A stretch of 64,000 nt of DNA from a virus, in IMG/VR virus record IMGVR_UViG_3300020203_000008, positions 1-64,000 of that record. One strand, 5' to 3'. A model generated the notes under the pieces. The model had not been told where the DNA came from. It saw nothing but the letters and a program-made list of their open reading frames with translations, and did no database searches. The position numbers and the translations under genes are program-made. Positions 1 to 64,000 of this stretch are shown here, piece after piece. Every line of letters begins with the position of its first letter. Within the stretch, counting starts at the first letter, position 1.

Positions 1-10
1 GTCCATGGGG

Positions 11-31
11 AATTTCCTGAAATTACCAGGG
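11..31 (+). promoter_or_regulatory. operator-like palindrome, site 1
   Basis: The sequence AATTTCCTGAAATTACCAGG at 11-30 matches the perfect palindrome at 5312-5331 at all but two positions, including the flanking AATTTCC. It is probably a binding site for the regulator encoded at 5490; binding itself is inference. Confidence 0.5.
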
Positions 32-171
32 TTTTTCGTGTTGTCAGAATTACAGTTTGGTTTTTGGGTGGCACAGATCCTTATGGGCACCGGTTAAACT
101 ATAAAATCTCCTGCTATTGTCAGGGTTTTTGTCCTAAAGTGTCCTGGTTTGCCCTTTTCGGCCCGAAACTC

Positions 172-190
172 ATTGGTAATACCAAGGAAA
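172..190 (-). promoter_or_regulatory. operator-like palindrome, site 2
   Basis: TTGGTAATACCAA (173-185) has six-base inverted arms around one central base. On the reverse strand it reads AATTTCC followed by TTGGTATTACCAA, so it carries the same flank as sites 1 and 3. Confidence 0.5.
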
Positions 191-513
191 TTGCCGTTTC
201 CCTGTGGCATCGCCGACTAAACCATCATGAATTAGCAGTCACTCCTAATTCTGGGACCGGTGACGCACCGCTTCGAACAGCCCAACACTCAACATGGCGA
301 TGATAGGGGAGTCACTTTCCCTGCAAGGGCGTTAAATCAAGATTAGCGCAGCCATGGTCATTTGATGTGTCATTACGAAGACATTCCTACGTTTAGGGCG
401 CATCGGTGCTGGTCAGAGTCTTATGGACTAGCCATTTTTGCGCTTAACGACGGTTTAGGTATAACGCGGTGCTACGCGGTCCAGCTTGTCTCTGGATGTG
501 CCGATAAGGTGAT

Positions 514-1806
514 ATGGGTCAGTACACGGTGGACGTTCGAGAATTCGGAGCCAAGTGCGACGGATGGACTGATGACACAGTGGCTGCTCAGGCGGCACTG
601 GATTCAGTAGCTCAAGTCGCTTCCCCAGCAACTTCAACCGGAGGGATCGTCTACGTTCCGTCCGGTTACATGATGGTCCGAGGGCTGGACCAGAAAAACC
701 ATGTCTATATGCGTGGCGCTGGGATGTTCTCAACGACAATTAAGCTTATTGCTGGAAGTACCAAAGATGTCGTGAAGCTTCACACCTCTTCGGGGCCAGC
801 CGATCCGAACGCCGGATACTGTGGAATCTTCGATCTCACGATCGACGGCCGCAAGTCATCTCAAGGCCGAACAGTAAGAGATGGGATACTGAGTGGTTCA
901 ACTCGAATCACCTCAGCTACCGCTAATTTTAGTTTGGCTGATAACGGGAAGTGGGTTCGGGGAACGGGGATCCCTTACGGGGTCACGATGGCTTGTGTGA
1001 ATTCGACCACGGCAATCTTGTCCGTTCCAGCAACCGTTGGAGGCACGACTCCTGTTTCTGGGGTGAGTTTGCAGATTGCTCCAGCGATGCACGGAATCTC
1101 GATTGTTACGAATCCCTTGAATACCAAAGCTGTGGCCGATCCGTACTTCGACCTGCATCACTACCTGAACAATGTCCACGTCTACATGGCCACGGATAAT
1201 GGTGTCCACATGAATGGACGTTCAGCCAGTGTTCTGGACAATGTGTTCGTAGAATCTTGTGGTGGGCATGGAATATTGTCCGCTTACGATACGATCATAT
1301 CTAATTGCCAAGCTGGATCGAATACCTTCGATGGGTTCAATTCGAATGCACATAGTCACATTGCTCTGACTGCTTGCAAGAGCTTCTTGAATGGTGGGGC
1401 TGGTTATCACCTGACGGGTGGGTCGTCTCTGGCGGGAATGCAGATCACCACTTGTAGTGCCCAGAATAACAGGCAACAGGGATTCTTCGTTGACGGTACG
1501 TACCGAGTAGTCGGAAGTGCCCTGATTTCGGACACGAACTCTCAGGCTGGTAGTGGACTGTTCGCTGGATATGAAGTGAAAGCTGCGCGGCACTGTGATA
1601 TATCGGGAGTCTCTGTTCAATCAGCGCAGGCTGGGGCTTCCTTCTATACCCAGTCGAATGGTTTGAGGCTGTGGAACGGATCTGATCTTAATGTGATTCA
1701 ACTGTCCCATAGTTCAGCGGGAGGAGCTTCTTTGGTAGGCAGTGCCCTGACCACGGACTCAGTATTGCTTGCTAACCGTGTCATCATGAACGCTAAAGCT
1801 CTCTGA
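514..1806 (+). CDS. tailspike-like right-handed beta-helix protein
   Basis: The N-terminus (VREFGAKCDGWTDDTVAAQA, then GGIVYVPSGYM) is the signature opening of pectate-lyase-3-type beta-helix proteins, which in phages are usually tailspikes or capsule/cell-wall depolymerases on the virion surface. The remaining ~350 residues are Gly/Asn/Ser-rich strands typical of a parallel beta-helix. The ATG at 514 follows AAGGTG at a sensible distance. At 430 aa it is within the usual size. It lies just upstream of a tail fibre gene, which supports a receptor-binding role. The substrate cannot be predicted from sequence alone. Confidence 0.8.
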   Translation: MGQYTVDVREFGAKCDGWTDDTVAAQAALDSVAQVASPATSTGGIVYVPSGYMMVRGLDQKNHVYMRGAGMFSTTIKLIAGSTKDVVKLHTSSGPADPNAGYCGIFDLTIDGRKSSQGRTVRDGILSGSTRITSATANFSLADNGKWVRGTGIPYGVTMACVNSTTAILSVPATVGGTTPVSGVSLQIAPAMHGISIVTNPLNTKAVADPYFDLHHYLNNVHVYMATDNGVHMNGRSASVLDNVFVESCGGHGILSAYDTIISNCQAGSNTFDGFNSNAHSHIALTACKSFLNGGAGYHLTGGSSLAGMQITTCSAQNNRQQGFFVDGTYRVVGSALISDTNSQAGSGLFAGYEVKAARHCDISGVSVQSAQAGASFYTQSNGLRLWNGSDLNVIQLSHSSAGGASLVGSALTTDSVLLANRVIMNAKAL

Positions 1807-2205
1807 AGGCTGTCGGTATAAATTTCAGTTGAGCCTTAAGTTAAGAGACATTGATACGGATTAAGCGCGTTATCCTGTTTGGGCTGGTCATCGGACTGCT
1901 TTTTGGCTAGAGCTAGGTAAGCTGTATTAGGGGGTCACTAAGGTCAATCTCGATTGATCGTGCGGGAAATTCCCCCAAATGGGTGGGTTTCGTAGTGCGA
2001 GGTTATCAATCTTATCAACCATTTAGCTCAATCTCAGTTTAGTTACCAGTGGTACGCCATGAGACGTGTACAACATGACTGCCACGGTGCGTTGTATGTG
2101 CAGTTCAGAGCCCTACTTTTTTTGCTATAACAACCAATATAGCTTAAGGTAACCAAACGTGAGTTTGGGATTTGAACCGCTTACTCTGGATGCCGATAGA
2201 TCAAC
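1807..2205. other. 399-base gap between tailspike and tail fibre genes
   Basis: All frames are broken by stops and no tRNA or strong terminator is visible. It probably carries the leader of the tail fibre gene; I could not define a promoter. Confidence 0.4.
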
Positions 2206-4602
2206 GTGACTACCGTTACGCACACCCTTGTTGATGAGATCGCGGGACCCCTCCGAAATGCTTACGTAGAGGTATCGCTGCTTGCCCCAACTGTTGACGA
2301 TCCCGCTTACATCCTTTCTGGTGGATACCAGATCATTGGCCGCAAGATCGCCCAGACCAACACGAACGGCAACTGGACTCTTGATCTTGTCCCAAATTCT
2401 TCGATAACACCAGCAAATACCGTCTACCGGGTGATCCACTCTCCGAAGGGGGACTCGGCCAGAACTACTGCATACTTCAAGGTCCCAGTGGCGGGTGCTA
2501 CCCCGACAACCCATACTCTGCTCAGCCTCCTGACTAATCCACCTGGCAATCTTGGAGGAGGCGTAGTCAGTGGGACAATCGATATTCTGGATGAGGGCAT
2601 CCTCACGACTACCGCCAACTCGCTTAATTTCGTGGGTATCGGCGTCACCGTCACAGACATGGGTGGTGGGGTATCCAGAATTACGGTTACTGGTGGAGGA
2701 GGTGCCACACCGACAAGCGGCTCACTTGAGATCAAGCTGAATAACAGCACCGCGGTTGCGGCTGCATCGAAGGTAGATTTCTCATCTCAATTCGGGGTCG
2801 CTGAGTCACCCTCTGGCGAGGCAAACGTAACGATTGCTGGTATCTCCAGTGCGATAGTGAGTGGATTGGGAACGGCCGCTGCCGCTAATACAACAGCCTT
2901 TGATGCAGCCGGTGCTGCTGCTGCCGCACAGGCTGCATCTCAGCCAATAGATTCCGATTTGACCACAATCGGGAATATTAGTCCAACCAACGATGACATA
3001 ATCCAACGCAAGGCGGGCGTATGGACTAATCGCTCGATTGCTCAGTTGATCATTGACCTTGGGTCTAACTTCCAGAGTTTGGCTGCCACTCCTTATCAGC
3101 CGTTGGACTCGGATCTCACGGCTATAGCACTCTTGTCCACTACGGCGTATGGACGTGCTTTCCTTGCTCTTGCTGATGCAACTGCTGGAAGAAGCGCCCT
3201 AGCTCTGGGGACTGCTGCTACTTCTAGTGCGACAGATTTTCAGCCTGTAGATTCAGACCTCACAGCTATTGCACTCTTGTCAACTACCTCGTTTGGTCGC
3301 AGCCTATTAACCTTAAATGATGCGGCCGCTTTACGGGCTGCTGCCGGTGTTGGCACTGCTTCGCTTCTCGATAAGAACACTGTATCCGTCACCCCAATTG
3401 GGGTTAGGACTACCAACTATAATGCGGCTGCTGGAGACTTCATTCCTGCTGATGTCTCCGGTGGTGGTTTTACTGTCACGCTACCAGATTCTCCGATAGA
3501 TGGAGCAAGAATTGGGATTAAGCTTATTGCTGCTAGCATAGCAGCAACTCCCGCTATACTCAGCGTAGTTACTTCTGGTTCCAATACATTTAATACGACT
3601 GGTGGATCCACTTCTGTTACGATGACCCTGCTTAATCAGGGGTTGGATCTTCAATTCAGAGCGTCCACTGGGATTTGGTATACCTCTTCTAATTTTCCAA
3701 TTACTTCCCTTGATACTAGGTATCTTCTTACGCCAACGGAGATTAAGACTACCGACTATAATGCAGTCGGCGGAGATCTCATACCAGTAGATCTCTCTGG
3801 TGGATCAGTCACTATTACTCTTCCGTTCGCCCCCATAGACCGAACTCTTATTTCAGCAAAACTACTTACGTTGTTTAGTGGTGCTACGCCTAATCTACTC
3901 ACTATTGTTTGTTCAGGTACGAATACTTTTAATAGGTCCGGGAGTTCCACCTTTACGATGTCTACTCAGAATCAGAGAGTGGATCTCCAGTACCAGGCTT
4001 CAACTGGAACATGGCATTCAGCTTCTGCTCTATCGTTAGGCGCTCTTGACACTAGATATTTGACGATGGGGCTCGACAAGGTACTCACAGTCGGCCAATC
4101 GACTCTCTCCCGTCCGGCAACCGCAGGTTCGAGCCAGACGATGGCAACCGGCCAGTTGCGGCTCACCTACTTCACGAGCACGAAAACAGAGACGGTCACG
4201 CAGTGCCGGGTCAATACGCACACCACTGCCGCTGGGGCGACACCGACCCTTGTCAGGTTCGGGCTCTACTCCGTAGCTGGGAACGGTGATCTGACACTCA
4301 TCGCGTCAACTCCGAACGACACGACTCTGTTCGCCGTGGCTAACACGTCGTACACGAGAGCGTTCTCTGTGCCGGTGGGTGTTTCGATCGGGATGTCCTA
4401 TGCGTTCGGTATCCTTGTTGTGACTGGGGCAGCAGCACCTACCGTTCGTGGTCTCGCGTCGATCACAGAAGCCACCGAGTACGGGCAGGCCCCCCGCATG
4501 TTCGGTCAAATGACAGGCCAAACGAATTTGCCGACCCCTATCGCATCTGGGTCAATCACAAACAGTGGCGGCGGCGGTATCTACTCGGTGATCCTGCCGT
4601 AA
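2206..4602 (+). CDS. tail fibre / receptor-binding protein
   Basis: This 798-aa protein starts at a GTG nine bases after an in-frame TAG. After an N-terminal beta domain (about 1-100) it has Ala-rich tail-fibre repeats with the motif DSDLTAIALLSTT twice (about residues 300-360). Two copies of a ~110-aa module follow (about 405-510 and 515-620), each running from YNA..GD.IP to STG.W. A ~180-aa C-terminal beta domain (from DKVLTVGQSTLSRPA) resembles carbohydrate-binding tips of actinophage fibres. The internal duplications explain the length. It is expected to sit on the virion tail and bind the host envelope. Confidence 0.8.
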   Translation: MTTVTHTLVDEIAGPLRNAYVEVSLLAPTVDDPAYILSGGYQIIGRKIAQTNTNGNWTLDLVPNSSITPANTVYRVIHSPKGDSARTTAYFKVPVAGATPTTHTLLSLLTNPPGNLGGGVVSGTIDILDEGILTTTANSLNFVGIGVTVTDMGGGVSRITVTGGGGATPTSGSLEIKLNNSTAVAAASKVDFSSQFGVAESPSGEANVTIAGISSAIVSGLGTAAAANTTAFDAAGAAAAAQAASQPIDSDLTTIGNISPTNDDIIQRKAGVWTNRSIAQLIIDLGSNFQSLAATPYQPLDSDLTAIALLSTTAYGRAFLALADATAGRSALALGTAATSSATDFQPVDSDLTAIALLSTTSFGRSLLTLNDAAALRAAAGVGTASLLDKNTVSVTPIGVRTTNYNAAAGDFIPADVSGGGFTVTLPDSPIDGARIGIKLIAASIAATPAILSVVTSGSNTFNTTGGSTSVTMTLLNQGLDLQFRASTGIWYTSSNFPITSLDTRYLLTPTEIKTTDYNAVGGDLIPVDLSGGSVTITLPFAPIDRTLISAKLLTLFSGATPNLLTIVCSGTNTFNRSGSSTFTMSTQNQRVDLQYQASTGTWHSASALSLGALDTRYLTMGLDKVLTVGQSTLSRPATAGSSQTMATGQLRLTYFTSTKTETVTQCRVNTHTTAAGATPTLVRFGLYSVAGNGDLTLIASTPNDTTLFAVANTSYTRAFSVPVGVSIGMSYAFGILVVTGAAAPTVRGLASITEATEYGQAPRMFGQMTGQTNLPTPIASGSITNSGGGGIYSVILP

Positions 4603-4867
4603 CTGATGTTGAGTACATCTCAAATCTAATAGCTCAACTAGCTAATTAAACCTCCCCTGACCAGGCATGTTCCTTAAACCGAGGACTAATACTCTCAATC
4701 TCCGTTAATCTCTATTAGCTATACTTGACACGATAGAAAAAGTGGATAGGCTCAGGACCGGCACGCCTGGCCGGAGCCCATCAAGAGCGTATCAAGAGTC
4801 AGATTTTTCAGGTAATATCAAGAGTATTGATCTTTGGTACTCTTAATTCGAATCGAATTGAAGTTTT
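4603..4867. promoter_or_regulatory. intergenic region with hairpin and 15-bp palindrome
   Basis: AAGAGTA (4820-4826) pairs with TACTCTT (4838-4844). Directly next to it is the palindrome AATTCGAATCGAATT (4845-4859), eight bases before the ATG at 4868. A TTGACA at 4725 followed by TAGGCT at 16-base spacing is a possible promoter. The position suggests translational or transcriptional control of the next gene. Confidence 0.4.
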
Positions 4868-5137
4868 ATGGACAAGAACAATTGGAACTTTGTTATTATA
4901 GGGGACACCATCCAAATAGAGCAGTGGAACGGCGTTGACGATTATGTTCCAGTCGGAGGAATCCCTTATATACCCTTTGAGCCAGATCACGCCAGAGAAC
5001 GGCGTGTAATGAAGTTCCTCGACAGTCGAACGGTACAAGCCTTCATTTCTTACAGGGAAGATCTTAAGCTCTTCTATAAAAAGAAGCAGGAGATCCTCAA
5101 TAGTCTTCAGACCCCGGAAGATCCTGCCGATACATAG
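4868..5137 (+). CDS. hypothetical protein
   Basis: I do not recognise this 89-aa protein. It is mostly beta-like at the N-terminus with a charged helical C-terminus (REDLKLFYKKKQEIL). It lacks a clear ribosome site but sits directly after a hairpin and palindrome. Its TAG stop is three bases from the next small gene, so the pair is probably co-transcribed. Confidence 0.6.
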   Translation: MDKNNWNFVIIGDTIQIEQWNGVDDYVPVGGIPYIPFEPDHARERRVMKFLDSRTVQAFISYREDLKLFYKKKQEILNSLQTPEDPADT

Positions 5138-5139
5138 GT

Positions 5140-5304
5140 ATGGGCTGCTGTAAGGACTGTGAAGAAAAGGCTGAGAAGCCTCGACAAGAGAAGCTGAGCG
5201 CTACTCCTGATATTCGGAGCTTGGCAGTCCCTCGTACTACGCCGTGTCCTCCTGGACAGAAGTGTCCTGACTATCTCCAAGGAACTATGCCCGTACAGCA
5301 ATAA
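5140..5304 (+). CDS. small cysteine-rich protein
   Basis: A 54-aa frame opening with MGCCKDCEEKAEK and a second pair CPPGQKC. The cysteine spacing suggests metal binding. It begins three bases after the preceding stop. Function is unknown. Confidence 0.5.
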   Translation: MGCCKDCEEKAEKPRQEKLSATPDIRSLAVPRTTPCPPGQKCPDYLQGTMPVQQ

Positions 5305-5311
5305 ACTAAAA

Positions 5312-5331
5312 TTTCCTGGTATTACCAGGGA
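5312..5331 (+). promoter_or_regulatory. operator-like palindrome, site 3
   Basis: CCTGGTATTACCAGG (5315-5329) is a perfect palindrome around one central base, flanked 5' by AATTT. It is 126 bases upstream of the -35 of the regulator gene at 5490, and near-copies occur at 11-31, 172-190 and 24174-24188. It is the best candidate for the operator of that regulator. Confidence 0.6.
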
Positions 5332-5454
5332 TTTCCTTGGTTTAAGTGCGGTCAACAGTTTTTTGCTAAAGCACTTGAATTGCTTGACATTCGTGTATCC
5401 CCTGGTCAAAGGACCGTGCTTCCTAAAACTGAAATTTACACATTCGGAGTACTC

Positions 5455-5483
5455 TTGACACTTAGCGTGGCGATGGTTACATT
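5455..5483 (+). promoter_or_regulatory. sigma70-type promoter, probably leaderless transcript
   Basis: TTGACA (5455-5460), a 17-base spacer, then TACATT (5478-5483). The ATG at 5490 lies seven bases beyond the -10 box, where transcription is expected to start, so the mRNA should begin at its own start codon. Confidence 0.65.
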
Positions 5484-5489
5484 CCTCAG

Positions 5490-5813
5490 ATGAATCCAAC
5501 CATCATGCAACAGATCGGCCAACGGCTGAAGAGGGCTCGCAAAGAAGCTGGACTTTCACTCCAGCAGACTCAAGATAAGAGTGGCGGAGAATTCAGGTCT
5601 AGCTGCCTAGGCGCATACGAGCGGGGAGAACGGGTCATCCCGATTGACAGATTTATCCTTCTCTGCGCCGTATATGGTGTATACCCCTCGGCTTTGCTGA
5701 CAAAGCCTCCCACTACCCTCTCTCTCTCTCCTGAGGAAAAGTACCGTCAGGCGGCTGTAGAGGTACATCAGACGGCCGAGAAGCTCACGGAGGCCCTTAG
5801 GGCGCTCCCTTAA
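5490..5813 (+). CDS. Cro/C1-type (XRE) helix-turn-helix regulator
   Basis: Residues 8-70 (IGQRLKRARKEAGLSLQQ, then GAYERGERVIPIDRF and YGVYPSALL) have the layout of an XRE DNA-binding domain and resemble the N-terminal domain of actinobacterial BldD. The last ~35 residues are a charged helix that could serve dimerisation. At 107 aa it is a small phage repressor or anti-repressor type regulator. A palindrome upstream suggests autoregulation, and the promoter predicts a leaderless mRNA. Whether it controls lysis/lysogeny or early/late timing is unknown. Confidence 0.8.
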   Translation: MNPTIMQQIGQRLKRARKEAGLSLQQTQDKSGGEFRSSCLGAYERGERVIPIDRFILLCAVYGVYPSALLTKPPTTLSLSPEEKYRQAAVEVHQTAEKLTEALRALP

Positions 5814-5893
5814 TGAAAGACTCATTTCTGGTACCATAGGAGTCGATAACTGTAATTGTCCTGATCATCTACTTCGTTCGCCACTGAGGAACA

Positions 5894-6277
5894 ATGGACC
5901 GCTTCGAACAGCTTAATACGATTGCATCTATGGCCTCAGTCCAGGAGCCTGTCATTGCTGCTGCGGCTACATGCCCACAGTGTGGATACACCGGGACAAT
6001 GGACAAGCCGAAAAAGTCGAGCATGGCTGCGGCTGACGACTACTCTGATTCCTATAATGAAGTTCGGGAAGAGCTTAATGGGCAGTTGAGTTCTCGTTAT
6101 CCTAGTGATAATTTCTGGGTTTCAATCGTTGACTTTGGCACAGATTGGGTTATCTACAGGGTCGAAGATTCAACTTACGACTGCACTTACTACCAGGCAC
6201 CTTATTCAAATACCGATAACGGATTGTCTATTGGCTCACCAGTAGAGGTACATCAAGTCTGGACTCCGGTTAGTTGA
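5894..6277 (+). CDS. hypothetical protein with a CxxC knuckle
   Basis: A 127-aa protein with CPQCGY near residue 27, a Lys/Ala linker and a Tyr-rich acidic C-terminal half that looks like a small alpha/beta domain (VREELNGQLSSRYPSDNFWV). ATG follows GAGGAAC. No function recognised. Confidence 0.65.
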   Translation: MDRFEQLNTIASMASVQEPVIAAAATCPQCGYTGTMDKPKKSSMAAADDYSDSYNEVREELNGQLSSRYPSDNFWVSIVDFGTDWVIYRVEDSTYDCTYYQAPYSNTDNGLSIGSPVEVHQVWTPVS

Positions 6278-6286
6278 GGATGGTCT

Positions 6287-6592
6287 GTGAAACTTCCGAA
6301 GGAAGTTCAAGTCGGTCCCTACGCGTTTGCAGTCTCCAAAGTTGATGAGATCGTCGCCATCGATGAAGAGGTCGACGGCCTAATACGCACTGACCGTCTG
6401 ACGATCGAGATTAAGGATCATCTCGGTTCAGATTACGAAGCAGAGTGCCTGATCCATGAGTGTCTGCATGCAGTCTGGTTCCAGACGCGTCTGCCTGACA
6501 AGGGCGAAGAAGAGATCGTGAAGCGTCTTGCTCCGGCTCTGCTCGACTTAATCCGACGTAATCCGGATCTTGTAGCGTACTTCTCTGTCTAG
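6287..6592 (+). CDS. putative small zinc metallopeptidase-like protein
   Basis: A 101-aa protein starting at GTG. It contains LIHECLHAV (about residues 59-67), an HExxH zinc-binding motif in a helix, as in minimal zincin folds of phage and ImmA-like proteins. A third zinc ligand is not obvious and the protein is short, so enzymatic activity is uncertain. It is in the same orientation as and nearly contiguous with its neighbours. Confidence 0.6.
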   Translation: MKLPKEVQVGPYAFAVSKVDEIVAIDEEVDGLIRTDRLTIEIKDHLGSDYEAECLIHECLHAVWFQTRLPDKGEEEIVKRLAPALLDLIRRNPDLVAYFSV

Positions 6593-6659
6593 ATCCTTGA
6601 CTGCCGAGGGCAGGCTCTGTACGTTGCCTCCACCGTACAGGGAACAAGGGGGAGAGAAC

Positions 6660-6962
6660 GTGCAGATTCTCACTGTAGGTGATGAGTCCGTAGGTAGGTA
6701 CCACTACTGGCGTACCGACAAGTCTCGGGGCTACAAGTGTCCCGGCTGTAAGCGTGTTTTCACTGAGGGTCAAAAGGTATTCAGCCACATGGTTAGCACC
6801 GAGAATCGTTCTTACCCTGAACGCTTCTTGGTCCATCTTGATTGTCTGCTTTCGTTTCTTGCTGAAGGGGAGACAGAGGTTAAACTGCGCCGCACGAAAA
6901 GCTTTCAGAAGATTCAGGAAGAAGTTGATCGGATTAGAGCTTCCTATGGCTCTGACGTGTAG
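6660..6962 (+). CDS. putative zinc-binding protein
   Basis: I chose the GTG at 6660 because AAGGGGGA lies seven bases upstream; the longer TTG-start version has no ribosome site. The 100-aa product contains CPGCKRVF and, later, HLDC, a plausible four-ligand zinc site, followed by a charged helix. The last 17 bases overlap the next gene. Function unknown. Confidence 0.6.
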   Translation: MQILTVGDESVGRYHYWRTDKSRGYKCPGCKRVFTEGQKVFSHMVSTENRSYPERFLVHLDCLLSFLAEGETEVKLRRTKSFQKIQEEVDRIRASYGSDV

Positions 6963-7251
6963 GTCATGCTTGGACGGAAGATCTTGGAGATGCGAAGGAA
7001 GTACGTGTGCCCAGTGGCAGACGCGCCATCACTACTCCGAGCTGGTTTCTAAACCAGTTGTAGCGCTTGAACCTAAAAGGTTACGCGTTCCGTCACCCGA
7101 AAGGTTACGCGTTCCGTCACCGATGCAACGTGCGTTGTCAGTCTTTATGGCTGAAGGTCTTAACCCTTCGGATCTCGTGAATAAACTTGACGGTAAGCAG
7201 AAGCCGACCTATGAGCAAATTCGACAGATCAAACGAACTGGAGCGCAATGA
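6946..7251 (+). CDS. hypothetical protein with duplicated 8-aa motif
   Basis: A 101-aa protein that starts with CRSC and CEGSTC cysteines. In the middle it carries the direct repeat RLRVPSPE/RLRVPSP, encoded by a 24-base tandem duplication near 7077-7122. A C-terminal helix (AEGLNPSDLVNKLDGKQKPT) follows. It overlaps both neighbours by a few bases, which supports real coding. Function unknown. Confidence 0.55.
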   Translation: MALTCRSCLDGRSWRCEGSTCAQWQTRHHYSELVSKPVVALEPKRLRVPSPERLRVPSPMQRALSVFMAEGLNPSDLVNKLDGKQKPTYEQIRQIKRTGAQ

Positions 7252-7568
7252 GTGAATATGAAAGAGGCTTCCAGGATGGTTACCGGGAGAGTGAGCATTA
7301 TGTTCTGGTATTAAATGCCTATCAGCGTGACAACCTTCTTTTGATGCTGAACGCATGTGGCTATCCGGCACGCCAAGGCGAGAGTCCAATCGAACCGTTT
7401 CATCTACTTCACACCGGACCTTGGATGGGCGAGATTGCTTGGATGCTGAAGCATGAAGGAACCGATGCTGCATTCCAGTTGCTTGCAGAGAAGACTGGAA
7501 AGCCGAATCGCACGCTGAAGGAGTTGAGCGATCAGGTTGAAAGAGATTATCCGAAGTTATCTGGTTAA
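7248..7568 (+). CDS. hypothetical protein
   Basis: A 106-aa protein beginning MSEYERGFQDGYRESEHYV, a helical, acidic protein without a recognisable family. ATGA overlap with the previous stop indicates translational coupling. It is the last gene before a regulatory gap. Confidence 0.65.
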   Translation: MSEYERGFQDGYRESEHYVLVLNAYQRDNLLLMLNACGYPARQGESPIEPFHLLHTGPWMGEIAWMLKHEGTDAAFQLLAEKTGKPNRTLKELSDQVERDYPKLSG

Positions 7569-7644
7569 TGAAACTGACGTTTGCTGGAATGTATGATTTT
7601 GAGTAAACAAAATTTAAGCTTGCATTTCCCCTGGTCAACCCGTT

Positions 7645-7670
7645 AACACACGAACGTCCGTTCGTATGTT
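7645..7670 (+). promoter_or_regulatory. 26-bp inverted repeat upstream of PTH2 promoter
   Basis: AACACACGAACG and CGTTCGTATGTT form 12-base arms with one mismatch around a two-base centre. The site ends 35 bases before the -35 box at 7706. It could be an operator, or a hairpin ending the upstream transcript. Confidence 0.5.
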
Positions 7671-7705
7671 GGTTACGTATCAAATGAACATACGTTTATT
7701 AATAC

Positions 7706-7734
7706 TTGACAGCATGCTTCCGGTTCGGTACACT
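7706..7734 (+). promoter_or_regulatory. sigma70-type promoter of the PTH2/suppressor-tRNA module
   Basis: TTGACA (7706-7711), 17-base spacer, TACACT (7729-7734). It predicts transcription from about 7741, giving a ~24-base leader with AAGGAG (7751-7756) before the PTH2 start. Confidence 0.7.
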
Positions 7735-7764
7735 TCAATCGTAATCAAACAAGGAGCAATGGAA

Positions 7765-8130
7765 ATGGAAAACGTTTAGGTAGCACTCAAGGAAGGGGAT
7801 CGGACGTACATCCTTGTACGTGCTGACCTTTCTCCCGGCCAGCAGGCTGTCCAAGCTGCTCATGCCGCATTTAGCTTCTCCCTGGAGCATCCACAGATCG
7901 CTCGGGAGTGGCATAACATCTCCCAGTATCTGGTTCTTCTCGCTGTCCCAGACGTGGAGACGTTGCTGGATTTTGTGACGGATGCCTACGATCTAGGCGT
8001 TCCGTTGTATATGCAGACCGAGCCGGACCTCGGGGACGAAGCGACCGCTTTGGCGCTTGCTCCTTCTGAGGCCGTTCGTCTGCTAGTTTCTCGGCTGCCT
8101 CTCGCGTTGCGTGAGGAGGCTGTCGTGTGA
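7765..8130 (+). CDS. peptidyl-tRNA hydrolase (PTH2 type) interrupted by in-frame UAG
   Basis: From the ATG at 7765 (eight bases after AAGGAG) the frame reads Met-Glu-Asn-Val, then TAG (7777-7779), then 116 uninterrupted codons to TGA at 8128. The product has the PTH2 core: YILVRADLSPGQQ, QAAHAAFSF, YLVLLAVPDVETL and a C-terminal ALAPSEAVRLL. PTH2 enzymes cleave the ester bond of peptidyl-tRNA released from stalled ribosomes. No ATG, GTG or TTG lies in frame between the amber codon and the first core strand, so the enzyme needs UAG readthrough. A CUA-anticodon tRNA lies at 8260. An ATG at 7759 is an alternative start. A sequencing error (CAG or AAG to TAG) is possible. Confidence 0.75.
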
Positions 8131-8170
8131 GTCCTGCCGGGTGGGGGGTCATTCCCTCATCCGGCTCCAA

Positions 8171-8223
8171 GCCCCTGTAGGTATCCAGACCTACCAGACG
8201 TTTAAGTCGTCTCAGGGGCACCA
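8171..8223 (+). ncRNA. tRNA-like structure lacking a normal anticodon domain
   Basis: GCCCCTG (8171-8177) pairs with CAGGGGC (8213-8219), followed by A and CCA, as in a tRNA acceptor end. Directly 5' of the 3' strand is AGACG-TTTAAGT-CGTCT (8196-8212), which has T-arm geometry and a T-loop-like sequence. Between the acceptor strand and this arm is only a small hairpin TAGGT-ATCCAG-ACCTA. It resembles an acceptor/T-arm minihelix. A decayed tRNA gene is the main alternative. Confidence 0.5.
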
Positions 8224-8258
8224 TGGGAGAGAGGGTGTCAAAGCCCTCTCTCCCACCA
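8224..8258 (+). ncRNA. 12-bp minihelix ending in ACCA
   Basis: GGGAGAGAGGG (8225-8235) pairs perfectly with CCCTCTCTCCC (8244-8254), and T8236-G8243 extends it to 12 bp. That is the length of stacked acceptor and T stems, and the 3' strand is followed by ACCA. It abuts the tRNA-like element on one side and the suppressor tRNA on the other. It could also act as a terminator, though no U run follows. Confidence 0.4.
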
Positions 8259-8259
8259 A

Positions 8260-8330
8260 GCGCCCCTAGCACAGTGGTAGTGCAACCGATTCTAACCCGG
8301 TAGACGAGCGTTCGATCCGCTCGGGGCGCA
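8260..8330 (+). tRNA. amber-suppressor tRNA, anticodon CUA
   Basis: A full cloverleaf: acceptor GCGCCCC/GGGGCGC, D stem GCAC/GTGC, T arm GAGCG-TTCGATC-CGCTC, discriminator A, no encoded CCA. The anticodon loop TTCTAAC gives CTA at 8292-8294, preceded by T33 and followed by A37, so it should read UAG. The anticodon stem has four pairs plus an A31-C39 mismatch. The acceptor and A73 closely match the tRNA-Lys(UUU) at 23709, and U35 is shared, so lysine charging is plausible but unproven. Confidence 0.85.
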
Positions 8331-8342
8331 CACTTAAATCAA

Positions 8343-8379
8343 CGTTGACCCTGGCAGATTGCTCTGACCAGGGTCAACG
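8343..8379. terminator. hairpin between convergent transcripts
   Basis: CGTTGACCCTGG and CCAGGGTCAACG are perfect 12-base arms with a 13-base loop. The hairpin sits between the suppressor tRNA and the 3' end of a reverse-strand gene, so it may stop transcription from both sides. No U tract is present on the forward strand. Confidence 0.55.
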
Positions 8380-8414
8380 AGAGAACGAGCATTTAATATT
8401 GCTTTAGCGAAAAG

Positions 8415-8597
8415 TTACTTCTTCGCTAGCTTCTCAAACGGTGCGACTACGAGAGCAAGACCAGCAAATGCTAGGTTGCTCCAGTCGTGAACCGTGGTTG
8501 GTGCTGTGATTTGGTCGATTGCTATGAGGATGAACACAAGAGCGACGGCCAGTGCTAGCAATACCTTCGCTCCAACGATAAGCTTATACGTAGACAT
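8415..8597 (-). CDS. small two-helix membrane protein
   Basis: A 60-aa reverse-strand protein with two hydrophobic segments (about residues 10-28 and 40-53) and a basic tail, similar in shape to small holins. A near-perfect AAGGAGGAACT precedes the ATG. It is the only reverse gene in this part of the window and faces the suppressor tRNA. A holin or inner-membrane exclusion role is possible; nothing more specific is visible. Confidence 0.7.
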   Translation of the reverse strand: MSTYKLIVGAKVLLALAVALVFILIAIDQITAPTTVHDWSNLAFAGLALVVAPFEKLAKK

Positions 8598-8646
8598 AGT
8601 TCCTCCTTTCCAAAGTCAGTTTACCTTCTAGTCATCGGCAGAAACT

Positions 8647-8904
8647 ATGGATGAAAAAACCCTTAAAGCGTTTATGTTGCAAACGAAGAAGTCCAAGGGT
8701 TGCCTGATCTGGACTGGGCCGCGCTTTGGGCCGGATGGCTATGGGATCTTTAAGATGAGCGAGATTAAGATGCTGGCCCATCGTGCAATGTGGATGCATG
8801 AAAACGGCTTAGCTGATCCGAAGAACATCGTTTTTCAGACATGCAAGAACAAGGGTTGTGTGTCGATCGAGCACCTAGAGGAGCGAGATGCTCCAAGAAT
8901 TTGA
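8647..8904 (+). CDS. HNH-fold nuclease-like protein, possibly inactive
   Basis: The 85-aa protein follows the HNH_3 pattern: GCLIWTGPRFGPDGYG, AHRAMWMHENG, then CKNKGCVSIEHLEE. In active relatives the segment before the CxN motif carries the catalytic histidine (as in RHKC), but here it reads VFQTC. The zinc/structural Cys-Cys and final EHLE are kept. It may be a degenerate homing endonuclease or a DNA-binding derivative. Confidence 0.65.
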   Translation: MDEKTLKAFMLQTKKSKGCLIWTGPRFGPDGYGIFKMSEIKMLAHRAMWMHENGLADPKNIVFQTCKNKGCVSIEHLEERDAPRI

Positions 8905-8911
8905 GTTCTAG

Positions 8912-9100
8912 ATGGTTCGCTGGGGAACGTGGGTTCGTTGCAACAAACGAGGCTGCAAGGGCGAGCTGGAAGCCTTCGAGTCAGATCTTTCCAACAATGG
9001 GCGCGTCTGGTATCTTTATATCTGCAAGGTATGTGGAGAACAGGGTGATTGGACGCAGATGATGCGAGCCAGAATTGGGAAGCGGAGGTACCGTAAGTGA
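8912..9100 (+). CDS. zinc-ribbon protein
   Basis: A 62-aa basic protein with CNKRGC and CKVC motifs around residues 10-43, enough for one zinc ribbon, and a basic C-terminus. Its TGA overlaps the next GTG start. Probably nucleic-acid binding; no specific role known. Confidence 0.6.
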   Translation: MVRWGTWVRCNKRGCKGELEAFESDLSNNGRVWYLYICKVCGEQGDWTQMMRARIGKRRYRK

Positions 9101-9351
9101 ATTGTGACTTCTTCGTTGGGTTTAAGTACCGCAAGGAATCGAATAGCTATAATCGGATGAGGCTAACCGCCTCCACTGTGACTCAGACACGACCTACTTC
9201 TACTTCAAACATTGATTTCGTTGTGAAATTCTCTGTGGAAGTGCCAGATGAGTTCCTCACGCCGGAAATCAAGGTCAAGCTTGAAGCTCCGTCTGTGCAG
9301 ATGAAGCAAGTTGTCGATAATCTCCAGAAGACAGTGAAGGATCTGTCATGA
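9097..9351 (+). CDS. hypothetical protein
   Basis: An 84-aa protein from GTG 9097. It has a beta-rich stretch (DFVVKFSVEVPDEFL) and a C-terminal helix. It overlaps both neighbours (GTGA and ATGA), fitting a translationally coupled operon. Function unknown. Confidence 0.55.
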   Translation: MNCDFFVGFKYRKESNSYNRMRLTASTVTQTRPTSTSNIDFVVKFSVEVPDEFLTPEIKVKLEAPSVQMKQVVDNLQKTVKDLS

Positions 9352-9566
9352 AAGTCCTCGTTTACGTGCTTCTTGCTTTCATGCTGCTGACGGCAGGCGC
9401 GGCATTCGGCGGCTGGGTTTTCATGCTGTTCTGTGGTGCCGTGTGGTCCGAATTCCATTGGCTGGCACCAGTTAGCTACCTCCCCGCTACGGGGATCTTC
9501 CTTGCAGTCAGTGTGATGACCACTCTTTTCAGTGGCGTTCAGCAGAAAAGTCGTTCTCCGACTTGA
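9348..9566 (+). CDS. small membrane protein
   Basis: A 72-aa protein with hydrophobic segments at about residues 2-28 and 38-60, hence two probable membrane helices and a short basic tail. ATGA overlap with the previous gene. No family recognised. Confidence 0.6.
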   Translation: MKVLVYVLLAFMLLTAGAAFGGWVFMLFCGAVWSEFHWLAPVSYLPATGIFLAVSVMTTLFSGVQQKSRSPT

Positions 9567-9591
9567 CGAACATAGTCTCTTCGAATAGCAT
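9563..9591 (+). promoter_or_regulatory. sigma70-type promoter
   Basis: TTGACG (9563-9568), 17-base spacer, TAGCAT (9586-9591), overlapping the end of the previous gene and 38 bases upstream of the next ATG, which is preceded by GGAAGG. Confidence 0.55.
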
Positions 9592-9629
9592 GCTATCCAA
9601 CCTCATCGTCTGATCTTTGGAAGGATGTT

Positions 9630-10076
9630 ATGACAGAGGAAACTGCAACACCGGAACTGCCGCAGGAGACTCCTACGGCGAAGACCCCAATGAGCGACAC
9701 GCACAAGGCTGCTCTCGCCGTTGGACGCATGCAAGGTGCTACTATTCGTAAGTACCTTGAAGCCGTCAAGGCTCACCAGCCGAAGCGCGGACGTAAGGTC
9801 ACTCCAGATCAGCTTCGTGATCGGATTGCGAAGACGAATGAGAGCATCGTCTCAGCTACTCAGATTGCTCGTCTTGGTCTAATCCAAGAGCGTATCGACT
9901 TGGAAGCAGCGTTGGCTGCAAGCGCAGAGACGAACGATCTTGTTGACTTGGAGCGTGAGTTTGTTAAGGTGGCGAAGTTCTACGCTGAGCGCAAGAACTT
10001 CAGCTACAGGGCCTTCCGCGAGGCTGGCGTTCCCCCCGCCGTCCTCAAGGAAGCGGGCATCGTTCGCTCTAACTAG
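9630..10076 (+). CDS. hypothetical nucleoid-like helical protein
   Basis: A 148-aa protein with an acidic/Pro-rich N-terminus, a Lys/Arg patch (HQPKRGRKVTPDQLRDRI), a long helical segment and a C-terminus FYAERKNFSYRAFREAGV. That C-terminal pattern recurs in actinobacterial and actinophage small proteins and resembles the helical end of DNA-binding proteins. It has its own promoter and a strong terminator, suggesting high, separate expression. Exact function unknown. Confidence 0.65.
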   Translation: MTEETATPELPQETPTAKTPMSDTHKAALAVGRMQGATIRKYLEAVKAHQPKRGRKVTPDQLRDRIAKTNESIVSATQIARLGLIQERIDLEAALAASAETNDLVDLEREFVKVAKFYAERKNFSYRAFREAGVPPAVLKEAGIVRSN

Positions 10077-10107
10077 CCTCTCCGCCCGCTAGGGCGACGA
10101 TCCCGTT

Positions 10108-10141
10108 GATGGACCCCCCTGTTTCGGCGGGGGGGTCCATC
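10108..10141 (+). terminator. GC-rich intrinsic terminator-like hairpin
   Basis: GATGGACCCCCC pairs with GGGGGGTCCATC (12 bp, 10-base loop) 31 bases after the previous stop. It lacks a U tract, as is common for actinobacterial terminators. Confidence 0.7.
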
Positions 10142-10146
10142 GCGTG

Positions 10147-10175
10147 TTGACTCGGACCAGCAAGTCCTTTATCCT
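10147..10175 (+). promoter_or_regulatory. sigma70-type promoter
   Basis: TTGACT (10147-10152), 17-base spacer, TATCCT (10170-10175), immediately after a terminator and 30 bases before the oligoribonuclease ATG, which has GAAAGG as ribosome site. Confidence 0.65.
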
Positions 10176-10205
10176 TCGTCAACCGTCTCTTATCGAAAGG
10201 CTCCC

Positions 10206-10769
10206 ATGCCTGCTTCGGATTTCTTAGTTTGGGTAGATCTAGAAACTACGGGTCTAGAACCTGAAGGTGGCTCCATCCTTGAGATGGCAGTCCTAATAAC
10301 GCGTGGGAACTTGCAGATCGTTGATACGTTCTCGTACATCTTCGATCTTCCTAAGGATCCATCCGTGATGGATGACTACGTAACTGAGATGCATTCCAAG
10401 TCTGGTCTGTTGGAGGACTGCGACAAAGGTCCGACTTGGCGATGGAAGGAAGCAACTGAGAACTTTCTGGAGCGTGTTAACAAGTTCAGTGAGCCGAAGA
10501 CCGTTCCGTTGGTTGGATCAACTGTCCACTTCGATCGCTTATGGCTGAAGATGCATGTCCCGGAGATTGAGAAATGGTTCCACTACCGAAATCTTGATGT
10601 GTCCACGTTCCAGGAAGCCTTCGAGCGTTGGCTGCCCGACATCGCCGCTAAGTCGCCTGAGCCACAGAAGGTCCATCGTGCGATGGCAGACATTCGGGAG
10701 AGTTTGGCGAAGGCTCGCTACTATCGCGACTTCGTTTTGACTAAGGCTCCGAGAAGTGCAGGCTGGTGA
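10206..10769 (+). CDS. orn: oligoribonuclease (DEDDh 3'-5' exonuclease)
   Basis: A 187-aa protein of normal Orn length. ExoI motif FLVWVDLETTGLE supplies Asp11 and Glu13, the middle motif is VGSTVHFDRLWLK, and ExoIII is VHRAMADIRESLAKARYY with the catalytic His and Asp. Orn degrades very short RNAs left by RNase action and recycles nucleotides; phages use it during mRNA turnover. It heads an operon with its own promoter. The family call is firm; preference for RNA is inferred from Orn similarity. Confidence 0.85.
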   Translation: MPASDFLVWVDLETTGLEPEGGSILEMAVLITRGNLQIVDTFSYIFDLPKDPSVMDDYVTEMHSKSGLLEDCDKGPTWRWKEATENFLERVNKFSEPKTVPLVGSTVHFDRLWLKMHVPEIEKWFHYRNLDVSTFQEAFERWLPDIAAKSPEPQKVHRAMADIRESLAKARYYRDFVLTKAPRSAGW

Positions 10770-11106
10770 AGTGATAATTCTTTCGATAACCTCGGTTAGC
10801 ATCATCTTCTTCTTGTATGCACTCTGTTTGTACCGGCAGCACAGAACCTCGCGACCCAGGGCGGCCTCAGTAACGCTGTCCTCGTGGATTATTGCGCTGC
10901 CGCACGGGCTGAAGAACGTTGCAAATGAAGCCAGGCACGCGGCGTGGTGTGCAGAGCAAGAGAATCTTCTACCCTCGCATAAATGTTCTGTTTGTGGAAA
11001 ATACGAAAATCGGGATGTCCCTCATAAGAGATGCATTAAGAAGGCCAGTAAGAAAGCAATTGACAGCCTTAAAGGTACCATTAGGGATCTGAGTCATGGC
11101 GCATAA
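10756..11106 (+). CDS. membrane-anchored zinc-knuckle protein
   Basis: One N-terminal membrane helix (VIILSITSVSIIFFLYALCLY) is followed by a basic cytoplasmic part with CSVCGKYENR and a later Cys. The GTG at 10756 overlaps orn by 14 bases; the GTG at 10771 just after the orn stop is an alternative start. Function unknown. Confidence 0.55.
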   Translation: MQAGEVIILSITSVSIIFFLYALCLYRQHRTSRPRAASVTLSSWIIALPHGLKNVANEARHAAWCAEQENLLPSHKCSVCGKYENRDVPHKRCIKKASKKAIDSLKGTIRDLSHGA

Positions 11107-11293
11107 GACAAATTGGTGCCTTAAGGGTGAGCATGATTCCTGTAAAACCCGTATAAACAATGGGACACTAGAGACTAAGTGCTGGTGTACCTGTCATTCT
11201 CCTGGGTCGGATGCCGATAAAACATTAGACCAAGGAGATCGACATGAAAATCATGTTCCCCGACGAAGTGAAAAAGCTCGGACTCGCATTTGA
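11096..11293 (+). CDS. small Cys/His-rich protein
   Basis: The first 40 residues (MAHKTNWCLKGEHDSCKT and later CWCTCHSPG) contain six closely spaced Cys/His, typical of small phage zinc proteins. The start overlaps the previous gene. The 3' end overlaps the start of the next gene by 50 bases, so the C-terminus is constrained by the beta-helix gene. Confidence 0.5.
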   Translation: MAHKTNWCLKGEHDSCKTRINNGTLETKCWCTCHSPGSDADKTLDQGDRHENHVPRRSEKARTRI

Positions 11294-12413
11294 TAGCACC
11301 GGTCGTGAGGATTGGTCAAAGAGTCTTCAGACCGTTATTCAGATGGCCCCGAATGGAACACAATACGATCCCACTGTTATAAGCGTTCCTGAACTGTATC
11401 GTGGGGTATCGTCAATCGAGCCGTACCGTTCCAACGCTCGCTTCATCCACATCATCTGTGATGAGGGTGCCGGATTCCACTTTCCAACACTCGGCATCGG
11501 TGACAACGATCCCGACATCATTGCCAAGGCGATTGCTGATCCGACGATCTGCGACGTGCTTCGAGACAAGTACCGCACCCGCTTCGGTCTCGGCCCGGTC
11601 GGTGGTCATGGCTGGAAGTTCCACGGCATCCTCAAGGGACCGAAGCAGGCTGGGATGCCACTGCGTTCACCAAGCGGAACGACATCGAAGTCGCGAAACT
11701 GCCTGGAAGGCCAGCACGCGTTCTGGTCGAAGGACTTTGGTTACGAACTCACGGACCAAGACCTAGCAAACGGTGTCCACGGCTGGGACATCTGCGGAGC
11801 GACGATCACCGGCTGGTGGGGCGATGCGTTCTCGCCCGGTACGACAGTCCCGAACACTCCGCCTGCGCGTGAGATGCACGTCTACGGTGGAAAGTTTGAT
11901 GACCTTGGGCGTATGGGGATGCTGGTCCACGGTGTGCGTGGCTGGTCGTGTCGTAACGCTGAATTTGGTACGCGTATCCCATCGAGCATTATCCACGTCG
12001 AGAACGCTTCATCGAACGACGCTCAGGATCAGGTCGGTGACGGTGTGTTCGAGAACAACGTGATTCGCGGTGGGAACAACGTGTTCCACATCACCGGCAC
12101 GTTCGTCAACTTCGATGGGTTGCTCATCCGGGCGAACGAACGCTTCGACTCGTGTGTCGGTGGGCGCATCATGGTTGGTGACCGCAAGGCCGATGGCACC
12201 GCCCGCGCCCGCAACATTCAAGTGATTGACAACCTTCATCACAAGATCAAAGACGGTCATATGCTCGGTGATTACGCGAACGTGGACCACGTTCAGCATC
12301 AGCGTAACGTCGGGCCGCAGCGCAAGGGTTGGAACTTGTCACAGCTTCTGCGGACCAGAGGTGGGAAGAACGTTAATCTTACCCCGAATCAATATACATT
12401 CGTTCCGAGATAA
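11244..12413 (+). CDS. parallel beta-helix protein (second tailspike or depolymerase-like)
   Basis: A 389-aa protein with AAGGAG upstream of ATG 11244. The middle and C-terminal two thirds show the repeated short strands and Asn/Gly turns of a right-handed beta-helix (GVRGWSCRNAEFGT, VGDGVFENNVIRGGNNVFHI, NFDGLLIRANERF). The DNA is visibly GC-richer than the flanking genes, suggesting separate origin. It is far from the structural cluster, so it may be a soluble or late-acquired polysaccharide-degrading or binding protein. Confidence 0.6.
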   Translation: MKIMFPDEVKKLGLAFDSTGREDWSKSLQTVIQMAPNGTQYDPTVISVPELYRGVSSIEPYRSNARFIHIICDEGAGFHFPTLGIGDNDPDIIAKAIADPTICDVLRDKYRTRFGLGPVGGHGWKFHGILKGPKQAGMPLRSPSGTTSKSRNCLEGQHAFWSKDFGYELTDQDLANGVHGWDICGATITGWWGDAFSPGTTVPNTPPAREMHVYGGKFDDLGRMGMLVHGVRGWSCRNAEFGTRIPSSIIHVENASSNDAQDQVGDGVFENNVIRGGNNVFHITGTFVNFDGLLIRANERFDSCVGGRIMVGDRKADGTARARNIQVIDNLHHKIKDGHMLGDYANVDHVQHQRNVGPQRKGWNLSQLLRTRGGKNVNLTPNQYTFVPR

Positions 12414-12417
12414 TTGA

Positions 12418-12447
12418 TTGACTTAAGACTTGAGTTCGCTGTACTAT
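12418..12447 (+). promoter_or_regulatory. promoter of tRNA-Cys cluster
   Basis: TTGACT (12418-12423), 18-base spacer, TACTAT (12442-12447); transcription would start about five bases before tRNA-Cys. Confidence 0.55.
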
Positions 12448-12457
12448 TAAGGATCAC

Positions 12458-12528
12458 GAGTCCGTAGCCAAGAGGTTAGGCAGGTGGTTGCAACCCACCG
12501 AACGCAGGTTCGAATCCTGTCGGGCTCT
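12458..12528 (+). tRNA. tRNA-Cys(GCA)
   Basis: Acceptor GAGTCCG/CGGGCTC, anticodon loop TTGCAAC, T loop TTCGAAT, discriminator T as expected for Cys. CCA is encoded (12529-12531). Confidence 0.92.
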
Positions 12529-12583
12529 CCATTTTCTAAATCGTTTGTTTCCCTTTGCCGATCCTGTTATTATAACCACTTAG

Positions 12584-12656
12584 CGGCCAGGAGCCAGACG
12601 GTTACGGCAACGCCCTGATAAGGCGCGATTAGGAAGTTCGACTCTTCCCTGGCCGA
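12584..12656 (+). tRNA. tRNA-Ile(GAU)
   Basis: Acceptor CGGCCAG/CTGGCCG is perfect. The anticodon loop is CTGATAA and the T arm GGAAG-TTCGACT-CTTCC, with discriminator A and CCA encoded to 12659. Confidence 0.85.
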
Positions 12657-12690
12657 CCATAATCACTTTCCATGATCTGAATTGGTTACA

Positions 12691-12936
12691 ATGGCACATG
12701 ATCGCGCTGAACGTCGATACAACAGGTACGTCAAGGGCATGCATCGGATCCGTGAGGATAGGGCTGAGCACGGTTCGGATCGTTCGTGTTCATGCTTTGA
12801 CCCTGACGGCCGTACCTTTTCTTTCTTTGCAGATAATCCTCAGATGTGCTCTACGTGGTGCTGTGGTAATCGCAGAAAGTGGGAGGGTCCTTCAAGGCAG
12901 GAAATTCGTGCTGCAAGGGTTGACGAATGGATATAG
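12691..12936 (+). CDS. small conserved zinc-site protein
   Basis: An 81-aa basic protein starting MAHDRAERRYNRYVKGMHR, then CSCFDPDGRTFSFFADNPQM and CSTWCCGNRRKW. This layout (basic helix, C-x-C, CxxxCGNxRK) recurs in short proteins of phages and bacteria, often near tRNA genes. Four Cys could bind zinc. Molecular role unknown. It sits between tRNA genes and has no clear ribosome site, so a leaderless or processed mRNA is possible. Confidence 0.65.
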   Translation: MAHDRAERRYNRYVKGMHRIREDRAEHGSDRSCSCFDPDGRTFSFFADNPQMCSTWCCGNRRKWEGPSRQEIRAARVDEWI

Positions 12937-12958
12937 TCGTATAGAATAGTTGCTTCTA

Positions 12959-13033
12959 GCGCGCTTAACTCAGTCTGGCCAGAGTGTCTCTCTTACACGG
13001 AGAAGGACGGGGGTTCGAATCCCTCAGCGCGTA
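12959..13033 (+). tRNA. tRNA-Val(UAC)
   Basis: Acceptor GCGCGCT/AGCGCGT with a G-U end pair, anticodon loop CTTACAC, T loop TTCGAAT, discriminator A, CCA encoded to 13036. Only one base separates it from tRNA-Glu. Confidence 0.88.
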
Positions 13034-13037
13034 CCAA

Positions 13038-13109
13038 GGCCCTGTCGTCTATGGGTTAGGATGGAAGACTTTCAATCTTCTGAACGGGGTTCGACTCCCC
13101 GCAGGGCTA
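13038..13109 (+). tRNA. tRNA-Glu(UUC)
   Basis: Acceptor GGCCCTG/CAGGGCT, anticodon arm GAAGA-CTTTCAA-TCTTC, T loop TTCGACT, discriminator A. Confidence 0.92.
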
Positions 13110-13141
13110 CTGATAATACAAATTTATCGAAACGAGGAGTG

Positions 13142-13501
13142 ATGGGAGAGCGAAAGCTCCTATTCTCGGTCACCAAGAAGGATCTCAAGATCCAGTTCAT
13201 GCGCGGTTCCGGCAATGGTGGCCAGAACCGCAACAAACGCGACACAGCTTGCCGAATCATTCATGGTGATAGCGGGGCGGTAGGTTTTGCCCAAGAGCAC
13301 CGCACCCAACTCCAGAATAAGAAAGCTGCTTTCCTCCGTATGACGGAGACTTCCCAGTTTAAAAACTGGTGCCGGATCCGTGGTGGCCATGCCGTGCTTT
13401 CTGAGGCTGCCATCGAAGAAGCAGTAGAGCGCCTCATGGCTCCGGAGAATATCAAGATGGAGGTTCTGGAGGATGACAAGTGGGTTGAAGTCCCCCTATG
13501 A
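13142..13501 (+). CDS. GGQ-domain peptide-release-factor-like hydrolase
   Basis: The 119-aa protein contains RGSGNGGQNRNKRDTACRII, with GGQ at residues 26-28. This is the catalytic signature of class I release factors and of the rescue hydrolases ArfB/YaeJ/ICT1, which cleave peptidyl-tRNA in the ribosomal A/P site. It has no stop-codon-recognition domain. The downstream HRTQLQNKKAAFLRM matches the conserved helix of RF-1 domains. The basic ArfB tail that probes empty mRNA channels is not evident; the C-terminus is acidic. ATG 13142 has GAGGAG two bases upstream. It follows tRNA-Glu directly. Confidence 0.8.
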   Translation: MGERKLLFSVTKKDLKIQFMRGSGNGGQNRNKRDTACRIIHGDSGAVGFAQEHRTQLQNKKAAFLRMTETSQFKNWCRIRGGHAVLSEAAIEEAVERLMAPENIKMEVLEDDKWVEVPL

Positions 13502-13552
13502 AGTGGATGTCGAGATCAAGAACGAGTTAGATTCTGTCCCCGAAAGGGCGAT

Positions 13553-13909
13553 ATGAGTACAATGGCTTCTACCCGCCGTCATCGGCGGATCAAGGCTCTG
13601 ATCTTGAGGGACGGCGATGTCTGCTTCTACTGTGGAACTACCTTCAGCGGAACCGGCAAACGGATGCGTACTATCGACCATCGTATCCCTGAAGCGCTTG
13701 GTGGAACGCATGTTCTTGAGAACTGCGTCCTTGCTTGTAGTAAATGTAATCGTGAGAAAGCTGACCAGCCAGAAGAAGTATTCCTGAAAAGTAGGTTCCT
13801 ACAACGCCGTAAGGCTGCCGTCAAGAGGGGTTACATTGAACGAGATGATGGACGAATTCGATCTCTTGGACAAATTGGTGGAAGAATCTTGGAAGGCGCG
13901 GGCTCTTAA
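13553..13909 (+). CDS. HNH endonuclease
   Basis: A 118-aa protein with all parts of the classical HNH site: CFYC, TIDHRIPEALGGTHVLENC and ACSKCNREK. Such free-standing HNH proteins are homing nucleases or packaging-associated nickases. ATG 13562 is an alternative start. The 3' end overlaps the next gene. Confidence 0.8.
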   Translation: MSTMASTRRHRRIKALILRDGDVCFYCGTTFSGTGKRMRTIDHRIPEALGGTHVLENCVLACSKCNREKADQPEEVFLKSRFLQRRKAAVKRGYIERDDGRIRSLGQIGGRILEGAGS

Positions 13910-14168
13910 ACTTCAAGAGGAACTGGCTACCGCCATCGGAGATTCGCAGGCAGCGCGAATCTCGATTCTCCAAGAACAGGCGGATCTCAAGAAGCGTCTT
14001 GATCAGATGGAACGCCTTATCCAGGGATTGGGTTCTGGTCTCAGGAATGGAAGTATTTACGATCAGGACAGACCCTACCCCTACCCCCATAACGATAGTA
14101 CGTTCAGAGATCGTATGTTGAAAGAACTCAACGGTAGTCCCAACAAGCAACCCCGCCCTTGGAGATGA
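13845..14168 (+). CDS. coiled-coil protein
   Basis: A 107-aa protein with heptad-like helices (WKARALKLQEELATAI, LQEQADLKKRLDQMERLIQ) and a Tyr/Pro-rich tail. It overlaps the HNH gene by 65 bases; ATG 13845 or 13848 may be used. Unknown function. Confidence 0.55.
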   Translation: MMDEFDLLDKLVEESWKARALKLQEELATAIGDSQAARISILQEQADLKKRLDQMERLIQGLGSGLRNGSIYDQDRPYPYPHNDSTFRDRMLKELNGSPNKQPRPWR

Positions 14169-14467
14169 GGCTGTCGAGAGAAGATCTTTATGAGAAGTTC
14201 AAAACAAAAGTCCTTCTTCCTGCCCCGACGATTACGGCTACAGCAGTTGACATCATGCTTGATATTGCAATGATGGAAATAGCTAAACTTGAAGCAGATG
14301 TGGCTGATCGCGAACTCTGGAAACAACGCGCTATCGACGCCGAGATGGATGTTGCCAAATTTCAGAGACGCCAATCAGAGATAGAGAGAGCGACTGAACA
14401 GTATTTCACGGATCACAAGAAGATCAACAAGATGCAGGGTCGGCCTTCTGAAGATCGGAAATCTTAA
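14165..14467 (+). CDS. helical hypothetical protein
   Basis: A 100-aa protein of almost entirely helical, charged composition (ELWKQRAIDAEMDVAKFQRR). It starts in an ATGA overlap with the previous stop. No family recognised. Confidence 0.55.
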   Translation: MRLSREDLYEKFKTKVLLPAPTITATAVDIMLDIAMMEIAKLEADVADRELWKQRAIDAEMDVAKFQRRQSEIERATEQYFTDHKKINKMQGRPSEDRKS

Positions 14468-14743
14468 TTGGAAGGAATTAACACTCGCTCGTTTGAACGC
14501 CCAGCGTTCATGATGCAAAATCCTGGACCCAAATGTATCGAAATGGGACTAAATCCCGACCTTTTCTACCCCGAACGTGGCGAAAACATCCATCCAAATG
14601 TTAGAATCGCTTGCGGAACATGCCCAGTGCAGGCAGAATGCTTAGATTGGGCACTCGACAACAACGAGTGGGGCCACTGGGGAAACGTCAGCGAACGTAA
14701 ACGCAAGCAGATGCGTCGTAAATTGAAAGAAGCAAGAAGATGA
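14468..14743 (+). CDS. WhiB-family iron-sulfur transcription factor
   Basis: Four cysteines (Cys23, Cys49, Cys52, Cys58) with the invariant C-x2-C-x5-C spacing in ACGTCPVQAEC are followed by WALDNNEWGHWGN and a basic C-terminus (SERKRKQMRRKLKEARR). That is the complete WhiB layout: 4Fe-4S cluster, G-W turn, DNA-contact tail. The turn reads GHWGN rather than the usual GVWGG. WhiB proteins occur only in actinobacteria and their phages and usually act on the primary sigma factor. TTG start at 14468. Confidence 0.85.
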   Translation: MEGINTRSFERPAFMMQNPGPKCIEMGLNPDLFYPERGENIHPNVRIACGTCPVQAECLDWALDNNEWGHWGNVSERKRKQMRRKLKEARR

Positions 14744-15168
14744 TGACTGTGAGCGCGAAATGTTCTTCATGTAACCATGTAGAGACTTCCCATTATCGTA
14801 CCAGACCTAGGCGCTGCAAGACCTGCGTGTGTCAAAAATTCAAAAATGTCGTCGCCCACGTCGGCGGATCAGCGGTACGCAAACCCGTGGCACGCAAACC
14901 AGTTTCGGATGCGATCCTCGAACAAACAAAACGGAAGTTGATGGATACCGCTAGTGACCTGGAGCATCTCGGCAAGCCACGAGGAGCGAAGATCGTCATG
15001 CTCTTCATAGATAGATCAGACCTTGACAGCAAAGGTTCCCTACAGAACGTAGCGGAGCATCTCGCCAAAGTCGAAGAATCACTAGCAGAACACTTCAAGG
15101 ATGGCTACAGGATCCATACCGTATCTATTGCAGATTCGATGTTGATTTACACACTCACAAACCACTAG
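14740..15168 (+). CDS. zinc-knuckle hypothetical protein
   Basis: 142 aa. CSSC and CKTCVC near the N-terminus, a Lys/Pro linker, then a helical/beta C-terminal domain (IVMLFIDRSDLDSKG). ATGA overlap with whiB. Function unknown. Confidence 0.55.
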   Translation: MMTVSAKCSSCNHVETSHYRTRPRRCKTCVCQKFKNVVAHVGGSAVRKPVARKPVSDAILEQTKRKLMDTASDLEHLGKPRGAKIVMLFIDRSDLDSKGSLQNVAEHLAKVEESLAEHFKDGYRIHTVSIADSMLIYTLTNH

Positions 15169-15175
15169 GAATTTG

Positions 15176-15394
15176 ATGCTTTGCATATGCGGGCATAAAG
15201 AAAACATGCACTCGGAACGCGTGCGAACATGGCCCTGCCAGGGAATCTCAGTTCGAGATGACCTAGGGCACTTCGAAATCGTTGACTGCTCCTGTGCAGA
15301 CTTCTACCCAGATGTCACCATCTCTCAAGAACAGTTGGATCACCTTAAGGACAACATCTTAAAGACCATCACGGAACTAAAGGAGATGGCATGA
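15176..15394 (+). CDS. small zinc-binding protein
   Basis: 72 aa with CICGHKENMH and CSCADFYPD, a typical small phage zinc protein, plus a helical tail. ATG 15176 is preceded by an in-frame TTG. Confidence 0.5.
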   Translation: MLCICGHKENMHSERVRTWPCQGISVRDDLGHFEIVDCSCADFYPDVTISQEQLDHLKDNILKTITELKEMA

Positions 15395-15681
15395 CTCGCG
15401 AACAAGAATGCACCCACCTCCTCCACACGGCCATTAAACAAGCCGAAGCTAAAGCCAAAGAACGCAACCGAGAATTAGAACATCAACTCATCTCTGCTCG
15501 TGAGCGCGCCCAGACAGCAGAGGACAAGATCGTCGGGCTGGTATCAGAACTACGACGTGCCTCCCTAAAGGAGCACGACTGGCAGGGTCGGCTCCGAAAA
15601 GTAGAGCAAGAACGAGACATGGCGCTTACACAATCCGCTTCGCGTGGTGAGTATATTATGGAAATGTTAGTGGAACGATAG
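15391..15681 (+). CDS. coiled-coil protein
   Basis: 96 aa, nearly continuous heptads (KQAEAKAKERNRELEHQLI). ATGA overlap with its neighbour. Probably a structural adaptor; unknown function. Confidence 0.55.
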   Translation: MTREQECTHLLHTAIKQAEAKAKERNRELEHQLISARERAQTAEDKIVGLVSELRRASLKEHDWQGRLRKVEQERDMALTQSASRGEYIMEMLVER

Positions 15682-15682
15682 T

Positions 15683-15958
15683 ATGAAAGACGCATGGAAA
15701 CAGTATTATGATCTGATTGACAAATACACGTTGGAACAAGAGCCACGACCCGATCTTCGAGTGGTAGCCCGCGCCCATGAGCGTAAAGTCGAACTGTCCA
15801 TTGGCATGCTACGTGATCCAAATGGAAAGTTCCTAGACAAGTACAACTGGACTACAACACAGCGAAATGTCAACACGATGCGGGAACTAGCTCAAACCAT
15901 TCTCGACGCATGTGATTTCGTAGATGCCCAGAATCCTATTTGGGCAAAACGAAGATGA
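15683..15958 (+). CDS. hypothetical protein
   Basis: 91 aa, helical and charged, with the segment PDLRVVARAHERKVELSIGM. Tightly packed between neighbours. No family recognised. Confidence 0.5.
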   Translation: MKDAWKQYYDLIDKYTLEQEPRPDLRVVARAHERKVELSIGMLRDPNGKFLDKYNWTTTQRNVNTMRELAQTILDACDFVDAQNPIWAKRR

Positions 15959-16050
15959 AAAACACGCTCTACAAGATCCTATGGGTTATTCCCGCAGCCA
16001 TATCTTGGTTGAAGGTATGCAAGCAGAATGGGAAAGACGGAAGAAGATGA
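15955..16050 (+). CDS. 31-aa hydrophobic peptide
   Basis: ATGA-type overlaps join it to both neighbours. The product begins MKNTLYKILWVIPAAISW, then a basic tail, so it could be a small membrane peptide. Coding is supported only by the overlaps. Confidence 0.4.
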   Translation: MKNTLYKILWVIPAAISWLKVCKQNGKDGRR

Positions 16051-16229
16051 AACACCTCGAATGTCAAACCTGCAAATACTACCAACCACCAATAAAAGAC
16101 GGATGGTCCACCGGAGAATGCAGAATATATCCTCCAACAAGGAATAGACAAACCACCAACTACCAATGGCCCCTAGTCCAACCCACCGATTGGTGCGGGC
16201 GATGGGAGCTAATCGACCAAGAATCATGA
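16047..16229 (+). CDS. small conserved Cys/Trp-rich protein
   Basis: 60 aa with the pattern CQTCKYY, GECRIYPP and WCGRWELI. This CxxCxYY...GxCR.xPP...DWCG.W pattern is shared by many short phage and bacterial proteins of unknown role; the four Cys probably bind zinc. Confidence 0.6.
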   Translation: MKHLECQTCKYYQPPIKDGWSTGECRIYPPTRNRQTTNYQWPLVQPTDWCGRWELIDQES

Positions 16230-16261
16230 CCGATCCCAGGAAACAGCACCTCATTCCCTCT

Positions 16262-16290
16262 TTGGAGGGGATCAGCCCATTCCATAAAAT
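16262..16290 (+). promoter_or_regulatory. candidate promoter
   Basis: TTGGAG (16262-16267), 17-base spacer, TAAAAT (16285-16290). A small GCGCCC/GGGCGC hairpin (16298-16314) follows in the predicted leader of the metallophosphoesterase. Confidence 0.4.
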
Positions 16291-16333
16291 ATTTTAAGCG
16301 CCCCCTTAGGGCGCAGAATTATAGGCGATATCA

Positions 16334-17107
16334 GTGAAAATCCTTATTTGTGGAGACACTCATGGCAATAATGCTTGGTGGGCTCGACTAGTTGAGTACG
16401 CTCAAAAGCATGCCTGCGAGAAAATCGTTCAGCTCGGAGATTTCGGATACTGGGAGCATCGACGTGAAGGCGTAGAATACCTTGATAAGACCAGTAAAAA
16501 AGCGACGATGGCTGGCATTCCGATTTACTTCATTGACGGGAACCACGAGAACCATCCCCTCTTATGGGAGCGTTACCCTCCTGGCGAGGATGGGTTCTGC
16601 AAGCTCCGAGAGAATCTCTATTACATCCCCCGTGGTAACTCCTGGACCTGGGATGGCGTAAAATTCCTTGGTATTGGCGGGGCTTATTCGGTTGATAAGC
16701 CTTGGCGTGTCCAGGAAGAAGAGACGTATCGTGAGCCACGGACTCTATGGTGGCCAACCGAACTAATCCGAGACGTGGACGTTCAGAAGTGTCTTGAGGT
16801 TGGGAAGGTGGACGTTGTCTTCTCTCATGACTGTCCGACTGGGATAGAACTTCCTGGTATTGGCGGGGAATATCCAGTTTCAAATGCCAACCGTGCTTAC
16901 TTGAGACATATTATCGATCACGTACAGCCACAGGTTGTGTTCCATGGTCATTACCATATGCGGAATTCCGGACAATTGAATGCGGCTTTCGAGCAACATG
17001 GTAAACTATTGTGGAGATCTGTTCGAGTTGAGGGTTATGCTCATGATGGTGAGTGGAGTCAGAATTCCTGGCAAGTGATAGAGACGAAGGAGATCAGCAG
17101 TGCATGA
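16334..17107 (+). CDS. calcineurin-like metallophosphoesterase
   Basis: 257 aa with all five metallophosphoesterase motifs in order: GDTHG (7-11), LGDFGYWE, DGNHENH, SHDCP and HGHYH. The two-metal active site should be complete. Relatives are nucleotide or protein phosphatases and RNA-repair phosphatases; the substrate is not predictable here. Start ATG? none upstream; GTG 16334 is in frame with good content. Confidence 0.85.
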   Translation: MKILICGDTHGNNAWWARLVEYAQKHACEKIVQLGDFGYWEHRREGVEYLDKTSKKATMAGIPIYFIDGNHENHPLLWERYPPGEDGFCKLRENLYYIPRGNSWTWDGVKFLGIGGAYSVDKPWRVQEEETYREPRTLWWPTELIRDVDVQKCLEVGKVDVVFSHDCPTGIELPGIGGEYPVSNANRAYLRHIIDHVQPQVVFHGHYHMRNSGQLNAAFEQHGKLLWRSVRVEGYAHDGEWSQNSWQVIETKEISSA

Positions 17108-17627
17108 GCACGAGAGTCGCCAGTTCGACAGCCTCACGACGTGGCAGGAACGATACGCCAAATGTTCGGACCTTCTATCGGATGCCGAGGAACGCGCCGA
17201 AGTCGCGGAAGCCGAAGCGGCATCGCTCCAGGAGTATCTGGTCGAAGAAGCTCGACTGTGGTCGCTAAAATGTGATCGCTACCGCGCCGAACGCGACCAT
17301 CTCAGAGAAGCACTGGAACGGCTAGCGGAGATACAGCCGGAGACCCATCCGGGGTGGAACGATGAGTACGTCAAAGCATCGTGGGTGTTCGAGGGTGTCC
17401 GCACTGCCGTTGGAGTGCTTCTCGGAACACCGGCGAGGCGGCGAACCCCACTCATAAAGGATCGAGGGGACGCGAGTGCTCTGACGGAACGTATCCAGTC
17501 AGTGCTGCGGGCAGAACGGGATGTCCGCCCGGACTTGTACATACCAGGGTCGGGGCAGTCGTGGGGGCATGTCGATCATCGGGTTGCTCGTATCGTCGCT
17601 GAGGCACTGCTAGCCGACCATGAGTGA
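17100..17627 (+). CDS. coiled-coil hypothetical protein, GC-rich block
   Basis: 175 aa. The first half is a heptad-rich helix (DAEERAEVAEAEAASLQEYL, ERDHLREALERLAEI); the second half is globular. It opens a GC-rich run of about 3 kb of small overlapping genes that differ in composition from the rest of the window. The YRAERDHLREAL motif recurs in downstream paralogues. Confidence 0.55.
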   Translation: MHEHESRQFDSLTTWQERYAKCSDLLSDAEERAEVAEAEAASLQEYLVEEARLWSLKCDRYRAERDHLREALERLAEIQPETHPGWNDEYVKASWVFEGVRTAVGVLLGTPARRRTPLIKDRGDASALTERIQSVLRAERDVRPDLYIPGSGQSWGHVDHRVARIVAEALLADHE

Positions 17628-17715
17628 ACTGGACCAAATCTTCGTCGGAATCACGTTGCTGCTCACAGCGGGGTTGGCTGGTGCGATATTCGGCGGCTGG
17701 ATTGGGCGACCATGA
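17620..17715 (+). CDS. 31-aa single-pass membrane peptide
   Basis: Start and stop overlap both neighbours (ATG/TGA). It encodes one hydrophobic helix (FVGITLLLTAGLAGAIFGG). Its GC content matches the block. Confidence 0.45.
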   Translation: MSELDQIFVGITLLLTAGLAGAIFGGWIGRP

Positions 17716-18200
17716 GTGAGCCCGTGACCCGCGAACCGAGCGTGTTCCCTGTACCGGAAGCAGAGACCGTGCCTTATGACTGCAACCCCGGCATCCCTGA
17801 GGCGATGTTCGACCGAGGAGCCGAACCCATGAGTGACCCTGTAGAGCCCCCCGAGGTAGTGCTCTGGAACAAAGCGGCAGCCGTCCAAGATGAGGAGTTG
17901 CTGTTTTACGCGGGTCAGGCTCTCGCGGCTGCTCTTGTAGCGGCACTCCGATATCGCTATGCAGCAGAGAAGCAGGTTAGCTGGTCGATCGGTGCGTGCC
18001 GCGACCAGGAAGAACGAGCGAATGCAGCAGAAGCCGAACTCGTCCGTCTCCGAGAAGCACTCCACGAGGTTGGGGAGCGCACCGACTACATCGCGGGCGA
18101 GATGGACGACTGCGAACGTGGTGACTTGGAACGCGACCTCAGCGCCATCGACGTGATCGTGAACCGAGCCCTGGCTGCCACCGAGGAGCCGAACCCATGA
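17712..18200 (+). CDS. paralogue of the EPPEV family, GC-rich block
   Basis: 162 aa. After a short Pro-rich N-terminus it contains MSDPVEPPEVVLWNKAAAVQ (with an internal ATG at 17829) and then helices ending in RLREALHEVGERTDY. The EPPEV-x-WN and LREAL motifs are shared with genes at 18605 and 19591. Function unknown. Confidence 0.55.
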   Translation: MSEPVTREPSVFPVPEAETVPYDCNPGIPEAMFDRGAEPMSDPVEPPEVVLWNKAAAVQDEELLFYAGQALAAALVAALRYRYAAEKQVSWSIGACRDQEERANAAEAELVRLREALHEVGERTDYIAGEMDDCERGDLERDLSAIDVIVNRALAATEEPNP

Positions 18201-18472
18201 CCCGCGACGAAGCAAGAGCCGAACTGAAGGACATCCTCATCTGGTTCGACGAGTTGGATGAGATCGCACGGGCGGAAGTCATCGAGCATGTCCTGGCCGC
18301 CCCCGAGTTGGTACTCGCAGCTCTAGGAGCCGCCCCGGTGACCACGGCCGTCGCAGCCGGCGAGGACGGCAACTGGACCGAGGAAGACCAGCCGGCGTGG
18401 TGCAACAACTGCGAAGAGTACGGCTGGGGTCGTCCTGTAGTCATGCTCCCCGAAGGAGCTGAGAAGCCATGA
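18197..18472 (+). CDS. hypothetical protein, GC-rich block
   Basis: 91 aa, acidic helical N-terminus (ARAELKDILIWFDELDEIAR) and a C-terminal CNNC pair. ATGA overlap on both sides. Confidence 0.5.
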   Translation: MTRDEARAELKDILIWFDELDEIARAEVIEHVLAAPELVLAALGAAPVTTAVAAGEDGNWTEEDQPAWCNNCEEYGWGRPVVMLPEGAEKP

Positions 18473-18612
18473 CTGAGCCCTCGGACGCACTAACTCGGTA
18501 CAAGAACATCATCGAAGTGCTTGACCGGCTGGATGAGATGGGCGTGCCCGAGTGGGCGCTTGCTCCGGTGGCGCACTACGCCGAGGAACTGTGGGAGGCC
18601 GTTCGTGACTGA
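18469..18612 (+). CDS. 47-aa acidic helical protein
   Basis: ATGA overlap at the start and GTG/TGA overlap at the end. Sequence RYKNIIEVLDRLDEMGVPEW resembles the N-terminus of the preceding gene product, so it may be a shortened paralogue. Confidence 0.5.
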   Translation: MTEPSDALTRYKNIIEVLDRLDEMGVPEWALAPVAHYAEELWEAVRD

Positions 18613-19225
18613 CCCTGTAGAGCCCCCCGAGGTAGCCGCGTGGAACAAGGCGCAGGCTAGACGCTTCGGTGACCTAATCCAGACGCCCACAGTCAAGCAA
18701 GCGGGCGATGCTCTCGCTACTGCTCTTGTAGCAGCCAGTGAGCGCGCCGAGACCGCGGAACGGATGCTCGAAACGAGCGAGTCGCTCCGTCAGGACTACG
18801 ACCTCGAAGCCCGAGAGTTGACCGTCGAACGCGACCGTCTCCGAGCCATGATTCCCGACCCCAACCAGCCTGGCGTGGGTGGGCATCACCCGACCGCCCA
18901 GGAAGTCATTCTGGGGGCTCTGCGTGATGGCACGGTTGACTCTCGGGAGCACACACTTGCATTGAGCGAACGCGCCGAGACCGCAGAAGCCGAACGAGAC
19001 CGTCTCCGAGAAGCACTCCGAGCCATCTTCGACTCGGTGGTGCTCGACCGCGGTGGCATTGAGCGGACGGACGCAATCACGTCGGCTCGCGATGCCCTGG
19101 CTGCTACCAGCACTGACACCGAGGGGTTCTACGAAGACGACGAGCCCGTCGCGGGTGTGCGTGCTGCGTTCAATGCTGGGACGAAGGGCATTACGTCAGC
19201 GCTGACCATCTGGGGGAAGCCGTGA
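18605..19225 (+). CDS. paralogue of the EPPEV family
   Basis: 206 aa from GTG 18605, where the text TDPVEPPEVAAWNKAQ begins exactly as in its paralogues; upstream codons are shadow of the previous gene. Two coiled-coil stretches (SERAETAERMLETSESLRQD and SERAETAEAERDRLREALRA) look like an internal duplication. Confidence 0.55.
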   Translation: MTDPVEPPEVAAWNKAQARRFGDLIQTPTVKQAGDALATALVAASERAETAERMLETSESLRQDYDLEARELTVERDRLRAMIPDPNQPGVGGHHPTAQEVILGALRDGTVDSREHTLALSERAETAEAERDRLREALRAIFDSVVLDRGGIERTDAITSARDALAATSTDTEGFYEDDEPVAGVRAAFNAGTKGITSALTIWGKP

Positions 19226-19368
19226 CCGACCCCGTAGTCGTGCGTCGAATCTCAGTGCCAGCACAGTGGTATCTCGGCGCTCACGGTGACCCGATTGCTC
19301 AGTTCGACTATCTCATTCTCATTTTGATGGCGGACGGTTCAGTCCGATGGGAGCGTGACCATGAGTGA
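19222..19368 (+). CDS. 48-aa small protein, GC-rich block
   Basis: GTG/TGA overlap with the previous gene. Product has a beta-like pattern (VVVRRISVPAQWYLGAHGDP, FDYLILILMADGSVRW). Coding is supported by position and composition. Confidence 0.45.
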   Translation: MTDPVVVRRISVPAQWYLGAHGDPIAQFDYLILILMADGSVRWERDHE

Positions 19369-19594
19369 CCCTGTACCCGCGACGTTTGAAGTTGATCGGG
19401 ACGTGACCGTGAGCATTCGGCAGACGAGCCGATGGTTCTGGTACATCGACGCCGGTGTCGGATGGAGCCACATCGTGGGTGGCAAGTTCGCTTTCGGTGA
19501 GAAGCGTGCGATCAAGAAGGCCGAGAGATGGCGGCGCACGCTTGAACTAGACGAACAACGATTCGCTACGAGACGAGAACTGGAGAAGCCATGA
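19361..19594 (+). CDS. hypothetical protein, GC-rich block
   Basis: 77 aa from ATG 19361. Aromatic beta core (IRQTSRWFWYIDAGVGW) and a basic helical tail. ATGA overlap with the next gene. Confidence 0.5.
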   Translation: MSDPVPATFEVDRDVTVSIRQTSRWFWYIDAGVGWSHIVGGKFAFGEKRAIKKAERWRRTLELDEQRFATRRELEKP

Positions 19595-19932
19595 CTGACC
19601 ATGTAGAGCCCCCCGAGGTAGCCGCGTGGAACGAGGCGACGAGAAGCTGGCTCTATCACGACACGAACACGGCCGTCCAAGATGGGGCGTTGCTGTTGCA
19701 CGCGGGCCTTCGTCTTGTAACGGCTCTACGCCGGACCGAAGCCGAACGTGACGCGGCCCTACGCGAGAGAGACCGGTTTCGTGAGCACTCCATGACCCTC
19801 AACACCGTGTCGTGGCGCATATCCCAGGCGCTCGGCAACGTCCCCGAAGGGGCGACCGAAGTCTGGGGCGACACGCTCCCCAACCTCGAAGCACTCATCC
19901 GAGACCGAGACGAGTATGAGCCGAAGCCATGA
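19591..19932 (+). CDS. paralogue of the EPPEV family
   Basis: 113 aa. N-terminus DHVEPPEVAAWNEAT, then RTEAERDAALRERDRFREHS, the same two-part plan as the genes at 17712 and 18605 in shorter form. Confidence 0.55.
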   Translation: MTDHVEPPEVAAWNEATRSWLYHDTNTAVQDGALLLHAGLRLVTALRRTEAERDAALRERDRFREHSMTLNTVSWRISQALGNVPEGATEVWGDTLPNLEALIRDRDEYEPKP

Positions 19933-19948
19933 GTGAGGGAGTCAGACG

Positions 19949-20188
19949 ATGAGCAAACCACTCGGCCCTGGGGGCCTCGAAGACGTGCACGACTGGCGCA
20001 AGAGAGCCCTCGCAGCGGAAGCCGACCGTGACTGGCTTCGAGAAGCCCTCCGAGCCCTGGCTGAGGAGGAGAAGGCCCGGCATATCGTGAACTGCACTTG
20101 CGGTCTGATGTGGGACGAACACAATCTTGCGTGTCCGCTCCGGGAGGGACATGCAAGTACGAAACAAGGAGATGTGAATGGAATATGA
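19949..20188 (+). CDS. hypothetical protein with C-x-C/C pair
   Basis: 79 aa: helix with DRDWLREALRALAEEE (block motif), then CTCGLMWDEHNLACP. Last member of the GC-rich block; overlaps the epimerase start by 11 bases. Confidence 0.5.
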   Translation: MSKPLGPGGLEDVHDWRKRALAAEADRDWLREALRALAEEEKARHIVNCTCGLMWDEHNLACPLREGHASTKQGDVNGI

Positions 20189-21155
20189 CCGGCTAGGTGT
20201 ACCCGAAGCCAAAGTTACGAGAAAACGTGTTTTGTTAACTGGTGGTTCTGGCTTTGTCGGGGCTCATGTCCTAGACCATCTCCTTAATACCACCGATGCC
20301 GAAGTGACTGTTTTAGCCTCCTTCCGGCATCGTGGAGATCCAAGGCGACTTAGTAAAAGCCTTAATTCTAGGGTCGAGATACTGACCTGCGACCTAGCCG
20401 GAGACCTACCAGATCTTGGAACCTTTGACACGATCCTGCATTTAGCATCCGATAGTCATGTGGATCGTTCGATCCAAAATCCGGTCTCCACGATCGAGAA
20501 TAATGTTCGGATTATGCTCACCATGCTCGAATATGCCAGAGCACACCCACCCGAGACCTTCCTCCTGTTCTCCACAGATGAGGTCTACGGCGATTCCAGC
20601 CCCCTAGTGGACGAGACACAGGCATTGCGTCCATCTAACCCCTATGCGGCTTCTAAGGCCGCTCAGGAGATGATCTCAATTGCTTACTGGCGCACCTACA
20701 GAGTGCCAGTGATCATCACGAACTCTTCGAACGTTGTCGGATCCGGTCAGGACCCAGAGAAGTTCATTCCGAAGATCATTCGTGCCATCAAGGCAGGGGA
20801 GACAATTAAGGTTCATGCAGCCAATGGTGTAGTTGGGATGCGTTATTGGAATCCAGTTCAGAATGTGGTTACTGCTCTTGATGTGGCTTTAGAAGCAGGA
20901 CCAACTTTTAAGTCTCACGGTCCAAATCGTTATCACTTGCCGGGTGGCGAGGAACACTCTAATCTTGATGTAGCTCGCATGGTGGCTGCCGCTCTCAGTA
21001 TGACCTTAGACTACGAGGTTATGGAGGTAGGAGATCTACGACCTGGATATGATCAGCGTTACCCGAAGATCGAAGGCAAAGAGCTGATCGAGTTGGGTTG
21101 GACTCCGGCTATAACCCTGAAGGAATGCATTGATAGGCTCGTCCGAGACTCTTGA
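20178..21155 (+). CDS. NAD-dependent sugar-nucleotide epimerase/dehydratase
   Basis: 325-aa extended short-chain dehydrogenase. Glycine-rich loop LTGGSGFVGAHV, FSTDEVYGDSS with catalytic Asp-Glu as in dTDP-glucose 4,6-dehydratases, and YAASKAAQEM as the YxxxK motif. It would act on a nucleotide sugar in the cytoplasm, perhaps feeding the glycosyltransferases at 46503-56429 although it is 26 kb away. ATG 20178 has AAGGAG upstream. Base composition returns to the window average here. Confidence 0.85.
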   Translation: MEYDRLGVPEAKVTRKRVLLTGGSGFVGAHVLDHLLNTTDAEVTVLASFRHRGDPRRLSKSLNSRVEILTCDLAGDLPDLGTFDTILHLASDSHVDRSIQNPVSTIENNVRIMLTMLEYARAHPPETFLLFSTDEVYGDSSPLVDETQALRPSNPYAASKAAQEMISIAYWRTYRVPVIITNSSNVVGSGQDPEKFIPKIIRAIKAGETIKVHAANGVVGMRYWNPVQNVVTALDVALEAGPTFKSHGPNRYHLPGGEEHSNLDVARMVAAALSMTLDYEVMEVGDLRPGYDQRYPKIEGKELIELGWTPAITLKECIDRLVRDS

Positions 21156-21176
21156 CAGTGGGTCTAGGCTTAGCGC

Positions 21177-21314
21177 ATGCTCAGATCACAGTGGGATCTC
21201 TACACCGTAAGAGACCGTAACGGAAACGTCAGAGGATTTGGTAAATGGTGGCAGGCGAACAAGATCGCCAAGGCAGGGAACTGGAAGATAGTCCGCTACC
21301 TGAAGACCCGTTGA
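21177..21314 (+). CDS. 45-aa basic protein
   Basis: Open frame MLRSQWDLYTVRDRNGNVRG... with Trp/Lys-rich middle. Its TGA overlaps the following TTG start. Supported only by packing. Confidence 0.4.
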   Translation: MLRSQWDLYTVRDRNGNVRGFGKWWQANKIAKAGNWKIVRYLKTR

Positions 21315-21466
21315 TCTGGTGGGGTAGATGTAACTGTCACATATGGCCTATAGTTCGATACTATCGAACATCTTACTGTAGGCGTTGTCGAATAGAACCG
21401 GCTAGTTGTGAAATGCCAGAAGACGGGCGGGCGAAATGTCTCCACGAAGGACCATGCTTTGGCTAA
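21311..21466 (+). CDS. small Cys-rich protein
   Basis: From TTG 21311 the product has CNC, CRRC and two further Cys in 51 residues, a zinc-type pattern. A longer version from ATG 21245 is possible but would overlap the previous gene. Confidence 0.4.
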   Translation: MIWWGRCNCHIWPIVRYYRTSYCRRCRIEPASCEMPEDGRAKCLHEGPCFG

Positions 21467-21650
21467 GGTAACTTTCGTTGAGTGCGACAATCCGGCCTGT
21501 TCATCTATGTCTGACAATGAAGGCATGGATTGGTTTAAGATTACGGGGAGGCCGATTTGGAAAGATCTTAAGTGGCAGGAGGTTTTTGCCTGCTCGACAA
21601 CCTGTATCTTACCGGCTTTAATGGCCCATAACGGACAAACGAAAACGTGA
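21459..21650 (+). CDS. zinc-ribbon-like protein
   Basis: 63 aa from TTG 21459 with CDNPAC and, near the end, CSTTC, fitting a small treble-clef or ribbon. Start uncertain. Confidence 0.45.
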   Translation: MAKVTFVECDNPACSSMSDNEGMDWFKITGRPIWKDLKWQEVFACSTTCILPALMAHNGQTKT

Positions 21651-21668
21651 CCAACGTAACATAAGCTC

Positions 21669-21696
21669 TTGCGTGAGCCGAAAGATTCTGTAGACT
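21669..21696 (+). promoter_or_regulatory. candidate promoter with leaderless start
   Basis: TTGCGT (21669-21674), 16-base spacer, TAGACT (21691-21696). The ATG at 21706 is ten bases after the -10 box, so almost no leader is left. Confidence 0.45.
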
Positions 21697-21705
21697 GGGG
21701 GTACC

Positions 21706-22158
21706 ATGAGTCAGCTTCGAACGCTGATGATCTTAGGATTCTCAGCGTTTTTTCTGGACCAGATCACTAAGTATGCCGCTTACGGCCTGGGTTGGACGTA
21801 CTCTAACGCGTCCGGCCCGCTAGGCATTTTCGAAGACGCAGATCTTTTCTATGTGGGATTGATTGCCTTGGCTGTTGCAGTCGTGATCTGGTCATACCAC
21901 GTCATGGGCTCAGACTTGGGCGAAATGACTGGTCTAACTCTTGTAGCTGCTGGCGTGGCAGGAAATTTGATCGATTTTGCCGTTCACCGTGCAGTGTGGG
22001 ACTGGATTCCGCTACCTGGCACGAACATCGTATTTAACATTGCTGATGTCCTCATAATCTTTGGGCTTTTTGTTTGGATTTTTCTGCGCGAACCTTCGAA
22101 GGGAGGTGCCAATGAAGGAACTACTCAAGCTCAGGGTGACCAAGCCCAAGAAGTCTGA
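21706..22158 (+). CDS. lipoprotein signal peptidase-like protein (LspA family)
   Basis: 150 aa with four hydrophobic segments and the LspA motifs in order: FLDQITKYAA (Asp18), SNASGPLGIF, AGNLIDFAVHR and VFNIADVLIIFG. Both aspartates of the membrane aspartyl-protease dyad (GN-x-x-D and FN-x-A-D) are kept; the usual Arg after the first (GNLIDR) is Phe. LspA cuts the signal peptide from diacylated prolipoproteins. A phage copy could mature a phage lipoprotein or shield from LspA inhibitors; both are inference. Confidence 0.75.
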   Translation: MSQLRTLMILGFSAFFLDQITKYAAYGLGWTYSNASGPLGIFEDADLFYVGLIALAVAVVIWSYHVMGSDLGEMTGLTLVAAGVAGNLIDFAVHRAVWDWIPLPGTNIVFNIADVLIIFGLFVWIFLREPSKGGANEGTTQAQGDQAQEV

Positions 22159-22213
22159 TGCAGTGAAGGCAGCAACAGTTGCTGTTATTGCCCCTGCTGT
22201 CAGGCGTAGGTAA
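22112..22213 (+). CDS. 33-aa basic/hydrophobic peptide
   Basis: A strong GGGAGGT precedes ATG 22112 inside the end of lspA. Product is MKELLKLRVTKPKKSDAVK followed by AATVAVIAPAVRRR. The good ribosome site is the main support. Confidence 0.5.
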   Translation: MKELLKLRVTKPKKSDAVKAATVAVIAPAVRRR

Positions 22214-22218
22214 CAGTG

Positions 22219-22248
22219 CGGGGACCGCGGCTTCGGTCGCGGTCCCCG
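22219..22248 (+). terminator. terminator-like hairpin
   Basis: CGGGGACCGCG and CGCGGTCCCCG form a perfect 11-bp stem with loop GCTTCGGT, followed by an A-rich stretch rather than U. Confidence 0.65.
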
Positions 22249-22290
22249 AGAAAACAGAAGGAACGATTATGCAGAAGAAACGGAGCACAG

Positions 22291-22875
22291 ATGAACGAAC
22301 TCGACAAGCTGAACGCTGAACGGCAGGCAGCACACGAACACGCTCAGGCCGAACGGATGCAGCGGGCCACCACCGTCCGCCCGAAGCCGAAGGGCCGGTG
22401 GCGGCTCATCGCTGCGGCGGTCGTCGTCGTGCTCGGCGTGACCGCCGTAGCCACACGGGCCGACGCCTGGCCGGTAGCGGGTCTCCGTTGGGGTGACCGG
22501 GCCGGAACGGCGGCGGGTACTGCGATCGTCGCAACGCCGGGAAGCGTCGGGTCTGCGACAGGGACTGCGCTCGTTGCTCGTGCCCGGTGGATCTTCGGGC
22601 AGTCATGCCTCGACAGTTTCACGCTCCCGAACATCGGTGGCAACTACGTGCTTTACGCCGCTGACGTGATGCGGTCGTGCAGCTACAACCCTTACGGGCT
22701 GTCGGTGGTGTCACTCGGGTACAGGGCCAACGGAACGCCGAGGATCTTCACATACTCGATTGTGCTCCAAGCCAACGGCGTGACGCACCACGACTTCTGG
22801 ACCGGAGCACCTGCCTGTTGGCCCGCAGACAGGCCGTCGGACCCGAATCCAGTGTGCCCGATTGGGGGATGGTGA
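22291..22875 (+). CDS. membrane-anchored or secreted hypothetical protein
   Basis: 194 aa. Charged helix 1-35, then a hydrophobic segment RLIAAAVVVVLGVTAVATRA ending ADAW, which can serve as a signal anchor or cleavable signal. The exported part has four Cys (for example QSCLDSF, APACWPADRP, NPVCPIGGW) that could form disulfides. GC-rich. Possibly a surface protein made during infection. Confidence 0.6.
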   Translation: MNELDKLNAERQAAHEHAQAERMQRATTVRPKPKGRWRLIAAAVVVVLGVTAVATRADAWPVAGLRWGDRAGTAAGTAIVATPGSVGSATGTALVARARWIFGQSCLDSFTLPNIGGNYVLYAADVMRSCSYNPYGLSVVSLGYRANGTPRIFTYSIVLQANGVTHHDFWTGAPACWPADRPSDPNPVCPIGGW

Positions 22876-22961
22876 ACAACCCGATGTAAAGAGTCCCGTC
22901 CGGGCTCTTGCCCGCGGCTCGGTGAGTCAGAACCGCACGTCGTAACAACTTCCCGGTCCCG

Positions 22962-23003
22962 TGCGCTTCACCTCGCCCAGCCCCCCCTGGCGGGTGAAGC
23001 GCA
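22962..23003 (+). terminator. long hairpin upstream of tRNA array
   Basis: Perfect 11-base arms TGCGCTTCACC and GGTGAAGCGCA enclose a C-rich loop. It probably separates the previous transcript from the tRNA operon. Confidence 0.5.
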
Positions 23004-23129
23004 GGGGGCCGGGGGTGAGCTCAACCTCGCAGTGTGCCTGCGGGGTCAGTGCCAGATGTGGCTTCAGTGCTCCCCCTGGCTCCTTCCCCACTCGATAATG
23101 TGATTACAACGAGCCCGGACGTAAATACC

Positions 23130-23158
23130 TTGACATGGATGTCGATACCTGAGATAGT
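23130..23158 (+). promoter_or_regulatory. promoter of the main tRNA array
   Basis: TTGACA (23130-23135), 17-base spacer, GATAGT (23153-23158); start of transcription is expected about five bases before tRNA-Glu(CUC). Confidence 0.6.
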
Positions 23159-23169
23159 TATTTGGATAC

Positions 23170-23243
23170 GCCCTCGTGGAGGAATGGCTAGACTCACTGC
23201 CCTCTCACGGCAGATACTGCGGGTTCGAGTCCCGTCGAGGGTA
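23170..23243 (+). tRNA. tRNA-Glu(CUC)
   Basis: Acceptor GCCCTCG/CGAGGGT, anticodon arm CTGCC-CTCTCAC-GGCAG, T loop TTCGAGT, discriminator A. Confidence 0.88.
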
Positions 23244-23254
23244 CGCAAGTACAT

Positions 23255-23328
23255 ACGGGTGTAGTTCCAATTGGCAGAACGGCTGCTTCCAAACCAGCGC
23301 GCTGAGGGTTCGAATCCTTCCACCCGTG
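23255..23328 (+). tRNA. tRNA-Trp(CCA)
   Basis: Acceptor ACGGGTG/CACCCGT, anticodon loop TTCCAAA, discriminator G as in bacterial Trp tRNAs, CCA encoded to 23331. The anticodon stem has a C31-C39 mismatch. Confidence 0.88.
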
Positions 23329-23350
23329 CCATGTTCGCAACCTATATGCA

Positions 23351-23439
23351 ACCGACATCGAATCAGAAGCCCGGTAAAACGGGCTTGTCGGTCGCGCATG
23401 GGGACCGACTGTAAGACGCAGGGCCATATACCCGCCCTG
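23351..23439 (+). ncRNA. three consecutive hairpins with an alternative pairing
   Basis: AAGCCCG/CGGGCTT (23367-23386), GTCGGTC/GACCGAC (23387-23409) and CAGGGC/GCCCTG (23419-23439) follow one another between two tRNAs. ACCGAC at 23351-23356 can also pair with GTCGGT at 23387-23392, which would exclude the second hairpin. Confidence 0.4.
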
Positions 23440-23446
23440 TGACCTT

Positions 23447-23519
23447 TCCGGGGTGGCGCAACTGGCAGCGCAGCGGCTTCTGACGCCGAAGGCTGAAGGT
23501 TCGAACCCTTCCCCCGGAG
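23447..23519 (+). tRNA. tRNA-Gln(CUG)
   Basis: Acceptor TCCGGGG/CCCCGGA, anticodon loop TTCTGAC, T loop TTCGAAC, discriminator G as expected for Gln. Confidence 0.88.
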
Positions 23520-23531
23520 CGCAATGCATAT

Positions 23532-23602
23532 TCGGGAGTCGTCTAAAGGCAGGACGTGAGTTTTTGGCACTCACTATGAGGGTTCGATTCCTTCCTCCCG
23601 AG
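23532..23602 (+). tRNA. tRNA-Gln(UUG)
   Basis: Acceptor TCGGGAG/CTCCCGA, anticodon arm TGAGT-TTTTGGC-ACTCA, discriminator G. Confidence 0.88.
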
Positions 23603-23616
23603 CGCAATACAAATTT

Positions 23617-23689
23617 GGCTCCGTAGCTCAGAGGACAGAGCAATGGCTTCCGAAGCCATGTGTCGCAGGTTCAAATCCTGCCGGGGTCA
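23617..23689 (+). tRNA. tRNA-Arg(CCG)
   Basis: Acceptor GGCTCCG/CGGGGTC, anticodon arm ATGGC-TTCCGAA-GCCAT, T loop TTCAAAT. Confidence 0.9.
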
Positions 23690-23708
23690 CGAAATAGATT
23701 GACAATGA

Positions 23709-23780
23709 GCGCCTCTAGCTTAACGGTAGAGCAAGTGACTTTTAATCACAAGGTTCAGGGTTCGAATCCCTGGGGGCGTA
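23709..23780 (+). tRNA. tRNA-Lys(UUU)
   Basis: Acceptor GCGCCTC/GGGGCGT, anticodon loop CTTTTAA, T arm CAGGG-TTCGAAT-CCCTG, discriminator A. Its acceptor is almost the same as that of the CUA suppressor at 8260. Confidence 0.9.
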
Positions 23781-23797
23781 CTACATTTGAAAACCGA

Positions 23798-23870
23798 GCA
23801 CCCGTAACTCAGTGGGTAGAGTAGCTGCCTCTTAAGCAGATTGTCGTCGGTTCGAACCCGACCGGGTGTA
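23798..23870 (+). tRNA. tRNA-Lys(CUU)
   Basis: Acceptor GCACCCG/CGGGTGT, anticodon loop CTCTTAA, T loop TTCGAAC. Confidence 0.9.
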
Positions 23871-23962
23871 CCGCCAGGATGCAACATGATGTTCGTCCTG
23901 ACACTTGTATGTTGATAACTGAATATGGAAGCGACGAGCGTAGGTATGTTACTGCGCTCTTT

Positions 23963-24035
23963 GGGGCCTTAGTGATAACGGCAAGCACTCCTGCTTTGCA
24001 CGCAGGGAGTCGGGGTTCGATTCCCCGAGGCTCCA
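23963..24035 (+). tRNA. tRNA-Ala(UGC)
   Basis: Acceptor GGGGCCT/AGGCTCC with a G3-U70 pair, the Ala identity element; anticodon arm CCTGC-TTTGCAC-GCAGG; discriminator A. Confidence 0.92.
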
Positions 24036-24173
24036 CTTTGTTCGCCTCCTGTCGTCATTACCCTCGCCTTTCTATTAGGTGGAGCCTCTGGTGGCGGTGG
24101 CTACTCCAGAAATCATGGAGAGCACAGGAGCACGCGCTCGCCTATGTATTAGGAGTAGGGAGGTGAATTATTC

Positions 24174-24188
24174 CCTGATAATACCAGT
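24174..24188 (+). promoter_or_regulatory. operator-like palindrome, site 4 (degenerate)
   Basis: CCTGATAATACCAGT matches the operator consensus CCTGGTATTACCAGG at 12 of 15 positions. It lies 80 bases upstream of the gene at 24269, inside the tRNA array. Confidence 0.35.
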
Positions 24189-24268
24189 TGATACTTCATA
24201 GTTGCCCAAAGGATGCTTGACGGGGCGGTATATTCGCCTCATCACATTAACCGTACCTGGGGATAACT

Positions 24269-24529
24269 ATGAAGAAGGTTTACCGGCTAGTGATCGACTG
24301 GGAATACGAAGAAGATCAGACTCTTCTTGTGCAGGCTGATCAGATAGTTGATGAAGCCTGGGGGATCCTCGATCCAGACTGCGACGGCCAGGAAGATTGT
24401 GCTATCTGGTGGTCGATGGAAGGCAGGGATGTCACGGAGGAATACTTAATGTTGGAGCAAGGATGGAAGAAAGACGAGATCGACGGGTTCTTTGATACCA
24501 TTAAGTTCAAGGACTATCCGAGATCTTGA
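24269..24529 (+). CDS. acidic hypothetical protein
   Basis: 86 aa, strongly acidic (WEYEEDQTLLVQADQIVDEA, then LDPDCDGQEDCAIWW). ATG 24269 has TGGGGAT upstream. It is enclosed by tRNA genes. Function unknown. Confidence 0.6.
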   Translation: MKKVYRLVIDWEYEEDQTLLVQADQIVDEAWGILDPDCDGQEDCAIWWSMEGRDVTEEYLMLEQGWKKDEIDGFFDTIKFKDYPRS

Positions 24530-24535
24530 TAACTT

Positions 24536-24607
24536 TCCTGGGTAGTTCAGTGGCAGAACGATCCGCTGTTAACGGATATGTCGGGGGTTCGAATCCCTCC
24601 CTGGGAG
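24536..24607 (+). tRNA. tRNA-Asn(GUU)
   Basis: Acceptor TCCTGGG/CCTGGGA, anticodon arm ATCCG-CTGTTAA-CGGAT, discriminator G as in bacterial Asn. Confidence 0.9.
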
Positions 24608-24718
24608 CTTGGGTGCCAGACAGTAATGTTGGACGCAATATTATTGGGACAAGTTGGCTAAGAGCGGAGAACCCCGCGCCACCATCCTTACAGGGTGGAA
24701 GCGGTTAGTAACCTGCCC

Positions 24719-24883
24719 ATGAGATCCTTATACGTTTACATTTGTATTGACGACAGATACGGTTACGAGAACGTAGACTCTTTGATTCAAGAAGGTTGGG
24801 TAGTTCACGGTTTCTTTACTATGACCGATGCTGCAAACACCACAATTTTTGTGATGTGCAACTCCATGGTGGCTATAGCTTAA
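24719..24883 (+). CDS. 54-aa hypothetical protein ending inside tRNA-His
   Basis: MRSLYVYICIDDRYGYENVD... is a compact alpha/beta-looking protein whose last five codons and TAA stop lie inside tRNA-His. tRNA 5' processing would remove the stop codon from the mRNA. Coding is moderately supported by composition. Confidence 0.45.
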   Translation: MRSLYVYICIDDRYGYENVDSLIQEGWVVHGFFTMTDAANTTIFVMCNSMVAIA

Positions 24884-24940
24884 CGGTAGAGTCCTTGGTT
24901 GTGATCCAAGTGTGTGCCAGTTCGAATCTGGTTAGCCACC
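24868..24940 (+). tRNA. tRNA-His(GUG)
   Basis: Extra G-1 opposite C73 as required for His, acceptor GTGGCTA/TAGCCAC, anticodon arm CTTGG-TTGTGAT-CCAAG, CCA encoded to 24943. Confidence 0.92.
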
Positions 24941-24944
24941 CCAA

Positions 24945-25015
24945 GTCGGTATAACCTAATGGTAGGGTAGGAGTTTCATAAGCTCTTTGTGCAGGTTCAA
25001 CTCCTGCTACCGATA
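24945..25015 (+). tRNA. tRNA with CAU anticodon (elongator Met or Ile2)
   Basis: Acceptor GTCGGTA/TACCGAT, anticodon loop TTCATAA, T arm GCAGG-TTCAACT-CCTGC, discriminator A. The paired 1-72 position argues against an initiator. It begins one base after the CCA of tRNA-His. Confidence 0.8.
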
Positions 25016-25039
25016 CTCAGTTGAAGCTCAAGGAGAAGT

Positions 25040-25369
25040 ATGCCAGCACTATCAGATACACTAAAGGAATATTTCGAGAGTGCAGTCCAAAAGGACGTAA
25101 CTCCCGATGAGATCCTCTGGGACGTTACAATCGGTCCAGGTGAAGGTGGCCAACCAACAGCATTTATCTTCTTCTGGATGAAAGCAGCCTTGATCAATCA
25201 GCTACTTTCGTTTACGATGGTCATAGCAAACCCTCCTCTTGTAAAGCAGGAGGATGTGGATAGACTGGTAGCTCAGGCTGTCGAAGCAATGCGGAAGCAG
25301 CGTACTGAGCAACTCAACCAGGGAGCAATTGAAGTTCCTGGTGCCCCTTACACTGGTGGGGAAGTTTGA
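25040..25369 (+). CDS. hypothetical protein
   Basis: 109 aa with AAGGAGAAGT before ATG 25040. It has a hydrophobic central patch (TAFIFFWMKAALINQLLSFT) and a helical tail ending GAIEVPGAPYTGGEV. A peripheral membrane or virion role is possible; no family recognised. Confidence 0.6.
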   Translation: MPALSDTLKEYFESAVQKDVTPDEILWDVTIGPGEGGQPTAFIFFWMKAALINQLLSFTMVIANPPLVKQEDVDRLVAQAVEAMRKQRTEQLNQGAIEVPGAPYTGGEV

Positions 25370-25476
25370 CAATTTCGAGGAGAACCCCGGATCAGTCCTA
25401 GGACACTGTTCGGGAAGTATCCAAGACGGGAGCTAGGGTCCCCGATTGATAAGCAGACGGAAGTTCTGCACCCCTT

Positions 25477-25853
25477 GGGTCTGACAGGCTTCGATTGTGT
25501 TATCCGAGGTATGTTTCGCTGGTCGTCCAGAGTAGGGACGTTAAAGAACTCACAAGCCTTAACTGGCAACGCAATGGACAACATCGACGCTGAGTACGAA
25601 GCCCTTGTGGCTTCTTACGAGGGTGCCCTCGTCTAACGAGGGTCGTCTGGGGTAGGTCACCTCGCCTTATTATCCAAAGTGACCCCGTGCCCGGTCGGTT
25701 AACCGTGGCCCGTTCCCTAGAGCTAGGGTGGCACCCCCGAAGGGGCTGACTTTCAGGAAAGACTGAAAATATGGGAGCCATCCCTAAATGGCTATACCAG
25801 TAGACGGACTATTTACGAAGCACAAGACCCCGGTTCGATTCCGGGCAGATCCA
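25477..25853 (+). ncRNA. ssrA: tmRNA (transfer-messenger RNA)
   Basis: The 5' end GGGTCTGACAGGCTTCGATT pairs its first seven bases with CAGATCC (25846-25852) just before the discriminator A. The 3' domain has a normal T arm CCCGG-TTCGATT-CCGGG. A tag frame runs from about GGC 25565 to TAA 25634-25636, encoding a 23-residue peptide that starts Gly-Asn-Ala-Met-Asp and ends Glu-Gly-Ala-Leu-Val. A -Ala-Leu-Val end is also known, from memory, for mycobacteriophage tmRNAs. A hairpin follows the tag stop as in helix 5. tmRNA frees ribosomes from stop-less mRNAs. The resume codon choice rests on an A four bases upstream. Confidence 0.85.
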
Positions 25854-25922
25854 CCGAGGGAACGTTCTGAGAAGCTCACTGAGCGCCACCGCGTATGAGA
25901 TTGGAACCACGGAGAGCGCGAG

Positions 25923-26063
25923 ATGCTCGACAACGTGAACCCCGTCAATCAAGATTCCCCTGTTCACACGGATGTAGTTCGCGTATCGTCGTTCCTCTGT
26001 TGCGCGCGCAGAGTGAGCGCCACGGATCCGCGAGGAGGCAGGCAGTGGCGGCGAGCGAGATGA
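25923..26063 (+). CDS. 46-aa hypothetical protein
   Basis: GGAGAG lies upstream of ATG 25923. The product opens MLDNVNPVNQDSPVHTDVV and ends in an Arg-rich tail. Its stop overlaps an ATG of the next gene (ATGA). Supported by packing only. Confidence 0.4.
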   Translation: MLDNVNPVNQDSPVHTDVVRVSSFLCCARRVSATDPRGGRQWRRAR

Positions 26064-26344
26064 GTGGCCGGGGATCGCACTCGCGCACGAAGCGAGTGAT
26101 CACTGATGCCAAGTCGGCCGCTACCGCCGGTGTCCGCACCGCCGTCTCGATGTTCCACGAGACTCGTTCGGCGCGAGCCGCGGCTGAACGGGTCCGTGCG
26201 CTTCCAGAGGTACAGGAGAGTCGCGCGAAGTTCGCCGGCAAGGCCGGACCCAGGGACGAATCGGGTCGCGACGTGATTGCAGAGCGTCGCGCCTTCTTGA
26301 AGAGCGGCGGCAAGGACAGCCACCCAAAGTCCGCGCACGACTGA
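26045..26344 (+). CDS. basic helical protein
   Basis: 99 aa from GTG 26045, seven bases after GAGGAGG; ATG 26060 is an alternative. Rich in Arg/Ala/Lys (HETRSARAAAERVRALPEVQ), so it may bind nucleic acid. The DNA is GC-richer than the tRNAs around it, suggesting separate acquisition. Confidence 0.55.
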   Translation: MAASEMSGRGSHSRTKRVITDAKSAATAGVRTAVSMFHETRSARAAAERVRALPEVQESRAKFAGKAGPRDESGRDVIAERRAFLKSGGKDSHPKSAHD

Positions 26345-26372
26345 ACAACAGCCAGGAGAGTACTGGCATCTA

Positions 26373-26453
26373 GGGAGAATCGCATAATGGTATTGCACCT
26401 GGTTGTAACCCAGACGAGGAAACTCATTGGGGGTTCGACTCCCTCTTCTCCCA
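26373..26453 (+). tRNA. tRNA-Tyr(GUA)
   Basis: Acceptor GGGAGAA/TTCTCCC, anticodon loop TTGTAAC, long variable arm GAG-GAAA-CTC as expected for bacterial Tyr, discriminator A. Confidence 0.9.
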
Positions 26454-26514
26454 CCGTTGTCACAGACACGTTCTACGTATCATTGTGACGGCTAAGCATC
26501 TTGATTGACAACAA

Positions 26515-26598
26515 GGAAGATTGGCAGAGCGGTCAATTGCAGTGGGTTGCTAACCCATGGTCCGAAAGGGCTCAGAGGTTCGAATCCTCTATCTTCCG
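26515..26598 (+). tRNA. tRNA-Ser(GCU)
   Basis: Acceptor GGAAGAT/ATCTTCC, anticodon loop TTGCTAA, long variable arm, discriminator G. Confidence 0.92.
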
Positions 26599-26778
26599 CG
26601 TAAGAGTAGACCCTGACTGTGAAGCAGGGTGTTTGTAAACTAAAGGCGAAGTGGAATGGAACTAACACGCGTTTCCTAGAGTAGTCTGAGGTTGCGTCTT
26701 GACTGAATTGGATCAGTAGCGAGGGACGTGATAGTGCTAGTCGCTCTGCAAATTGGGTGGTATCCCTGCTCTTACCTT

Positions 26779-26854
26779 GGCCCTATAGGGGAGTCTGGCC
26801 GTCCCCGTCTCCTTGTCACGGAGGAAATCGCGGGTTCAAATCCCGCTAGGGTCG
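26779..26854 (+). tRNA. tRNA-Asp(GUC)
   Basis: Acceptor GGCCCTA/TAGGGTC, anticodon loop TTGTCAC, T arm GCGGG-TTCAAAT-CCCGC, discriminator G, CCA encoded to 26857. Confidence 0.88.
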
Positions 26855-26988
26855 CCATTACATGAGGCTTGCTAGAACAAAGTGTTCGGCATTGGCTTGT
26901 CTTGTGTGATTAATGCAAAACCAAGGGAACGCTGAAAACGTTCTGTACCAAGTGGTAAGCAGTTTTATCTATTGGGCGATTCCTGATA

Positions 26989-27060
26989 GAGTCGGTGGTG
27001 TAGTGGCCGCACGACCGCCCTTGAATGGCGGTAGATCGGGTTCAATTCCCGGCCGATCGA
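26989..27060 (+). tRNA. atypical tRNA with UGA anticodon (Ser-like codon, non-Ser body)
   Basis: Anticodon arm CCGCC-CTTGAAT-GGCGG gives UGA, which reads the serine codon UCA. However, the variable loop is short (four bases), unlike any Ser tRNA. The acceptor GAGTCGG/CCGATCG is unpaired at 1-72 and has an A-C at 2-71. A proper class II tRNA-Ser(UGA) exists at 32527. It may be decayed, edited or charged with another amino acid. Confidence 0.5.
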
Positions 27061-27103
27061 AACTGAAGGGTTCAAGCATTAATCTGTTTTAGGAAGGAGG
27101 ATA

Positions 27104-27511
27104 ATGTCCAACCTGTATTACAGCCCAGAAGACTTTGGTCTACAGCTAGTTAAGGAATTGAGTGAGAGCAATATGTCTTACTCGTTCAATCTGATTTGCG
27201 TATGGCAGCACCTTGACGGCAATCTATATTGGGCTCATGATTCTGGTTGTTCTTGTCCTTCTCCTTTCGAGGACTTCTCTTCGGTTGGAGAACTGGCTCT
27301 GTTGGATCATTTTACTTTCGATGCCTTCTCCCGGTTCCTCAAGGACGAGTGGCAGACCGATGAATTGATAGCAAAGGATTGGGCAGAAGCTGTTCAAGTA
27401 ATGTCGAAGATCGCAAGGATGCTCGGTCCTTTGCCAACCGATGAAGAGATCGAGGCTGCACGTAACGCACTACTGGAAACGTATATGCAGCTAAATGGTT
27501 TGCCTCTATAG
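27104..27511 (+). CDS. conserved hypothetical protein with SGCSCPSPFED motif
   Basis: 135 aa; AGGAAGGAGG upstream of ATG 27104. The core YSFNLICVWQHLDGNLYWA followed by DSGCSCPSPFED looks like a small conserved domain seen in actinobacterial and phage proteins (possibly DUF7574; from memory). The C-terminus is helical. The last codons and TAG stop fall inside tRNA-Arg(UCU): the TAG is tRNA positions 8-10. Confidence 0.7.
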   Translation: MSNLYYSPEDFGLQLVKELSESNMSYSFNLICVWQHLDGNLYWAHDSGCSCPSPFEDFSSVGELALLDHFTFDAFSRFLKDEWQTDELIAKDWAEAVQVMSKIARMLGPLPTDEEIEAARNALLETYMQLNGLPL

Positions 27512-27573
27512 CTCAACGGACAGAGCCGCCGCCTTCTAAGCGGCCGATCGAGGTTCGATTCCTCGTAGGGGTA
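27502..27573 (+). tRNA. tRNA-Arg(UCU)
   Basis: Acceptor GCCTCTA/TAGGGGT, anticodon arm GCCGC-CTTCTAA-GCGGC, A20-type D loop, T loop TTCGATT. Confidence 0.92.
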
Positions 27574-27702
27574 CTCGGTGATTGGTCCAACTGTCATGTG
27601 ATAAGAGTGGAATATACCGTAAGTTGACAGTAAACGGCCTCAGTCGTCAAAGATCCTTTCGATGTCTGGGGGTTATCCTCCACCAATTACCAATACTGTA
27701 AC

Positions 27703-27774
27703 GCCGTCGTAGTTTCAATGGTAGAACTCGCCCTTGGTACGGGTGCGATACAGGTTCGACTCCTGTCGATGGCT
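27703..27774 (+). tRNA. tRNA-Thr(GGU)
   Basis: Acceptor GCCGTCG/CGATGGC, anticodon arm CGCCC-TTGGTAC-GGGTG, discriminator T, CCA encoded to 27777. Confidence 0.9.
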
Positions 27775-27778
27775 CCAC

Positions 27779-27861
27779 GCGTTCGTGGCGGAATGGCAGA
27801 CGCGCTAGGTTTAGGCCCTAGTGTCTTCAAGGACGTGGGAGTTCGACTCTCCCCGAACGCA
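27779..27861 (+). tRNA. tRNA-Leu(UAG)
   Basis: Acceptor GCGTTCG/CGAACGC, anticodon arm CTAGG-TTTAGGC-CCTAG, long variable arm. Confidence 0.92.
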
Positions 27862-27867
27862 CGTAGC

Positions 27868-27901
27868 GCTAATGGTGGTTCGAATCCACCCTCATCTTCC
27901 G
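27868..27901 (+). pseudogene. 3' remnant of a tRNA gene
   Basis: GGTGG-TTCGAAT-CCACC (27874-27890) is a complete T arm followed by CTCATCTTCC and G, like the end of a Ser-type tRNA, but no 5' half is present. Confidence 0.55.
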
Positions 27902-27986
27902 GGTCGCCCAAAGTGAGTCAGTTACACAGCGGCGGGCATCGTCAGCTAGGTGAAGTAGTTTAAGAGGAAAAACGGCGCTTACTTCT

Positions 27987-28069
27987 GGGGGTATGGCGGA
28001 ATCGGCAGACGCGGAGGGTTTAAGCCCCTCTGGCCTAAGGCCATCCGGGTTCGAGTCCCGGTACCCCTA
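27987..28069 (+). tRNA. tRNA-Leu(UAA)
   Basis: Acceptor GGGGGTA/TACCCCT, anticodon arm GAGGG-TTTAAGC-CCCTC, long variable arm GGCC-TAA-GGCC. Confidence 0.92.
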
Positions 28070-28073
28070 CTAT

Positions 28074-28147
28074 GCGGCAGTAGCCAAGTGGTTAAGGCGC
28101 GACTCTTATATAGTCGAGATTCGGTGGTTCGATCCCACCCTGCCGTA
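28074..28147 (+). tRNA. tRNA-Ile(UAU)
   Basis: Acceptor GCGGCAG/CTGCCGT, anticodon arm CGACT-CTTATAT-AGTCG, T loop TTCGATC. UAU reads AUA directly, which most bacteria avoid. Confidence 0.88.
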
Positions 28148-28198
28148 CTAGCGGATGCTGGATCCGCACGCACGACCCTTGTCTGTTATCCAGCACAC

Positions 28199-28271
28199 GC
28201 CGCAGTAGCTCAGTGATTAGAGCACCTCGTTGCCAACGAGGAAGTCGTGGGTTTGAATCCCATCTGCGGCT
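28199..28271 (+). tRNA. tRNA-Gly(GCC)
   Basis: Acceptor GCCGCAG/CTGCGGC, anticodon arm CCTCG-TTGCCAA-CGAGG, discriminator T as for Gly; T loop TTTGAAT deviates at one base. Confidence 0.9.
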
Positions 28272-28500
28272 CGCTTCCTCCCATATTGCATAACCCATTT
28301 GGAGTTGCAGCGTACAAAGGTCTATCTAGCACACAAGGTGTGACGAGATCGTAACCCGATTACTTAGACTGGAATACCCTGCGTAATAGATCTCCAGTTG
28401 TCCGACAGCACCAGTCAAGTGACAGGCAGGACGACCTGCTTCACCCGTACTCGGTCATGGACCGACAGAGTGAAGCTCTCGCTTTCCCTGGGAGGAACAC
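28272..28500. ncRNA. structured non-coding gap in tRNA array
   Basis: No gene is visible. GCAGG-ACGA-CCTGC (28426-28439) and a two-part hairpin GCTTCAC/GTGAAGC enclosing TCGGTC-ATG-GACCGA (28438-28476) occur in the last 80 bases, so part of it may be a small RNA. Confidence 0.35.
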
Positions 28501-28573
28501 GCCGTTCTAGCTCATCTGGTAGAGCACCACTCTTGTAAAGTGGATGTGCTGGGTTCGAGTCCCAGGGGCGGCT
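28501..28573 (+). tRNA. tRNA-Thr(UGU)
   Basis: Acceptor GCCGTTC/GGGCGGC, anticodon arm CCACT-CTTGTAA-AGTGG, discriminator T. Confidence 0.92.
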
Positions 28574-28602
28574 CAATATCGTTTGGAAAAGAAATACGCT
28601 TT

Positions 28603-28676
28603 GCGGGAGTAGCTCAATTTGGTAGAGCACGAGATTTCCAATCTCGGTGTTGCGGGTTCGATCCCCGTCTCCCGTT
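28603..28676 (+). tRNA. tRNA-Gly(UCC)
   Basis: Acceptor GCGGGAG/CTCCCGT, anticodon arm CGAGA-TTTCCAA-TCTCG, discriminator T, CCA encoded to 28679. Confidence 0.92.
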
Positions 28677-28680
28677 CCAC

Positions 28681-28762
28681 GGCTCTGTGGCGGAATGGCA
28701 TACGCGGCGGCTTCAAATACCGCTCCCTATCGGGGATGAGGGTTCGACTCCCTCCAGGGCTA
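28681..28762 (+). tRNA. tRNA-Leu(CAA)
   Basis: Acceptor GGCTCTG/CAGGGCT, anticodon loop TTCAAAT, long variable arm; begins one base after the CCA of tRNA-Gly. Confidence 0.88.
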
Positions 28763-28818
28763 CTAATAAAAGACTTGACTACACCGATATTAAGTATTAG
28801 TCTAGTTTGACATATCGT

Positions 28819-28889
28819 TGCGCGGTAGTGAAATAGTATCACGCCTGGTTCATGCCCAGGAGTTTCGAGTGCAATTCTCGACTGCGCCA
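28819..28889 (+). tRNA. tRNA with CAU anticodon, initiator-like acceptor
   Basis: Anticodon arm CCTGG-TTCATGC-CCAGG. The acceptor TGCGCGG/CTGCGCC leaves position 1-72 unpaired (T-C), a hallmark of bacterial initiators, and CCA is encoded to 28892. The T loop is TGCAATT, missing the usual T55. The three G-C pairs of initiator anticodon stems are only partly present. Confidence 0.75.
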
Positions 28890-28947
28890 CCATTTGGATG
28901 CGACAGCTAGCTTTTGCGGGACGCGGGCGGGCTGGCGCTCCTTAAAG

Positions 28948-28997
28948 GGGGACGGGATCAGGGAACGACGGCCGCAAATATCGTTCCTCCCGTCCCC
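28948..28997 (+). ncRNA. 17-bp interrupted hairpin
   Basis: GGGGACGGGA pairs with TCCCGTCCCC and, inside, GGAACGA pairs with TCGTTCC. It stands alone just before tRNA-Phe; role unknown (processing signal or small RNA). Confidence 0.45.
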
Positions 28998-29006
28998 ATT
29001 TCTTAC

Positions 29007-29079
29007 GGGGCTGTAGCTCAGTTGGTAGAGCGTCTGGTTGAAGCCCAGTGCGTCGGGGGTTCGATTCCCTCCGGTCCCA
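29007..29079 (+). tRNA. tRNA-Phe(GAA)
   Basis: Acceptor GGGGCTG/CGGTCCC, anticodon loop TTGAAGC, T arm GGGGG-TTCGATT-CCCTC, discriminator A. Confidence 0.9.
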
Positions 29080-29447
29080 CTCCAAACAATATGAGTAAGC
29101 TCTTTGCTAGCCTCTCCCTTTTGCCGGTGATGCGACTTAGGGCAGAAGCAACATCAAACCAATAGGACTCAGTTGGCAAGACTGAGCCACTAGGAGCATG
29201 CGCTCGCCCAGCCTGACTGGGAATAGCCCGCCTCAATTGGTGTGGACGCTTCGCCTCGCGCTGATGAGGCATTGACCTGAAGACCCTTGAACGATCCATG
29301 TTTAGGCAAATCGCTAGGGTTTCGTTTCCTTTTTTAGAACATGAAATATTGGTCAACCGATGTCGTTATAGTGATTGCAGCACAGGGTAATGACGCTGCG
29401 CCCGCACCTGTAGCTTAATCTCCATCGCTGGGCGAAAGCCCGGCCTA
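29080..29447. ncRNA. 368-base non-coding gap with stem-loops
   Basis: No convincing gene; only frames under 26 codons. Stem-loops CTCAGT/ACTGAG (29168-29186) and GCCTCA/TGAGGC (29230-29270) and a late GGGCGAAAGCCC tetraloop (29430-29441) indicate structure. It could be one small RNA; I do not recognise a family. Confidence 0.35.
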
Positions 29448-29531
29448 GGACGGATGGCGTAATTGGCAGCCGCGCTAGCTTGAGGGGCTAGTGACCGAAA
29501 GGTCGTGGGGGTTCGAATCCCCCTCCGTCTA
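29448..29531 (+). tRNA. tRNA-Leu(GAG)
   Basis: Acceptor GGACGGA/TCCGTCT, anticodon arm CTAGC-TTGAGGG-GCTAG, long variable arm GACC-GAAA-GGTC. Confidence 0.92.
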
Positions 29532-29534
29532 CTC

Positions 29535-29804
29535 ATGAAGGTATGGATTGATCAATTACTATGCACTGGCGATGGACTATGTGTTGAGATAGCTCCTGCC
29601 GTGTTCTTCATGAATGATGATGGCTTGGCTTATGTGCGTGAAGATGGCGCATACTTTGAGACCACGCTAGAATATGATGAAGATGGAACTCCTCATTTCA
29701 AGATGGGTCGCGGACTGGCTCGCGTTCCCGATGAACTTCTTGAAGCTACCATCGAAGCCGCCGAGGAGTGTCCCGGCGAGTGCATCTTCATCGAGGGTGA
29801 TTAA
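29535..29804 (+). CDS. ferredoxin (3Fe-4S/4Fe-4S type)
   Basis: 89 aa from ATG 29535, three bases after tRNA-Leu(GAG). KVWIDQLLCTGDGLCVEIAP at the N-terminus and AAEECPGECIFIE at the C-terminus match the small actinobacterial ferredoxins that serve P450s and related oxidases. Cysteines at 10 and 16 and the CPGEC pair can bind the cluster. It is an electron carrier; no partner enzyme is visible nearby, so it probably works with a host protein or has a regulatory use. Confidence 0.8.
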   Translation: MKVWIDQLLCTGDGLCVEIAPAVFFMNDDGLAYVREDGAYFETTLEYDEDGTPHFKMGRGLARVPDELLEATIEAAEECPGECIFIEGD

Positions 29805-29899
29805 TGCCCAATTTTAAGGACACTTTCCTCACTGATCCTTCGAAGCAAATTCAGGGATGGCGTCGTAAAGGTATGATTTCTTTCGATGACAATGATTGA
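29804..29899 (+). CDS. 31-aa hypothetical peptide
   Basis: TAATG overlap with the ferredoxin stop. Product MPNFKDTFLTDPSKQIQGWR plus a short acidic end. Ends seven bases before tRNA-Arg(ACG). Confidence 0.45.
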   Translation: MPNFKDTFLTDPSKQIQGWRRKGMISFDDND

Positions 29900-29905
29900 A
29901 TTCTT

Positions 29906-29981
29906 GCCCACATAGCTCAGTCCGGACTAGAGCAACGGCCTACGAAGCCGTGTGTCGGGGGTTCAAATCCCTCTGTGGGTA
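29906..29981 (+). tRNA. tRNA-Arg(ACG)
   Basis: Acceptor GCCCACA/TGTGGGT, anticodon arm ACGGC-CTACGAA-GCCGT; A34 is normally converted to inosine in bacteria. Confidence 0.92.
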
Positions 29982-29985
29982 CTTT

Positions 29986-30058
29986 GGGGAGGCATGCAAC
30001 TGGGCATGCAGCTAGGATTCGCTACCTTAGCCATTTGAGTACCAGAGCATGCCTCCCC
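29986..30058 (+). ncRNA. 12-bp perfect arms enclosing 49 bases
   Basis: GGGGAGGCATGC and GCATGCCTCCCC pair perfectly directly after tRNA-Arg(ACG). The inside repeats GCATGC once more. A similar layout recurs at 33878-33935. Confidence 0.45.
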
Positions 30059-30081
30059 TGTTACTATGTCGTAGGAGGAAA

Positions 30082-30388
30082 AATGACAGACCGTTCAAAG
30101 TGGCGTCCAGGTCGTAATCTTGCAACTGGCAACGAGTGGAGTCGTGATCCACAGCGCATCGAGGTGGTAATCTCTAAACTTAGGAAAACATGGCATGCCT
30201 ATCCTCAATTCAGGTTGGGTCAGCTACTTGTGAATGCTCTCGGAGATAACGCTTTCTACGTTGAGGATGATGAGGCTGCGGATAGATTGGACCAACTCTT
30301 TGGTGAGCTGAACCAGATTGTTACCGGGAAACTCTTTGAGGAATTGATTGAGGAATTGGATGAAATTTCCGACAGCAAGCAGGTATGA
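30082..30388 (+). CDS. conserved hypothetical protein (RDPxRI...FYVEDDE type)
   Basis: 101 aa from ATG 30082 with TAGGAGG upstream. The pattern SRDPQRIEVVISKLRKTWHA, QFRLGQLLVNAL and NAFYVEDDEA matches a widespread family of short bacterial and phage proteins of unknown function (DUF1040-like, from memory). It is helical and acidic at the end. Confidence 0.7.
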
Positions 30389-30557
30389 GGGTTATAACCC
30401 TGACGACAAGGACTACAAGCGTCTTCGTCTTGCTTTCATGACGGCTTGCTGTAATGCTGGTCGTCGTGACATGGGTCTAGACCCCGTAGCTGCCGTAGAG
30501 ATGGATGGCGACAAGAAGGGGCGCACGCAACGCCCTTTACGTCAAATGAAAAAATAA
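30360..30557 (+). CDS. hypothetical protein
   Basis: 65 aa from ATG 30360, overlapping the previous gene by 29 bases. Basic and helical (DDKDYKRLRLAFMTACCNAG). Ends five bases before tRNA-Pro. Confidence 0.5.
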   Translation: MKFPTASRYEGYNPDDKDYKRLRLAFMTACCNAGRRDMGLDPVAAVEMDGDKKGRTQRPLRQMKK

Positions 30558-30561
30558 TCTA

Positions 30562-30637
30562 CCGGGTGTAGCTCAGTTTGGTCCAGAGCGCTGCGTTTGG
30601 GACGCAGAAGTCGGGGGTTCGAATCCCTCTACCCGGA
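30562..30637 (+). tRNA. tRNA-Pro(UGG)
   Basis: Acceptor CCGGGTG/TACCCGG, anticodon arm CTGCG-TTTGGGA-CGCAG, discriminator A. Confidence 0.92.
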
Positions 30638-30639
30638 CT

Positions 30640-31173
30640 ATGAAGTATTTCAAGAAAGATAAGAAGGGAAGAAACGTCTTCCACATGAGCGAGAAGCAGA
30701 AAGCATTGTTGAATGCTGACCTTTCCGTCATAAGGGCAAGGACCTGGAAGAAAGCTCTCAAGCAGTACCTAGAAGACCCGAAGGATTTCTACCGCGCTTG
30801 GAGATTCTGTACTGAGCACCCCGCTAACCAGCGGATTCTCAATAAAAAATGGATTGAATCCTGGTGGGAGCAGAACCACTCCCTGATGATCATGAAGGTT
30901 AACTCGGAAACGAAGCGCGTCGAGGACAACAAGCCGAACACAGAAACGAACATTTGGATCGAATGGGGTCCCTACATGGAGTCTTCAGAACTTCAGGAGC
31001 ACGAACGAGAGTTCCTGCCTCAGGGTATTAGTTCCCACGAACACCGTGTCGATACGGGTGGCAAGACTTTTGAGGAAGCAATCGTCAACATAGCTCACAA
31101 CATCTGGATGCTGTACCGCGACCAGAAGTCTGTATCCAATGATGCAGAACTGAAGAAGAAGGATCGCTGGTGA
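30640..31173 (+). CDS. hypothetical protein
   Basis: 177 aa starting two bases after tRNA-Pro. Charged, helical, with Trp-rich patches (FYRAWRFCTEHPANQRI, NIWIEWGPYMESSE) and an HEHRVDTGG turn. No ribosome site is visible because the leader is the tRNA. No family recognised. Confidence 0.65.
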   Translation: MKYFKKDKKGRNVFHMSEKQKALLNADLSVIRARTWKKALKQYLEDPKDFYRAWRFCTEHPANQRILNKKWIESWWEQNHSLMIMKVNSETKRVEDNKPNTETNIWIEWGPYMESSELQEHEREFLPQGISSHEHRVDTGGKTFEEAIVNIAHNIWMLYRDQKSVSNDAELKKKDRW

Positions 31174-31352
31174 ATCATTCTCTGAAACAGTTTGGCTGGT
31201 TCATCCGTTCTCTCGATGAGAACGGCAATCCTTGGGGTGACTGGCGTTGGCAGATTGACGAACCTCGGGCTAATCCTTCATTCGCAGAATGGCGTCCTGC
31301 CTTCGTGGGCGAAGAAGTACCTGATCGGCTAATCCACGTCACGGATTCCTAA
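31170..31352 (+). CDS. hypothetical protein
   Basis: 60 aa, GTGA overlap with the previous gene. Trp/Arg-rich (QFGWFIRSLDENGNPWGDWR), probably a small beta domain. Unknown. Confidence 0.55.
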   Translation: MNHSLKQFGWFIRSLDENGNPWGDWRWQIDEPRANPSFAEWRPAFVGEEVPDRLIHVTDS

Positions 31353-31353
31353 A

Positions 31354-31683
31354 ATGGAATACAGCAAATGGAAGTTCAGCTTCAAGGAAGGCGTATGGGG
31401 CCACGTCACCAGTCCACCCTCTGGCCGTTGGCTGGTGTGGGATGCTCCATGGACTGAGGATGTGCGTGCATACGGTTGCCCACAGAGATTCAAATACTTT
31501 GGAAAGAAGTGGCACTGGTCAATCGGGGCTAAGACACAATGTTATGACTGGAAACGCTCTGTTTGGAGTCGCGAATGGAAGCGATTCGTTGTCTCCCCCG
31601 CCAATCACAAAGAGCGTTTCATTAAGAAGTACGGTAAGGAAGCCCGATATGATTGGGAAACTGGTACAATCCTGCCTTCGTAG
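31354..31683 (+). CDS. Trp-rich hypothetical protein ending inside tRNA-Arg
   Basis: 109 aa with eleven or so Trp residues (FSFKEGVWGHVTSPPSGRWL). The TAG stop is tRNA-Arg(CCU) positions 8-10, so 5' processing of the tRNA would remove the last codons and the stop. Unknown function. Confidence 0.6.
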   Translation: MEYSKWKFSFKEGVWGHVTSPPSGRWLVWDAPWTEDVRAYGCPQRFKYFGKKWHWSIGAKTQCYDWKRSVWSREWKRFVVSPANHKERFIKKYGKEARYDWETGTILPS

Positions 31684-31746
31684 CTCAGTGGACAGAGCGG
31701 AACGGTCCTAACGTTCAAGTCGTAGGTTCGATTCCTACCGGGGGCA
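31674..31746 (+). tRNA. tRNA-Arg(CCU)
   Basis: Acceptor GCCTTCG/CGGGGGC, anticodon arm GAACG-GTCCTAA-CGTTC, T loop TTCGATT. Confidence 0.92.
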
Positions 31747-31747
31747 C

Positions 31748-32146
31748 ATGGCTAGAAACGGATATTATAAAGTCTCGTCAAATCGAGACAAATGGGAAGT
31801 CATGAGATCCAACACCGAACGGGACTGTTGGGGTACTGACATCCAGCTTAATGCGAGGGAGTCCCTTAATACGAGGGCTCCACTCTGTACGGGTAAGGTC
31901 GAACCGGGTTCCCTCTATGTTAGGCGACCTGACTCACGAATCCAACGTGCGGGCAATCCGACACCTTACGACTGGTGTGTCTGCATGTGGTGTGCAACCC
32001 ACTATCATAGTGACATCCTCGAAGGGGACTTCCTGGAATGGATTGCCCTCTCGCAGGAAGAAATAGAACTCACTAAAGAACGTGCTCAAAATACCGTAAA
32101 GGAACTGGTTAATCTTGGGGTGCCAGGCGGGGCCTGGTCAATCTAG
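31748..32146 (+). CDS. hypothetical protein
   Basis: 132 aa starting one base after tRNA-Arg(CCU). Contains LCTGKVEPGSLYVRRPDSRI and CVCMWCATHY, a possible zinc site with HNH-like outline but without the HNH core. Function unknown. Confidence 0.6.
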   Translation: MARNGYYKVSSNRDKWEVMRSNTERDCWGTDIQLNARESLNTRAPLCTGKVEPGSLYVRRPDSRIQRAGNPTPYDWCVCMWCATHYHSDILEGDFLEWIALSQEEIELTKERAQNTVKELVNLGVPGGAWSI

Positions 32147-32150
32147 TGTA

Positions 32151-32390
32151 ATGCTAGATAAGCACGGCGAGAGAAGATACATTCGCTTTGACGAGTATGA
32201 ATATTATGAACTTGGCAAGTGTCGTCGCTGTAGTTTGGAAGTAGACGTACTTAATCTTGACGTTGAGATCGAAGCTGCTTACATGATCTGCGATAGCTGT
32301 GTTGACGAAATCGAAGTTGCAGATAATGTTAAGGACATTCAGGACTTCTGGGCGTTTAGAGCTGAACTAAAAAACCGTTATTCTAGGTAG
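32151..32390 (+). CDS. zinc-ribbon protein ending inside tRNA-Ser
   Basis: 79 aa from ATG 32151 with CRRCSLEVDV and ICDSCVDE, a two-knuckle ribbon in an acidic protein. Its TAG stop is bases 4-6 of tRNA-Ser(CGA). Confidence 0.6.
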   Translation: MLDKHGERRYIRFDEYEYYELGKCRRCSLEVDVLNLDVEIEAAYMICDSCVDEIEVADNVKDIQDFWAFRAELKNRYSR

Positions 32391-32467
32391 GTCCGGCATT
32401 GGAGCGCCAAGCAGTTTCGAAAACTGTGGACCGTAATAGGTCTGGGGGTTCGATTCCCTCCCCTACC
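32385..32467 (+). tRNA. tRNA-Ser(CGA)
   Basis: Anticodon loop TTCGAAA, long variable arm GACC/GGTC, acceptor GGTAGGT/CCCTACC with one mismatch at 7-66, discriminator G. Confidence 0.88.
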
Positions 32468-32526
32468 GCTCGATGGTCGTTATAATGACCATGAAACCCC
32501 TTTAGAGAAAGTATATTTTCCATCCG

Positions 32527-32609
32527 GGAAGCTGCCAGGGAATGGTCCCTAACCAGGTTTGAACCCTGGGGTACGGTAAAACGTAGGCGTTCGATCCGTC
32601 CAGTTTCCG
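32527..32609 (+). tRNA. tRNA-Ser(UGA)
   Basis: Acceptor GGAAGCT/AGTTTCC, anticodon arm CCAGG-TTTGAAC-CCTGG, long variable arm TACG/CGTA, discriminator G. Confidence 0.88.
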
Positions 32610-32662
32610 CTTCTGACTTCTGCTTTATTACGCAATATGCAAGGATATGATAAACTTTATAA

Positions 32663-33469
32663 ATGGCGTTGACTGTCGGTTCACTGTTCTCGGGCATCGG
32701 TGGTATTGATCTTGGGCTTGAGCGAGCCGGTATGGAAGTCAAATGGCAATCTGAGATTGATGCTTACTGCTCCAAGGTCTTAGCCAAGAAATGGCCTGAG
32801 GTTACCAATTATGGGGATATCACACAGATTGATTGGAGCGAAGTAGAAAATGTCGATGTCATCTGCGGGGGATTCCCCTGTCAGCCATTCAGCGTCGCGG
32901 GGAAGAAACTCGGAACCGCCGATAAACGGTGGCTCTGGCCAGAATTTCATAATGCCATTTGCGAGTTACGACCAAGGTTCGTCCTCGTGGAAAACGTTCC
33001 GGGCCTCCTTATGGGGGGAGGAATCAATACCGTTCTCGGGGACTTGGCCGAAGTCGGGTACGATGCTGAATGGGAAACTATTCCAGCGGCAGCCTTTGGT
33101 GCCCCGCACCTCCGTTACCGGATCTTCCTCCTTGCCTACTCCCAGCGCAACGAGTTACGGATCAAATCAGGGCGGAGCGATGGGGAGGACAGGACCGGTA
33201 CGTATGAGCCTGAATACGATGGCCAGCAAGGGTCTATGGCCGACTCCGATAGCTCGGGATTCTCGGTCTTTCAAGGGCGCTATGCGGTCGAAGAACTCAG
33301 AAGGATCCGAGCCTCTTATAATAATGGTTGGTGGGCCGTTGAACCCGACGTGGGTCGAGTGGCTCATGGGGTTCCCAAGCGGGTGGACCGACTTAAAAGC
33401 CTCGGAAACGCCGTAGTTCCTCAAATGGCTGAATGGGTTGGCCGCTGCGTAGTGAAAGCGTTTGGGTAG
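32663..33469 (+). CDS. DNA cytosine-5 methyltransferase
   Basis: 268 aa with the C5-methyltransferase motifs: LFSGIGGIDLG (I, SAM), CGGFPCQPFS (IV, catalytic Cys), ENVPGLL (VI), RYRIFLLA (VIII) and LGNAVVPQMAEW (X). The target-recognition region between VIII and X is short, about 70 residues. It probably methylates phage DNA against host restriction; no partner endonuclease is visible. The TAG stop lies in bases 3-5 of tRNA-Ser(GGA), and a second long frame overlaps the gene (32850-33416). Confidence 0.88.
   Translation: MALTVGSLFSGIGGIDLGLERAGMEVKWQSEIDAYCSKVLAKKWPEVTNYGDITQIDWSEVENVDVICGGFPCQPFSVAGKKLGTADKRWLWPEFHNAICELRPRFVLVENVPGLLMGGGINTVLGDLAEVGYDAEWETIPAAAFGAPHLRYRIFLLAYSQRNELRIKSGRSDGEDRTGTYEPEYDGQQGSMADSDSSGFSVFQGRYAVEELRRIRASYNNGWWAVEPDVGRVAHGVPKRVDRLKSLGNAVVPQMAEWVGRCVVKAFG
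32850..33416 (+). CDS. overlapping frame resembling the variable region of phage DNA methylases
   Basis: In the +1 frame relative to the methyltransferase, 188 codons stay open. The product contains SSSWKTFRASLWGEESI, FSGTWPKSGTMLNGK, LPTPSATSYGSNQ and GGPLNPTWVEWLMGFPSGW, phrases I associate with the specificity part of other phage cytosine methylases. Either this is a separately translated or frameshift-linked domain, or a remnant of a frame switch. No ribosome site precedes the ATG. Confidence 0.35.
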   Translation: MSMSSAGDSPVSHSASRGRNSEPPINGGSGQNFIMPFASYDQGSSSWKTFRASLWGEESIPFSGTWPKSGTMLNGKLFQRQPLVPRTSVTGSSSLPTPSATSYGSNQGGAMGRTGPVRMSLNTMASKGLWPTPIARDSRSFKGAMRSKNSEGSEPLIIMVGGPLNPTWVEWLMGFPSGWTDLKASETP

Positions 33470-33546
33470 ATATCCGAATGGTTAGGAACCTCATTGGAAA
33501 TGAGGCGCGGTGAAAACCGTTGCGGGTTCGATCCCCGTGTCTACCG
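33465..33546 (+). tRNA. tRNA-Ser(GGA)
   Basis: Acceptor GGTAGAT/GTCTACC, anticodon arm CCTCA-TTGGAAA-TGAGG, variable arm CGGT/ACCG, discriminator G. Confidence 0.9.
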
Positions 33547-33566
33547 CTTGAGTGCTATAATGTTAA

Positions 33567-33845
33567 ATGCCTTATATTAAGAATTATCCGAAGAGGGAAA
33601 AGTTTGAGCAGTGGCTCGCTATCCTTCCATATGTCGAGTCCAAGGGTGAACTCACGTATCTGATAGATATGCTAATGATCAGATACATTCGAGACAATCC
33701 TGAGGGTCTTCGCTATCAAACTTCCTCGGATGCGATGGCAGCCTGTCGGGATGCCGAGTCTGAATGGCAGCAGCAGGTTCATCGACCCTATGAGGATTCG
33801 AAGATCACAGAAGAGACCGATCTGCCTTGGCCAAAATTCGGTTGA
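33567..33845 (+). CDS. conserved hypothetical protein (PYEDSKI family)
   Basis: 92 aa starting MPYIKNYPKREKFEQWL, with GELTYLIDMLMIRYI and VHRPYEDSKITE. This order (MPYI, GELxY, RPYEDxKI) is shared by short proteins of many phages and bacteria with no known function (DUF6899-like, from memory). Confidence 0.7.
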   Translation: MPYIKNYPKREKFEQWLAILPYVESKGELTYLIDMLMIRYIRDNPEGLRYQTSSDAMAACRDAESEWQQQVHRPYEDSKITEETDLPWPKFG

Positions 33846-33877
33846 CGGTCAACGACTGATCACATAGAGTTGCCATT

Positions 33878-33935
33878 GAAGGCAGGAGGAAGCGGACTTG
33901 GTAATTGCCATTGACCTGCGGGGCCTCCTGCCTTC
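33878..33935 (+). ncRNA. 12-bp perfect arms enclosing 34 bases
   Basis: GAAGGCAGGAGG and CCTCCTGCCTTC pair perfectly between a gene and tRNA-Thr(CGU). Same plan as 29986-30058. May be a terminator, processing signal or small RNA. Confidence 0.45.
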
Positions 33936-33940
33936 ATTAT

Positions 33941-34012
33941 GCCTCCGTAGTGCTAATGGCAACACGATTCTTTCGTAAAGAATAATCCGAGGTTCGACTC
34001 CTCGCGGGGGCT
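33941..34012 (+). tRNA. tRNA-Thr(CGU)
   Basis: Acceptor GCCTCCG/CGGGGGC, anticodon arm ATTCT-TTCGTAA-AGAAT, discriminator T. The encoded CCA (34013-34015) shares its A with the ATG of the next gene. Confidence 0.92.
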
Positions 34013-34014
34013 CC

Positions 34015-34410
34015 ATGGAACCAACGCCTGTATCTTCTTCTGCCCTAAACCCTCAGGATTTCGAGATACGTAAGAGTGATAATTCATTCGCATTGGACCG
34101 TAAATCCTATACTAGGGTTATTTACCGGCCTACAAATAAGATGCTCTTAGAGTTCATAGGCGACAAGAAGGTCGTTGTGTGTTACTCGGTACTGAACGGG
34201 GATAAGATTGCCATTGAACGGTATAGCACCATTCTCTGGAGTAGGACTCAACCTGACAAAATTAAGGAAGAAGTTCTACGGCTCGTTGCGACCTTTCTAA
34301 TCTGTCCTTATTGTCATAAAAATTGGGGACCGATCTGCAACATCTGTGCTGACGAGAAAGCCGATGAAGTCGTTCGTACATACTTACAGTTGAAGAGAGG
34401 TTTCAGATGA
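34015..34410 (+). CDS. zinc-ribbon hypothetical protein
   Basis: 131 aa. A beta-rich N-terminal two thirds (SYTRVIYRPTNKMLLEFIG) is followed by CPYCHKNWGPICNICADE, a compact four-Cys zinc site. The start codon overlaps the CCA end of tRNA-Thr, so tRNA maturation and translation of this gene compete on one transcript. Confidence 0.65.
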   Translation: MEPTPVSSSALNPQDFEIRKSDNSFALDRKSYTRVIYRPTNKMLLEFIGDKKVVVCYSVLNGDKIAIERYSTILWSRTQPDKIKEEVLRLVATFLICPYCHKNWGPICNICADEKADEVVRTYLQLKRGFR

Positions 34411-34661
34411 TGCCTGACACAACGAACCCAGAACTTCAACAATTAATCTCCGGGCTCATGGCAGCCCAAAGGGGCCAATACTTTCCTCGAACGAGTGAAC
34501 GGAATTGGCCGGTAGCTGAGGACAAGATCAAATCCCTGGAGCTTAAGGTAGCGAAACTGGAATTTCTGATTGCTAAACTGATGGAAGGTTCGATCGATCC
34601 AGAAACCATTGAGGCTACCCGTGAGGGATGGTACCTAGTCCAGATTGTCGGTGAGACTTAA
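34407..34661 (+). CDS. helical hypothetical protein
   Basis: 84 aa with a coiled-coil segment (EDKIKSLELKVAKLEFLIAK). ATGA overlap with the previous gene. Last forward gene before the reverse operon. Confidence 0.55.
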   Translation: MMPDTTNPELQQLISGLMAAQRGQYFPRTSERNWPVAEDKIKSLELKVAKLEFLIAKLMEGSIDPETIEATREGWYLVQIVGET

Positions 34662-34766
34662 GTCACTGAGAAACTTCAGTGTTGGCATGTTTAGGACGAT
34701 TACTGGTGTGGTAAAGTGGTCATCAAGCTTCCACCCCCAAGTTCTGGGTTTGGTGGAGAGACAGAA

Positions 34767-34792
34767 GCTGGGCGGGCAGATCCCCGCCCAGC
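34767..34792. terminator. terminator between convergent operons
   Basis: GCTGGGCGGG pairs with CCCGCCCAGC around CAGATC, followed by a T-rich stretch from 34795 (CTCATTTTT). It lies between forward gene 34407 and the 3' end of the reverse operon. Confidence 0.65.
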
Positions 34793-34796
34793 AGTC

Positions 34797-34985
34797 TCAT
34801 TTTTGGGCTGGGAATTTTCGTTGCGACCAGAGTGAGACGCGATTCTGCATTCGGCTGAGCTTCACAGTCACTGCACACAGCGGACCTAATAGCAGCTTTC
34901 TTACTGCTCGTGCCTGCCAAGGACGTTGGAATGCGTACTCAGTCTGTTTGGCTTGCTCGCCGTAGGTGTGGACATCGCTACTCAT
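34797..34985 (-). CDS. basic hypothetical protein
   Basis: 62 aa, Arg/Lys/Gln-rich, starting in an eight-base overlap with the upstream gene's end. A different reverse frame over the same bases contains a CSDC pair, so the assignment is weak. Confidence 0.3.
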   Translation of the reverse strand: MSSDVHTYGEQAKQTEYAFQRPWQARAVRKLLLGPLCAVTVKLSRMQNRVSLWSQRKFPAQK

Positions 34986-35247
34986 TTGGTCCCCGTACTA
35001 TTCTGTAGCCGTTCTCAACCATCCACAGCGATAGCAGTTTGAGAGTGGCGTGGACTACGGACTGGTCATGGGCTCCAGATAGCTCTGGCTCCCCCAGGAT
35101 TGCCAGCACAGCTTCTTGTGGGATGATCTGATCTAGTTGTGCCACTTTATCCGCTCCTCCGTTCCAGGCGGGCTGCATCTTCTTTACGAGCATATGTAAG
35201 ATAGGATGATTCGACATCATCCCTTTGCCTCTAGATCCGTCTAGCAT
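34978..35247 (-). CDS. hypothetical protein
   Basis: 89 aa, helical (DQSVVHATLKLLSLWMVENG). Overlaps its operon neighbours by eight and seven bases. No family recognised. Confidence 0.5.
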   Translation of the reverse strand: MLDGSRGKGMMSNHPILHMLVKKMQPAWNGGADKVAQLDQIIPQEAVLAILGEPELSGAHDQSVVHATLKLLSLWMVENGYRIVRGPNE

Positions 35248-35486
35248 GAAAACTCTTTAGGATCCTTGATGCAGTAGATCCCGACGTTGTTCTTCTTCGC
35301 TTTGATCTTCTTGATACGGCCCTCTTGGGAGAGATCGGTCATCGCTAAGCTCATGGTCGCATTCGTAACCCGGAACTCATGGGCTACTTCCGTTTGGTAA
35401 ACTTCAGTTAAATGCTGATGTGAGTCTTTAGCCCTACGCCAGAGGTACTCGTGCAGGATCTCCCGATCTAGCTTGCGACCCTGCAT
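35241..35486 (-). CDS. winged-helix-like DNA-binding protein
   Basis: 81 aa. YQTEVAHEFRVTNATMSLAM followed by DLSQEGRIKKIKAKKNNVGI has the outline of a winged helix: recognition helix then a basic wing. It is the fifth gene of the reverse operon and could regulate it. Overlaps both neighbours by a base or more. Confidence 0.6.
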   Translation of the reverse strand: MQGRKLDREILHEYLWRRAKDSHQHLTEVYQTEVAHEFRVTNATMSLAMTDLSQEGRIKKIKAKKNNVGIYCIKDPKEFSC

Positions 35487-36094
35487 TAGAACGGTTGCCT
35501 TGTTGCTCTGAACTGATCGTGGTCTCTTGTCCAGGCATCTCGTTCTTGTTCTGACATATTACGAAGCCTCTTGCGGTTCTTGATCGTCATAATTGCCCAT
35601 TCGTCAGCGCACCTGTCGCAAACAAAGTGCCCATCCGGAATCCCTTCTTCTAGAATGGGACTTGCTTGAAAACGTGGAACGCTATAATCACAGAACTTAC
35701 ATTCCCGCCATCTAGGACTTTTCCTGCATGGATCGCAAATGTATGCCCAGATTCCACGTTGGTTTGGGTAAGCAGGATGTAGACGTGTGAGTACTTCTTC
35801 TTTGCAGTCGAGACAGATGATTTTAGGTTTTTTGGCCCAAAGATTGGGCTCATCGAAGTAGTTGTGGAAACAAGCCATATGAAAGTATTGGCGCATGGTG
35901 AATATCTGCCCACCTTTTTTAGGCTTTATAGTTCTGCCTGTTCCATACATGACAACCATCCGACGCTCACCTTTTATGATTCGGTGATGACAGATGCTGC
36001 ACGAACACATTCTTCGAACGTCGTCAGAAAAGATTGTGAAACTAGCATGAGGTAGTGGCAGGGCTCTGATGTTCCAATGACGAGGTTTATGCAC
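35486..36094 (-). CDS. multi-zinc-ribbon protein
   Basis: 202 aa with at least five Cys pairs: CSICHH, CLDC, CDPC, CKFC and CDRC, plus HMACFH. Spacing suggests two or three zinc ribbons in series, as in PARP-type or recombination-associated nucleic-acid binders. The C-terminus is basic. It follows HU in the operon with an eight-base overlap. Likely DNA/RNA binding; no enzyme motif. Confidence 0.65.
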   Translation of the reverse strand: MHKPRHWNIRALPLPHASFTIFSDDVRRMCSCSICHHRIIKGERRMVVMYGTGRTIKPKKGGQIFTMRQYFHMACFHNYFDEPNLWAKKPKIICLDCKEEVLTRLHPAYPNQRGIWAYICDPCRKSPRWRECKFCDYSVPRFQASPILEEGIPDGHFVCDRCADEWAIMTIKNRKRLRNMSEQERDAWTRDHDQFRATRQPF

Positions 36095-36365
36095 GGTTCA
36101 TCCTGTTCTTAAAAGCGGGGGCTGCGAGAAAGGCTACGGCTTTTTTCGAAGGGACTTTCACTTCTTCACGAGTTTTAGGATTTACCCGAACTACTTCTTG
36201 GCGTTGTCGAGGTACGAATCTTCCGAAGTTGGGGATAGTGACCGATTCACCACAGGCCAGGCTCAGTTGGATCGTCGCCAGGATCGTGTCCAGGATCTCC
36301 TCCACTTTCGGATTCGCTATTCCGGTTGCGTCTACGGCTACCTGGATAAGGTCTGAGCGATTCAT
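36087..36365 (-). CDS. HU/IHF-family DNA-binding protein
   Basis: 92 aa, the normal HU length. MNRSDLIQVAVDATGIANPK and VTIPNFGRFVPRQRQEVVR, then NPKTREEVKVPSKKAVAFLA match the HU fold, including the beta-arm region that bends DNA. It could compact or remodel phage DNA or assist replication and packaging. Confidence 0.88.
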   Translation of the reverse strand: MNRSDLIQVAVDATGIANPKVEEILDTILATIQLSLACGESVTIPNFGRFVPRQRQEVVRVNPKTREEVKVPSKKAVAFLAAPAFKNRMNRA

Positions 36366-36564
36366 CCTTCTCCTGAATGGGGGAGATGACTCCTACGGCG
36401 TCGAAGTCTGCTTGCTCTGCTGGTCTTAAATTAATTCCACAAGCGGGACAGAAGTAGTTGTAGATCTGGGATGGCAGAGCCACCCACCATGTACACCAGC
36501 ATCGCCCGCGGATCGTTCCGGGTGGTAGTGGTTCTAAAGTTTCCTGCTGCTGCTCGCCGCTCAC
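36247..36564 (-). CDS. zinc-site protein overlapping HU
   Basis: 105 aa from GTG 36564. Cysteines occur as CWC (residues 22-24) and CPAC (about 39-42), typical of a small zinc ribbon. The acidic C-terminal third (SESESGGDPGHDPGDDPTE) is read over the start of HU in another frame, an unusual 119-base overlap. GTGA overlap with the upstream gene supports the start. Confidence 0.5.
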   Translation of the reverse strand: MSGEQQQETLEPLPPGTIRGRCWCTWWVALPSQIYNYFCPACGINLRPAEQADFDAVGVISPIQEKDESLRPYPGSRRRNRNSESESGGDPGHDPGDDPTEPGLW

Positions 36565-36719
36565 AGGTAGCGCTCATTAGGCCAAATCGTGATTACTGAA
36601 ACTGAACCTGTACCGTGACACTTAGAACAGCTCGGTGCGAGATGCCAACTGAACGAGCACTCGCTACAAGGGATGCGCGGGTAGAATTGAAATTCCTTTT
36701 CGAGGAGACTTTTGTTCAT
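36561..36719 (-). CDS. small zinc-finger protein, first gene of reverse operon
   Basis: 52 aa. IPCSECSFSWHLAPSCSKCHGTG contains paired CxxC motifs with the CxGTG ending seen in DnaJ-type zinc fingers. Its TGA overlaps the next GTG. No ribosome site precedes the ATG, so the transcript may be leaderless. Confidence 0.55.
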   Translation of the reverse strand: MNKSLLEKEFQFYPRIPCSECSFSWHLAPSCSKCHGTGSVSVITIWPNERYL

Positions 36720-36827
36720 ACTACCAAGAGTTTCTCATGCGTTGGCCCTTGTTGCAAGTATGTAGTTCCTTGCGTTGTCCAGTTTCTCCGCCCATACTGG
36801 GAAGTCGAATCTAAGAAGTCAGATTAA

Positions 36828-37228
36828 GTAAGTCAGGTTGACCTTGCCGGGAAGGTATGATCCCGGCGCTGAGCAGATGCTGTAGTGATCTCAGGCTCAC
36901 CTGTCACCGTAGACAGGAGAGAGCCTGGTCATGATGTCCCTTTCGGGGGACCTCTCGCTGCGAGGGCAGGCGCACGGAAACGTGTTAGCTGGTTCTGCCT
37001 GAATTAACTCTTGTAAGAGACCAGAACGTGCGTAAGTCTTTAAACTGTGCAGCTCCGTTACGCTCCCGGTAGGGGGGACACCTGCGTCTAGGTAGGTTTC
37101 ACCCGAAGGGTTGTCTTTGCTCGATCGCTCGCGATCGTCGGCCGTAGGCCGCTGGGGTTGACCTTTCCTGCGCCTGCGGCGCGGGTCACAACGGCCTTCG
37201 GCCTAAAAAGATGGCTGCAAAAGGGTGC
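36828..37228. ncRNA. structured divergent intergenic region
   Basis: About 400 bases without a gene between divergent operons. It has a run of hairpins: CGATCG-CTCG-CGATCG (37122-37137), CGGCC-GTA-GGCCG (37139-37151), GCGCC-TGC-GGCGC (37170-37182) and GGCCTTCGGCC (37193-37203). Longer complementary stretches lie upstream (for example CTGTC-ACCGTA-GACAG near 36900). Candidates are a replication origin, a structured RNA or promoter control. Confidence 0.45.
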
Positions 37229-37257
37229 TTGTTCCGCTTGGTTGTTTGGTGTATCTT
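37229..37257 (+). promoter_or_regulatory. candidate promoter for the structural/lysis operon
   Basis: TTGTTC (37229-37234), 17-base spacer, TATCTT (37252-37257), 38 bases before the GTG at 37296. Confidence 0.45.
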
Positions 37258-37295
37258 GTCGATAACGTATTAGTCCCGCTTGTTGTGGAGGGTCT

Positions 37296-37514
37296 GTGCA
37301 GTTCCGGATTGGTGAGCGTGTTCGTAACTTATTGAATGGTGTTGAGGGTACGGTTGTTCAGGTGTTTCCTGACACTTGTGGCCCGAGGCGTGATGGATCC
37401 ACAGTATTAGTTGATTATGATGCTGTGGTAACATTTGAGGACGATGAGGATGTCGTTGTTGTTCCGGCGCGGCAGGGTCATTCGTTTCGTCGCTTCCTAC
37501 AGAAGGTTGAGTAG
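37296..37514 (+). CDS. small beta-barrel-like hypothetical protein
   Basis: 72 aa from GTG 37296 with GGAGGGTC upstream. RIGERVRNLLNGVEGTVVQV and VLVDYDAVVTFEDDEDVVVV look like an SH3/KOW-type barrel, which often contacts nucleic acid. No specific role. Confidence 0.55.
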   Translation: MQFRIGERVRNLLNGVEGTVVQVFPDTCGPRRDGSTVLVDYDAVVTFEDDEDVVVVPARQGHSFRRFLQKVE

Positions 37515-38834
37515 GTGAATTATTTCACTGCGTGTGAGCGTTGTGGTGATCGGTTTGAATCGAAGCCTGGTAAGCGTTTCTGTAAGGAAGGTTGCCGAAA
37601 GGCTTATAATAAGAAGGCTACTCGTGCAGCCGTGAGTTCTGGTGGTGTGACGGCTTCTCAGGGTTATGAGCGGATCCGGAAGCTTCTTGAAGATAACGAT
37701 ATCCCTGGAGATGCTATCGGTGAAGTGAAAACGATTCGTCTTAATGAGTGGACTGCTCTCGCTAAGGGTGAGATGGTTTTCGATGAGAGCGGGAAGGGAC
37801 ATCGGGAAGCTACTCGGGAAGTTCCGATGAAGTCGGCTTCGATTCTTCTTTCGCCTTCTTGGGCGGAGGGGCCGAAGTGGCCTGTTGTGCAGTCTGCTCC
37901 TCTTAATGTGAAGCCCTTGAAATCTAGGGCGAAGAAACGTCCTTCGGTTGGCTGGAAGACTGCGTTGATCTTGCCGGATCCGCAGGTTGGGTATCGTCGT
38001 GACATTCAGACCGGCGAGTTGGATCCGTTCCATGATCTGCGTGCGATTGATGTCGCTAATCAGATCTTGGCGGATGTCATTCCTGACACGGTGATTCTGT
38101 TGGGGGATTGCCTTGATTTTGCTCCTTTCGGGCGGTTTGTTCAGGAGCCATCGTTTGCTTTGACGATCCAACCAGCGATTAATTATATGGGTGCTTGGCT
38201 GGAACAGATGCGGTTTACCCTTCCAGATGCTGACATGCGGTTCATTGAAGGTAACCACGATCTTCGTTTGCAGACATCTATTATCAATAATGCTGCCGCA
38301 GCTTTCGGTATTAAGGCTGCTAATAAGCCAGATTCGTGGCCCGTATTAAGCGTCCCTAACCTCTTAAATCTGGATGCTCTTAATATTCAGTATGTCTCAG
38401 GGTATCCTGCCGGAGCCACCTATCTGAATAATCAGCTCGCCTGTGTCCACGGTTTGAAGGTCAAGTCGGCGGGTTCGACTGCCGCTCAAGTCATTGACGA
38501 CGAACGAGTTTCTACCATTTTTGGGCATGTCCATAGGATCGAGACAGTATATAAGACCAGGAACTCTAGGGGGAAGCCGAAATTCTCGATGGCTCATACT
38601 CCAGGCTGTTTGGCTCGCATTGATGGTGGAGTACCTTCAACAAAATCTGGTATCGATCCTCATGGGCATCCCGTCAAATCGTTTGAAAACTGGCAACAAT
38701 CAGTCAGTTTGGTGCGATATGAAGAAGGCGATGGCCGGTTTGCTATTGAGAGCATCCCGATTTGGGAAGGTTGGGCTCTCTATAATGCTAAAGAATATCG
38801 TTCCCAAGTCGATATGAAAGGGATGGCTGTCTAA
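37515..38834 (+). CDS. metallophosphoesterase with N-terminal zinc knuckle
   Basis: 439 aa. Residues 7-27 (CERCGDRFESKPGKRFC) form a zinc knuckle as in DNA-bound proteins. The catalytic domain starts near 150 with LILPDPQVGYRR, then LLGDCLDF, EGNHDLR, CVHGLKV and FGHVHR, the metallophosphoesterase ligand set. The first motif is DPQ rather than DxH, as in some phage MPEs. A DNA-repair or nucleotide-processing role is likely. GTG start. Confidence 0.8.
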   Translation: MNYFTACERCGDRFESKPGKRFCKEGCRKAYNKKATRAAVSSGGVTASQGYERIRKLLEDNDIPGDAIGEVKTIRLNEWTALAKGEMVFDESGKGHREATREVPMKSASILLSPSWAEGPKWPVVQSAPLNVKPLKSRAKKRPSVGWKTALILPDPQVGYRRDIQTGELDPFHDLRAIDVANQILADVIPDTVILLGDCLDFAPFGRFVQEPSFALTIQPAINYMGAWLEQMRFTLPDADMRFIEGNHDLRLQTSIINNAAAAFGIKAANKPDSWPVLSVPNLLNLDALNIQYVSGYPAGATYLNNQLACVHGLKVKSAGSTAAQVIDDERVSTIFGHVHRIETVYKTRNSRGKPKFSMAHTPGCLARIDGGVPSTKSGIDPHGHPVKSFENWQQSVSLVRYEEGDGRFAIESIPIWEGWALYNAKEYRSQVDMKGMAV

Positions 38835-39016
38835 TGGCTGCTGCATCAGAAGTGTGGGTTTATAAAGGCAATAATGGCAAGTGGTGGTGGAGGGCGAAGT
38901 CGAAGAACTACAAGATCATCGGCGCGTCTGAGCAAGGTTTCCGTTACCGGTGGTATGCGGTCAAGAGGGCCAGGAGTGCTTTCCCGGATACCCCAGTAAT
39001 CATCGATATCGGTTAG
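38834..39016 (+). CDS. small basic protein (YegP/DUF1508-like)
   Basis: 60 aa. VWVYKGNNGKWWWRAKSKNY followed by GASEQGFRYRWYAVKRARSA resembles one repeat of the DUF1508 fold. TAATG overlap with the previous gene. Confidence 0.5.
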   Translation: MAAASEVWVYKGNNGKWWWRAKSKNYKIIGASEQGFRYRWYAVKRARSAFPDTPVIIDIG

Positions 39017-39027
39017 AAGGGCTTAAA

Positions 39028-39453
39028 ATGACGAGAGCTAGAAGTATGGCGGCAGCAGCAATTGTTGTAGTCAACGCTATTGTGTTATTTATTGCAAGCT
39101 TTGATAGTATTGATTGGTCCGATGCTCAAGTCGGACTTGTCATGTTGGAAGCTACTACTATCACTGCTCTGATGTTGGCTATATACAACCATTTCCTTCC
39201 GGCTACTAAGCGAGAGTCTGTAGCTATTGGCAGCAGTCTTATTGCAGTGGCAGCGTCAACGACGGGGCTTCTTACTGGATTCCAATTGTGGTCCCTGAAT
39301 GACGCTCAGAACAGTTTGCTCGTCGGTGTTGTAGTGGCTGTTATTGGGTTGGCAACGGCTATGTTTGTGCGTGAGCAAGTGACTGCTTCTATGTCCCCTC
39401 CGACAGACTCGGCTAACGAGCACTACAAGGGCAACATTGATGGGGAAGTCTGA
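39028..39453 (+). CDS. putative holin
   Basis: 141 aa from ATG 39028. Three to four hydrophobic segments (AAAAIVVVNAIVLFIASF, VGLVMLEATTITALMLAIY, IAVAASTTGLLTGFQLW, LLVGVVVAVIGLATAMFV) and a polar tail are the layout of actinophage holins. It directly precedes and overlaps the endolysin gene (TGATG), the usual lysis cassette order. Family assignment is by topology and position, not by a sequence motif. Confidence 0.65.
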   Translation: MTRARSMAAAAIVVVNAIVLFIASFDSIDWSDAQVGLVMLEATTITALMLAIYNHFLPATKRESVAIGSSLIAVAASTTGLLTGFQLWSLNDAQNSLLVGVVVAVIGLATAMFVREQVTASMSPPTDSANEHYKGNIDGEV

Positions 39454-40160
39454 TGCCAACAGGAGCGTGGGTTCAGGTCGGCAACACCGCTCAGGGCGGC
39501 TGTCGGGCTGGAGCTGCGGCACTCCACCGGTACCTCATTTATCGGTGGGGCGATGGTGTCGGCTCGTTTGGGTGCTATAACCCGAACAGCCGTGCCGGGT
39601 CTGGCTGGTCGCTGCACCGTGAAGGCCGCGCCATTGATGTGAGCGTTGCATCTTCGGTGAAGTACAAAGGCGACGAGATTTTCGCTTGGTGCATCGCTAA
39701 TGCAGACCACCTCGGGCTCCAGGAGATCCAGTGGTACGGGCGGATCTGGACATCAAGGAAAAGTTCTCAAGGCATTCGTACCGACACGAGCGCGGCCCGG
39801 AATCTTCATTTTGATCACGTACACGTCGGACTGGCCTACGGCTGGTCGTTCACCCCGCCCGGTGGTGGCGGCATCCCCGGTGGTGGCGGAACGCCTCCAC
39901 CTCAACAAGGAGTTGAAGATATGGCACAAGTACCGCAAGAGGAGTGGAACGAGATCAGGAACAAGGTGCGCGAGATCGATAACACGATGCACAATAACGT
40001 CTACGGCGTGGCGATGAAGACGAACTCCATCGAGACTCTCGCCATGACCCGCAAGATCCGTGACGCTATCTTTAATAATACCTTTGGTGTGGCGATGCAG
40101 AACATCACGATCGACACCTGGCAGAAGGTCGGAGCTATTTTCTCCCGAATTAAGGCTTGA
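39453..40160 (+). CDS. endolysin, M15-type peptidoglycan endopeptidase
   Basis: 235 aa. SGWSLHREGRAIDVSVASS and LHFDHVHVGLAYGW carry the zinc ligands (H..GRAID, D-x-H) of VanY/M15 peptidases, which cut cell-wall peptide stems. A Gly/Pro hinge (PPGGGGIPGGGGTPPP) separates a C-terminal domain with two copies of an NNxxGVAM motif (NNVYGVAMK and NNTFGVAMQ), perhaps an oligomerisation or wall-binding part. It forms a lysis pair with the preceding holin. Confidence 0.75.
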   Translation: MPTGAWVQVGNTAQGGCRAGAAALHRYLIYRWGDGVGSFGCYNPNSRAGSGWSLHREGRAIDVSVASSVKYKGDEIFAWCIANADHLGLQEIQWYGRIWTSRKSSQGIRTDTSAARNLHFDHVHVGLAYGWSFTPPGGGGIPGGGGTPPPQQGVEDMAQVPQEEWNEIRNKVREIDNTMHNNVYGVAMKTNSIETLAMTRKIRDAIFNNTFGVAMQNITIDTWQKVGAIFSRIKA

Positions 40161-40230
40161 GTGGGCTAGAAACTGGAATCCTTCGAGATTACTGACGATA
40201 CCTTTTATACTAGGCCGAATTAGGAGAATA

Positions 40231-40425
40231 ATGAGTGAAGATGGTGGACGCCCACCCGCAACTAAGGGTTCCAAGATGCATGGTGGACTTATTCGTCGTG
40301 ATAAACGAGTCGAAAAGGACCGCAACGGGAACACGACTACTCAGCACTGGGACGGACGTAAAGATGTTCATATCAAGGCTAATCCGGCCAACGTCAAGTT
40401 GGCCGTTCAGAACCCAGGAGAATAA
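40231..40425 (+). CDS. small basic hypothetical protein
   Basis: 64 aa from ATG 40231 with TAGGAG. Basic, Gly/Asn-rich (MSEDGGRPPATKGSKMHGG). A TATACT at 40206 may be its -10 box. Precedes the virion gene group. Confidence 0.55.
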   Translation: MSEDGGRPPATKGSKMHGGLIRRDKRVEKDRNGNTTTQHWDGRKDVHIKANPANVKLAVQNPGE

Positions 40426-40428
40426 CTA

Positions 40429-40866
40429 ATGGCATTTGGTACCTCTGGACTATATGTAGCTAACTGGATCGATATTATCGATGCTACACAGTTGGCAATT
40501 AATCTTGTGGGTGACACTGTTAAGTGCGCTATGTACACTGATACACTCACACCCAACTTTTCGAGTAACACTATCTACTCGGCCACCAATGAGGTCTCCG
40601 GTGCCGGTTATACCGCTGGTGGCGCTACCCTCGCTTCGAAGACGGTCACTGAATCACCTACCGGTACCCTCATGTTTGATGCAGCCGATGTTGCGTTTGC
40701 GGCATCTACAATCACGGCTGCTCGTGGAGCGATCGTCTATGACACGACGGTCTCTAACTCGCTGATTGTTGCCATCACCTTCGGTGGCGACTTTTCAACC
40801 ACTGCGGGTACGTTCACCATTCAGTGGAGTGCGCTAGGTATATTTACGATAGATCTCACGCCCTGA
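40429..40866 (+). CDS. virion-associated protein
   Basis: 145 aa. MAFGTSGLYVANWIDIID, then EVSGAGYTAGGATLASKTV and SALGIFTIDL match a common phage structural protein of beta-sandwich type found near tail fibre genes. Precise place in the virion unknown. Confidence 0.65.
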   Translation: MAFGTSGLYVANWIDIIDATQLAINLVGDTVKCAMYTDTLTPNFSSNTIYSATNEVSGAGYTAGGATLASKTVTESPTGTLMFDAADVAFAASTITAARGAIVYDTTVSNSLIVAITFGGDFSTTAGTFTIQWSALGIFTIDLTP

Positions 40867-40870
40867 TCTG

Positions 40871-41443
40871 ATGGCTCGCTATATGCTGGCCCGCGAGGGT
40901 ATCCAGCCAAATCATGGCGAGATGCGTGGTCCTATCGCTCCAGTCAACGACCCGAACTACCCGAAGGGCGGCACGCTCGGGTACGGCAAGCCGGGTGAGT
41001 TCGCGCAGTGGAAGGTGATTCATGACGCTGGTGCTGCGTTCGTAGTGTGGGTGTCTGGTAGCGACGAGTGGGAGACCGGCTACGTAGACACGTTAGCTGA
41101 GTCCGTTTCTGCTGAGACTTTCGATGTGTTCCTGGTCAAGCTTGCTGAAAGCGTTTTGTTGGTTGACGGTTCCGTCAGGGCCAGGCTGGCCGCAACAGTG
41201 TTGGATTCCCTTCGCTTGGATCCCATGGCCGTGGTGGCTGCCCCAATGAACAGCACTGATGAGTCGTTCATCAAGGAAGGCGCGGTCACTGCGCCGGAGA
41301 ATCCAGCCTCAGAGATACTCCATGAGGCTGGGAGCACAGCGAAGGGTGGCTTGGTGGTTCGGTTCCCCGACGCTGGTGAGATCGCATCTCAAAAGCTTGA
41401 TCCCTCTGTGTTGGATCTAGCAGCCTTGGGAATAGAGCCTTAA
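40871..41443 (+). CDS. hypothetical protein, structural operon
   Basis: 190 aa. N-terminal LAREGIQPNHGEMRGPIAPV, middle helical Ala/Val/Leu-rich, no motif. Lies among virion genes with contiguous neighbours. Confidence 0.55.
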   Translation: MARYMLAREGIQPNHGEMRGPIAPVNDPNYPKGGTLGYGKPGEFAQWKVIHDAGAAFVVWVSGSDEWETGYVDTLAESVSAETFDVFLVKLAESVLLVDGSVRARLAATVLDSLRLDPMAVVAAPMNSTDESFIKEGAVTAPENPASEILHEAGSTAKGGLVVRFPDAGEIASQKLDPSVLDLAALGIEP

Positions 41444-42102
41444 TGTATATTCAAAGAGATAGCTGGACTGGTGCTAGTCCTAGCTGGAATACCGGCTGGA
41501 CAATGACCACTGTCAGTGGAGTGGCAGTCACATTTAGTGCTCCAGGTTCAACGGGTAGAATGCGCCAGCCAACCACATCAGCGACGAATTCTTGGGCTCA
41601 CGCTAACGCTGATATCAACATCCAAGATGGGGAAATATTTGCAGTCTTCAACTCAGTCGTTACTGGCACGACTGCTCCCCTTTTGGAGTTTGCTGCTAGA
41701 TGGGATGGGAACGCTCTTGGTTCAGCTAACTGTTACCTGTTCCAAGTATGGCCCGCAGTCTTCATAGGTAAAATCAACATCTCCAAATATGTGGGTGGAG
41801 TCAATACGGTTCTTGTTGCTGGCTTGCAGTCCGGCATGACTTTACCGTTTAATGTCAAAGTCCAGTGTATTGGTTCTACAATCAGAGCTAAATCATGGAA
41901 TGGTGCAGAACCAGCCTGGGGAACGAATACTAGTTCCGTGACTGACTCTTCCATAACTGGTGGTGGACGGTGGGCAGTGGGGGCCAACATGACTTCGACC
42001 ACCGCTGGCACATCAATCGATATTGCGGACAACTGGGTCGATAACTTTTTACCGGCCCAAGAAGTCAATTATCAGTCAAAAAGATCACTAATCACGAGGT
42101 AG
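41443..42102 (+). CDS. lectin-like beta-sandwich virion protein
   Basis: 219 aa. RDSWTGASPSWNTGWTMTTV and the following Trp/Gly-rich strands, with FNVKVQCIGSTIRAKSWNGA and TSIDIADNWVDNFL, resemble concanavalin/LamG-type jelly rolls used for glycan binding. A host-receptor or virion decoration role is likely. ATG overlaps the previous TAA. Confidence 0.6.
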   Translation: MYIQRDSWTGASPSWNTGWTMTTVSGVAVTFSAPGSTGRMRQPTTSATNSWAHANADINIQDGEIFAVFNSVVTGTTAPLLEFAARWDGNALGSANCYLFQVWPAVFIGKINISKYVGGVNTVLVAGLQSGMTLPFNVKVQCIGSTIRAKSWNGAEPAWGTNTSSVTDSSITGGGRWAVGANMTSTTAGTSIDIADNWVDNFLPAQEVNYQSKRSLITR

Positions 42103-42106
42103 GCAG

Positions 42107-42577
42107 ATGGCATCATCTAAAGCAGGACCATTCTCGGTAATTATGAACAACGTTGCTGTGACTGGAGCGATCACGCTTATCCAGGTTAAGGCTGGAGCGG
42201 CTTCTACTGTAGAGGTACTCAAGGCTTGGGTTTCGCAGGGTTCTTCTACGGTATCTACTCAGCAGAGAATTCAGATTAACAGGAAGTCTGGTACGGCTAC
42301 CGTTACCTCAGCTACTCCAGCGGCTCTAACTGGTGGAACCACTGCTGACGCTGTTGGTGGCACGTCAGCTACAGGAACGAACGCTTCCGCTGAGGGTACC
42401 GACTCAACGGTGCTGATCAACGATGTCTTTAACATCCTGAATGGTTGGCTATATGTGCCAATCCCAGAGGAGCGAATCACTATTCCACCTGGTGGATTCC
42501 TCGGCTTGAAGTTTCCTACTGCTCCTGGTAGCTCAACTACCTACACCGCTGGGATTATTTTCCAAGAACTGGGTTGA
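42107..42577 (+). CDS. virion protein
   Basis: 156 aa, Thr/Ser/Gly-rich beta protein (AGAASTVEVLKAWVSQGSST ... LYVPIPEERITIPPGGFLGL). The ERITIPPGGFLGLKF ending is typical of small capsid-decoration or tail proteins with a jelly-roll. Unknown exact role. Confidence 0.55.
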   Translation: MASSKAGPFSVIMNNVAVTGAITLIQVKAGAASTVEVLKAWVSQGSSTVSTQQRIQINRKSGTATVTSATPAALTGGTTADAVGGTSATGTNASAEGTDSTVLINDVFNILNGWLYVPIPEERITIPPGGFLGLKFPTAPGSSTTYTAGIIFQELG

Positions 42578-42580
42578 GTC

Positions 42581-43684
42581 ATGGCGCTTAACTGGGTTTA
42601 TAGGTTACCGCCTCAAGGTAATGTTCAGCCACAGGTCAGATCGGGTCAGCCGGGTATAGTCCCGGTTTTACTTCTTGACGCCACCGTTATACCTGCCGCT
42701 GTCACCGCTATATCAGCGGTTCCTGCCCCTGTAATTACAGCTAGTGCCACAGTCACACCAACGACAGTTGTATCTGTAGTCGCGGTTAATGCTCCTACGA
42801 TTACGGCTACCGCAACGGTCACGCCTGTCGCTGTCACCGCTATATCAGCGGTTCCTGCCCCTGTAATTACAGCTAGTGCCACAGTCACACCAACGACAGT
42901 TGTTGCTATATCAGCGATTCCTGCTCCGACTATTCAGACCGGCATAACGATCGCTCTAAGCGTGGTGGTAGCTACCGCTGCGGTTCCTGCCCCGACGATT
43001 ACGGCTACAGCTAATGCACCACCGGATGCTGTGGTTGCCACAACTACTGTTAATGCTCCAACGATTACAGCAAACGCAACCGTAACTCCATCGACAGTGG
43101 TGGCTATAGCGACAGTGGATTCTCCTGCTGTCCAGACTGCCGGGAACGCCACGGCGCTTCCATCTACTGTTCAAGCAATCGTCTCAGCCGATGCTCCAAC
43201 AGTCACTGCATCGGCGGCTACAACGCCGTTTGGAGTGACTGTGATAGTGGCAGTAGATGCCGCTATCATCACTACCAGCGCTACTGTTACTCCTTCTATA
43301 GTTGCAGTAATAGCTACTGTTGGATCTTCGGTTGTTATAACTGGAGGAGATGCTGCTGTATCTCCACCTACAGTCGCTGGGGTCGCCGCAATTAACGCTC
43401 CGACTGTTTTAACAGCAGTTATAGCGCCGCCAACCACTGTAGCGGCTATAGCGTCTGTTGGCTCACCTGAAATTCAAGTAGGTGTGGCTGTAGCCGTATC
43501 CACTGTTGCGGCAGTAGCGAGCATACCTACCGTTACAGTATCTACTGCTCTTCCTGCCCCAGAGACCTTTGGTCCGACTAGAGCAATTCTGGTCGATAGC
43601 GGGCTAACGTTTGCTATAGCTGAATCTAGCGGGCTAACGTTTGCTATAGTTGAATCCAGTTTGTCTAATGTCGTTGTATTGTAA
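42581..43684 (+). CDS. repetitive Ala/Val/Thr-rich virion protein
   Basis: 367 aa made of about twelve repeats of ~22 residues built on V.P.TV.AI..V.APTIT.SAT. Two 75-base stretches (42697-42771 and 42829-42903) are identical, showing recent duplication. A second short repeat (SGLTFAI-x-ES) ends the protein. Low-complexity beta-repeat proteins of this kind form fibres or decorate capsids. It lies in the virion gene run. Confidence 0.65.
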   Translation: MALNWVYRLPPQGNVQPQVRSGQPGIVPVLLLDATVIPAAVTAISAVPAPVITASATVTPTTVVSVVAVNAPTITATATVTPVAVTAISAVPAPVITASATVTPTTVVAISAIPAPTIQTGITIALSVVVATAAVPAPTITATANAPPDAVVATTTVNAPTITANATVTPSTVVAIATVDSPAVQTAGNATALPSTVQAIVSADAPTVTASAATTPFGVTVIVAVDAAIITTSATVTPSIVAVIATVGSSVVITGGDAAVSPPTVAGVAAINAPTVLTAVIAPPTTVAAIASVGSPEIQVGVAVAVSTVAAVASIPTVTVSTALPAPETFGPTRAILVDSGLTFAIAESSGLTFAIVESSLSNVVVL

Positions 43685-43708
43685 GGTCTCTTAATAGATA
43701 GGATTGTC

Positions 43709-44047
43709 ATGGCTACTGATTTTACAATAAAAGAAGGGGATAGGCTTCCCGAAATAATCTGCAATCTGCAAGATGCAATCGGAAACAAGGTCCCTTTAAC
43801 TGGAGCAACTGTGAGGTTTATCCTTGTGGATAAAGGTACGGGGACGGTGAAAGTGAATGCGGCAGCCACTATTGTTAATGCTCTCAATGGTCAGGTTAAA
43901 TATTCTTGGGCTACCGGGGATACTGACACTTCGGGAAGCTACAGTGCTGAGTGGGAAGTTACCTTTGGGGACGGTCGTAGCGAGACGTTTCCAAACTTCA
44001 AGAACCTTAATGTGAAGGTATTCAAGGACCTCGGCGGGATCATTTAA
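43709..44047 (+). CDS. baseplate upper protein N-terminal domain-like (BppU-like)
   Basis: 112 aa. FTIKEGDRLPEIICNLQDAI, VPLTGATVRFILVDK and YSWATGDTDTSGSYSAEWEV match the N-terminal domain of BppU-type baseplate proteins, here as a stand-alone module. Expected in the tail tip/baseplate as an adaptor for receptor-binding proteins. Confidence 0.7.
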   Translation: MATDFTIKEGDRLPEIICNLQDAIGNKVPLTGATVRFILVDKGTGTVKVNAAATIVNALNGQVKYSWATGDTDTSGSYSAEWEVTFGDGRSETFPNFKNLNVKVFKDLGGII

Positions 44048-44134
44048 GACATGAAGAAGGGGCCAGACCGAAGCCTGACCCCCTCACGTTGCTTTCCCTG
44101 TGGTGTAGCAGTTTGCTGCACCAATCGTAACAGC

Positions 44135-44737
44135 CTAGCAGGCCGACCAGTGAGAACAACCGTTTCCGTTGTTCCAGAGTTCAGTGGCCCACTGATCTTG
44201 CACTTCCTCGGGAGCATCGGCCGCGTTGTTGTACCCGCCGTAGCCTCCCCAGGTTCCAGGCATAGCCTGGTATTTTCCGCTGGCTCCCGAACCTTGATGG
44301 TTGTAGACGGTCGGGTCACCGCCTGATTCGCGCTCGCAGATGTACTGAGGGATAGCACAAGGAGTTCCTGTACCGTCCCATTCTGCTGCTGACCTAACTT
44401 GAGTGAGAACCTGACCTTGGCGAAGAAGCTCTACTTCTTGCGCTTGGAGTCGGGCAAGCTCTGCCTCATACTCTGCTTGGGCTCGTGCAGCCTCAGCAGT
44501 TACATATCTTACGATGTTCTCGTAGACGATCTCAAGACCCTCTAGCGATGAACCAGGGACCCCTGCTTGCGGGTTCCCTGTTTGAGTTTTGATTTCAATG
44601 GGAGCCCTCTTCTTTTCGACTGCCCCCGATGGTGTTATTGCTGCAAATCCAAGTGCTGCCACTGGAATTGCAATTACCGGAATGAGGAAATTGCGTAGGT
44701 TTCTCAGGATTTTGCTCCTTGTTGGCCAATAAAACAA
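44135..44737 (-). CDS. secreted Rpf/transglycosylase-like protein
   Basis: 200 aa, the only reverse gene among structural genes. An N-terminal membrane helix (FLIPVIAIPVAALGFAAI) is followed by a helical stalk (EAARAQAEYEAELARLQAQE). The C-terminal domain IPQYICERESGGDPTVYNHQ then YQAMPGTWGGYGG resembles resuscitation-promoting factors and small lytic transglycosylases, with Glu in ERESGG as catalytic residue. The TTG at 44737 opens the frame; AAGGAG lies inside it, before ATC/CTG codons, so the true start is unclear. Confidence 0.7.
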   Translation of the reverse strand: MFYWPTRSKILRNLRNFLIPVIAIPVAALGFAAITPSGAVEKKRAPIEIKTQTGNPQAGVPGSSLEGLEIVYENIVRYVTAEAARAQAEYEAELARLQAQEVELLRQGQVLTQVRSAAEWDGTGTPCAIPQYICERESGGDPTVYNHQGSGASGKYQAMPGTWGGYGGYNNAADAPEEVQDQWATELWNNGNGCSHWSAC

Positions 44738-44794
44738 ACGACCCGCCTAAGCGGATCGTTGATACCATACGGAGTCTCACCGTAAGATCCGTAC

Positions 44795-44823
44795 ACTATA
44801 CTGGATTGCCTCTTGCAATGCAA
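44795..44823 (-). promoter_or_regulatory. sigma70-type promoter, reverse strand
   Basis: On the reverse strand TTGCAT (44818-44823), 17-base spacer and TATAGT (44795-44800), upstream of the transglycosylase-like gene. Confidence 0.65.
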
Positions 44824-44871
44824 CCCCTGATAGAATAAGATCTACTCTCGACCGTATCTTAAGGAGAAAAC

Positions 44872-45225
44872 GTGGATTTCATTATGCCCGATGAGCAACC
44901 GGACGGACTGCCCGAAGATGTACCCGAAGAAAAACTGAAGGAACTAGCTGACGTTCTCAGCGATAAGTCTCGCAAGATTGGCCTATACTCTCTAGGTGTG
45001 GGGTTCATCGAAGATCCTGACTCCGAAGAAGGTGAGCCTTCCCAGCATACCTTGGTTATGCAGTATCAGATTGGTGATATAGCTTTCTCTCCTAGGGTTC
45101 AGGATCCAGAGACTGATCAGATGAATGACGAGTTCAGAAAGATTGCTACTGCTACGATCGATGACGATGTAGAGGAAATCAAGAAGCGTTACCTCAAGAA
45201 TCCAGATATAGAGGACGAAGAATAA
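44872..45225 (+). CDS. acidic hypothetical protein
   Basis: 117 aa from GTG 44872 with TAAGGAG. Very acidic (DEQPDGLPEDVPEEKLKELA). Contains a short beta part (HTLVMQYQIGDIAFSP). Unknown. Confidence 0.6.
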   Translation: MDFIMPDEQPDGLPEDVPEEKLKELADVLSDKSRKIGLYSLGVGFIEDPDSEEGEPSQHTLVMQYQIGDIAFSPRVQDPETDQMNDEFRKIATATIDDDVEEIKKRYLKNPDIEDEE

Positions 45226-45226
45226 G

Positions 45227-45523
45227 ATGGTCGTAGAAGCGATAGTCGTCCCTAGGGACAAATTTCCGTTACGGCGGAAGACTTCGTGCTGCGGCAAGGA
45301 GGCAAAGCGTGGTGAATCGGTGCTTGTTGTGCCTTTTCGTCAAGGTGGTAACCTTAAGGGGCAAGTGATCCTTCACCGACGTTGCATCGCTCCGATCGTA
45401 GAAGAGATGCCTCTCGATGCTAGGGACTACGAAGCCAGGTTTAAGTCGCTCCAGCAGACCATTGAGTCTTCGGGTGAGGCTTTCCCGGACAAAAGGAAGG
45501 TGATGCGTCGTGGCACAGAATGA
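45227..45523 (+). CDS. hypothetical protein with CCG knuckle
   Basis: 98 aa. TSCCGKEAKRGESVLVVP and LHRRCIAPIVEEM suggest a three-Cys/His metal site; helical tail. Unknown. Confidence 0.55.
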   Translation: MVVEAIVVPRDKFPLRRKTSCCGKEAKRGESVLVVPFRQGGNLKGQVILHRRCIAPIVEEMPLDARDYEARFKSLQQTIESSGEAFPDKRKVMRRGTE

Positions 45524-46145
45524 CCCTATTAATCCGATTGAAAATCACACATACTACAATATCTCCTTGAATGAGGCGCGAGAAGATATCGAAGAGATTG
45601 AGAAGTTGAGAGCCGAACTTCTTAAAACCATTAATAGCTCCAGTATGCAGATAACAACCTCAGCTTCGAAAGCCGAGAATAGTACCGTGAGCAATATTAC
45701 GGGTGGTACCTATACCTATCTGACTAGCGGTACTGGTATCAATACCATCGGTACTGGTCCCAATTATCAGTTAATGGGCACAAGTACAAGTACTAATCTC
45801 CAGTTCAATCCTTGTCTCTCTGGTCATTCCCTGACGGAAGATACTATTGAGTATGCTGATGGTCTTCTCGTTGGTTTCTGCGAGCATTGTTCTACGCGGG
45901 TAGAGCTTAAGAAGATTCCAGGCGGAATCTCAATGTTCCGTGTAAAGGCTCTTTTGGGTGGAGTGATGGGCCTAGAGGAAGATACCGAGGAACTTAATCT
46001 TGGCGACCTCCTGGGAGTTTTCGAGGAGCTTAACCGTGACCTCGATGAAGAAGAACGTGCTATGCGTCAGAAGCGCAAGATGATCGATCTTGCTACCCAA
46101 GTTCTTAATAATAAAGTGACTGACCGTGGAAAGACTGACGCTTAG
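45510..46145 (+). CDS. hypothetical protein with helical head and zinc pair
   Basis: 211 aa from GTG 45510. Helix 18-45 (LNEAREDIEEIEKLRAELL), a Thr/Ser/Gly-rich middle (about 65-95), then FCEHC and a long acidic C-terminal helix. Possibly virion-associated or scaffold-like. Overlaps the next gene by 20 bases. Confidence 0.55.
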   Translation: MAQNDPINPIENHTYYNISLNEAREDIEEIEKLRAELLKTINSSSMQITTSASKAENSTVSNITGGTYTYLTSGTGINTIGTGPNYQLMGTSTSTNLQFNPCLSGHSLTEDTIEYADGLLVGFCEHCSTRVELKKIPGGISMFRVKALLGGVMGLEEDTEELNLGDLLGVFEELNRDLDEEERAMRQKRKMIDLATQVLNNKVTDRGKTDA

Positions 46146-46506
46146 TTTCGAAGCGCCTAATGTTCCATTAAGCATCAATAAGGCCAACAAGATGCATTGG
46201 GCGGCTAAGAAACGGGCCATCGATCCCTGGCGTGATTCCGTGCGACAAGCATGGGAGAACGTTACGTTGAAGAACACAGTTAAAGGCCGTCCTTGTGAGG
46301 TTGAGATTCATCTCCCTTTTCGGACGAAACAACGTCGAGATCCCCACAACTATACTGGTACTAATGTCAAAGCAATTATCGATACATTAGTACGTTGTGG
46401 TGTTTGGCCTGATGACACTCCCGAATGGGTGCGTGTCATGGATCCCATCATTCTGATTGGCACGACAGAGTGTCAGGTGGTCCTGACGTTGAGGGCTGAA
46501 GAATGA
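46126..46506 (+). CDS. RusA-like Holliday junction resolvase
   Basis: 126 aa from GTG 46126. PLSINKANKMHWAAKKRAID at the N-terminus and RRDPHNYTGTNVKAIIDTLV with GVWPDDTPEWVRV supply the Asp residues and fold pattern of RusA. RusA cuts four-way junctions before packaging or during recombination. Length is normal for RusA. Confidence 0.75.
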   Translation: MERLTLSFEAPNVPLSINKANKMHWAAKKRAIDPWRDSVRQAWENVTLKNTVKGRPCEVEIHLPFRTKQRRDPHNYTGTNVKAIIDTLVRCGVWPDDTPEWVRVMDPIILIGTTECQVVLTLRAEE

Positions 46507-47204
46507 GGATTATCGTAGGATGTCCTGTTCGAGATAGAGCTTGGGTCCTGCCTCACTGGTTCCAATACATCGAAGAAGCTTTTAGCGCAATCGGTGAAGA
46601 ACCCGAATATGCGTTTGTAATTGGGACTTGCACGGATAATAGTCTGGAAGTAATTCGAAACCACACGAGTAATAGGACTTGGATCTCTTCCCGATCTGAA
46701 GAACCACCGATTGACATGCAGTACCGTCAGTGGGGCGAAGACCGTTACGTTCAGATGACCGCCGCACGAAACGAACTGCTGTCATTAGTTCGACATGAGT
46801 CACCTGATCTTTTTCTAAGCATTGACTCAGATATTCTAATCAATCCCAACACCCTTCCACTACTCATCGAAGACCTCAATGAGTTCGATGCAGTAGGGGG
46901 CAAGCTTTATATGACTCCTGATGGAGTAGTGGCTCCCAGTTATGCTTTCTATCAAGCGATGGGTGGCTTAATTCGTCCAGATGCTGATGGGTTCTTTCAG
47001 ACTGAGATAATTATGGCCCTTAAGCTAATGACTCCCGCTGCTTATAACATTGATTATCAAACTCATAGTCAGGGTGAGGATATCGGTTTCTCAATTAATT
47101 GTCGTCAACATGGCCTAAGGCTAGGTTGGGATGGTCGTGTATGCAACAAGCATGTGATGCTTCCGGAGCAACTTACGCAGGTGGACCCACGATGCGGATA
47201 TTGA
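46503..47204 (+). CDS. glycosyltransferase, GT-A fold
   Basis: 233 aa. MRIIVGCPVRDRAWVLPHWF, TDNSLEVI and LFLSIDSDILINP (the DxD nucleotide-sugar site) mark a GT-A enzyme. It opens an island of sugar and methyl transferases. ATGA overlap with rusA. Confidence 0.75.
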   Translation: MRIIVGCPVRDRAWVLPHWFQYIEEAFSAIGEEPEYAFVIGTCTDNSLEVIRNHTSNRTWISSRSEEPPIDMQYRQWGEDRYVQMTAARNELLSLVRHESPDLFLSIDSDILINPNTLPLLIEDLNEFDAVGGKLYMTPDGVVAPSYAFYQAMGGLIRPDADGFFQTEIIMALKLMTPAAYNIDYQTHSQGEDIGFSINCRQHGLRLGWDGRVCNKHVMLPEQLTQVDPRCGY

Positions 47205-47968
47205 GCCCAGGTGTAGATGTTGTCGTTTGTAATTACCGGACTCCTGGAGATCTTGCAGCCTTCATAGATCATTACGATCCCGAGATCCCAAATACGCTTC
47301 ACGTATCAGACGTAGATCCGATCGAACCGTATCCAATCGAAGAGTCCCTGAACGTCCGGTACTTTTCCCACAACTTCAATCTTGGCTATGCCCGAGCGGT
47401 CAACTATGCCGTCGCCCGTGGGAACCGAGAGACTGTCGCCATTTTCAATGCAGACACCGAACTCCGACCCGGAGTCCTGGAGGACTTGGCTGAGCAGATC
47501 CAACTTAACGACGATTGGGGTGCGGTGGGTCCACGTCAGGTCGATGGCTACGGAAGAATCACACATGCTGGGATCTTTGGAACGCTGGAACAACCAGCCC
47601 ATCGAGGTTGGCAGTCATCTGATAACTTTGAATATGAGGACGTAAGAACTGATGCTGTGACCATCTCTGGTTCGGCTTACGTCATTCGGCGTGAAGTCTG
47701 GGAGGAGATGACGAATTGTCCTTTCTATAAGAGGACAGCGCCGGAAGCAGAAGGGGCCTTCCTCCCGACGAATCACTACTACGAGGAAACTTATTGCTCA
47801 TACCATTTGCACGCGCATGATTATAAAGTGGTTTATTACGGACCAGCGTGCATGATCCACCAATGGCATCGAGCTTCTCCTGTCGGCGGCTGGGCCGAAC
47901 AGCAGATGGCTGAATCTCAGGCGACCTTCCGTGCCGCCTGTGACCTACATGGTATTGCTCACAATTGA
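47192..47968 (+). CDS. family 2 glycosyltransferase (rhamnosyltransferase-like)
   Basis: 258 aa from ATG 47192. VDVVVCNYRTPGDLAAFIDH, FNLGYARAVNYAV and AIFNADTELRPGVLEDL match GT2 enzymes of the rhamnosyltransferase group; DxE-like NADTE replaces DxD. C-terminal MIHQWHRASP. Cytoplasmic transfer from a nucleotide sugar to an unknown acceptor. Confidence 0.8.
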   Translation: MRILSPGVDVVVCNYRTPGDLAAFIDHYDPEIPNTLHVSDVDPIEPYPIEESLNVRYFSHNFNLGYARAVNYAVARGNRETVAIFNADTELRPGVLEDLAEQIQLNDDWGAVGPRQVDGYGRITHAGIFGTLEQPAHRGWQSSDNFEYEDVRTDAVTISGSAYVIRREVWEEMTNCPFYKRTAPEAEGAFLPTNHYYEETYCSYHLHAHDYKVVYYGPACMIHQWHRASPVGGWAEQQMAESQATFRAACDLHGIAHN

Positions 47969-48210
47969 TGTCTCTCTCAGAGGACCAGAAGCAACAGTTC
48001 AGGGATGCTGTAGCCGTTGTGACCGCAGCCTTCAACGATGAAGTCTTGATGGACGAACTATTGGATGACCTAGAGGGTCGTCAGGTTGTTTATGGTCTCA
48101 TCGGAATCATCGGATCGTTACTGGCCTGGGTTCAACAGACCACTGGTGAACCACCTTCAAGAATTATTCAGTTCATGGCTTCTAGGTTGGAAGAAGTGGA
48201 AGAAGAGTAA
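47968..48210 (+). CDS. small helical hypothetical protein
   Basis: 80 aa, acidic with a hydrophobic centre (VVYGLIGIIGSLLAWVQQTT). ATG overlaps the previous TGA. Ends the first part of the island. Unknown. Confidence 0.55.
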   Translation: MSLSEDQKQQFRDAVAVVTAAFNDEVLMDELLDDLEGRQVVYGLIGIIGSLLAWVQQTTGEPPSRIIQFMASRLEEVEEE

Positions 48211-48578
48211 ACTTCGATTGAGACCTCGTCAGCGTCTATTTGACTATAATAGTTTACAGTTGTCAGTAAAGACGTAGTGTTTTGGGCGTTTTACGCCTTT
48301 CTTGGCGGGTCTAGATCTCCATACAGCGCTCTGACCTGCTGAAACTCGTCAACCTTGAAACTATGAATTAAATGCCATGTTATGTGGCGAACCCTACAGC
48401 GTTCTGACCAGCACTTTAGCGACATGAGTGGATTGTGGGAGCCTAGAATCACGCGAAAGTGCTGGTCAGGGGTTTGCCATAGACGGGTCTATTAGTAGAG
48501 TTTATCGGTACGCATTCTTCCATCTCAACTGAACATCAGTTTTGTTGTCGAGTAAGTCCTGGTCAGGAGGCTGTAATT
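48211..48578. promoter_or_regulatory. 368-base gap with repeated CTGGTCAG-type motifs and a long hairpin
   Basis: No gene. A near-identical 15-base unit TACAGCGYTCTGACC occurs near 48314 and 48395. CTGACCAGCACTTT (48404-48417) pairs perfectly with AAAGTGCTGGTCAG (48456-48469), and CCTGGTCAGGAGG appears again just before the next gene. A TATAAT is at 48245. It looks like a control region for the second part of the island. Confidence 0.5.
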
Positions 48579-49331
48579 ATGGGTGATCGTAAAAGTGCTG
48601 GTGAGAGGTATATAGCAATAAACACTCAAAAACTTGCGAAGAACGTTGTTGCGATCATGCCAGTTCGCAACGAAGCAGATCGATGGCTAGCCCCAGTCCT
48701 TCGAAACCTCATTCCGAGGGTCAACGAAGTTCTGGTCTATGACGATCGGTCGAGCGACAACACCATTGAGATCGCCTCAAGCTTCAAGGCGGTCACTGTG
48801 GTCAAACGCCAACCTGGCGAACCAAGCTTCACCCAGCACGAAGGAAGATTTAGGCAAGGGCTATGGAATGCCTATATCGACCACTTTGCTCCCAGTGAAG
48901 GGGATTGGGTGCTCACCATCGACGCTGACGAAATGCTGGTAGGCCGACTCGATGTGACCCGCTATCCAGAACTTTCAGTAACTATGCCAATTCCAGAAGT
49001 CTGGGGATTTGACGAATATGGGCATCCTCTGATCAGGACGGATGGATACTGGAATGAACAGAAAGCTCCTCGGCTGTTCCAGCACCAAAGAGGTGGAAGA
49101 TTTTCCGATAAGCCTATGGCTTCCGGCTCGACCCCTACATACGTGTTGAATGCCCCTACGTTCGCCGTAGAGGACCTATGGCTGCTACACTATGGGTACG
49201 CTGAACCTGAGGACAGGGAAGCCAAATACAAGCGTTATACGAGCCATTCCTTTGGACATAATCCTGTTCACATAGAGTCCATTTTACAAACACCGACCCT
49301 AGAGACCTGGCAAGGACCAATGCCCTTATGA
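48579..49331 (+). CDS. family 2 glycosyltransferase
   Basis: 250 aa. VVAIMPVRNEADRWLAPVLR, VYDDRSSDNTIEIA and VLTIDADEMLVGR give the GT2 start, acceptor loop and DxD motif. Similar to Glyco_tranf_2_4-type enzymes. First gene after the repeat-rich control gap. Confidence 0.82.
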   Translation: MGDRKSAGERYIAINTQKLAKNVVAIMPVRNEADRWLAPVLRNLIPRVNEVLVYDDRSSDNTIEIASSFKAVTVVKRQPGEPSFTQHEGRFRQGLWNAYIDHFAPSEGDWVLTIDADEMLVGRLDVTRYPELSVTMPIPEVWGFDEYGHPLIRTDGYWNEQKAPRLFQHQRGGRFSDKPMASGSTPTYVLNAPTFAVEDLWLLHYGYAEPEDREAKYKRYTSHSFGHNPVHIESILQTPTLETWQGPMPL

Positions 49332-49936
49332 GTTCCGCAGCCTGCATCATTAGTACATACGGAGATTATGGTACATGGGGACCCAAGGCAGAAAACGCTG
49401 CCAGGTCCGCTGATCTCCAAAGTTGGTCCTTTGACCAGGTAATTTGCTCGCACGGAGAAACCCTCCATGAAGCCAGAAACAATGGAGCCGATCTAGCTCA
49501 CACCGAATGGCTCGTTTTTTTGGACGCGGATGACGAATTAGATTATAAGTATTGCGAGTCAATGTTAAACGGGAAGGGGGATATTCGACAGCCAGCGACC
49601 TTAGGGATCGTGAACGGAGTCGAAGATGACTTCCCAGTAGTGATCCCCGAACGGAACCTGGCAGAGGCTAACTACATTGTGATTGGGGCCTTTGTAAGGA
49701 GGGAGCAATTCCTTCGTGTTGGTGGGTTTGATGCATACCCTGTTCTTGAAGACTGGGCACTGTGGATCAAGTGCAAGTTGGATGGAGCCAGCATTCTTCC
49801 TTGTCCTGAAGCCATTTACCGGGTTCATGTGAACCTAGAGGGTCGAAACAACCAAGCTGACTTGCACGGTCAGGTGTACTCACAGATTAGGCAGCAGTAT
49901 GGCGAGAGTCTCCGTAATCTTTCCGTGTCTGCCTGA
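49328..49936 (+). CDS. family 2 glycosyltransferase
   Basis: 202 aa. ACIISTYGDYGTWGPKAENA and EWLVFLDADDELDYKYCESM (DxDD) followed by VGGFDAYPVLEDWALWIK, the ED-x-x-L/W acceptor motif of GT2 enzymes. ATGA overlap. Confidence 0.8.
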   Translation: MSSAACIISTYGDYGTWGPKAENAARSADLQSWSFDQVICSHGETLHEARNNGADLAHTEWLVFLDADDELDYKYCESMLNGKGDIRQPATLGIVNGVEDDFPVVIPERNLAEANYIVIGAFVRREQFLRVGGFDAYPVLEDWALWIKCKLDGASILPCPEAIYRVHVNLEGRNNQADLHGQVYSQIRQQYGESLRNLSVSA

Positions 49937-50606
49937 CGGCCAATGGCGCGACCAGGTGTTCGAGTGGATCACCCGGCGATATGAGACTTTGTGGCCTGAG
50001 TTTGAGCTTTGCATTGGCTCAAATGACGACGACCCATTCTCTCGATCTAAGGCTAAAAATGAAGCCTATAGGAAGGCAACGGGGGAAATTATAATCATAA
50101 ATGATGCAGATACGTTCTGCAATCGTCAGTTCCTAGAACTGGCGCTGGAGCAAGTGGTATCCGGCCAATCTCCATGGGTGCTTCCATATCGCACCTATTA
50201 TAATCTCGCTCAAGGTTTCACGGAAAGGGTGATTGAACGACCTCCTACAATAGAACTCTCGGAACGAGAACTGGAGTTTGATTTCCGAGTTGACGAGCAG
50301 AGGCATCCTCCCGATGGTTCGGTCGCTGGAGTCCTCGTTATGCCACGAGAAGCGTTTGACGCTGTGGACGGGTATGACGAGAATTTCCGCGGCTGGGGCT
50401 ACGAGGACGATGCCTTTGCTTGTGCCCTAGATACCCTCTGGGGGTATCACGACCGCATATCTAGTGGGTTCTGCACTCATCTATGGCATCCACCGGCTCC
50501 GGACGGGGATTTCAAAAATCCCCATATGTTCAGCAACCGGAAGCTGTGGGAGGATTATCGTTTGGCTGCAAACAATCCCGACAGAATGCGACAAATTCGT
50601 ATCTAA
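49899..50606 (+). CDS. family 2 glycosyltransferase, galactosyl/GalNAc-transferase-like
   Basis: 235 aa. VSVIFPCLPDGQWRDQVFEW, IIIINDADTFCN and FRGWGYEDDAFACAL; the GWG-x-ED-D motif is typical of the C-terminal part of beta-galactosyl/GalNAc transferases. Overlaps the previous gene by 38 bases. Confidence 0.78.
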   Translation: MARVSVIFPCLPDGQWRDQVFEWITRRYETLWPEFELCIGSNDDDPFSRSKAKNEAYRKATGEIIIINDADTFCNRQFLELALEQVVSGQSPWVLPYRTYYNLAQGFTERVIERPPTIELSERELEFDFRVDEQRHPPDGSVAGVLVMPREAFDAVDGYDENFRGWGYEDDAFACALDTLWGYHDRISSGFCTHLWHPPAPDGDFKNPHMFSNRKLWEDYRLAANNPDRMRQIRI

Positions 50607-50645
50607 AAATAGTACATACCGGTACTTATATGCTATTATCCTTGT

Positions 50646-51878
50646 ATGAAGATTTCAGTTGTCGGATTAGGGAAGTTGGGAGCCCCTCTGGCTGCGGTAC
50701 TTTCAGGGGCTGGACATTCCGTTATCGGAATTGATAACAACCCATCAACAGTAGAGCAGATCAATCAGATGCTTGCTCCCGTTCCCGAACCGGGGTTGCA
50801 GGGACTCCTTAGCAAGTTCCCCTTCCCAGCCTATACCGATTACTTTCAGATTAATGAGACGGATCTGACGATCATAATTGTTCCAACGCCTTCTGGCCCG
50901 GATGGCGGTTTCGTTAATGATTACGTGCTAGCTGCCATCGATAAGGTGGGAGAACAACTTCGCTATAAGAATTCCTATCATACGGTTGTGATTGCAAGCA
51001 CACTCATGCCTGGATCATGTGAGAAGTATATTGTTCCAGCACTAGAGGAAGCTAGCGGCATAGAGGTAGGAGAATATCTAGGCTTTTGTTATAGCCCTGA
51101 GTTCATTGCTCTTGGCTCAGTGGTAAATGATCTGTCGAACCCGGACATGGTGCTTATCGGCCAAGTGGACGATCGGTCTGGCGCTTCTCTCCAGGAAGTA
51201 ATGGAAGAGGTAGTTCGTTCCAGCGTTCCTTTCTATCGACTGACTCTTACTGAAGCAGAACTTGCGAAGATTGCAGTTAACTCGTATATCACCATGAAGA
51301 TCAGTTTTGCTAACACCATTGGTGAGATGTGTGAGAGCTACGATAATACGGAAGCGAGCAACGTAGTCAATGCAATCGGGGCAGATGCTCGTATCGGAGT
51401 GAAGTATCTTGCTCCCGCTACAGCATATGGTGGTCCATGTTTCCCTCGCGATCAGAGAGCTTTCGCCAAAGCTGCTCAAGAAGTTGGGGTTGATGCTCTT
51501 CTGTCCGGTGCAGCCGATGGCATTAATCAACGTCAGATCCAACGGGTAACTGATCTTGCCACGAAGGGAATTAGGACAGGTTCCAAGATTGCCATTTTGG
51601 GTCTCTCGTATAAGTCAGGAACTCCAGTCAGCGAAGAATCGGCTGGAATGCTTATCAGTAGAGAACTTGAGGAACGTGGTTATAGGGTTGAAGCCTATGA
51701 TCCTCTTATAAGTCCGGGAACCGTTTCGCTGGGGTCTGTTCTAGCGGATGCTGAAGTTGCAGTTATTACTATTCCAGAAAATGACTTTTCGTTTTTGCCT
51801 GACTTTGAAGGTCGAGTCATTGATTGTTGGGGTGTCTGCACGAACCCAAATACGTTTCGGATTGGGGTTGGAGCGTGA
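50646..51878 (+). CDS. UDP-glucose/GDP-mannose dehydrogenase family protein
   Basis: 410 aa. MKISVVGLGKLGAPLAAVLS (NAD-binding Rossmann), TPSGPDGGFVNDYVL, ELAKIAVNSYITMKISFANT and YGGPCFPRDQRAF with the catalytic Cys, then a second Rossmann AILGLSYKSGTPVSEESAG. Such enzymes oxidise UDP-glucose to UDP-glucuronate or close analogues in two steps. TATTAT sits seven bases before the ATG, so the transcript may be leaderless. Confidence 0.85.
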   Translation: MKISVVGLGKLGAPLAAVLSGAGHSVIGIDNNPSTVEQINQMLAPVPEPGLQGLLSKFPFPAYTDYFQINETDLTIIIVPTPSGPDGGFVNDYVLAAIDKVGEQLRYKNSYHTVVIASTLMPGSCEKYIVPALEEASGIEVGEYLGFCYSPEFIALGSVVNDLSNPDMVLIGQVDDRSGASLQEVMEEVVRSSVPFYRLTLTEAELAKIAVNSYITMKISFANTIGEMCESYDNTEASNVVNAIGADARIGVKYLAPATAYGGPCFPRDQRAFAKAAQEVGVDALLSGAADGINQRQIQRVTDLATKGIRTGSKIAILGLSYKSGTPVSEESAGMLISRELEERGYRVEAYDPLISPGTVSLGSVLADAEVAVITIPENDFSFLPDFEGRVIDCWGVCTNPNTFRIGVGA

Positions 51879-52702
51879 CCAGAGGCATGATTCGATGCCC
51901 ATATCTTGGAAATTCTGGACGACTGGGGAATCAGCTCTGGCAGATTGCTGGCACCATCGGAATTGCTGCTGCTACGGACAAAGATTTTTGTTTTCCTGAA
52001 TGGGCATATGAGCGATATTTTTCTGTATCATCCGATTGGTTTCTCCCCCAAGAAGCTCTGTACGGAGAAGATGTAAGCATATTTGCTCGACAGATTGATC
52101 AGCGTGCCAAGGTCTATTTGCAAGACTATGGACTTTGGCGAGAGGTGAGGGAGCAGGTATATGAAGTTCTACAACCAACGTTGGAAGCAAAGGCTGAATT
52201 AGCCTCTCCTAAATACGAACAGTATTACTTGCTCCCTCATCCTCTACTTGTAATCCACGTAAGACGTGGTGACAATGCTACGGCTCACTTAAGAAATGAG
52301 GACGGACATCACCCACTTCGTCCCATGAGCTACTACAGAGAAGCAATTGAACTCCAGGAATATCGCTCTATCGCTATATTTTCGGATGACCTTCCGTGGT
52401 GCAGGGATGCGTTTCAGGATATAGATGCTTACTTCTTTGAAGGTGGATCAGCTCGTCCTAAGGAACATGAGCCTGAATACGCGACAGCACCAGTGGAAGA
52501 TTGGATTGACCTAATAGCAATGGAAAACGCCGACTCCTTCATCATGTCCAACAGTTCTTATTCTTGGTGGGGAGCTTTTCTCTCTGGCTCTGAAGGCAAG
52601 AACATTATCTACCCATGGCCTTTCTTTGGCCCTAAGCTTGACTATCTTGACGCGTCAATCATGTTCCCAGAGGATTGGAGAAAGCTTCCTCATGTTATTT
52701 AG
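51875..52702 (+). CDS. alpha-1,2-fucosyltransferase-like glycosyltransferase (GT11)
   Basis: 275 aa from GTG 51875 (GTGA overlap). GRLGNQLWQIAGTIGIA, LLVIHVRRGDNATAH and IMSNSSYSWWGAFLSGS are the three GT11 motifs; HxRRGD binds GDP-fucose. It predicts transfer of a fucose-like sugar, though no GDP-fucose synthase is seen here. Confidence 0.82.
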   Translation: MTRGMIRCPYLGNSGRLGNQLWQIAGTIGIAAATDKDFCFPEWAYERYFSVSSDWFLPQEALYGEDVSIFARQIDQRAKVYLQDYGLWREVREQVYEVLQPTLEAKAELASPKYEQYYLLPHPLLVIHVRRGDNATAHLRNEDGHHPLRPMSYYREAIELQEYRSIAIFSDDLPWCRDAFQDIDAYFFEGGSARPKEHEPEYATAPVEDWIDLIAMENADSFIMSNSSYSWWGAFLSGSEGKNIIYPWPFFGPKLDYLDASIMFPEDWRKLPHVI

Positions 52703-53318
52703 CCTGCAAGAGTTGCATCAGAAGTACAATATGGAGATTAGAGGCATTCTTCATCTTGGTGCTCATCTGGGAGAAGAAGCTCAAGACTACGAGAATCTTT
52801 TCGTTAAGAACGTCTGGTGGGTTGAAGCTAATCCTCACGTAATGGACAAGCTCCGTGAGAACCTGCGTCCATACAACCATCACTTGATTCAGGCACTCTT
52901 AACGGATGTAGATGGAGAATTCCGGAACTTCAACATTACTAACTATGATGGTATGTCTTCCTCTATCTTTGAGTTTGGTAAGCTTCACCTTGATAGCTCT
53001 CCGGATACTCAGTTTGTGGACACCGCTTTGCTGGAGTCACGCACGGTTGATTCTTTAGTGGCAGAATTTAATATTACCGATTGCAACTTCCTAAACATGG
53101 ATCTTCAAGGTGCTGAGGTGTTGGTCCTTCAGGGAGCGGTCAAGACGATAGAGTCCATTGATTACGTTTACACCGAAGTCAACATCGGTGAGGTATATGA
53201 AGGCTGCGGCAAGATGTGGCAGATCGATGACTTCCTGAGCGATTTCGACCGCGTTGAAACCTATATGACTCCCGCCCAATGGGGGGATGCTCTATACATT
53301 CGAAGGAGTCTTAGGTGA
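52692..53318 (+). CDS. FkbM-family methyltransferase
   Basis: 208 aa from ATG 52692. GILHLGAHLGEEAQDYENLF (SAM site), VWWVEANPHVMDKLRENL and NMDLQGAEVLVLQGA are typical FkbM motifs. FkbM enzymes O-methylate sugars or polyketides; here probably a sugar on the same glycan. Confidence 0.82.
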   Translation: MLFSLQELHQKYNMEIRGILHLGAHLGEEAQDYENLFVKNVWWVEANPHVMDKLRENLRPYNHHLIQALLTDVDGEFRNFNITNYDGMSSSIFEFGKLHLDSSPDTQFVDTALLESRTVDSLVAEFNITDCNFLNMDLQGAEVLVLQGAVKTIESIDYVYTEVNIGEVYEGCGKMWQIDDFLSDFDRVETYMTPAQWGDALYIRRSLR

Positions 53319-54676
53319 GATTCAAGATCATCTCGGTTGGTTGGAACTGTTCCCAGTTCATGGAGCGCACGTTGGAGTCTATTGAGAAGCAGACGCTTAA
53401 GAATTGGGATGTGGGTATAGCTTACGACCCATCTCCCGAGGATGGCGGCAAGGAGATCATCGAGAAGTGGTGTGCCCAGGATCCTGAGCATAGGAAGTTC
53501 CGGCTGAATGAAGACCATCTGTATGCAGCCCACAATCAGTACGACATGATTAGGGCTCTAGAACCAGAGGAAGATGACATCATTGTATTTCTGGATCTGG
53601 ATGGAGATAAGTTTTCCCATAACAAAGTATTAGAGCGGCTTCGTGATGCTTACGCTGAAGGCAATCTAGTTACCTATGGTCAGTATCGGCCCATTCCAGA
53701 TCAGGGTACTTCGACTTTTGCTAAGCGTTACCCTCTAGAGGTAGATGAGAACGGCACATATCGTGCTCATACTCGTGCCTATGGATGTTGCTTCAACCAT
53801 CTAAGAACGATGTCTGCTCGTATTGCTCTGGCTATTCCAGAGAACAACTTCAAGTATGGCAATGGAATCTGGTATGAGGGTGGCACAGATTATGTGTTTA
53901 TGCTTGCCGGTTTAGAGCTATCTGGTGGCAAATACAAGTGCTTCGATGAGGTGCTTCTTGACTATAACCATGCTAATCCTTTTGCTGACAACCTAACCCA
54001 TCCCGCTGACTCAGATAGAACGGTGTTGGACTTCCTGAGTAACACACCATTACAACCGCTCTCACCGAAAGAGGTACCAGTGCCTGAAGTCGAAGAAGTT
54101 GTTGCGGAAACACCAGTTGTTCGCTACCTTGACGCAGAGGAGCGCCGGGTTATTCTTGCTCAGTACGGTCGTGATTGGAGCATGAGTATCCTCATTGAAA
54201 CAGGCACTAATAATGGGGACACGCCTCTTACGTTGAAGGATAACTTCTGGCGCGTGTATACCATTGAGCTGTACCGGCCCCTATTCGATGAGTCTCGTAG
54301 GCGTCTTGCTCCCTACGAGAATATTACTTGTCTGCTTGGTGATTCCACTAAAGTTCTACCGGAATTATTAGGAAAGATCCAGGAAAGTGCCCTGATTTGG
54401 CTGGACGGTCATTGCAGTGGTCCGGGTACCGGTCGTGGCGACCTGGATACTCCGGTAGTCCAGGAACTGGAGGCACTCTTCGAAGACGTTGATCGTGGGA
54501 TCCATCACGTCATTCTCGTGGACGACGCTCGGATCTTTGATGGGCAGCCAGAGCATGAGGACGAGCCACACTATGCCGACTACCCGACTCTGGAATGGAT
54601 CGAAGATCTGGCTAATGCCCATAATTACGACTATGAGATGAAGGACGATATCGTCCGTCTCACTCCTCGCGTATGA
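53315..54676 (+). CDS. bifunctional glycosyltransferase-methyltransferase
   Basis: 453 aa. Residues 1-245 are a GT2-like domain (FKIISVGWNCSQFMERTLES, IIVFLDLDGDKFSHN). After a Pro/Val/Glu linker (PKEVPVPEVEEVVAETP), residues 275-453 form a class I methyltransferase: SILIETGTNNGDTPLTL, RLAPYENITCLLGDSTKVL and ALIWLDGHCSGPGT. Fusion suggests sugar addition followed by methylation on one polypeptide. Confidence 0.78.
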   Translation: MRFKIISVGWNCSQFMERTLESIEKQTLKNWDVGIAYDPSPEDGGKEIIEKWCAQDPEHRKFRLNEDHLYAAHNQYDMIRALEPEEDDIIVFLDLDGDKFSHNKVLERLRDAYAEGNLVTYGQYRPIPDQGTSTFAKRYPLEVDENGTYRAHTRAYGCCFNHLRTMSARIALAIPENNFKYGNGIWYEGGTDYVFMLAGLELSGGKYKCFDEVLLDYNHANPFADNLTHPADSDRTVLDFLSNTPLQPLSPKEVPVPEVEEVVAETPVVRYLDAEERRVILAQYGRDWSMSILIETGTNNGDTPLTLKDNFWRVYTIELYRPLFDESRRRLAPYENITCLLGDSTKVLPELLGKIQESALIWLDGHCSGPGTGRGDLDTPVVQELEALFEDVDRGIHHVILVDDARIFDGQPEHEDEPHYADYPTLEWIEDLANAHNYDYEMKDDIVRLTPRV

Positions 54677-55674
54677 AGAAGCTAAATGATTTTGCTGCTA
54701 ACTCCTACTCACAGTTTGGTGAGGATGGGATTATCCAGTACATCTTCTCGATCATTGGGGAGAAGTCGCGTAAGTGTGCAGAGTTCGGTGCCGGGGATGG
54801 AATTGGCTGCTCTAACACCAAGCTTCTCCGGGATCATGGATGGGAGGCGACTCTTGTTGAAGCTGACCCCGATCGGTTCGAGCAACTAGTCATTAATGCG
54901 CCTGAATCTCATTGCATCCCAGGCACGGTCACGCCCGGCAATATTAATTTACTAGTTGAAGGCGGATACGATTTTGTTTCCATTGACGTGGACGGCGATG
55001 ATTATGCCATCTTCGAAGCAATGGAGTCTGCCCCTCCCCCGAGGGTGGTCTGCATTGAATACAACGGGTCAATTCCGCCTCATGTAAATCTACGTCAGGC
55101 TAATCTCGGAGAAGGATTTGGTGCTTCTGCCGCTGCTTTGGTCGAGTTGGCTGTCGCCAAGAGATATGCATTTATAGGAATGACCAAAGGGAACCTGTTC
55201 TTTGTAATGCGAGACGAGCCACTATACGATTTTGAGGCTAATGACACTGATCTTGAATCACTATTTGATGGGTCTGATCTCGTCTATACGGTGAGCGACT
55301 ATCAGGGTAGGACATTGTTCGTAGGAGGGGATCTTCCTTGGGGAATGGCTGAACCCTTTGTGGGCGAGACAACAGGTGTCCCTACGCGTGTGGCTACTGC
55401 CAACATGGCAACCCTTAGGACGGCGTTTGAAGCGCGTTACGGAAACTCGGTCTTTCTACCGGCAGACTGGGAATTCAATCTTAGTGATACATTAGGTAGG
55501 GGTCCGGTTCTATTGAAAGAGATTCTTGAAGCTAGACCAGCACCACCTCTGGTCCTCATTGATGTCTCTAACCTAGGAGATAGTTGTAGATGGATCGAAG
55601 GAATGGCAATAACATTAGGATATAGATTCTTTGTAGGCAGCGGACTTGTTGCCTTAGTCTGGAGAGAACAATGA
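54673..55674 (+). CDS. SAM-dependent methyltransferase, FkbM-related
   Basis: 333 aa. NSYSQFGEDGIIQYIFSIIG and KCAEFGAGDGIGCSNTKLL with TLVEADPDRF are typical of this family; a C-terminal domain (about 210-333) is extra and unassigned. ATGA overlap with the fusion gene. Confidence 0.75.
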   Translation: MKKLNDFAANSYSQFGEDGIIQYIFSIIGEKSRKCAEFGAGDGIGCSNTKLLRDHGWEATLVEADPDRFEQLVINAPESHCIPGTVTPGNINLLVEGGYDFVSIDVDGDDYAIFEAMESAPPPRVVCIEYNGSIPPHVNLRQANLGEGFGASAAALVELAVAKRYAFIGMTKGNLFFVMRDEPLYDFEANDTDLESLFDGSDLVYTVSDYQGRTLFVGGDLPWGMAEPFVGETTGVPTRVATANMATLRTAFEARYGNSVFLPADWEFNLSDTLGRGPVLLKEILEARPAPPLVLIDVSNLGDSCRWIEGMAITLGYRFFVGSGLVALVWREQ

Positions 55675-56429
55675 GTGTCCCTGAAGTGTCTATCGTGATA
55701 CTTAGCTATTTCCATCCTGAAGTAACAGACGTTTGTCTCAGAACGCTTGAGCAGACGAATGGCTCCTATGAGGTGATCGTTGTTGACAATGGCAGCGACC
55801 CGGAAACGGTGGCGTCCCTAAACCAACACAAGGCAGATGGACGTATTGATGTCCTCGTTCTAGAGCCTCAGAACCATATGTTTTCTGAGGGCAACAACAT
55901 AGGTGTGCGTAATTCGAATTCAGCATCTAAGTACATATTGCTACTTAATTCTGACGTTGGATTCATTCGTCCTGACTGGCTGGAGAAGCAGTTGGCATGG
56001 ATGGAAGGAACGATCGTTCATAAGCCTACGATCTGGAATGCTCACCCAACGCAGCCGACGCCAGGTCCAAAGGACATTGTGTCTTACGGCTGGTCGCATG
56101 ACATCAATGTGGAAGGTAACGCGCGACCTGAAGGCTGGTGCATCATGTTCCGCCGTGAATGGTGGAAGGAGATGAGCACCGACTTCCCATGGTATTACGG
56201 ATTCGAAGAGATGGTTGCGGGACAGGCAAGGGCAGGGGCGCGAGTTGGCGTTCTGTTTAATTATGCACCCTACTGCATCCATCGGGAACAGGGTTCTAAG
56301 CCTGCCGTCGCTCCGGATATCAGGAATGCCCGCACTCCAGATATGACCGCTTGGTTTTCTGGTGTGAGAATCGAGACCATGGACTTTACCTTGGGTCCGA
56401 ATGAACACGATTCGTACTTGACTTGGTAG
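55671..56429 (+). CDS. family 2 glycosyltransferase
   Basis: 252 aa. VSIVILSYFHPEVTDVCLRT, VIVVDNGSDPETVA, ILLLNSDVGFIRPDWL (DxD variant NSDV) and RREWWKEMSTDFPWYYGFEE. Classical GT2. Confidence 0.82.
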   Translation: MSVPEVSIVILSYFHPEVTDVCLRTLEQTNGSYEVIVVDNGSDPETVASLNQHKADGRIDVLVLEPQNHMFSEGNNIGVRNSNSASKYILLLNSDVGFIRPDWLEKQLAWMEGTIVHKPTIWNAHPTQPTPGPKDIVSYGWSHDINVEGNARPEGWCIMFRREWWKEMSTDFPWYYGFEEMVAGQARAGARVGVLFNYAPYCIHREQGSKPAVAPDIRNARTPDMTAWFSGVRIETMDFTLGPNEHDSYLTW

Positions 56430-56439
56430 TGGAGGAATA

Positions 56440-57042
56440 ATGGGATACGAAGTTCTAGCTGAACGATACGAGATGCTCTGCAAGTCTGAGGGCGTCTACT
56501 CAGATATCAATGAGCATTTGCCCACATTTGTAGAGGCAGTCAAGGAGGTTGACGCCAAGAAGGTAATCGAACTTGGTACGCGATATGGGGTCTCCACCAT
56601 TGCGTGGCTGTATGCCCTTAAGGACCAAGGTGATCTCTGGGCTGTGGATTGCAGCTTTCCCGTAGCATCACCGCAGTACCCAGACACGAATCTCCTGGAT
56701 CCTCAGGGGCCGCTAGGAGTTATGCCGCACTGGGTCTTCCTGCTTGGCTATGACACACAGCAGGCGATATTGGATGCTCTGCCTCAAAAAGTAGACATCG
56801 TGTTCATTGACACAAATCATGTCTACGAGGAGACGCTTGTGGAGCTTGATCTCTATTATCAGCGGGTACGTAAGGGTGGACGAATCTTCCTCCATGACAC
56901 CGCTATCGAGACAACGGGCAATGCTACCGCTCCGCAGCCTCCTTATCCGGTCCGAACGGCAATGCAGGAATTCTGCGAGAAGAACGATCTTAAGTTCTCC
57001 AACGTGGATAACTGCATGGGCCTTGGTACCATTTACTGCTAA
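56440..57042 (+). CDS. class I SAM methyltransferase (Methyltransf_24/CmcI-like)
   Basis: 200 aa. KKVIELGTRYGVSTIAWLYA, DLWAVDCSF, VDIVFIDTNHVYEETLVELD and GRIFLHDTA match the small O-methyltransferases related to cephalosporin hydroxylases. AGGAATA precedes the ATG. Confidence 0.78.
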   Translation: MGYEVLAERYEMLCKSEGVYSDINEHLPTFVEAVKEVDAKKVIELGTRYGVSTIAWLYALKDQGDLWAVDCSFPVASPQYPDTNLLDPQGPLGVMPHWVFLLGYDTQQAILDALPQKVDIVFIDTNHVYEETLVELDLYYQRVRKGGRIFLHDTAIETTGNATAPQPPYPVRTAMQEFCEKNDLKFSNVDNCMGLGTIYC

Positions 57043-57281
57043 TGAAGAAATGCTACCGAGTCATTGCCGTATGGCAGGAACCTGTTTTTCTGAGACGTTT
57101 CCATCTTGTCATGACGTTTCTGTTTCTGGTGTTGCTCCCGATAGCGTTGGTTACGGGGCTTTCTAAGTCTGTTCCTTTTCTGGTTTTTCTTAGTCTTTGG
57201 GCTCTTGTGGCGGGGCATTGGTCGGCCTGGCAATCTGCCAGAGTAGAGGTAAAACAAGATGATCAAGCGAAAGGTGATTAA
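57042..57281 (+). CDS. small membrane protein
   Basis: 79 aa with two hydrophobic helices (VMTFLFLVLLPIALVTGL, VPFLVFLSLWALVAGHW) and a charged tail. TAATG overlap. It may anchor the glycan enzymes to the membrane; that is inference. Confidence 0.55.
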   Translation: MKKCYRVIAVWQEPVFLRRFHLVMTFLFLVLLPIALVTGLSKSVPFLVFLSLWALVAGHWSAWQSARVEVKQDDQAKGD

Positions 57282-58243
57282 TGGATAAGATTCTTGTAGC
57301 AGGGGCGGGAGGGTTCATAGGTGGACATCTAGTTGCCAACCTTCTTTCTAAAGGCATAGAGGTCGTCGCTGTGGACGTAAAGGATTTTTCGAAGTGGTAT
57401 CAGAGATTCCCTGACGTTGATAATAGGATTCTTGATCTCTCCTTAATGGAGGCTTGTTATGAAGCAGTCAAAGGTGTAGATGTAATTTATAATCTAGCTG
57501 CCGATATGGGCGGAATGTTGTTCATTGAGACCCATAAGGCTGAGTGCATGCTTAGCGTATTAATTAATACCCATCTAGTGCAAGCAGCTAGTGATGCTAA
57601 TGCCAAGTTCTTCTATGCTTCATCAGCCTGTGTTTACGCTGCCGATAAGCAGACTGATACGGATGTCACGGCTCTGAAAGAAGAAGACGCCTATCCCGCT
57701 ATGGCCGAGGATGGCTATGGCTGGGAGAAGTTGTTCTCTGAACGTATGTGCAGGCATTTTCGTGAAGACTTCGGATTAGATACTCGCGTTGCAAGATTCC
57801 ATAATGTCTTCGGCCCCAATGGGACTTATGAAGGTGGCCGTGAGAAAGCTCCAGCCGCCATATGCCGGAAGATTATCGAGTGTAAGCTGTCCGGGAATCA
57901 TGAGATAGAGATTTGGGGAGACGGCAACCAGACCCGTAGCTTTATGTTCATTAGTGATTGCATTGAGGGCATTAATAGAATTATGGAAAGTCAGGTAGTT
58001 GATCCTATTAATCTTGGTTCTCATGAATTGGTTAGCATTAACCAACTAGTAGATATCGTTGAAGATATAGCGGAAATCAAGGTCAAGAGGAACTATGACT
58101 TGACTGCACCTCAGGGGGTTCGTGGTCGCAATAGCGACAACACGATGATCCTGCGCGAGTTGGGTTGGCAGCCGGAGATCTCCCTGCGGGAAGGCATGGA
58201 GAAGAACTACCGTTGGATTTATAATCAGATCGTGTCGAAGTAA
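57281..58243 (+). CDS. NAD-dependent epimerase, GDP-mannose 3,5-epimerase-like
   Basis: 320 aa extended SDR. LVAGAGGFIGGHLVANLL, NLAADMGGMLFIETH, FYASSACVYA and GYGWEKLFSERM (YxxxK variant), then FHNVFGPNGTYEGGREKAPA. The AADMGGM and GREKAPAA phrases are characteristic of GDP-mannose-3,5-epimerase-type enzymes. It would supply an altered nucleotide sugar to the island's transferases. Confidence 0.82.
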   Translation: MDKILVAGAGGFIGGHLVANLLSKGIEVVAVDVKDFSKWYQRFPDVDNRILDLSLMEACYEAVKGVDVIYNLAADMGGMLFIETHKAECMLSVLINTHLVQAASDANAKFFYASSACVYAADKQTDTDVTALKEEDAYPAMAEDGYGWEKLFSERMCRHFREDFGLDTRVARFHNVFGPNGTYEGGREKAPAAICRKIIECKLSGNHEIEIWGDGNQTRSFMFISDCIEGINRIMESQVVDPINLGSHELVSINQLVDIVEDIAEIKVKRNYDLTAPQGVRGRNSDNTMILRELGWQPEISLREGMEKNYRWIYNQIVSK

Positions 58244-58275
58244 CTTTTGTCCTCCTAAAAAATACGGAATGTGAT

Positions 58276-58920
58276 ATGTCCACTCAGAACGACATTGATC
58301 GTCTTAACAAAGAAGATGGCCTGGTTCCAGTACGTCTTCCTTCCGGTGGCTCCTTTTTCGTCCATGATCGTGAGCTGGGATATTTCAACGATCGACGTGA
58401 CCGGTACCTTAAAGACAACCACTTCGTTAATGTCTCGGACTTTCAGGATCTAGACCGTTTGATCATTGCTGAGATGCTTACTCAGCGATGGGGAATGTGG
58501 ATCTCTTCGAAGCGTGATTACTGGGGAGATCCGGTAGATGAGAACCAGTATCAGAAAGCTCTGAAGGAGCACTCGGCTGAGATCCGTCAGCTAAAGAAGG
58601 CTCTCGGTCTCGACAAAGAAACGCGAGACAAAGTAAAGGGTGAAGATTCGGTAGATGCCTACATCCGGTCTCTGCGTCAGCGAGCCAAAGAGTTCGGTGT
58701 CATGCGGAATCAGCAGGCTGCTAAGGCAATCGAGCTTATTAATGACGTGAAGGCTCGGGCTATTCTCTGGTCAAACTGCGATGAGCAGGAGAAAATCCAG
58801 CAGGGTTGTACCTCAGATCAGGTCATTCAATGGATCCTTGATGATGTGATCCCTGAATTCGATGAAATCGATACCAAGTTTAAGCAGGGAACGCAAACGT
58901 ACTGGGTTCGTGATCAGTGA
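58276..58920 (+). CDS. hypothetical protein upstream of terminase
   Basis: 214 aa, charged and helical, with coiled coil near 105-120 (EHSAEIRQLKKALGLDKETR) and a central RQRAKEFGVMRNQQAAKAIE. Genes in this place in actinophages often belong to the packaging module; a DNA-binding or adaptor role is inferred from position. Confidence 0.6.
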   Translation: MSTQNDIDRLNKEDGLVPVRLPSGGSFFVHDRELGYFNDRRDRYLKDNHFVNVSDFQDLDRLIIAEMLTQRWGMWISSKRDYWGDPVDENQYQKALKEHSAEIRQLKKALGLDKETRDKVKGEDSVDAYIRSLRQRAKEFGVMRNQQAAKAIELINDVKARAILWSNCDEQEKIQQGCTSDQVIQWILDDVIPEFDEIDTKFKQGTQTYWVRDQ

Positions 58921-58926
58921 GCTTAT

Positions 58927-59487
58927 ATGGCTAATGATCCGCGTCTGAGTGTTTTCTTGAGTTTGAATGCCGAGGGCCGCAAGGTCCCCTGGCAGGAACG
59001 CGTCAAGCTGATTCATGATGTTTTCCCTTCTACCACACAGATGGACTGGCGGAAGGCATTCAATGACATAGATCTATTTGGTCGAATCCTTCGTGACATC
59101 CTGAAGGTAGATCAGACTTCGCCTGGTCGTAGTGGGCCTCGTCCAGTGCTTGACCGCAAGAAGGCAACAGAACGCCTTCGCCAATTCATGGGCGCTGACT
59201 TTTCGGATGCCATATTTGCTCAGGCATTCCGAGAGCTTTGTGGAGACAAGTCTGTCCGTGGTGTTGCAGCCAAAACTGGACTTGAGAAGACGATGGTCCA
59301 GAATCTGTTAACGGGAAAGCGACAGCCTGACGTTCAAATTATGGAACAGGTTGCGGAATCTTTTAAGAAGGATCCGTCTTACTTCTTTGAATATCGTGTT
59401 GCCTACGTGCTTGCAGCTCTAGGTGACAAAATGGCTGGTGCTCCAGAGATGACAGTGGATCTCTACAAAAGATTAAGGGGATCGTAA
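58927..59487 (+). CDS. helix-turn-helix protein, candidate small terminase subunit
   Basis: 186 aa. The C-terminal region KSVRGVAAKTGLEKTMVQNL followed by LTGKRQPDVQIMEQVAESFK reads as a Cro-like helix-turn-helix. It ends one base into the large terminase start. DNA recognition plus this location fit a small terminase; no oligomerisation domain is evident. Confidence 0.6.
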   Translation: MANDPRLSVFLSLNAEGRKVPWQERVKLIHDVFPSTTQMDWRKAFNDIDLFGRILRDILKVDQTSPGRSGPRPVLDRKKATERLRQFMGADFSDAIFAQAFRELCGDKSVRGVAAKTGLEKTMVQNLLTGKRQPDVQIMEQVAESFKKDPSYFFEYRVAYVLAALGDKMAGAPEMTVDLYKRLRGS

Positions 59488-62400
59488 TGGGCGTTATTGA
59501 GGATCTATCTGAGGAAGAAGCGTATCTTTGGGCCATTTTGCAGGATGAATCGGGTTTGGATGTGGCTGAGTTTACATGGCATGATCCTGAGCAAGATGAT
59601 GGTTGCTGGCGAGCTTGGGCTTTTCAGTGGTCATGGTTTAGGGATACCTCACCGCTACAGATAGATCAGTCGGCGAGATCAATTGGCAAGTCTTTGTCAA
59701 TTAAGCTTCGGGCTTTTGTTTTTCCCTTTATACACCCTGGACAGGAGATGGTTATTACGGCTCCAGAAGGAGTACATATTGATGCCATCACCGATATTAT
59801 TGAGACTCAACTCATCTCTACGCGCCTATCTTTAGAGATGTTGCGGGGTGGTCGGTTGTCTTTTAAACATAAACCTTTTCATGTGAACTTCCAAAATGGA
59901 TCTCGTATTATGGGAAGGATTCCTCAGCGGTCTGGAGTGGGAGTGAAGGGTGTCCACCCTATCTGGCTAGAGCTTGACGAAGCGTCCGATTATCCTTCAG
60001 ATGGCTGGACGGAATTGATGGAAACCCTAAAGCGGGGGCATAAGGGAGCTGTGTGGCGTTGTCATGGCGTTACAAGAGGTGTGAGAGATAAGCACTATTA
60101 CAGGTTTACTGCTGATCCTAATACGCAATGGCGAGTACATAGATATAGCAGTATGTGGCGTCCTACTTGGACTGATGAGGAACGTCAAGAAAAGATTATG
60201 CAATATGGGAGTAAGGATGATCCTGATTATAGAAGGAATATCTTAGGACTTCATGGCGATAGTGTTTCTCCGATTTTTGTTCTCTCTCGGCTAATGAACT
60301 GCGTCGATGACGATAAAGAGTCAGATTATAACGCAGACGAATATCAATTCTTTAAAATTAATGATTCGCTACTTGCTGAGCAGAATGTAGATATTATCCA
60401 GCTTCTGGACTTTCCGCCTTATCACTTAAGTAAGTACAATACCTTTTGGGTGGGGATGGATGTAGGTATGACTAACCATCCGTCCGAGATTTTGATTTTT
60501 GCGGAAGAATTGCTGAAGCCATCAAGTGAAGAATATAAGACTCTTAAACGTCTGGGTAAAGCGATTTCTATTGAGGGGAAACCTCGCCTCAAACTCGTAA
60601 CGAGAATCAATCTGACCCGTATTGCTACTCCTGATCAGGTGAGAGCAATGCTATGGGTCATTGACTTCTATAAGCCACGGGCGTTTTCTCTTGACAAGAT
60701 GCAGCCGGTGAGTGAACCCGTTCTGACTCCTTCGGGTTGGGTGCCAATTGGAAGTCTGTCCGAGGGTGATCTCGTTATTGGGTCGGACGGTGCAGCTACA
60801 AAGGTCGTAGGGGTATTCCCGCAGGATGATCGTCGTGTCGTTCGTGTGACTTTTTCTGATGGTTCTTCGACGCGGTGTGGGCCGGAGCATTTGTGGACTA
60901 TCAAGCTTCGTAAGCGTCGTTGTGTTGAATCAATGTCTGTAACGACGGGGCAGATGATGGAACTGGCCCGTCGTTATGGTTCTTCGAAGATTACGATTCC
61001 CTTATTGTCGGGTCCTGTGGAATACGAACAGGGGCCTGAATTACCAATCGATCCCTACGTGTTAGGTTGCTTGCTAGGTGACGGTAATCTGCGCCTCAAC
61101 GGCATCAGGTTTTCTAGTGTGGACGAGGAAATCTTAGATAATATGCGAAGCCGTCTTCCCGAGGGTTTTGAGGTGAAACATACAGATCGCTGTAACTATA
61201 TTGTGAAAGCAGATGGATGGAGGCATGAACGGAATTCTAAGGGACAGTTCTGCCATCGCAATCCAATCCTTGATGTCCTACGTGATCTTGGTTTGGCTGG
61301 TACTCATTCGTGGGATAAATTTATCCCTGAAGTATATTTGCGAGCTACACCCGATGAACGTCTTGAATTACTTCGCGGCCTGATGGACACGGACGGCTAT
61401 TGCAGTGTGCAAAATGATGGTTGCACTATTGCCATAAGGTTGTCATCAGAAACGATGATTCGTCAGATTGGTGAGTTGGTGCAATCATTGGGTGGTGTGA
61501 CTAGGTTTCGGGATTTCACTACATCTTGTAATGGTAAGGCTGGGCGGCACGGATATCAGGTTACGATGGGTCTTCCTGTGGGAGTCAATCCGTTTCGTTT
61601 GAGCAGAAAGCGAGATGCCGTTATTCCACGTAGGCGTGCAATTACTCGCCACTTGGAAGCCATTGATCCGCAACCAGATGAGCAGTCTGTTTGTATTCGG
61701 GTGGCGGCAGAAGACGAGTTGTATGTCACTCGCGACCATATCCTTACCCATAATACCGGAATTGGACTTCCTCTTTTCCAGGAGCTTCAAGATAAAAACC
61801 GTCAGGCTGGAACTGTTGTAAAGGGTTATGGTTTCTCCGAGAAGCGTCTTGTTGGGTTCGATGAATCGATTGAAGTCGAAGAGGGTATTAGTAATGATGA
61901 TCTGGCCAAAGAGGCTGGTATCATGCGTAATGTAGTTGAGTATGCTTGTGTAGATGAAGAAACTGAGTTGTTGACTAGGCGAGGATGGAAACATTATCAA
62001 GAAGTAATAGAAAACGAAGATATATACACTTTGGATTGGCATTCACAGAAAGGCGAATGGGTTCCTGTTGAGAAGATTCTTCAATATGAGGGTTCGCATC
62101 CAGTTCGCCATATACGTACTCGTTGTTTTGATGCCGTGACAACACTTAATCACCGATGGTGGACGGAACGTTATGATCCTTATTCCAAGAAGCGAATTCG
62201 AGAGTGGAGAACAACAGATACGCTGCGAGCCGCATCGTCTATTCCTTTGAGGGCAGAGCCGGGAAGTAATCCTATTGAGTCTATTTATAGTGATTCGCTT
62301 GTCGAACTAGTCGCTTGGTTCTGGACGGAAGGTCACTTCAGAAGAGGGCGTAAATCCTTCTGTGGTGCAGGGCTAGCTCAGTCTGAAGATGTCAATTCTG

Positions 62401-63191
62401 TTTATGTTAAGAGAATACGCGAATGTATCGAGGAAGTATTTGATAAAAAAGATTGGCGACAATCCTCAAGAAATGGGATGGTTGAATGGCATTTGTCTGC
62501 TGTTGCGGCACGATTTCTTAACCAATATGTAACGGCCTATGAAAAGATTGTTCGACCTGAGTTTATTGCTTCTCTTACTTTAGAACAACTCAATTTGTTT
62601 ATTGAAACTTCAATTGATGCTGATGGATGGCGTCAAGTTGATGGAGCTAAGCTGGGTCAGTCTTCTCTGGATCGTTTACGATCTTTTGAAATGGCGTGTG
62701 TATTAGCGGGTAGATCTATTCATACTTGGCAGCGATCCGATCTTACAGGATGGGTAACTACTCTGCTAGTTCGAGATAACGTTACCCCCATTTCGACTTG
62801 TAAGATTTCGAGAAATGTTGAAGTGAGAACCCTCGACTACAATTATTCTGGAATTGTTTGGTGCCCACGGTCTCGTAACAATACTTTTTTGGCTCGTCGG
62901 AATGGTTCCATCTATTACACGGGAAATACAGATAAGCTTCGATTGCTGGTGGATGAGAAGCGTCTCTGGTTACCATGGGACGAAGATCTTATTGCTGAAT
63001 ATCAAGGACAGACCTACAAGGTTGTTCGATCAGCTATGAATCAATATGGGAAGAAAGAGTTCAGTCAGGGTAAGTTCCACGCGTTAGATGCTTCTCGAAT
63101 GGCTATCTTGGGATGGGCTCAGTATCAGATTGAGGAGATGATGGGCGAGAAAAATAAGGTTGAACCGGTCCTAGAACGCTTCGGACTTTAA
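59487..63191 (+). CDS. terL: terminase large subunit containing two inteins
   Basis: The 1234-aa precursor splits into exteins 1-404, 757-820 and 1148-1234, together 555 aa, the normal terminase size. Walker A is SARSIGKS (62-69), Walker B IWLELDEAS (159-167), and the nuclease domain includes FWVGMDVGMTNHPSE. Joined, the first two exteins read FSLDK-TGIGLPLFQEL, a conserved nuclease motif, and the second junction reads VVEYA-TDKLRLL. TerL cuts and pumps DNA into the procapsid. Function requires both inteins to splice. Confidence 0.9.
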   Translation: MGVIEDLSEEEAYLWAILQDESGLDVAEFTWHDPEQDDGCWRAWAFQWSWFRDTSPLQIDQSARSIGKSLSIKLRAFVFPFIHPGQEMVITAPEGVHIDAITDIIETQLISTRLSLEMLRGGRLSFKHKPFHVNFQNGSRIMGRIPQRSGVGVKGVHPIWLELDEASDYPSDGWTELMETLKRGHKGAVWRCHGVTRGVRDKHYYRFTADPNTQWRVHRYSSMWRPTWTDEERQEKIMQYGSKDDPDYRRNILGLHGDSVSPIFVLSRLMNCVDDDKESDYNADEYQFFKINDSLLAEQNVDIIQLLDFPPYHLSKYNTFWVGMDVGMTNHPSEILIFAEELLKPSSEEYKTLKRLGKAISIEGKPRLKLVTRINLTRIATPDQVRAMLWVIDFYKPRAFSLDKMQPVSEPVLTPSGWVPIGSLSEGDLVIGSDGAATKVVGVFPQDDRRVVRVTFSDGSSTRCGPEHLWTIKLRKRRCVESMSVTTGQMMELARRYGSSKITIPLLSGPVEYEQGPELPIDPYVLGCLLGDGNLRLNGIRFSSVDEEILDNMRSRLPEGFEVKHTDRCNYIVKADGWRHERNSKGQFCHRNPILDVLRDLGLAGTHSWDKFIPEVYLRATPDERLELLRGLMDTDGYCSVQNDGCTIAIRLSSETMIRQIGELVQSLGGVTRFRDFTTSCNGKAGRHGYQVTMGLPVGVNPFRLSRKRDAVIPRRRAITRHLEAIDPQPDEQSVCIRVAAEDELYVTRDHILTHNTGIGLPLFQELQDKNRQAGTVVKGYGFSEKRLVGFDESIEVEEGISNDDLAKEAGIMRNVVEYACVDEETELLTRRGWKHYQEVIENEDIYTLDWHSQKGEWVPVEKILQYEGSHPVRHIRTRCFDAVTTLNHRWWTERYDPYSKKRIREWRTTDTLRAASSIPLRAEPGSNPIESIYSDSLVELVAWFWTEGHFRRGRKSFCGAGLAQSEDVNSVYVKRIRECIEEVFDKKDWRQSSRNGMVEWHLSAVAARFLNQYVTAYEKIVRPEFIASLTLEQLNLFIETSIDADGWRQVDGAKLGQSSLDRLRSFEMACVLAGRSIHTWQRSDLTGWVTTLLVRDNVTPISTCKISRNVEVRTLDYNYSGIVWCPRSRNNTFLARRNGSIYYTGNTDKLRLLVDEKRLWLPWDEDLIAEYQGQTYKVVRSAMNQYGKKEFSQGKFHALDASRMAILGWAQYQIEEMMGEKNKVEPVLERFGL
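60699..61754 (+). other. intein 1 in terL, class 3 type with LAGLIDADG endonuclease
   Basis: Residues 405-756 (352 aa). It starts Met-Gln-Pro-Val-Ser-Glu-Pro-Val-Leu-Thr, without Cys or Ser at position 1, and ends THN before Thr757. The diagnostic class 3 triad is present: Trp in CGPEHLWTIK, Cys in SVCIRVAAEDELY, Thr at +1. The endonuclease has VLGCLLGDGNL and LLRGLMDTDGY. The exact first residue could shift by one or two. Confidence 0.82.
61947..62927 (+). other. intein 2 in terL, class 1 type with LAGLIDADG endonuclease
   Basis: Residues 821-1147 (327 aa). It starts with Cys (CVDEETELLTRRGWKHYQEV), contains TLNHRWW as block B, ELVAWFWTEGHF and FIETSIDADGW as endonuclease motifs, and ends YYTGN before Thr. 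Glycine replaces the usual penultimate His. It is AT-richer than intein 1, suggesting a separate origin. Confidence 0.85.
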
Positions 63192-63215
63192 CTAACCCTT
63201 AGGAAGGTCGATCAA

Positions 63216-63578
63216 GTGGAAGATGAAGTGTTTAAACTGGAATCACCTGGTAGAGAACCCATACGAATTACGAAGAACAGTTCTCTCTCCTCTGAACTTG
63301 ACGGATATCGCAAGGAGATCGACGGATATCGCAAGGAGATGTGTGAGCTTGGTGCCCGTGATCCTTCTGATGTCTTCCAGAGAATTGCTGGTTGGGCTGC
63401 ACGGGTCAGTGATATCAGGGCCACTGTTTATCGGGATGAGTCTCGTAGATCTACAGCGTTCAGAACCAGAGACATAGATCCATTTTTGGATCAGTGCGAT
63501 TTCCAGTTTAAGGTCTGGTCGAGAATTCAGGCTGTTAGAGAAATGGAGTACAAGTTGACCGGTGGAGGCCAGATTTAA
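63216..63578 (+). CDS. hypothetical protein between terL and portal
   Basis: 120 aa from GTG 63216. Charged, helical. A 21-base tandem duplication (63300-63341) gives LDGYRKEIDGYRKEM. Position suggests a packaging or head accessory; no motif. Confidence 0.6.
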   Translation: MEDEVFKLESPGREPIRITKNSSLSSELDGYRKEIDGYRKEMCELGARDPSDVFQRIAGWAARVSDIRATVYRDESRRSTAFRTRDIDPFLDQCDFQFKVWSRIQAVREMEYKLTGGGQI

Positions 63579-64000
63579 TGTCAGAAGCTGAAGCGAATGT
63601 TGTGATAGCGGGAGATCCTGAACTAGGAACGATCGTACTGAATAATACCGAAATTTCGGATGATGCTATTAGGGAGTCACTTGTCCAGCAACATCCTGAA
63701 GTAGCTTCCATGATTCGTTGGGGGGCTTCTACTCAGCGTCGTCCAACTAGTGGCGGTCTCTTTGAGCGTGATCGTTATGTTACTCCCTCTTCGATTTATG
63801 ATCAGATGCGAGTAGCACAAGACGCACTTGAAAATGACGATGTGTGTTCTGGTGTTCTCGAATCTACTGAAGCTCTTGCCTTTAACAAGATGAGCGTTCA
63901 GTCTTTCGAAGAAGACGAAGAAGATATTTGGAATCAGATTGCAGCAGACCTAGATCTTGATTCACGAATGCGCGAGATGTGGAGAGAACTGTTTTCCGTT
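63578..64000 (+). CDS. portal protein, N-terminal part (cut by window end)
   Basis: 141 codons are visible and open to the edge. IYDQMRVAQDALENDDVCSG followed by LESTEALAFNKMS is the typical N-terminal text of actinophage portal proteins that follow the terminase. ATG 63578 overlaps the previous TAA. The portal forms the dodecameric DNA channel of the head. Confidence 0.8.
   Translation, partial: MSEAEANVVIAGDPELGTIVLNNTEISDDAIRESLVQQHPEVASMIRWGASTQRRPTSGGLFERDRYVTPSSIYDQMRVAQDALENDDVCSGVLESTEALAFNKMSVQSFEEDEEDIWNQIAADLDLDSRMREMWRELFSV

Follow-up and report, generated by a model that had tools for sequence, protein, structure and literature searches.

Anticodon-free tRNA mimics in a candidate phage cassette with a stop-gated PTH2 gene and a stop-decoding tRNA

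The window analysed here, a stretch of viral DNA of 64,000 nucleotides, carries three short CCA-ended elements that keep the acceptor and T-arm half of a tRNA and lie between a PTH2-like gene and a tRNA with the anticodon CUA. We propose, with a probability of about 0.5, that they encode small, stable tRNA mimics without a decoding function, in one operon-like cassette with PTH2 and the stop-decoding tRNA, and that the mimics act as acceptor-end ligands. The genes themselves and the stop gate at the start of PTH2 are well supported. At the level of sequence, comparison establishes conserved and covarying structures ending in NCCA, their tandem arrangement with tRNA-CUA at one-base spacing, a stop that matches the anticodon of this tRNA, and a 3' context that favours suppression. 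The cassette looks like a real, apparently undescribed system rather than a set of decayed tRNAs. The features of the locus are as follows.

7751..7756, plus strand: Shine-Dalgarno-like AAGGAG, 8 nt 5' of the ATG at 7765 (from the sequence)
7759..8130, plus strand: PTH2-like gene, ATG at 7765 (or 7759), TGA at 8128-8130 (PF01981, AlphaFold2, Foldseek)
7777..7779, plus strand: in-frame amber gate TAG, next base G; the core has no start codon before it
8136..8169, plus strand: minihelix 1, 34 nt, UCCA end, 12-13 bp, loop GTCATT (folding, hairpin scan, covariation)
8171..8223, plus strand: tRNA mimic, 53 nt, ACCA end, acceptor with a single hairpin and a T-arm (folding, covariation)
8225..8258, plus strand: minihelix 2, 34 nt, ACCA end, 12-bp hairpin, loop GTCAAA (folding, scan, covariation)
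8260..8331, plus strand: tRNA with anticodon CUA (ARAGORN 'tRNA-Pyl'), discriminator A, CCA not encoded

Four tandem tRNA-related units thus stand directly 3' of the PTH2 TGA, three mimics and then a normal tRNA-CUA, separated by the single bases A8170, T8224 and A8259. The original prediction had described two CCA-ended mimics of the acceptor/T-arm half (8171-8223 and 8225-8258) adjoining PTH2 and a suppressor tRNA, and both are borne out by sequence and folding; it overlooked a third of the same kind at 8136-8169, and it was right about the two neighbours but missed the stop gate in PTH2 and the conservation of the cassette. In the 53-nt element, a 7-bp acceptor stem (GCCCCTG/CAGGGGC) encloses a single 6-bp hairpin, which stands where the D and anticodon arms would be, and a T-arm (AGACG-TTTAAGT-CGTCT); the element ends in ACCA, and the minimum free energy is -22.6 kcal/mol (z -4.4). 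For minihelix 2 the value is -26.4 (z -6.5), and none of 200 shuffles was equally stable. Hairpins of 12 or more perfect base pairs that lead into NCCA occur twice on the plus strand of the window, both times at the mimic locus, and once on the minus strand, elsewhere and with a loop that is not T-loop-like; 40 simulated 64-kb sequences contained none. Neither RF00005 (up to E 10) nor ARAGORN detected the elements of 8136-8258 as tRNA, only tRNA-CUA being found, and no Rfam match to a theta/HDV-like ribozyme was obtained at the locus.

Just 3' of tRNA-CUA lies a long inverted repeat (8342-8379, GTTGACCCTGG...CCAGGGTCAAC) without a T-run, which is a possible transcript end, and an HNH endonuclease gene downstream of the cassette (8647-8904, PHROG 1872) is a possible mobility factor for it. 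Between 12458 and 34015 the window carries 37 more tRNA genes and a tmRNA gene (25477-25855). CCA is encoded in 12 of the 38 window tRNAs as against all three mimics.

Since megablast of the locus against phages gave no DNA match, relatives were sought through PTH2. Profiles of the protein, together with named phages, yielded 144 loci in about 98 lineages at 80% identity (L numbers below are loci of this set), and in bacterial genome contigs no relative of this subfamily could be confirmed. Often a stop-decoding tRNA is the immediate neighbour of PTH2, as in the C1 mycobacteriophages, Myrna, Acinetobacter phage ME3 and many metagenomic phages. In Myrna (NC_011273 33407-33593, L013 3351-3537), the 'tRNA-Ser' genes 85 and 86 are misannotated: gene 85 overlaps a minihelix and an armless element, and gene 86 is a CUA tRNA according to ARAGORN.

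Eleven copies of the minihelix were found in six divergent phage lineages: two in the window, two in L002, two in Myrna and a close relative, one each in L035 and L056, and three in L175. All are exactly 34 nt long and align without gaps, with G1:C30, A16 and the final CCA invariant and a loop consensus of GUCAAA, and all form a coaxial stem of 7+5 bp with NCCA, the innermost pair being open in five. The original prediction had proposed to look for compensatory changes in related phages, and these are abundant in minihelices and armless elements alike. Across the 11 minihelices, 11 of 12 pairs changed on both sides with 96% of cells paired, a level reached by none of 500 shuffles, and sliding the partner strand lowered pairing to 39-54%. 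A covariance model built from eight minihelices found the three previously unseen L175 copies at E 2e-5 to 1e-3; in about 790 kb its strong matches all lie beside PTH2 and a CUA tRNA, and other matches reach E 0.021 and weaker. A DNA-pattern scan of viral contigs returned 28 stretches, in which the stem is formed in Myrna, a Myrna-like phage and the L002 contig; the other 25 were rejected as minihelices, with pairing at 9 or fewer of 12 positions. A U-G wobble at the second acceptor pair (columns 2:29) recurs in 5 of the 11 copies, none of which is in the window, and could be an identity or anti-identity element. The alanine determinant G3:U70 was absent by eye from all minihelices.

The 53-nt armless type recurs as elements of 49-60 nt in Myrna, L019, L026, L030, L047, L057 and C1 phages. 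In eight sequences, aligned with the acceptor and T-arm segments of each row joined by hand, 99% of positions in the acceptor and T-arm are paired and 11 of 12 pairs covary. In a third type, seen in L065, the cloverleaf is kept and the anticodon stem is capped by UUCG, and similar but less clear forms occur in L002, L056 and L175. The rule common to the mimic types is that the anticodon is lost while the acceptor and T-arm are kept. That the elements are simply decaying tRNA genes is very improbable. The phage is tRNA-rich, and graded forms do exist, from the UUCG-capped cloverleaf down to the minihelix, both of which would fit decay; but the fixed length of 34 nt, the conserved loop and the 11 of 12 covarying pairs across six lineages contradict it. 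Nor was an intact sense tRNA seen at these places in mimic-bearing relatives, an occurrence that the original prediction had named as the mark of decay.

All mimics found lie in cassettes that combine a divergent phage PTH2, mimics and a stop-decoding tRNA. The order in Myrna is that of the window (PTH2, minihelix, armless element, minihelix, tRNA-CUA), and in L175 three minihelices alternate with larger elements before tRNA-CUA. One alternative is that the minihelices are processing punctuation, minimal RNase P sites at which the PTH2 mRNA is cut off and the suppressor tRNA and larger RNAs are parted from one another, with no function for the fragments cut out. In most lineages the first mimic begins 5-8 nt behind the PTH2 stop, the minihelices alternate with larger elements, and a minihelix adjoins tRNA-CUA at one base in the window, Myrna, L002, L056 and L175, all of which such punctuation would explain. 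We nevertheless consider it unlikely, in that other tRNAs in the window clusters need no such spacers, CCA is kept in every minihelix though RNase P cleavage would manage without it and 26 of the 38 window tRNAs do not encode it, and the armless elements, at 49-60 nt, exceed the size that such a role requires.

The preferred reading, that the mimics are functional partners of PTH2, draws on their co-occurrence with the gate. Of the 40 lineages in which PTH2 has a stop at its beginning, 15 carry mimics; of the 58 others, none does (Fisher, p 2e-7). The count comes from a hand-curated list in which L057 and its duplicate L186 count separately and a weaker L025 element is included, and the lineages are not phylogenetically independent, with shared ancestry uncorrected. 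This distribution points to mimics and gate being a shared system, as judged from the genomes compared. Fifty-eight lineages lack both, which also implies that PTH2 can do without mimics.

The gate itself lies at the very start of the gene. In the window, the 5' end of PTH2 reads AAGGAG-CAATGGAA-ATG GAA AAC GTT TAG GTA GCA, so that the in-frame TAG leaves no open reading frame in the standard code, and between this TAG (7777-7779) and the conserved core there is no ATG, GTG or TTG. Recoding of the window phage (code 15) was ruled out, as TAG ends 12 of 61 crude window genes and is thus an ordinary stop elsewhere in this phage. Among the 98 PTH2 lineages, gates are TAG in 31, TAA in 2 and TGA in 1, the last apparently spurious (L021, where the GTG start has no Shine-Dalgarno match and no stop-tRNA was found). 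The 31 TAG-gated genes all begin with ATG or GTG, followed by 0-11 further codons, TAG and the core with no later start, and in 28 of them the gating TAG is codon 2 to 5. Wherever ARAGORN found a stop-tRNA in range of a TAG-gated gene, its anticodon is CUA (21 of 21); of the two TAA-gated lineages, L050 has a UUA tRNA directly behind PTH2 and L057 has one 2.9 kb away. A purine 3' of the stop favours amber suppression, and in all 31 lineages a purine follows the gating TAG, compared with 22 of 39 TAG stops of ordinary ORFs at the same loci (p 8e-6). Five more lineages (Myrna, C1, L035, L065 and L175) have a start-TAG-start arrangement; these phages can initiate after the TAG and so need no suppression.

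Read through the TAG, the window PTH2 scores 35.3 bits against Pfam PF01981 (cut-off 23). For the part 3' of the TAG, AlphaFold2 gives a model with a pLDDT of 94; at E < 1e-3 Foldseek matches this model to 14 proteins, among them 2zv3, 1q7s, 1wn2 and 3erj, all of which are archaeal and human PTH2-fold proteins. The phage family has Q for the lysine of the cellular 'GK' and 'EPD' for 'DAG', and so departs from the active-site motifs; hydrolase activity can therefore not be assumed, and the chemistry of phage PTH2, to judge from these substitutions, may differ from that of cellular PTH2. Myrna has a second PTH2, at 16397-16738, that is nearer the cellular kind.

How might the parts of the cassette work together? 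The acceptor and T-stem with CCA make up a minimal RNase P substrate, and because the enzyme needs little beyond such a hairpin, it is very likely that RNase P would cut the transcript at each mimic and release RNAs of 34 and 53 nt. It is also very likely that synthesis of PTH2 would depend on charged tRNA-CUA reading the gate. Because the array also supplies this tRNA, PTH2 would have to wait for processing and charging, so that it would appear only after the downstream array had been processed and there would be no PTH2 without mimics. With moderate confidence, we further suggest that the non-decoding mimics would occupy proteins that bind tRNA by its acceptor/T half. PTH enzymes are of this kind, and this, together with the coupling of PTH2 to the array, would make the co-encoded PTH2 the most likely target, buffered or tuned by the mimics as its ligands; host enzymes that attack tRNA 3' ends are possibly a further target. 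If so, CCA-ended, anticodon-free minihelices serving as acceptor-end ligands or decoys would be a new natural class of RNA and, with a suppressor-gated translation factor, would make up a phage device for translation control or counter-defence, to which we give a little under an even chance.

A different role within the same array is that the mimics tune suppression, competing with tRNA-CUA for maturation, CCA addition, synthetase or EF-Tu and thereby setting PTH2 readthrough. The co-occurrence of mimics and gate and their origin in one array would fit; we find it rather doubtful, however, given that no identity elements shared by the mimics and tRNA-CUA were found by eye and that host and phage tRNAs dominate the EF-Tu and synthetase pools.

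The strongest rival to mimics as PTH2 ligands is that they are decoys against host defence, sacrificial acceptor ends for AbiEii/MenT nucleotidyltransferases and GNAT acetyltransferases, with PTH2 removing blocked aminoacyl groups. Minihelix 1 of the window (8136-8169) and one of the L002 copies (3651-3684) have G1:C72, C2:G71, C3:G70 and U73, which we take to be glycine-type acceptor features, and these would suit the decoy role: MenT1 of Mycobacterium tuberculosis modifies the isolated CCA-ended acceptor stem of tRNA-Gly (PMC10435456), and the acetylation of Gly-tRNA by M. tuberculosis TacT is reversed by Pth (PMC9241777). The proposal is an improbable one overall; it leaves unexplained why mimics are restricted to lineages whose PTH2 has a stop at its beginning, A73 and different acceptor pairs are found in other minihelices, and the window phage has no known host or toxin.

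Several known systems resemble parts of the cassette proposed here. In textbooks, minihelices stand for the oldest half of tRNA, and both synthetic tRNA minihelices and RNase P model substrates (acceptor and T-stem hairpins such as pATSer) are laboratory constructs. They share with the phage elements a 12-bp acceptor/T stack, a small loop and an NCCA end, whereas the elements described here are natural, conserved and tandemly encoded, with a 6-nt GUCAAA-like loop. The armless mitochondrial tRNAs of nematodes and mites likewise reduce the cloverleaf to hairpins with a CCA end but are reported to keep the anticodon and to decode, and may lack the T-arm, whereas the phage mimics keep the T-arm and have no anticodon (PMC7730189, PMC12221289). 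Code-15 phages combine suppressor tRNAs with small structured RNAs, the theta ribozymes (PMC10879173); in contrast, the window phage shows no recoding, readthrough would affect only the PTH2 start, and the locus has no theta ribozyme. Phage PTH2 has been discussed as a ribosome-rescue factor, both for jumbo phages (PMC7824862) and for the arrays of cluster C mycobacteriophages (PMC5966550), and the relevant passages of these papers, which concern the same protein family near tRNAs, make no mention of a stop gate, a linked suppressor tRNA or mimics. An engineered feed-forward loop in Escherichia coli is reported to express an amber gene only with its suppressor tRNA (PMC7969014); that loop is synthetic and the phage cassette natural.

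Readthrough targets of phage suppressor tRNAs have been sought after stop codons, and none were found (PMC5852040). The cassette suggests a purpose for stop-decoding tRNAs in phages that are not recoded, where their presence has been unexplained, by linking them to PTH2, and about a third of the sampled PTH2 lineages appear to need a stop-decoding tRNA for translation. In the open-access literature we found no paper joining phage PTH2 with suppressor tRNAs, no PTH2 stop gate and no natural phage minihelices; a natural gene family that makes CCA-ended minihelices thus seems undescribed in the papers searched, and the view that the system is categorically new is provisional. Relatives are found in Myrna and in the C1 mycobacteriophages, which are widely held, so every step can be tested now.

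Some gated and ungated genes outside the main pattern deserve mention. The AT-rich gated contigs L183, L184 and L219 could be recoded phages, and the huge phage LR756501 (L107) was left out because of a further internal TAG in its PTH2 and possible recoding. Phage XacN1 has two CUA tRNAs, and the gated PTH2 predicted from them was not found among its two PTH2-like genes, both ungated; the second (L118 244296-244547) is a divergent PTH2-like domain in ORF364 that is not beside the CUA tRNAs. A UUA tRNA, which reads ochre, comes after an ungated PTH2 in L016, L017, L018, L028 and L062. When the records of L103, L107-L109, L026, L067, L071 and L029 were searched by pattern for CUA tRNAs, the result was mostly noise, but one such tRNA was recovered about 3.3 kb downstream of the gated PTH2 of Erwinia phage pEa_SNUABM_44 (L103, 285.4 kb). 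The TAG-gated PTH2 of this phage is not annotated, and that of Acinetobacter phage ME3 (L104) appears in the annotation as a hypothetical protein with an internal start.
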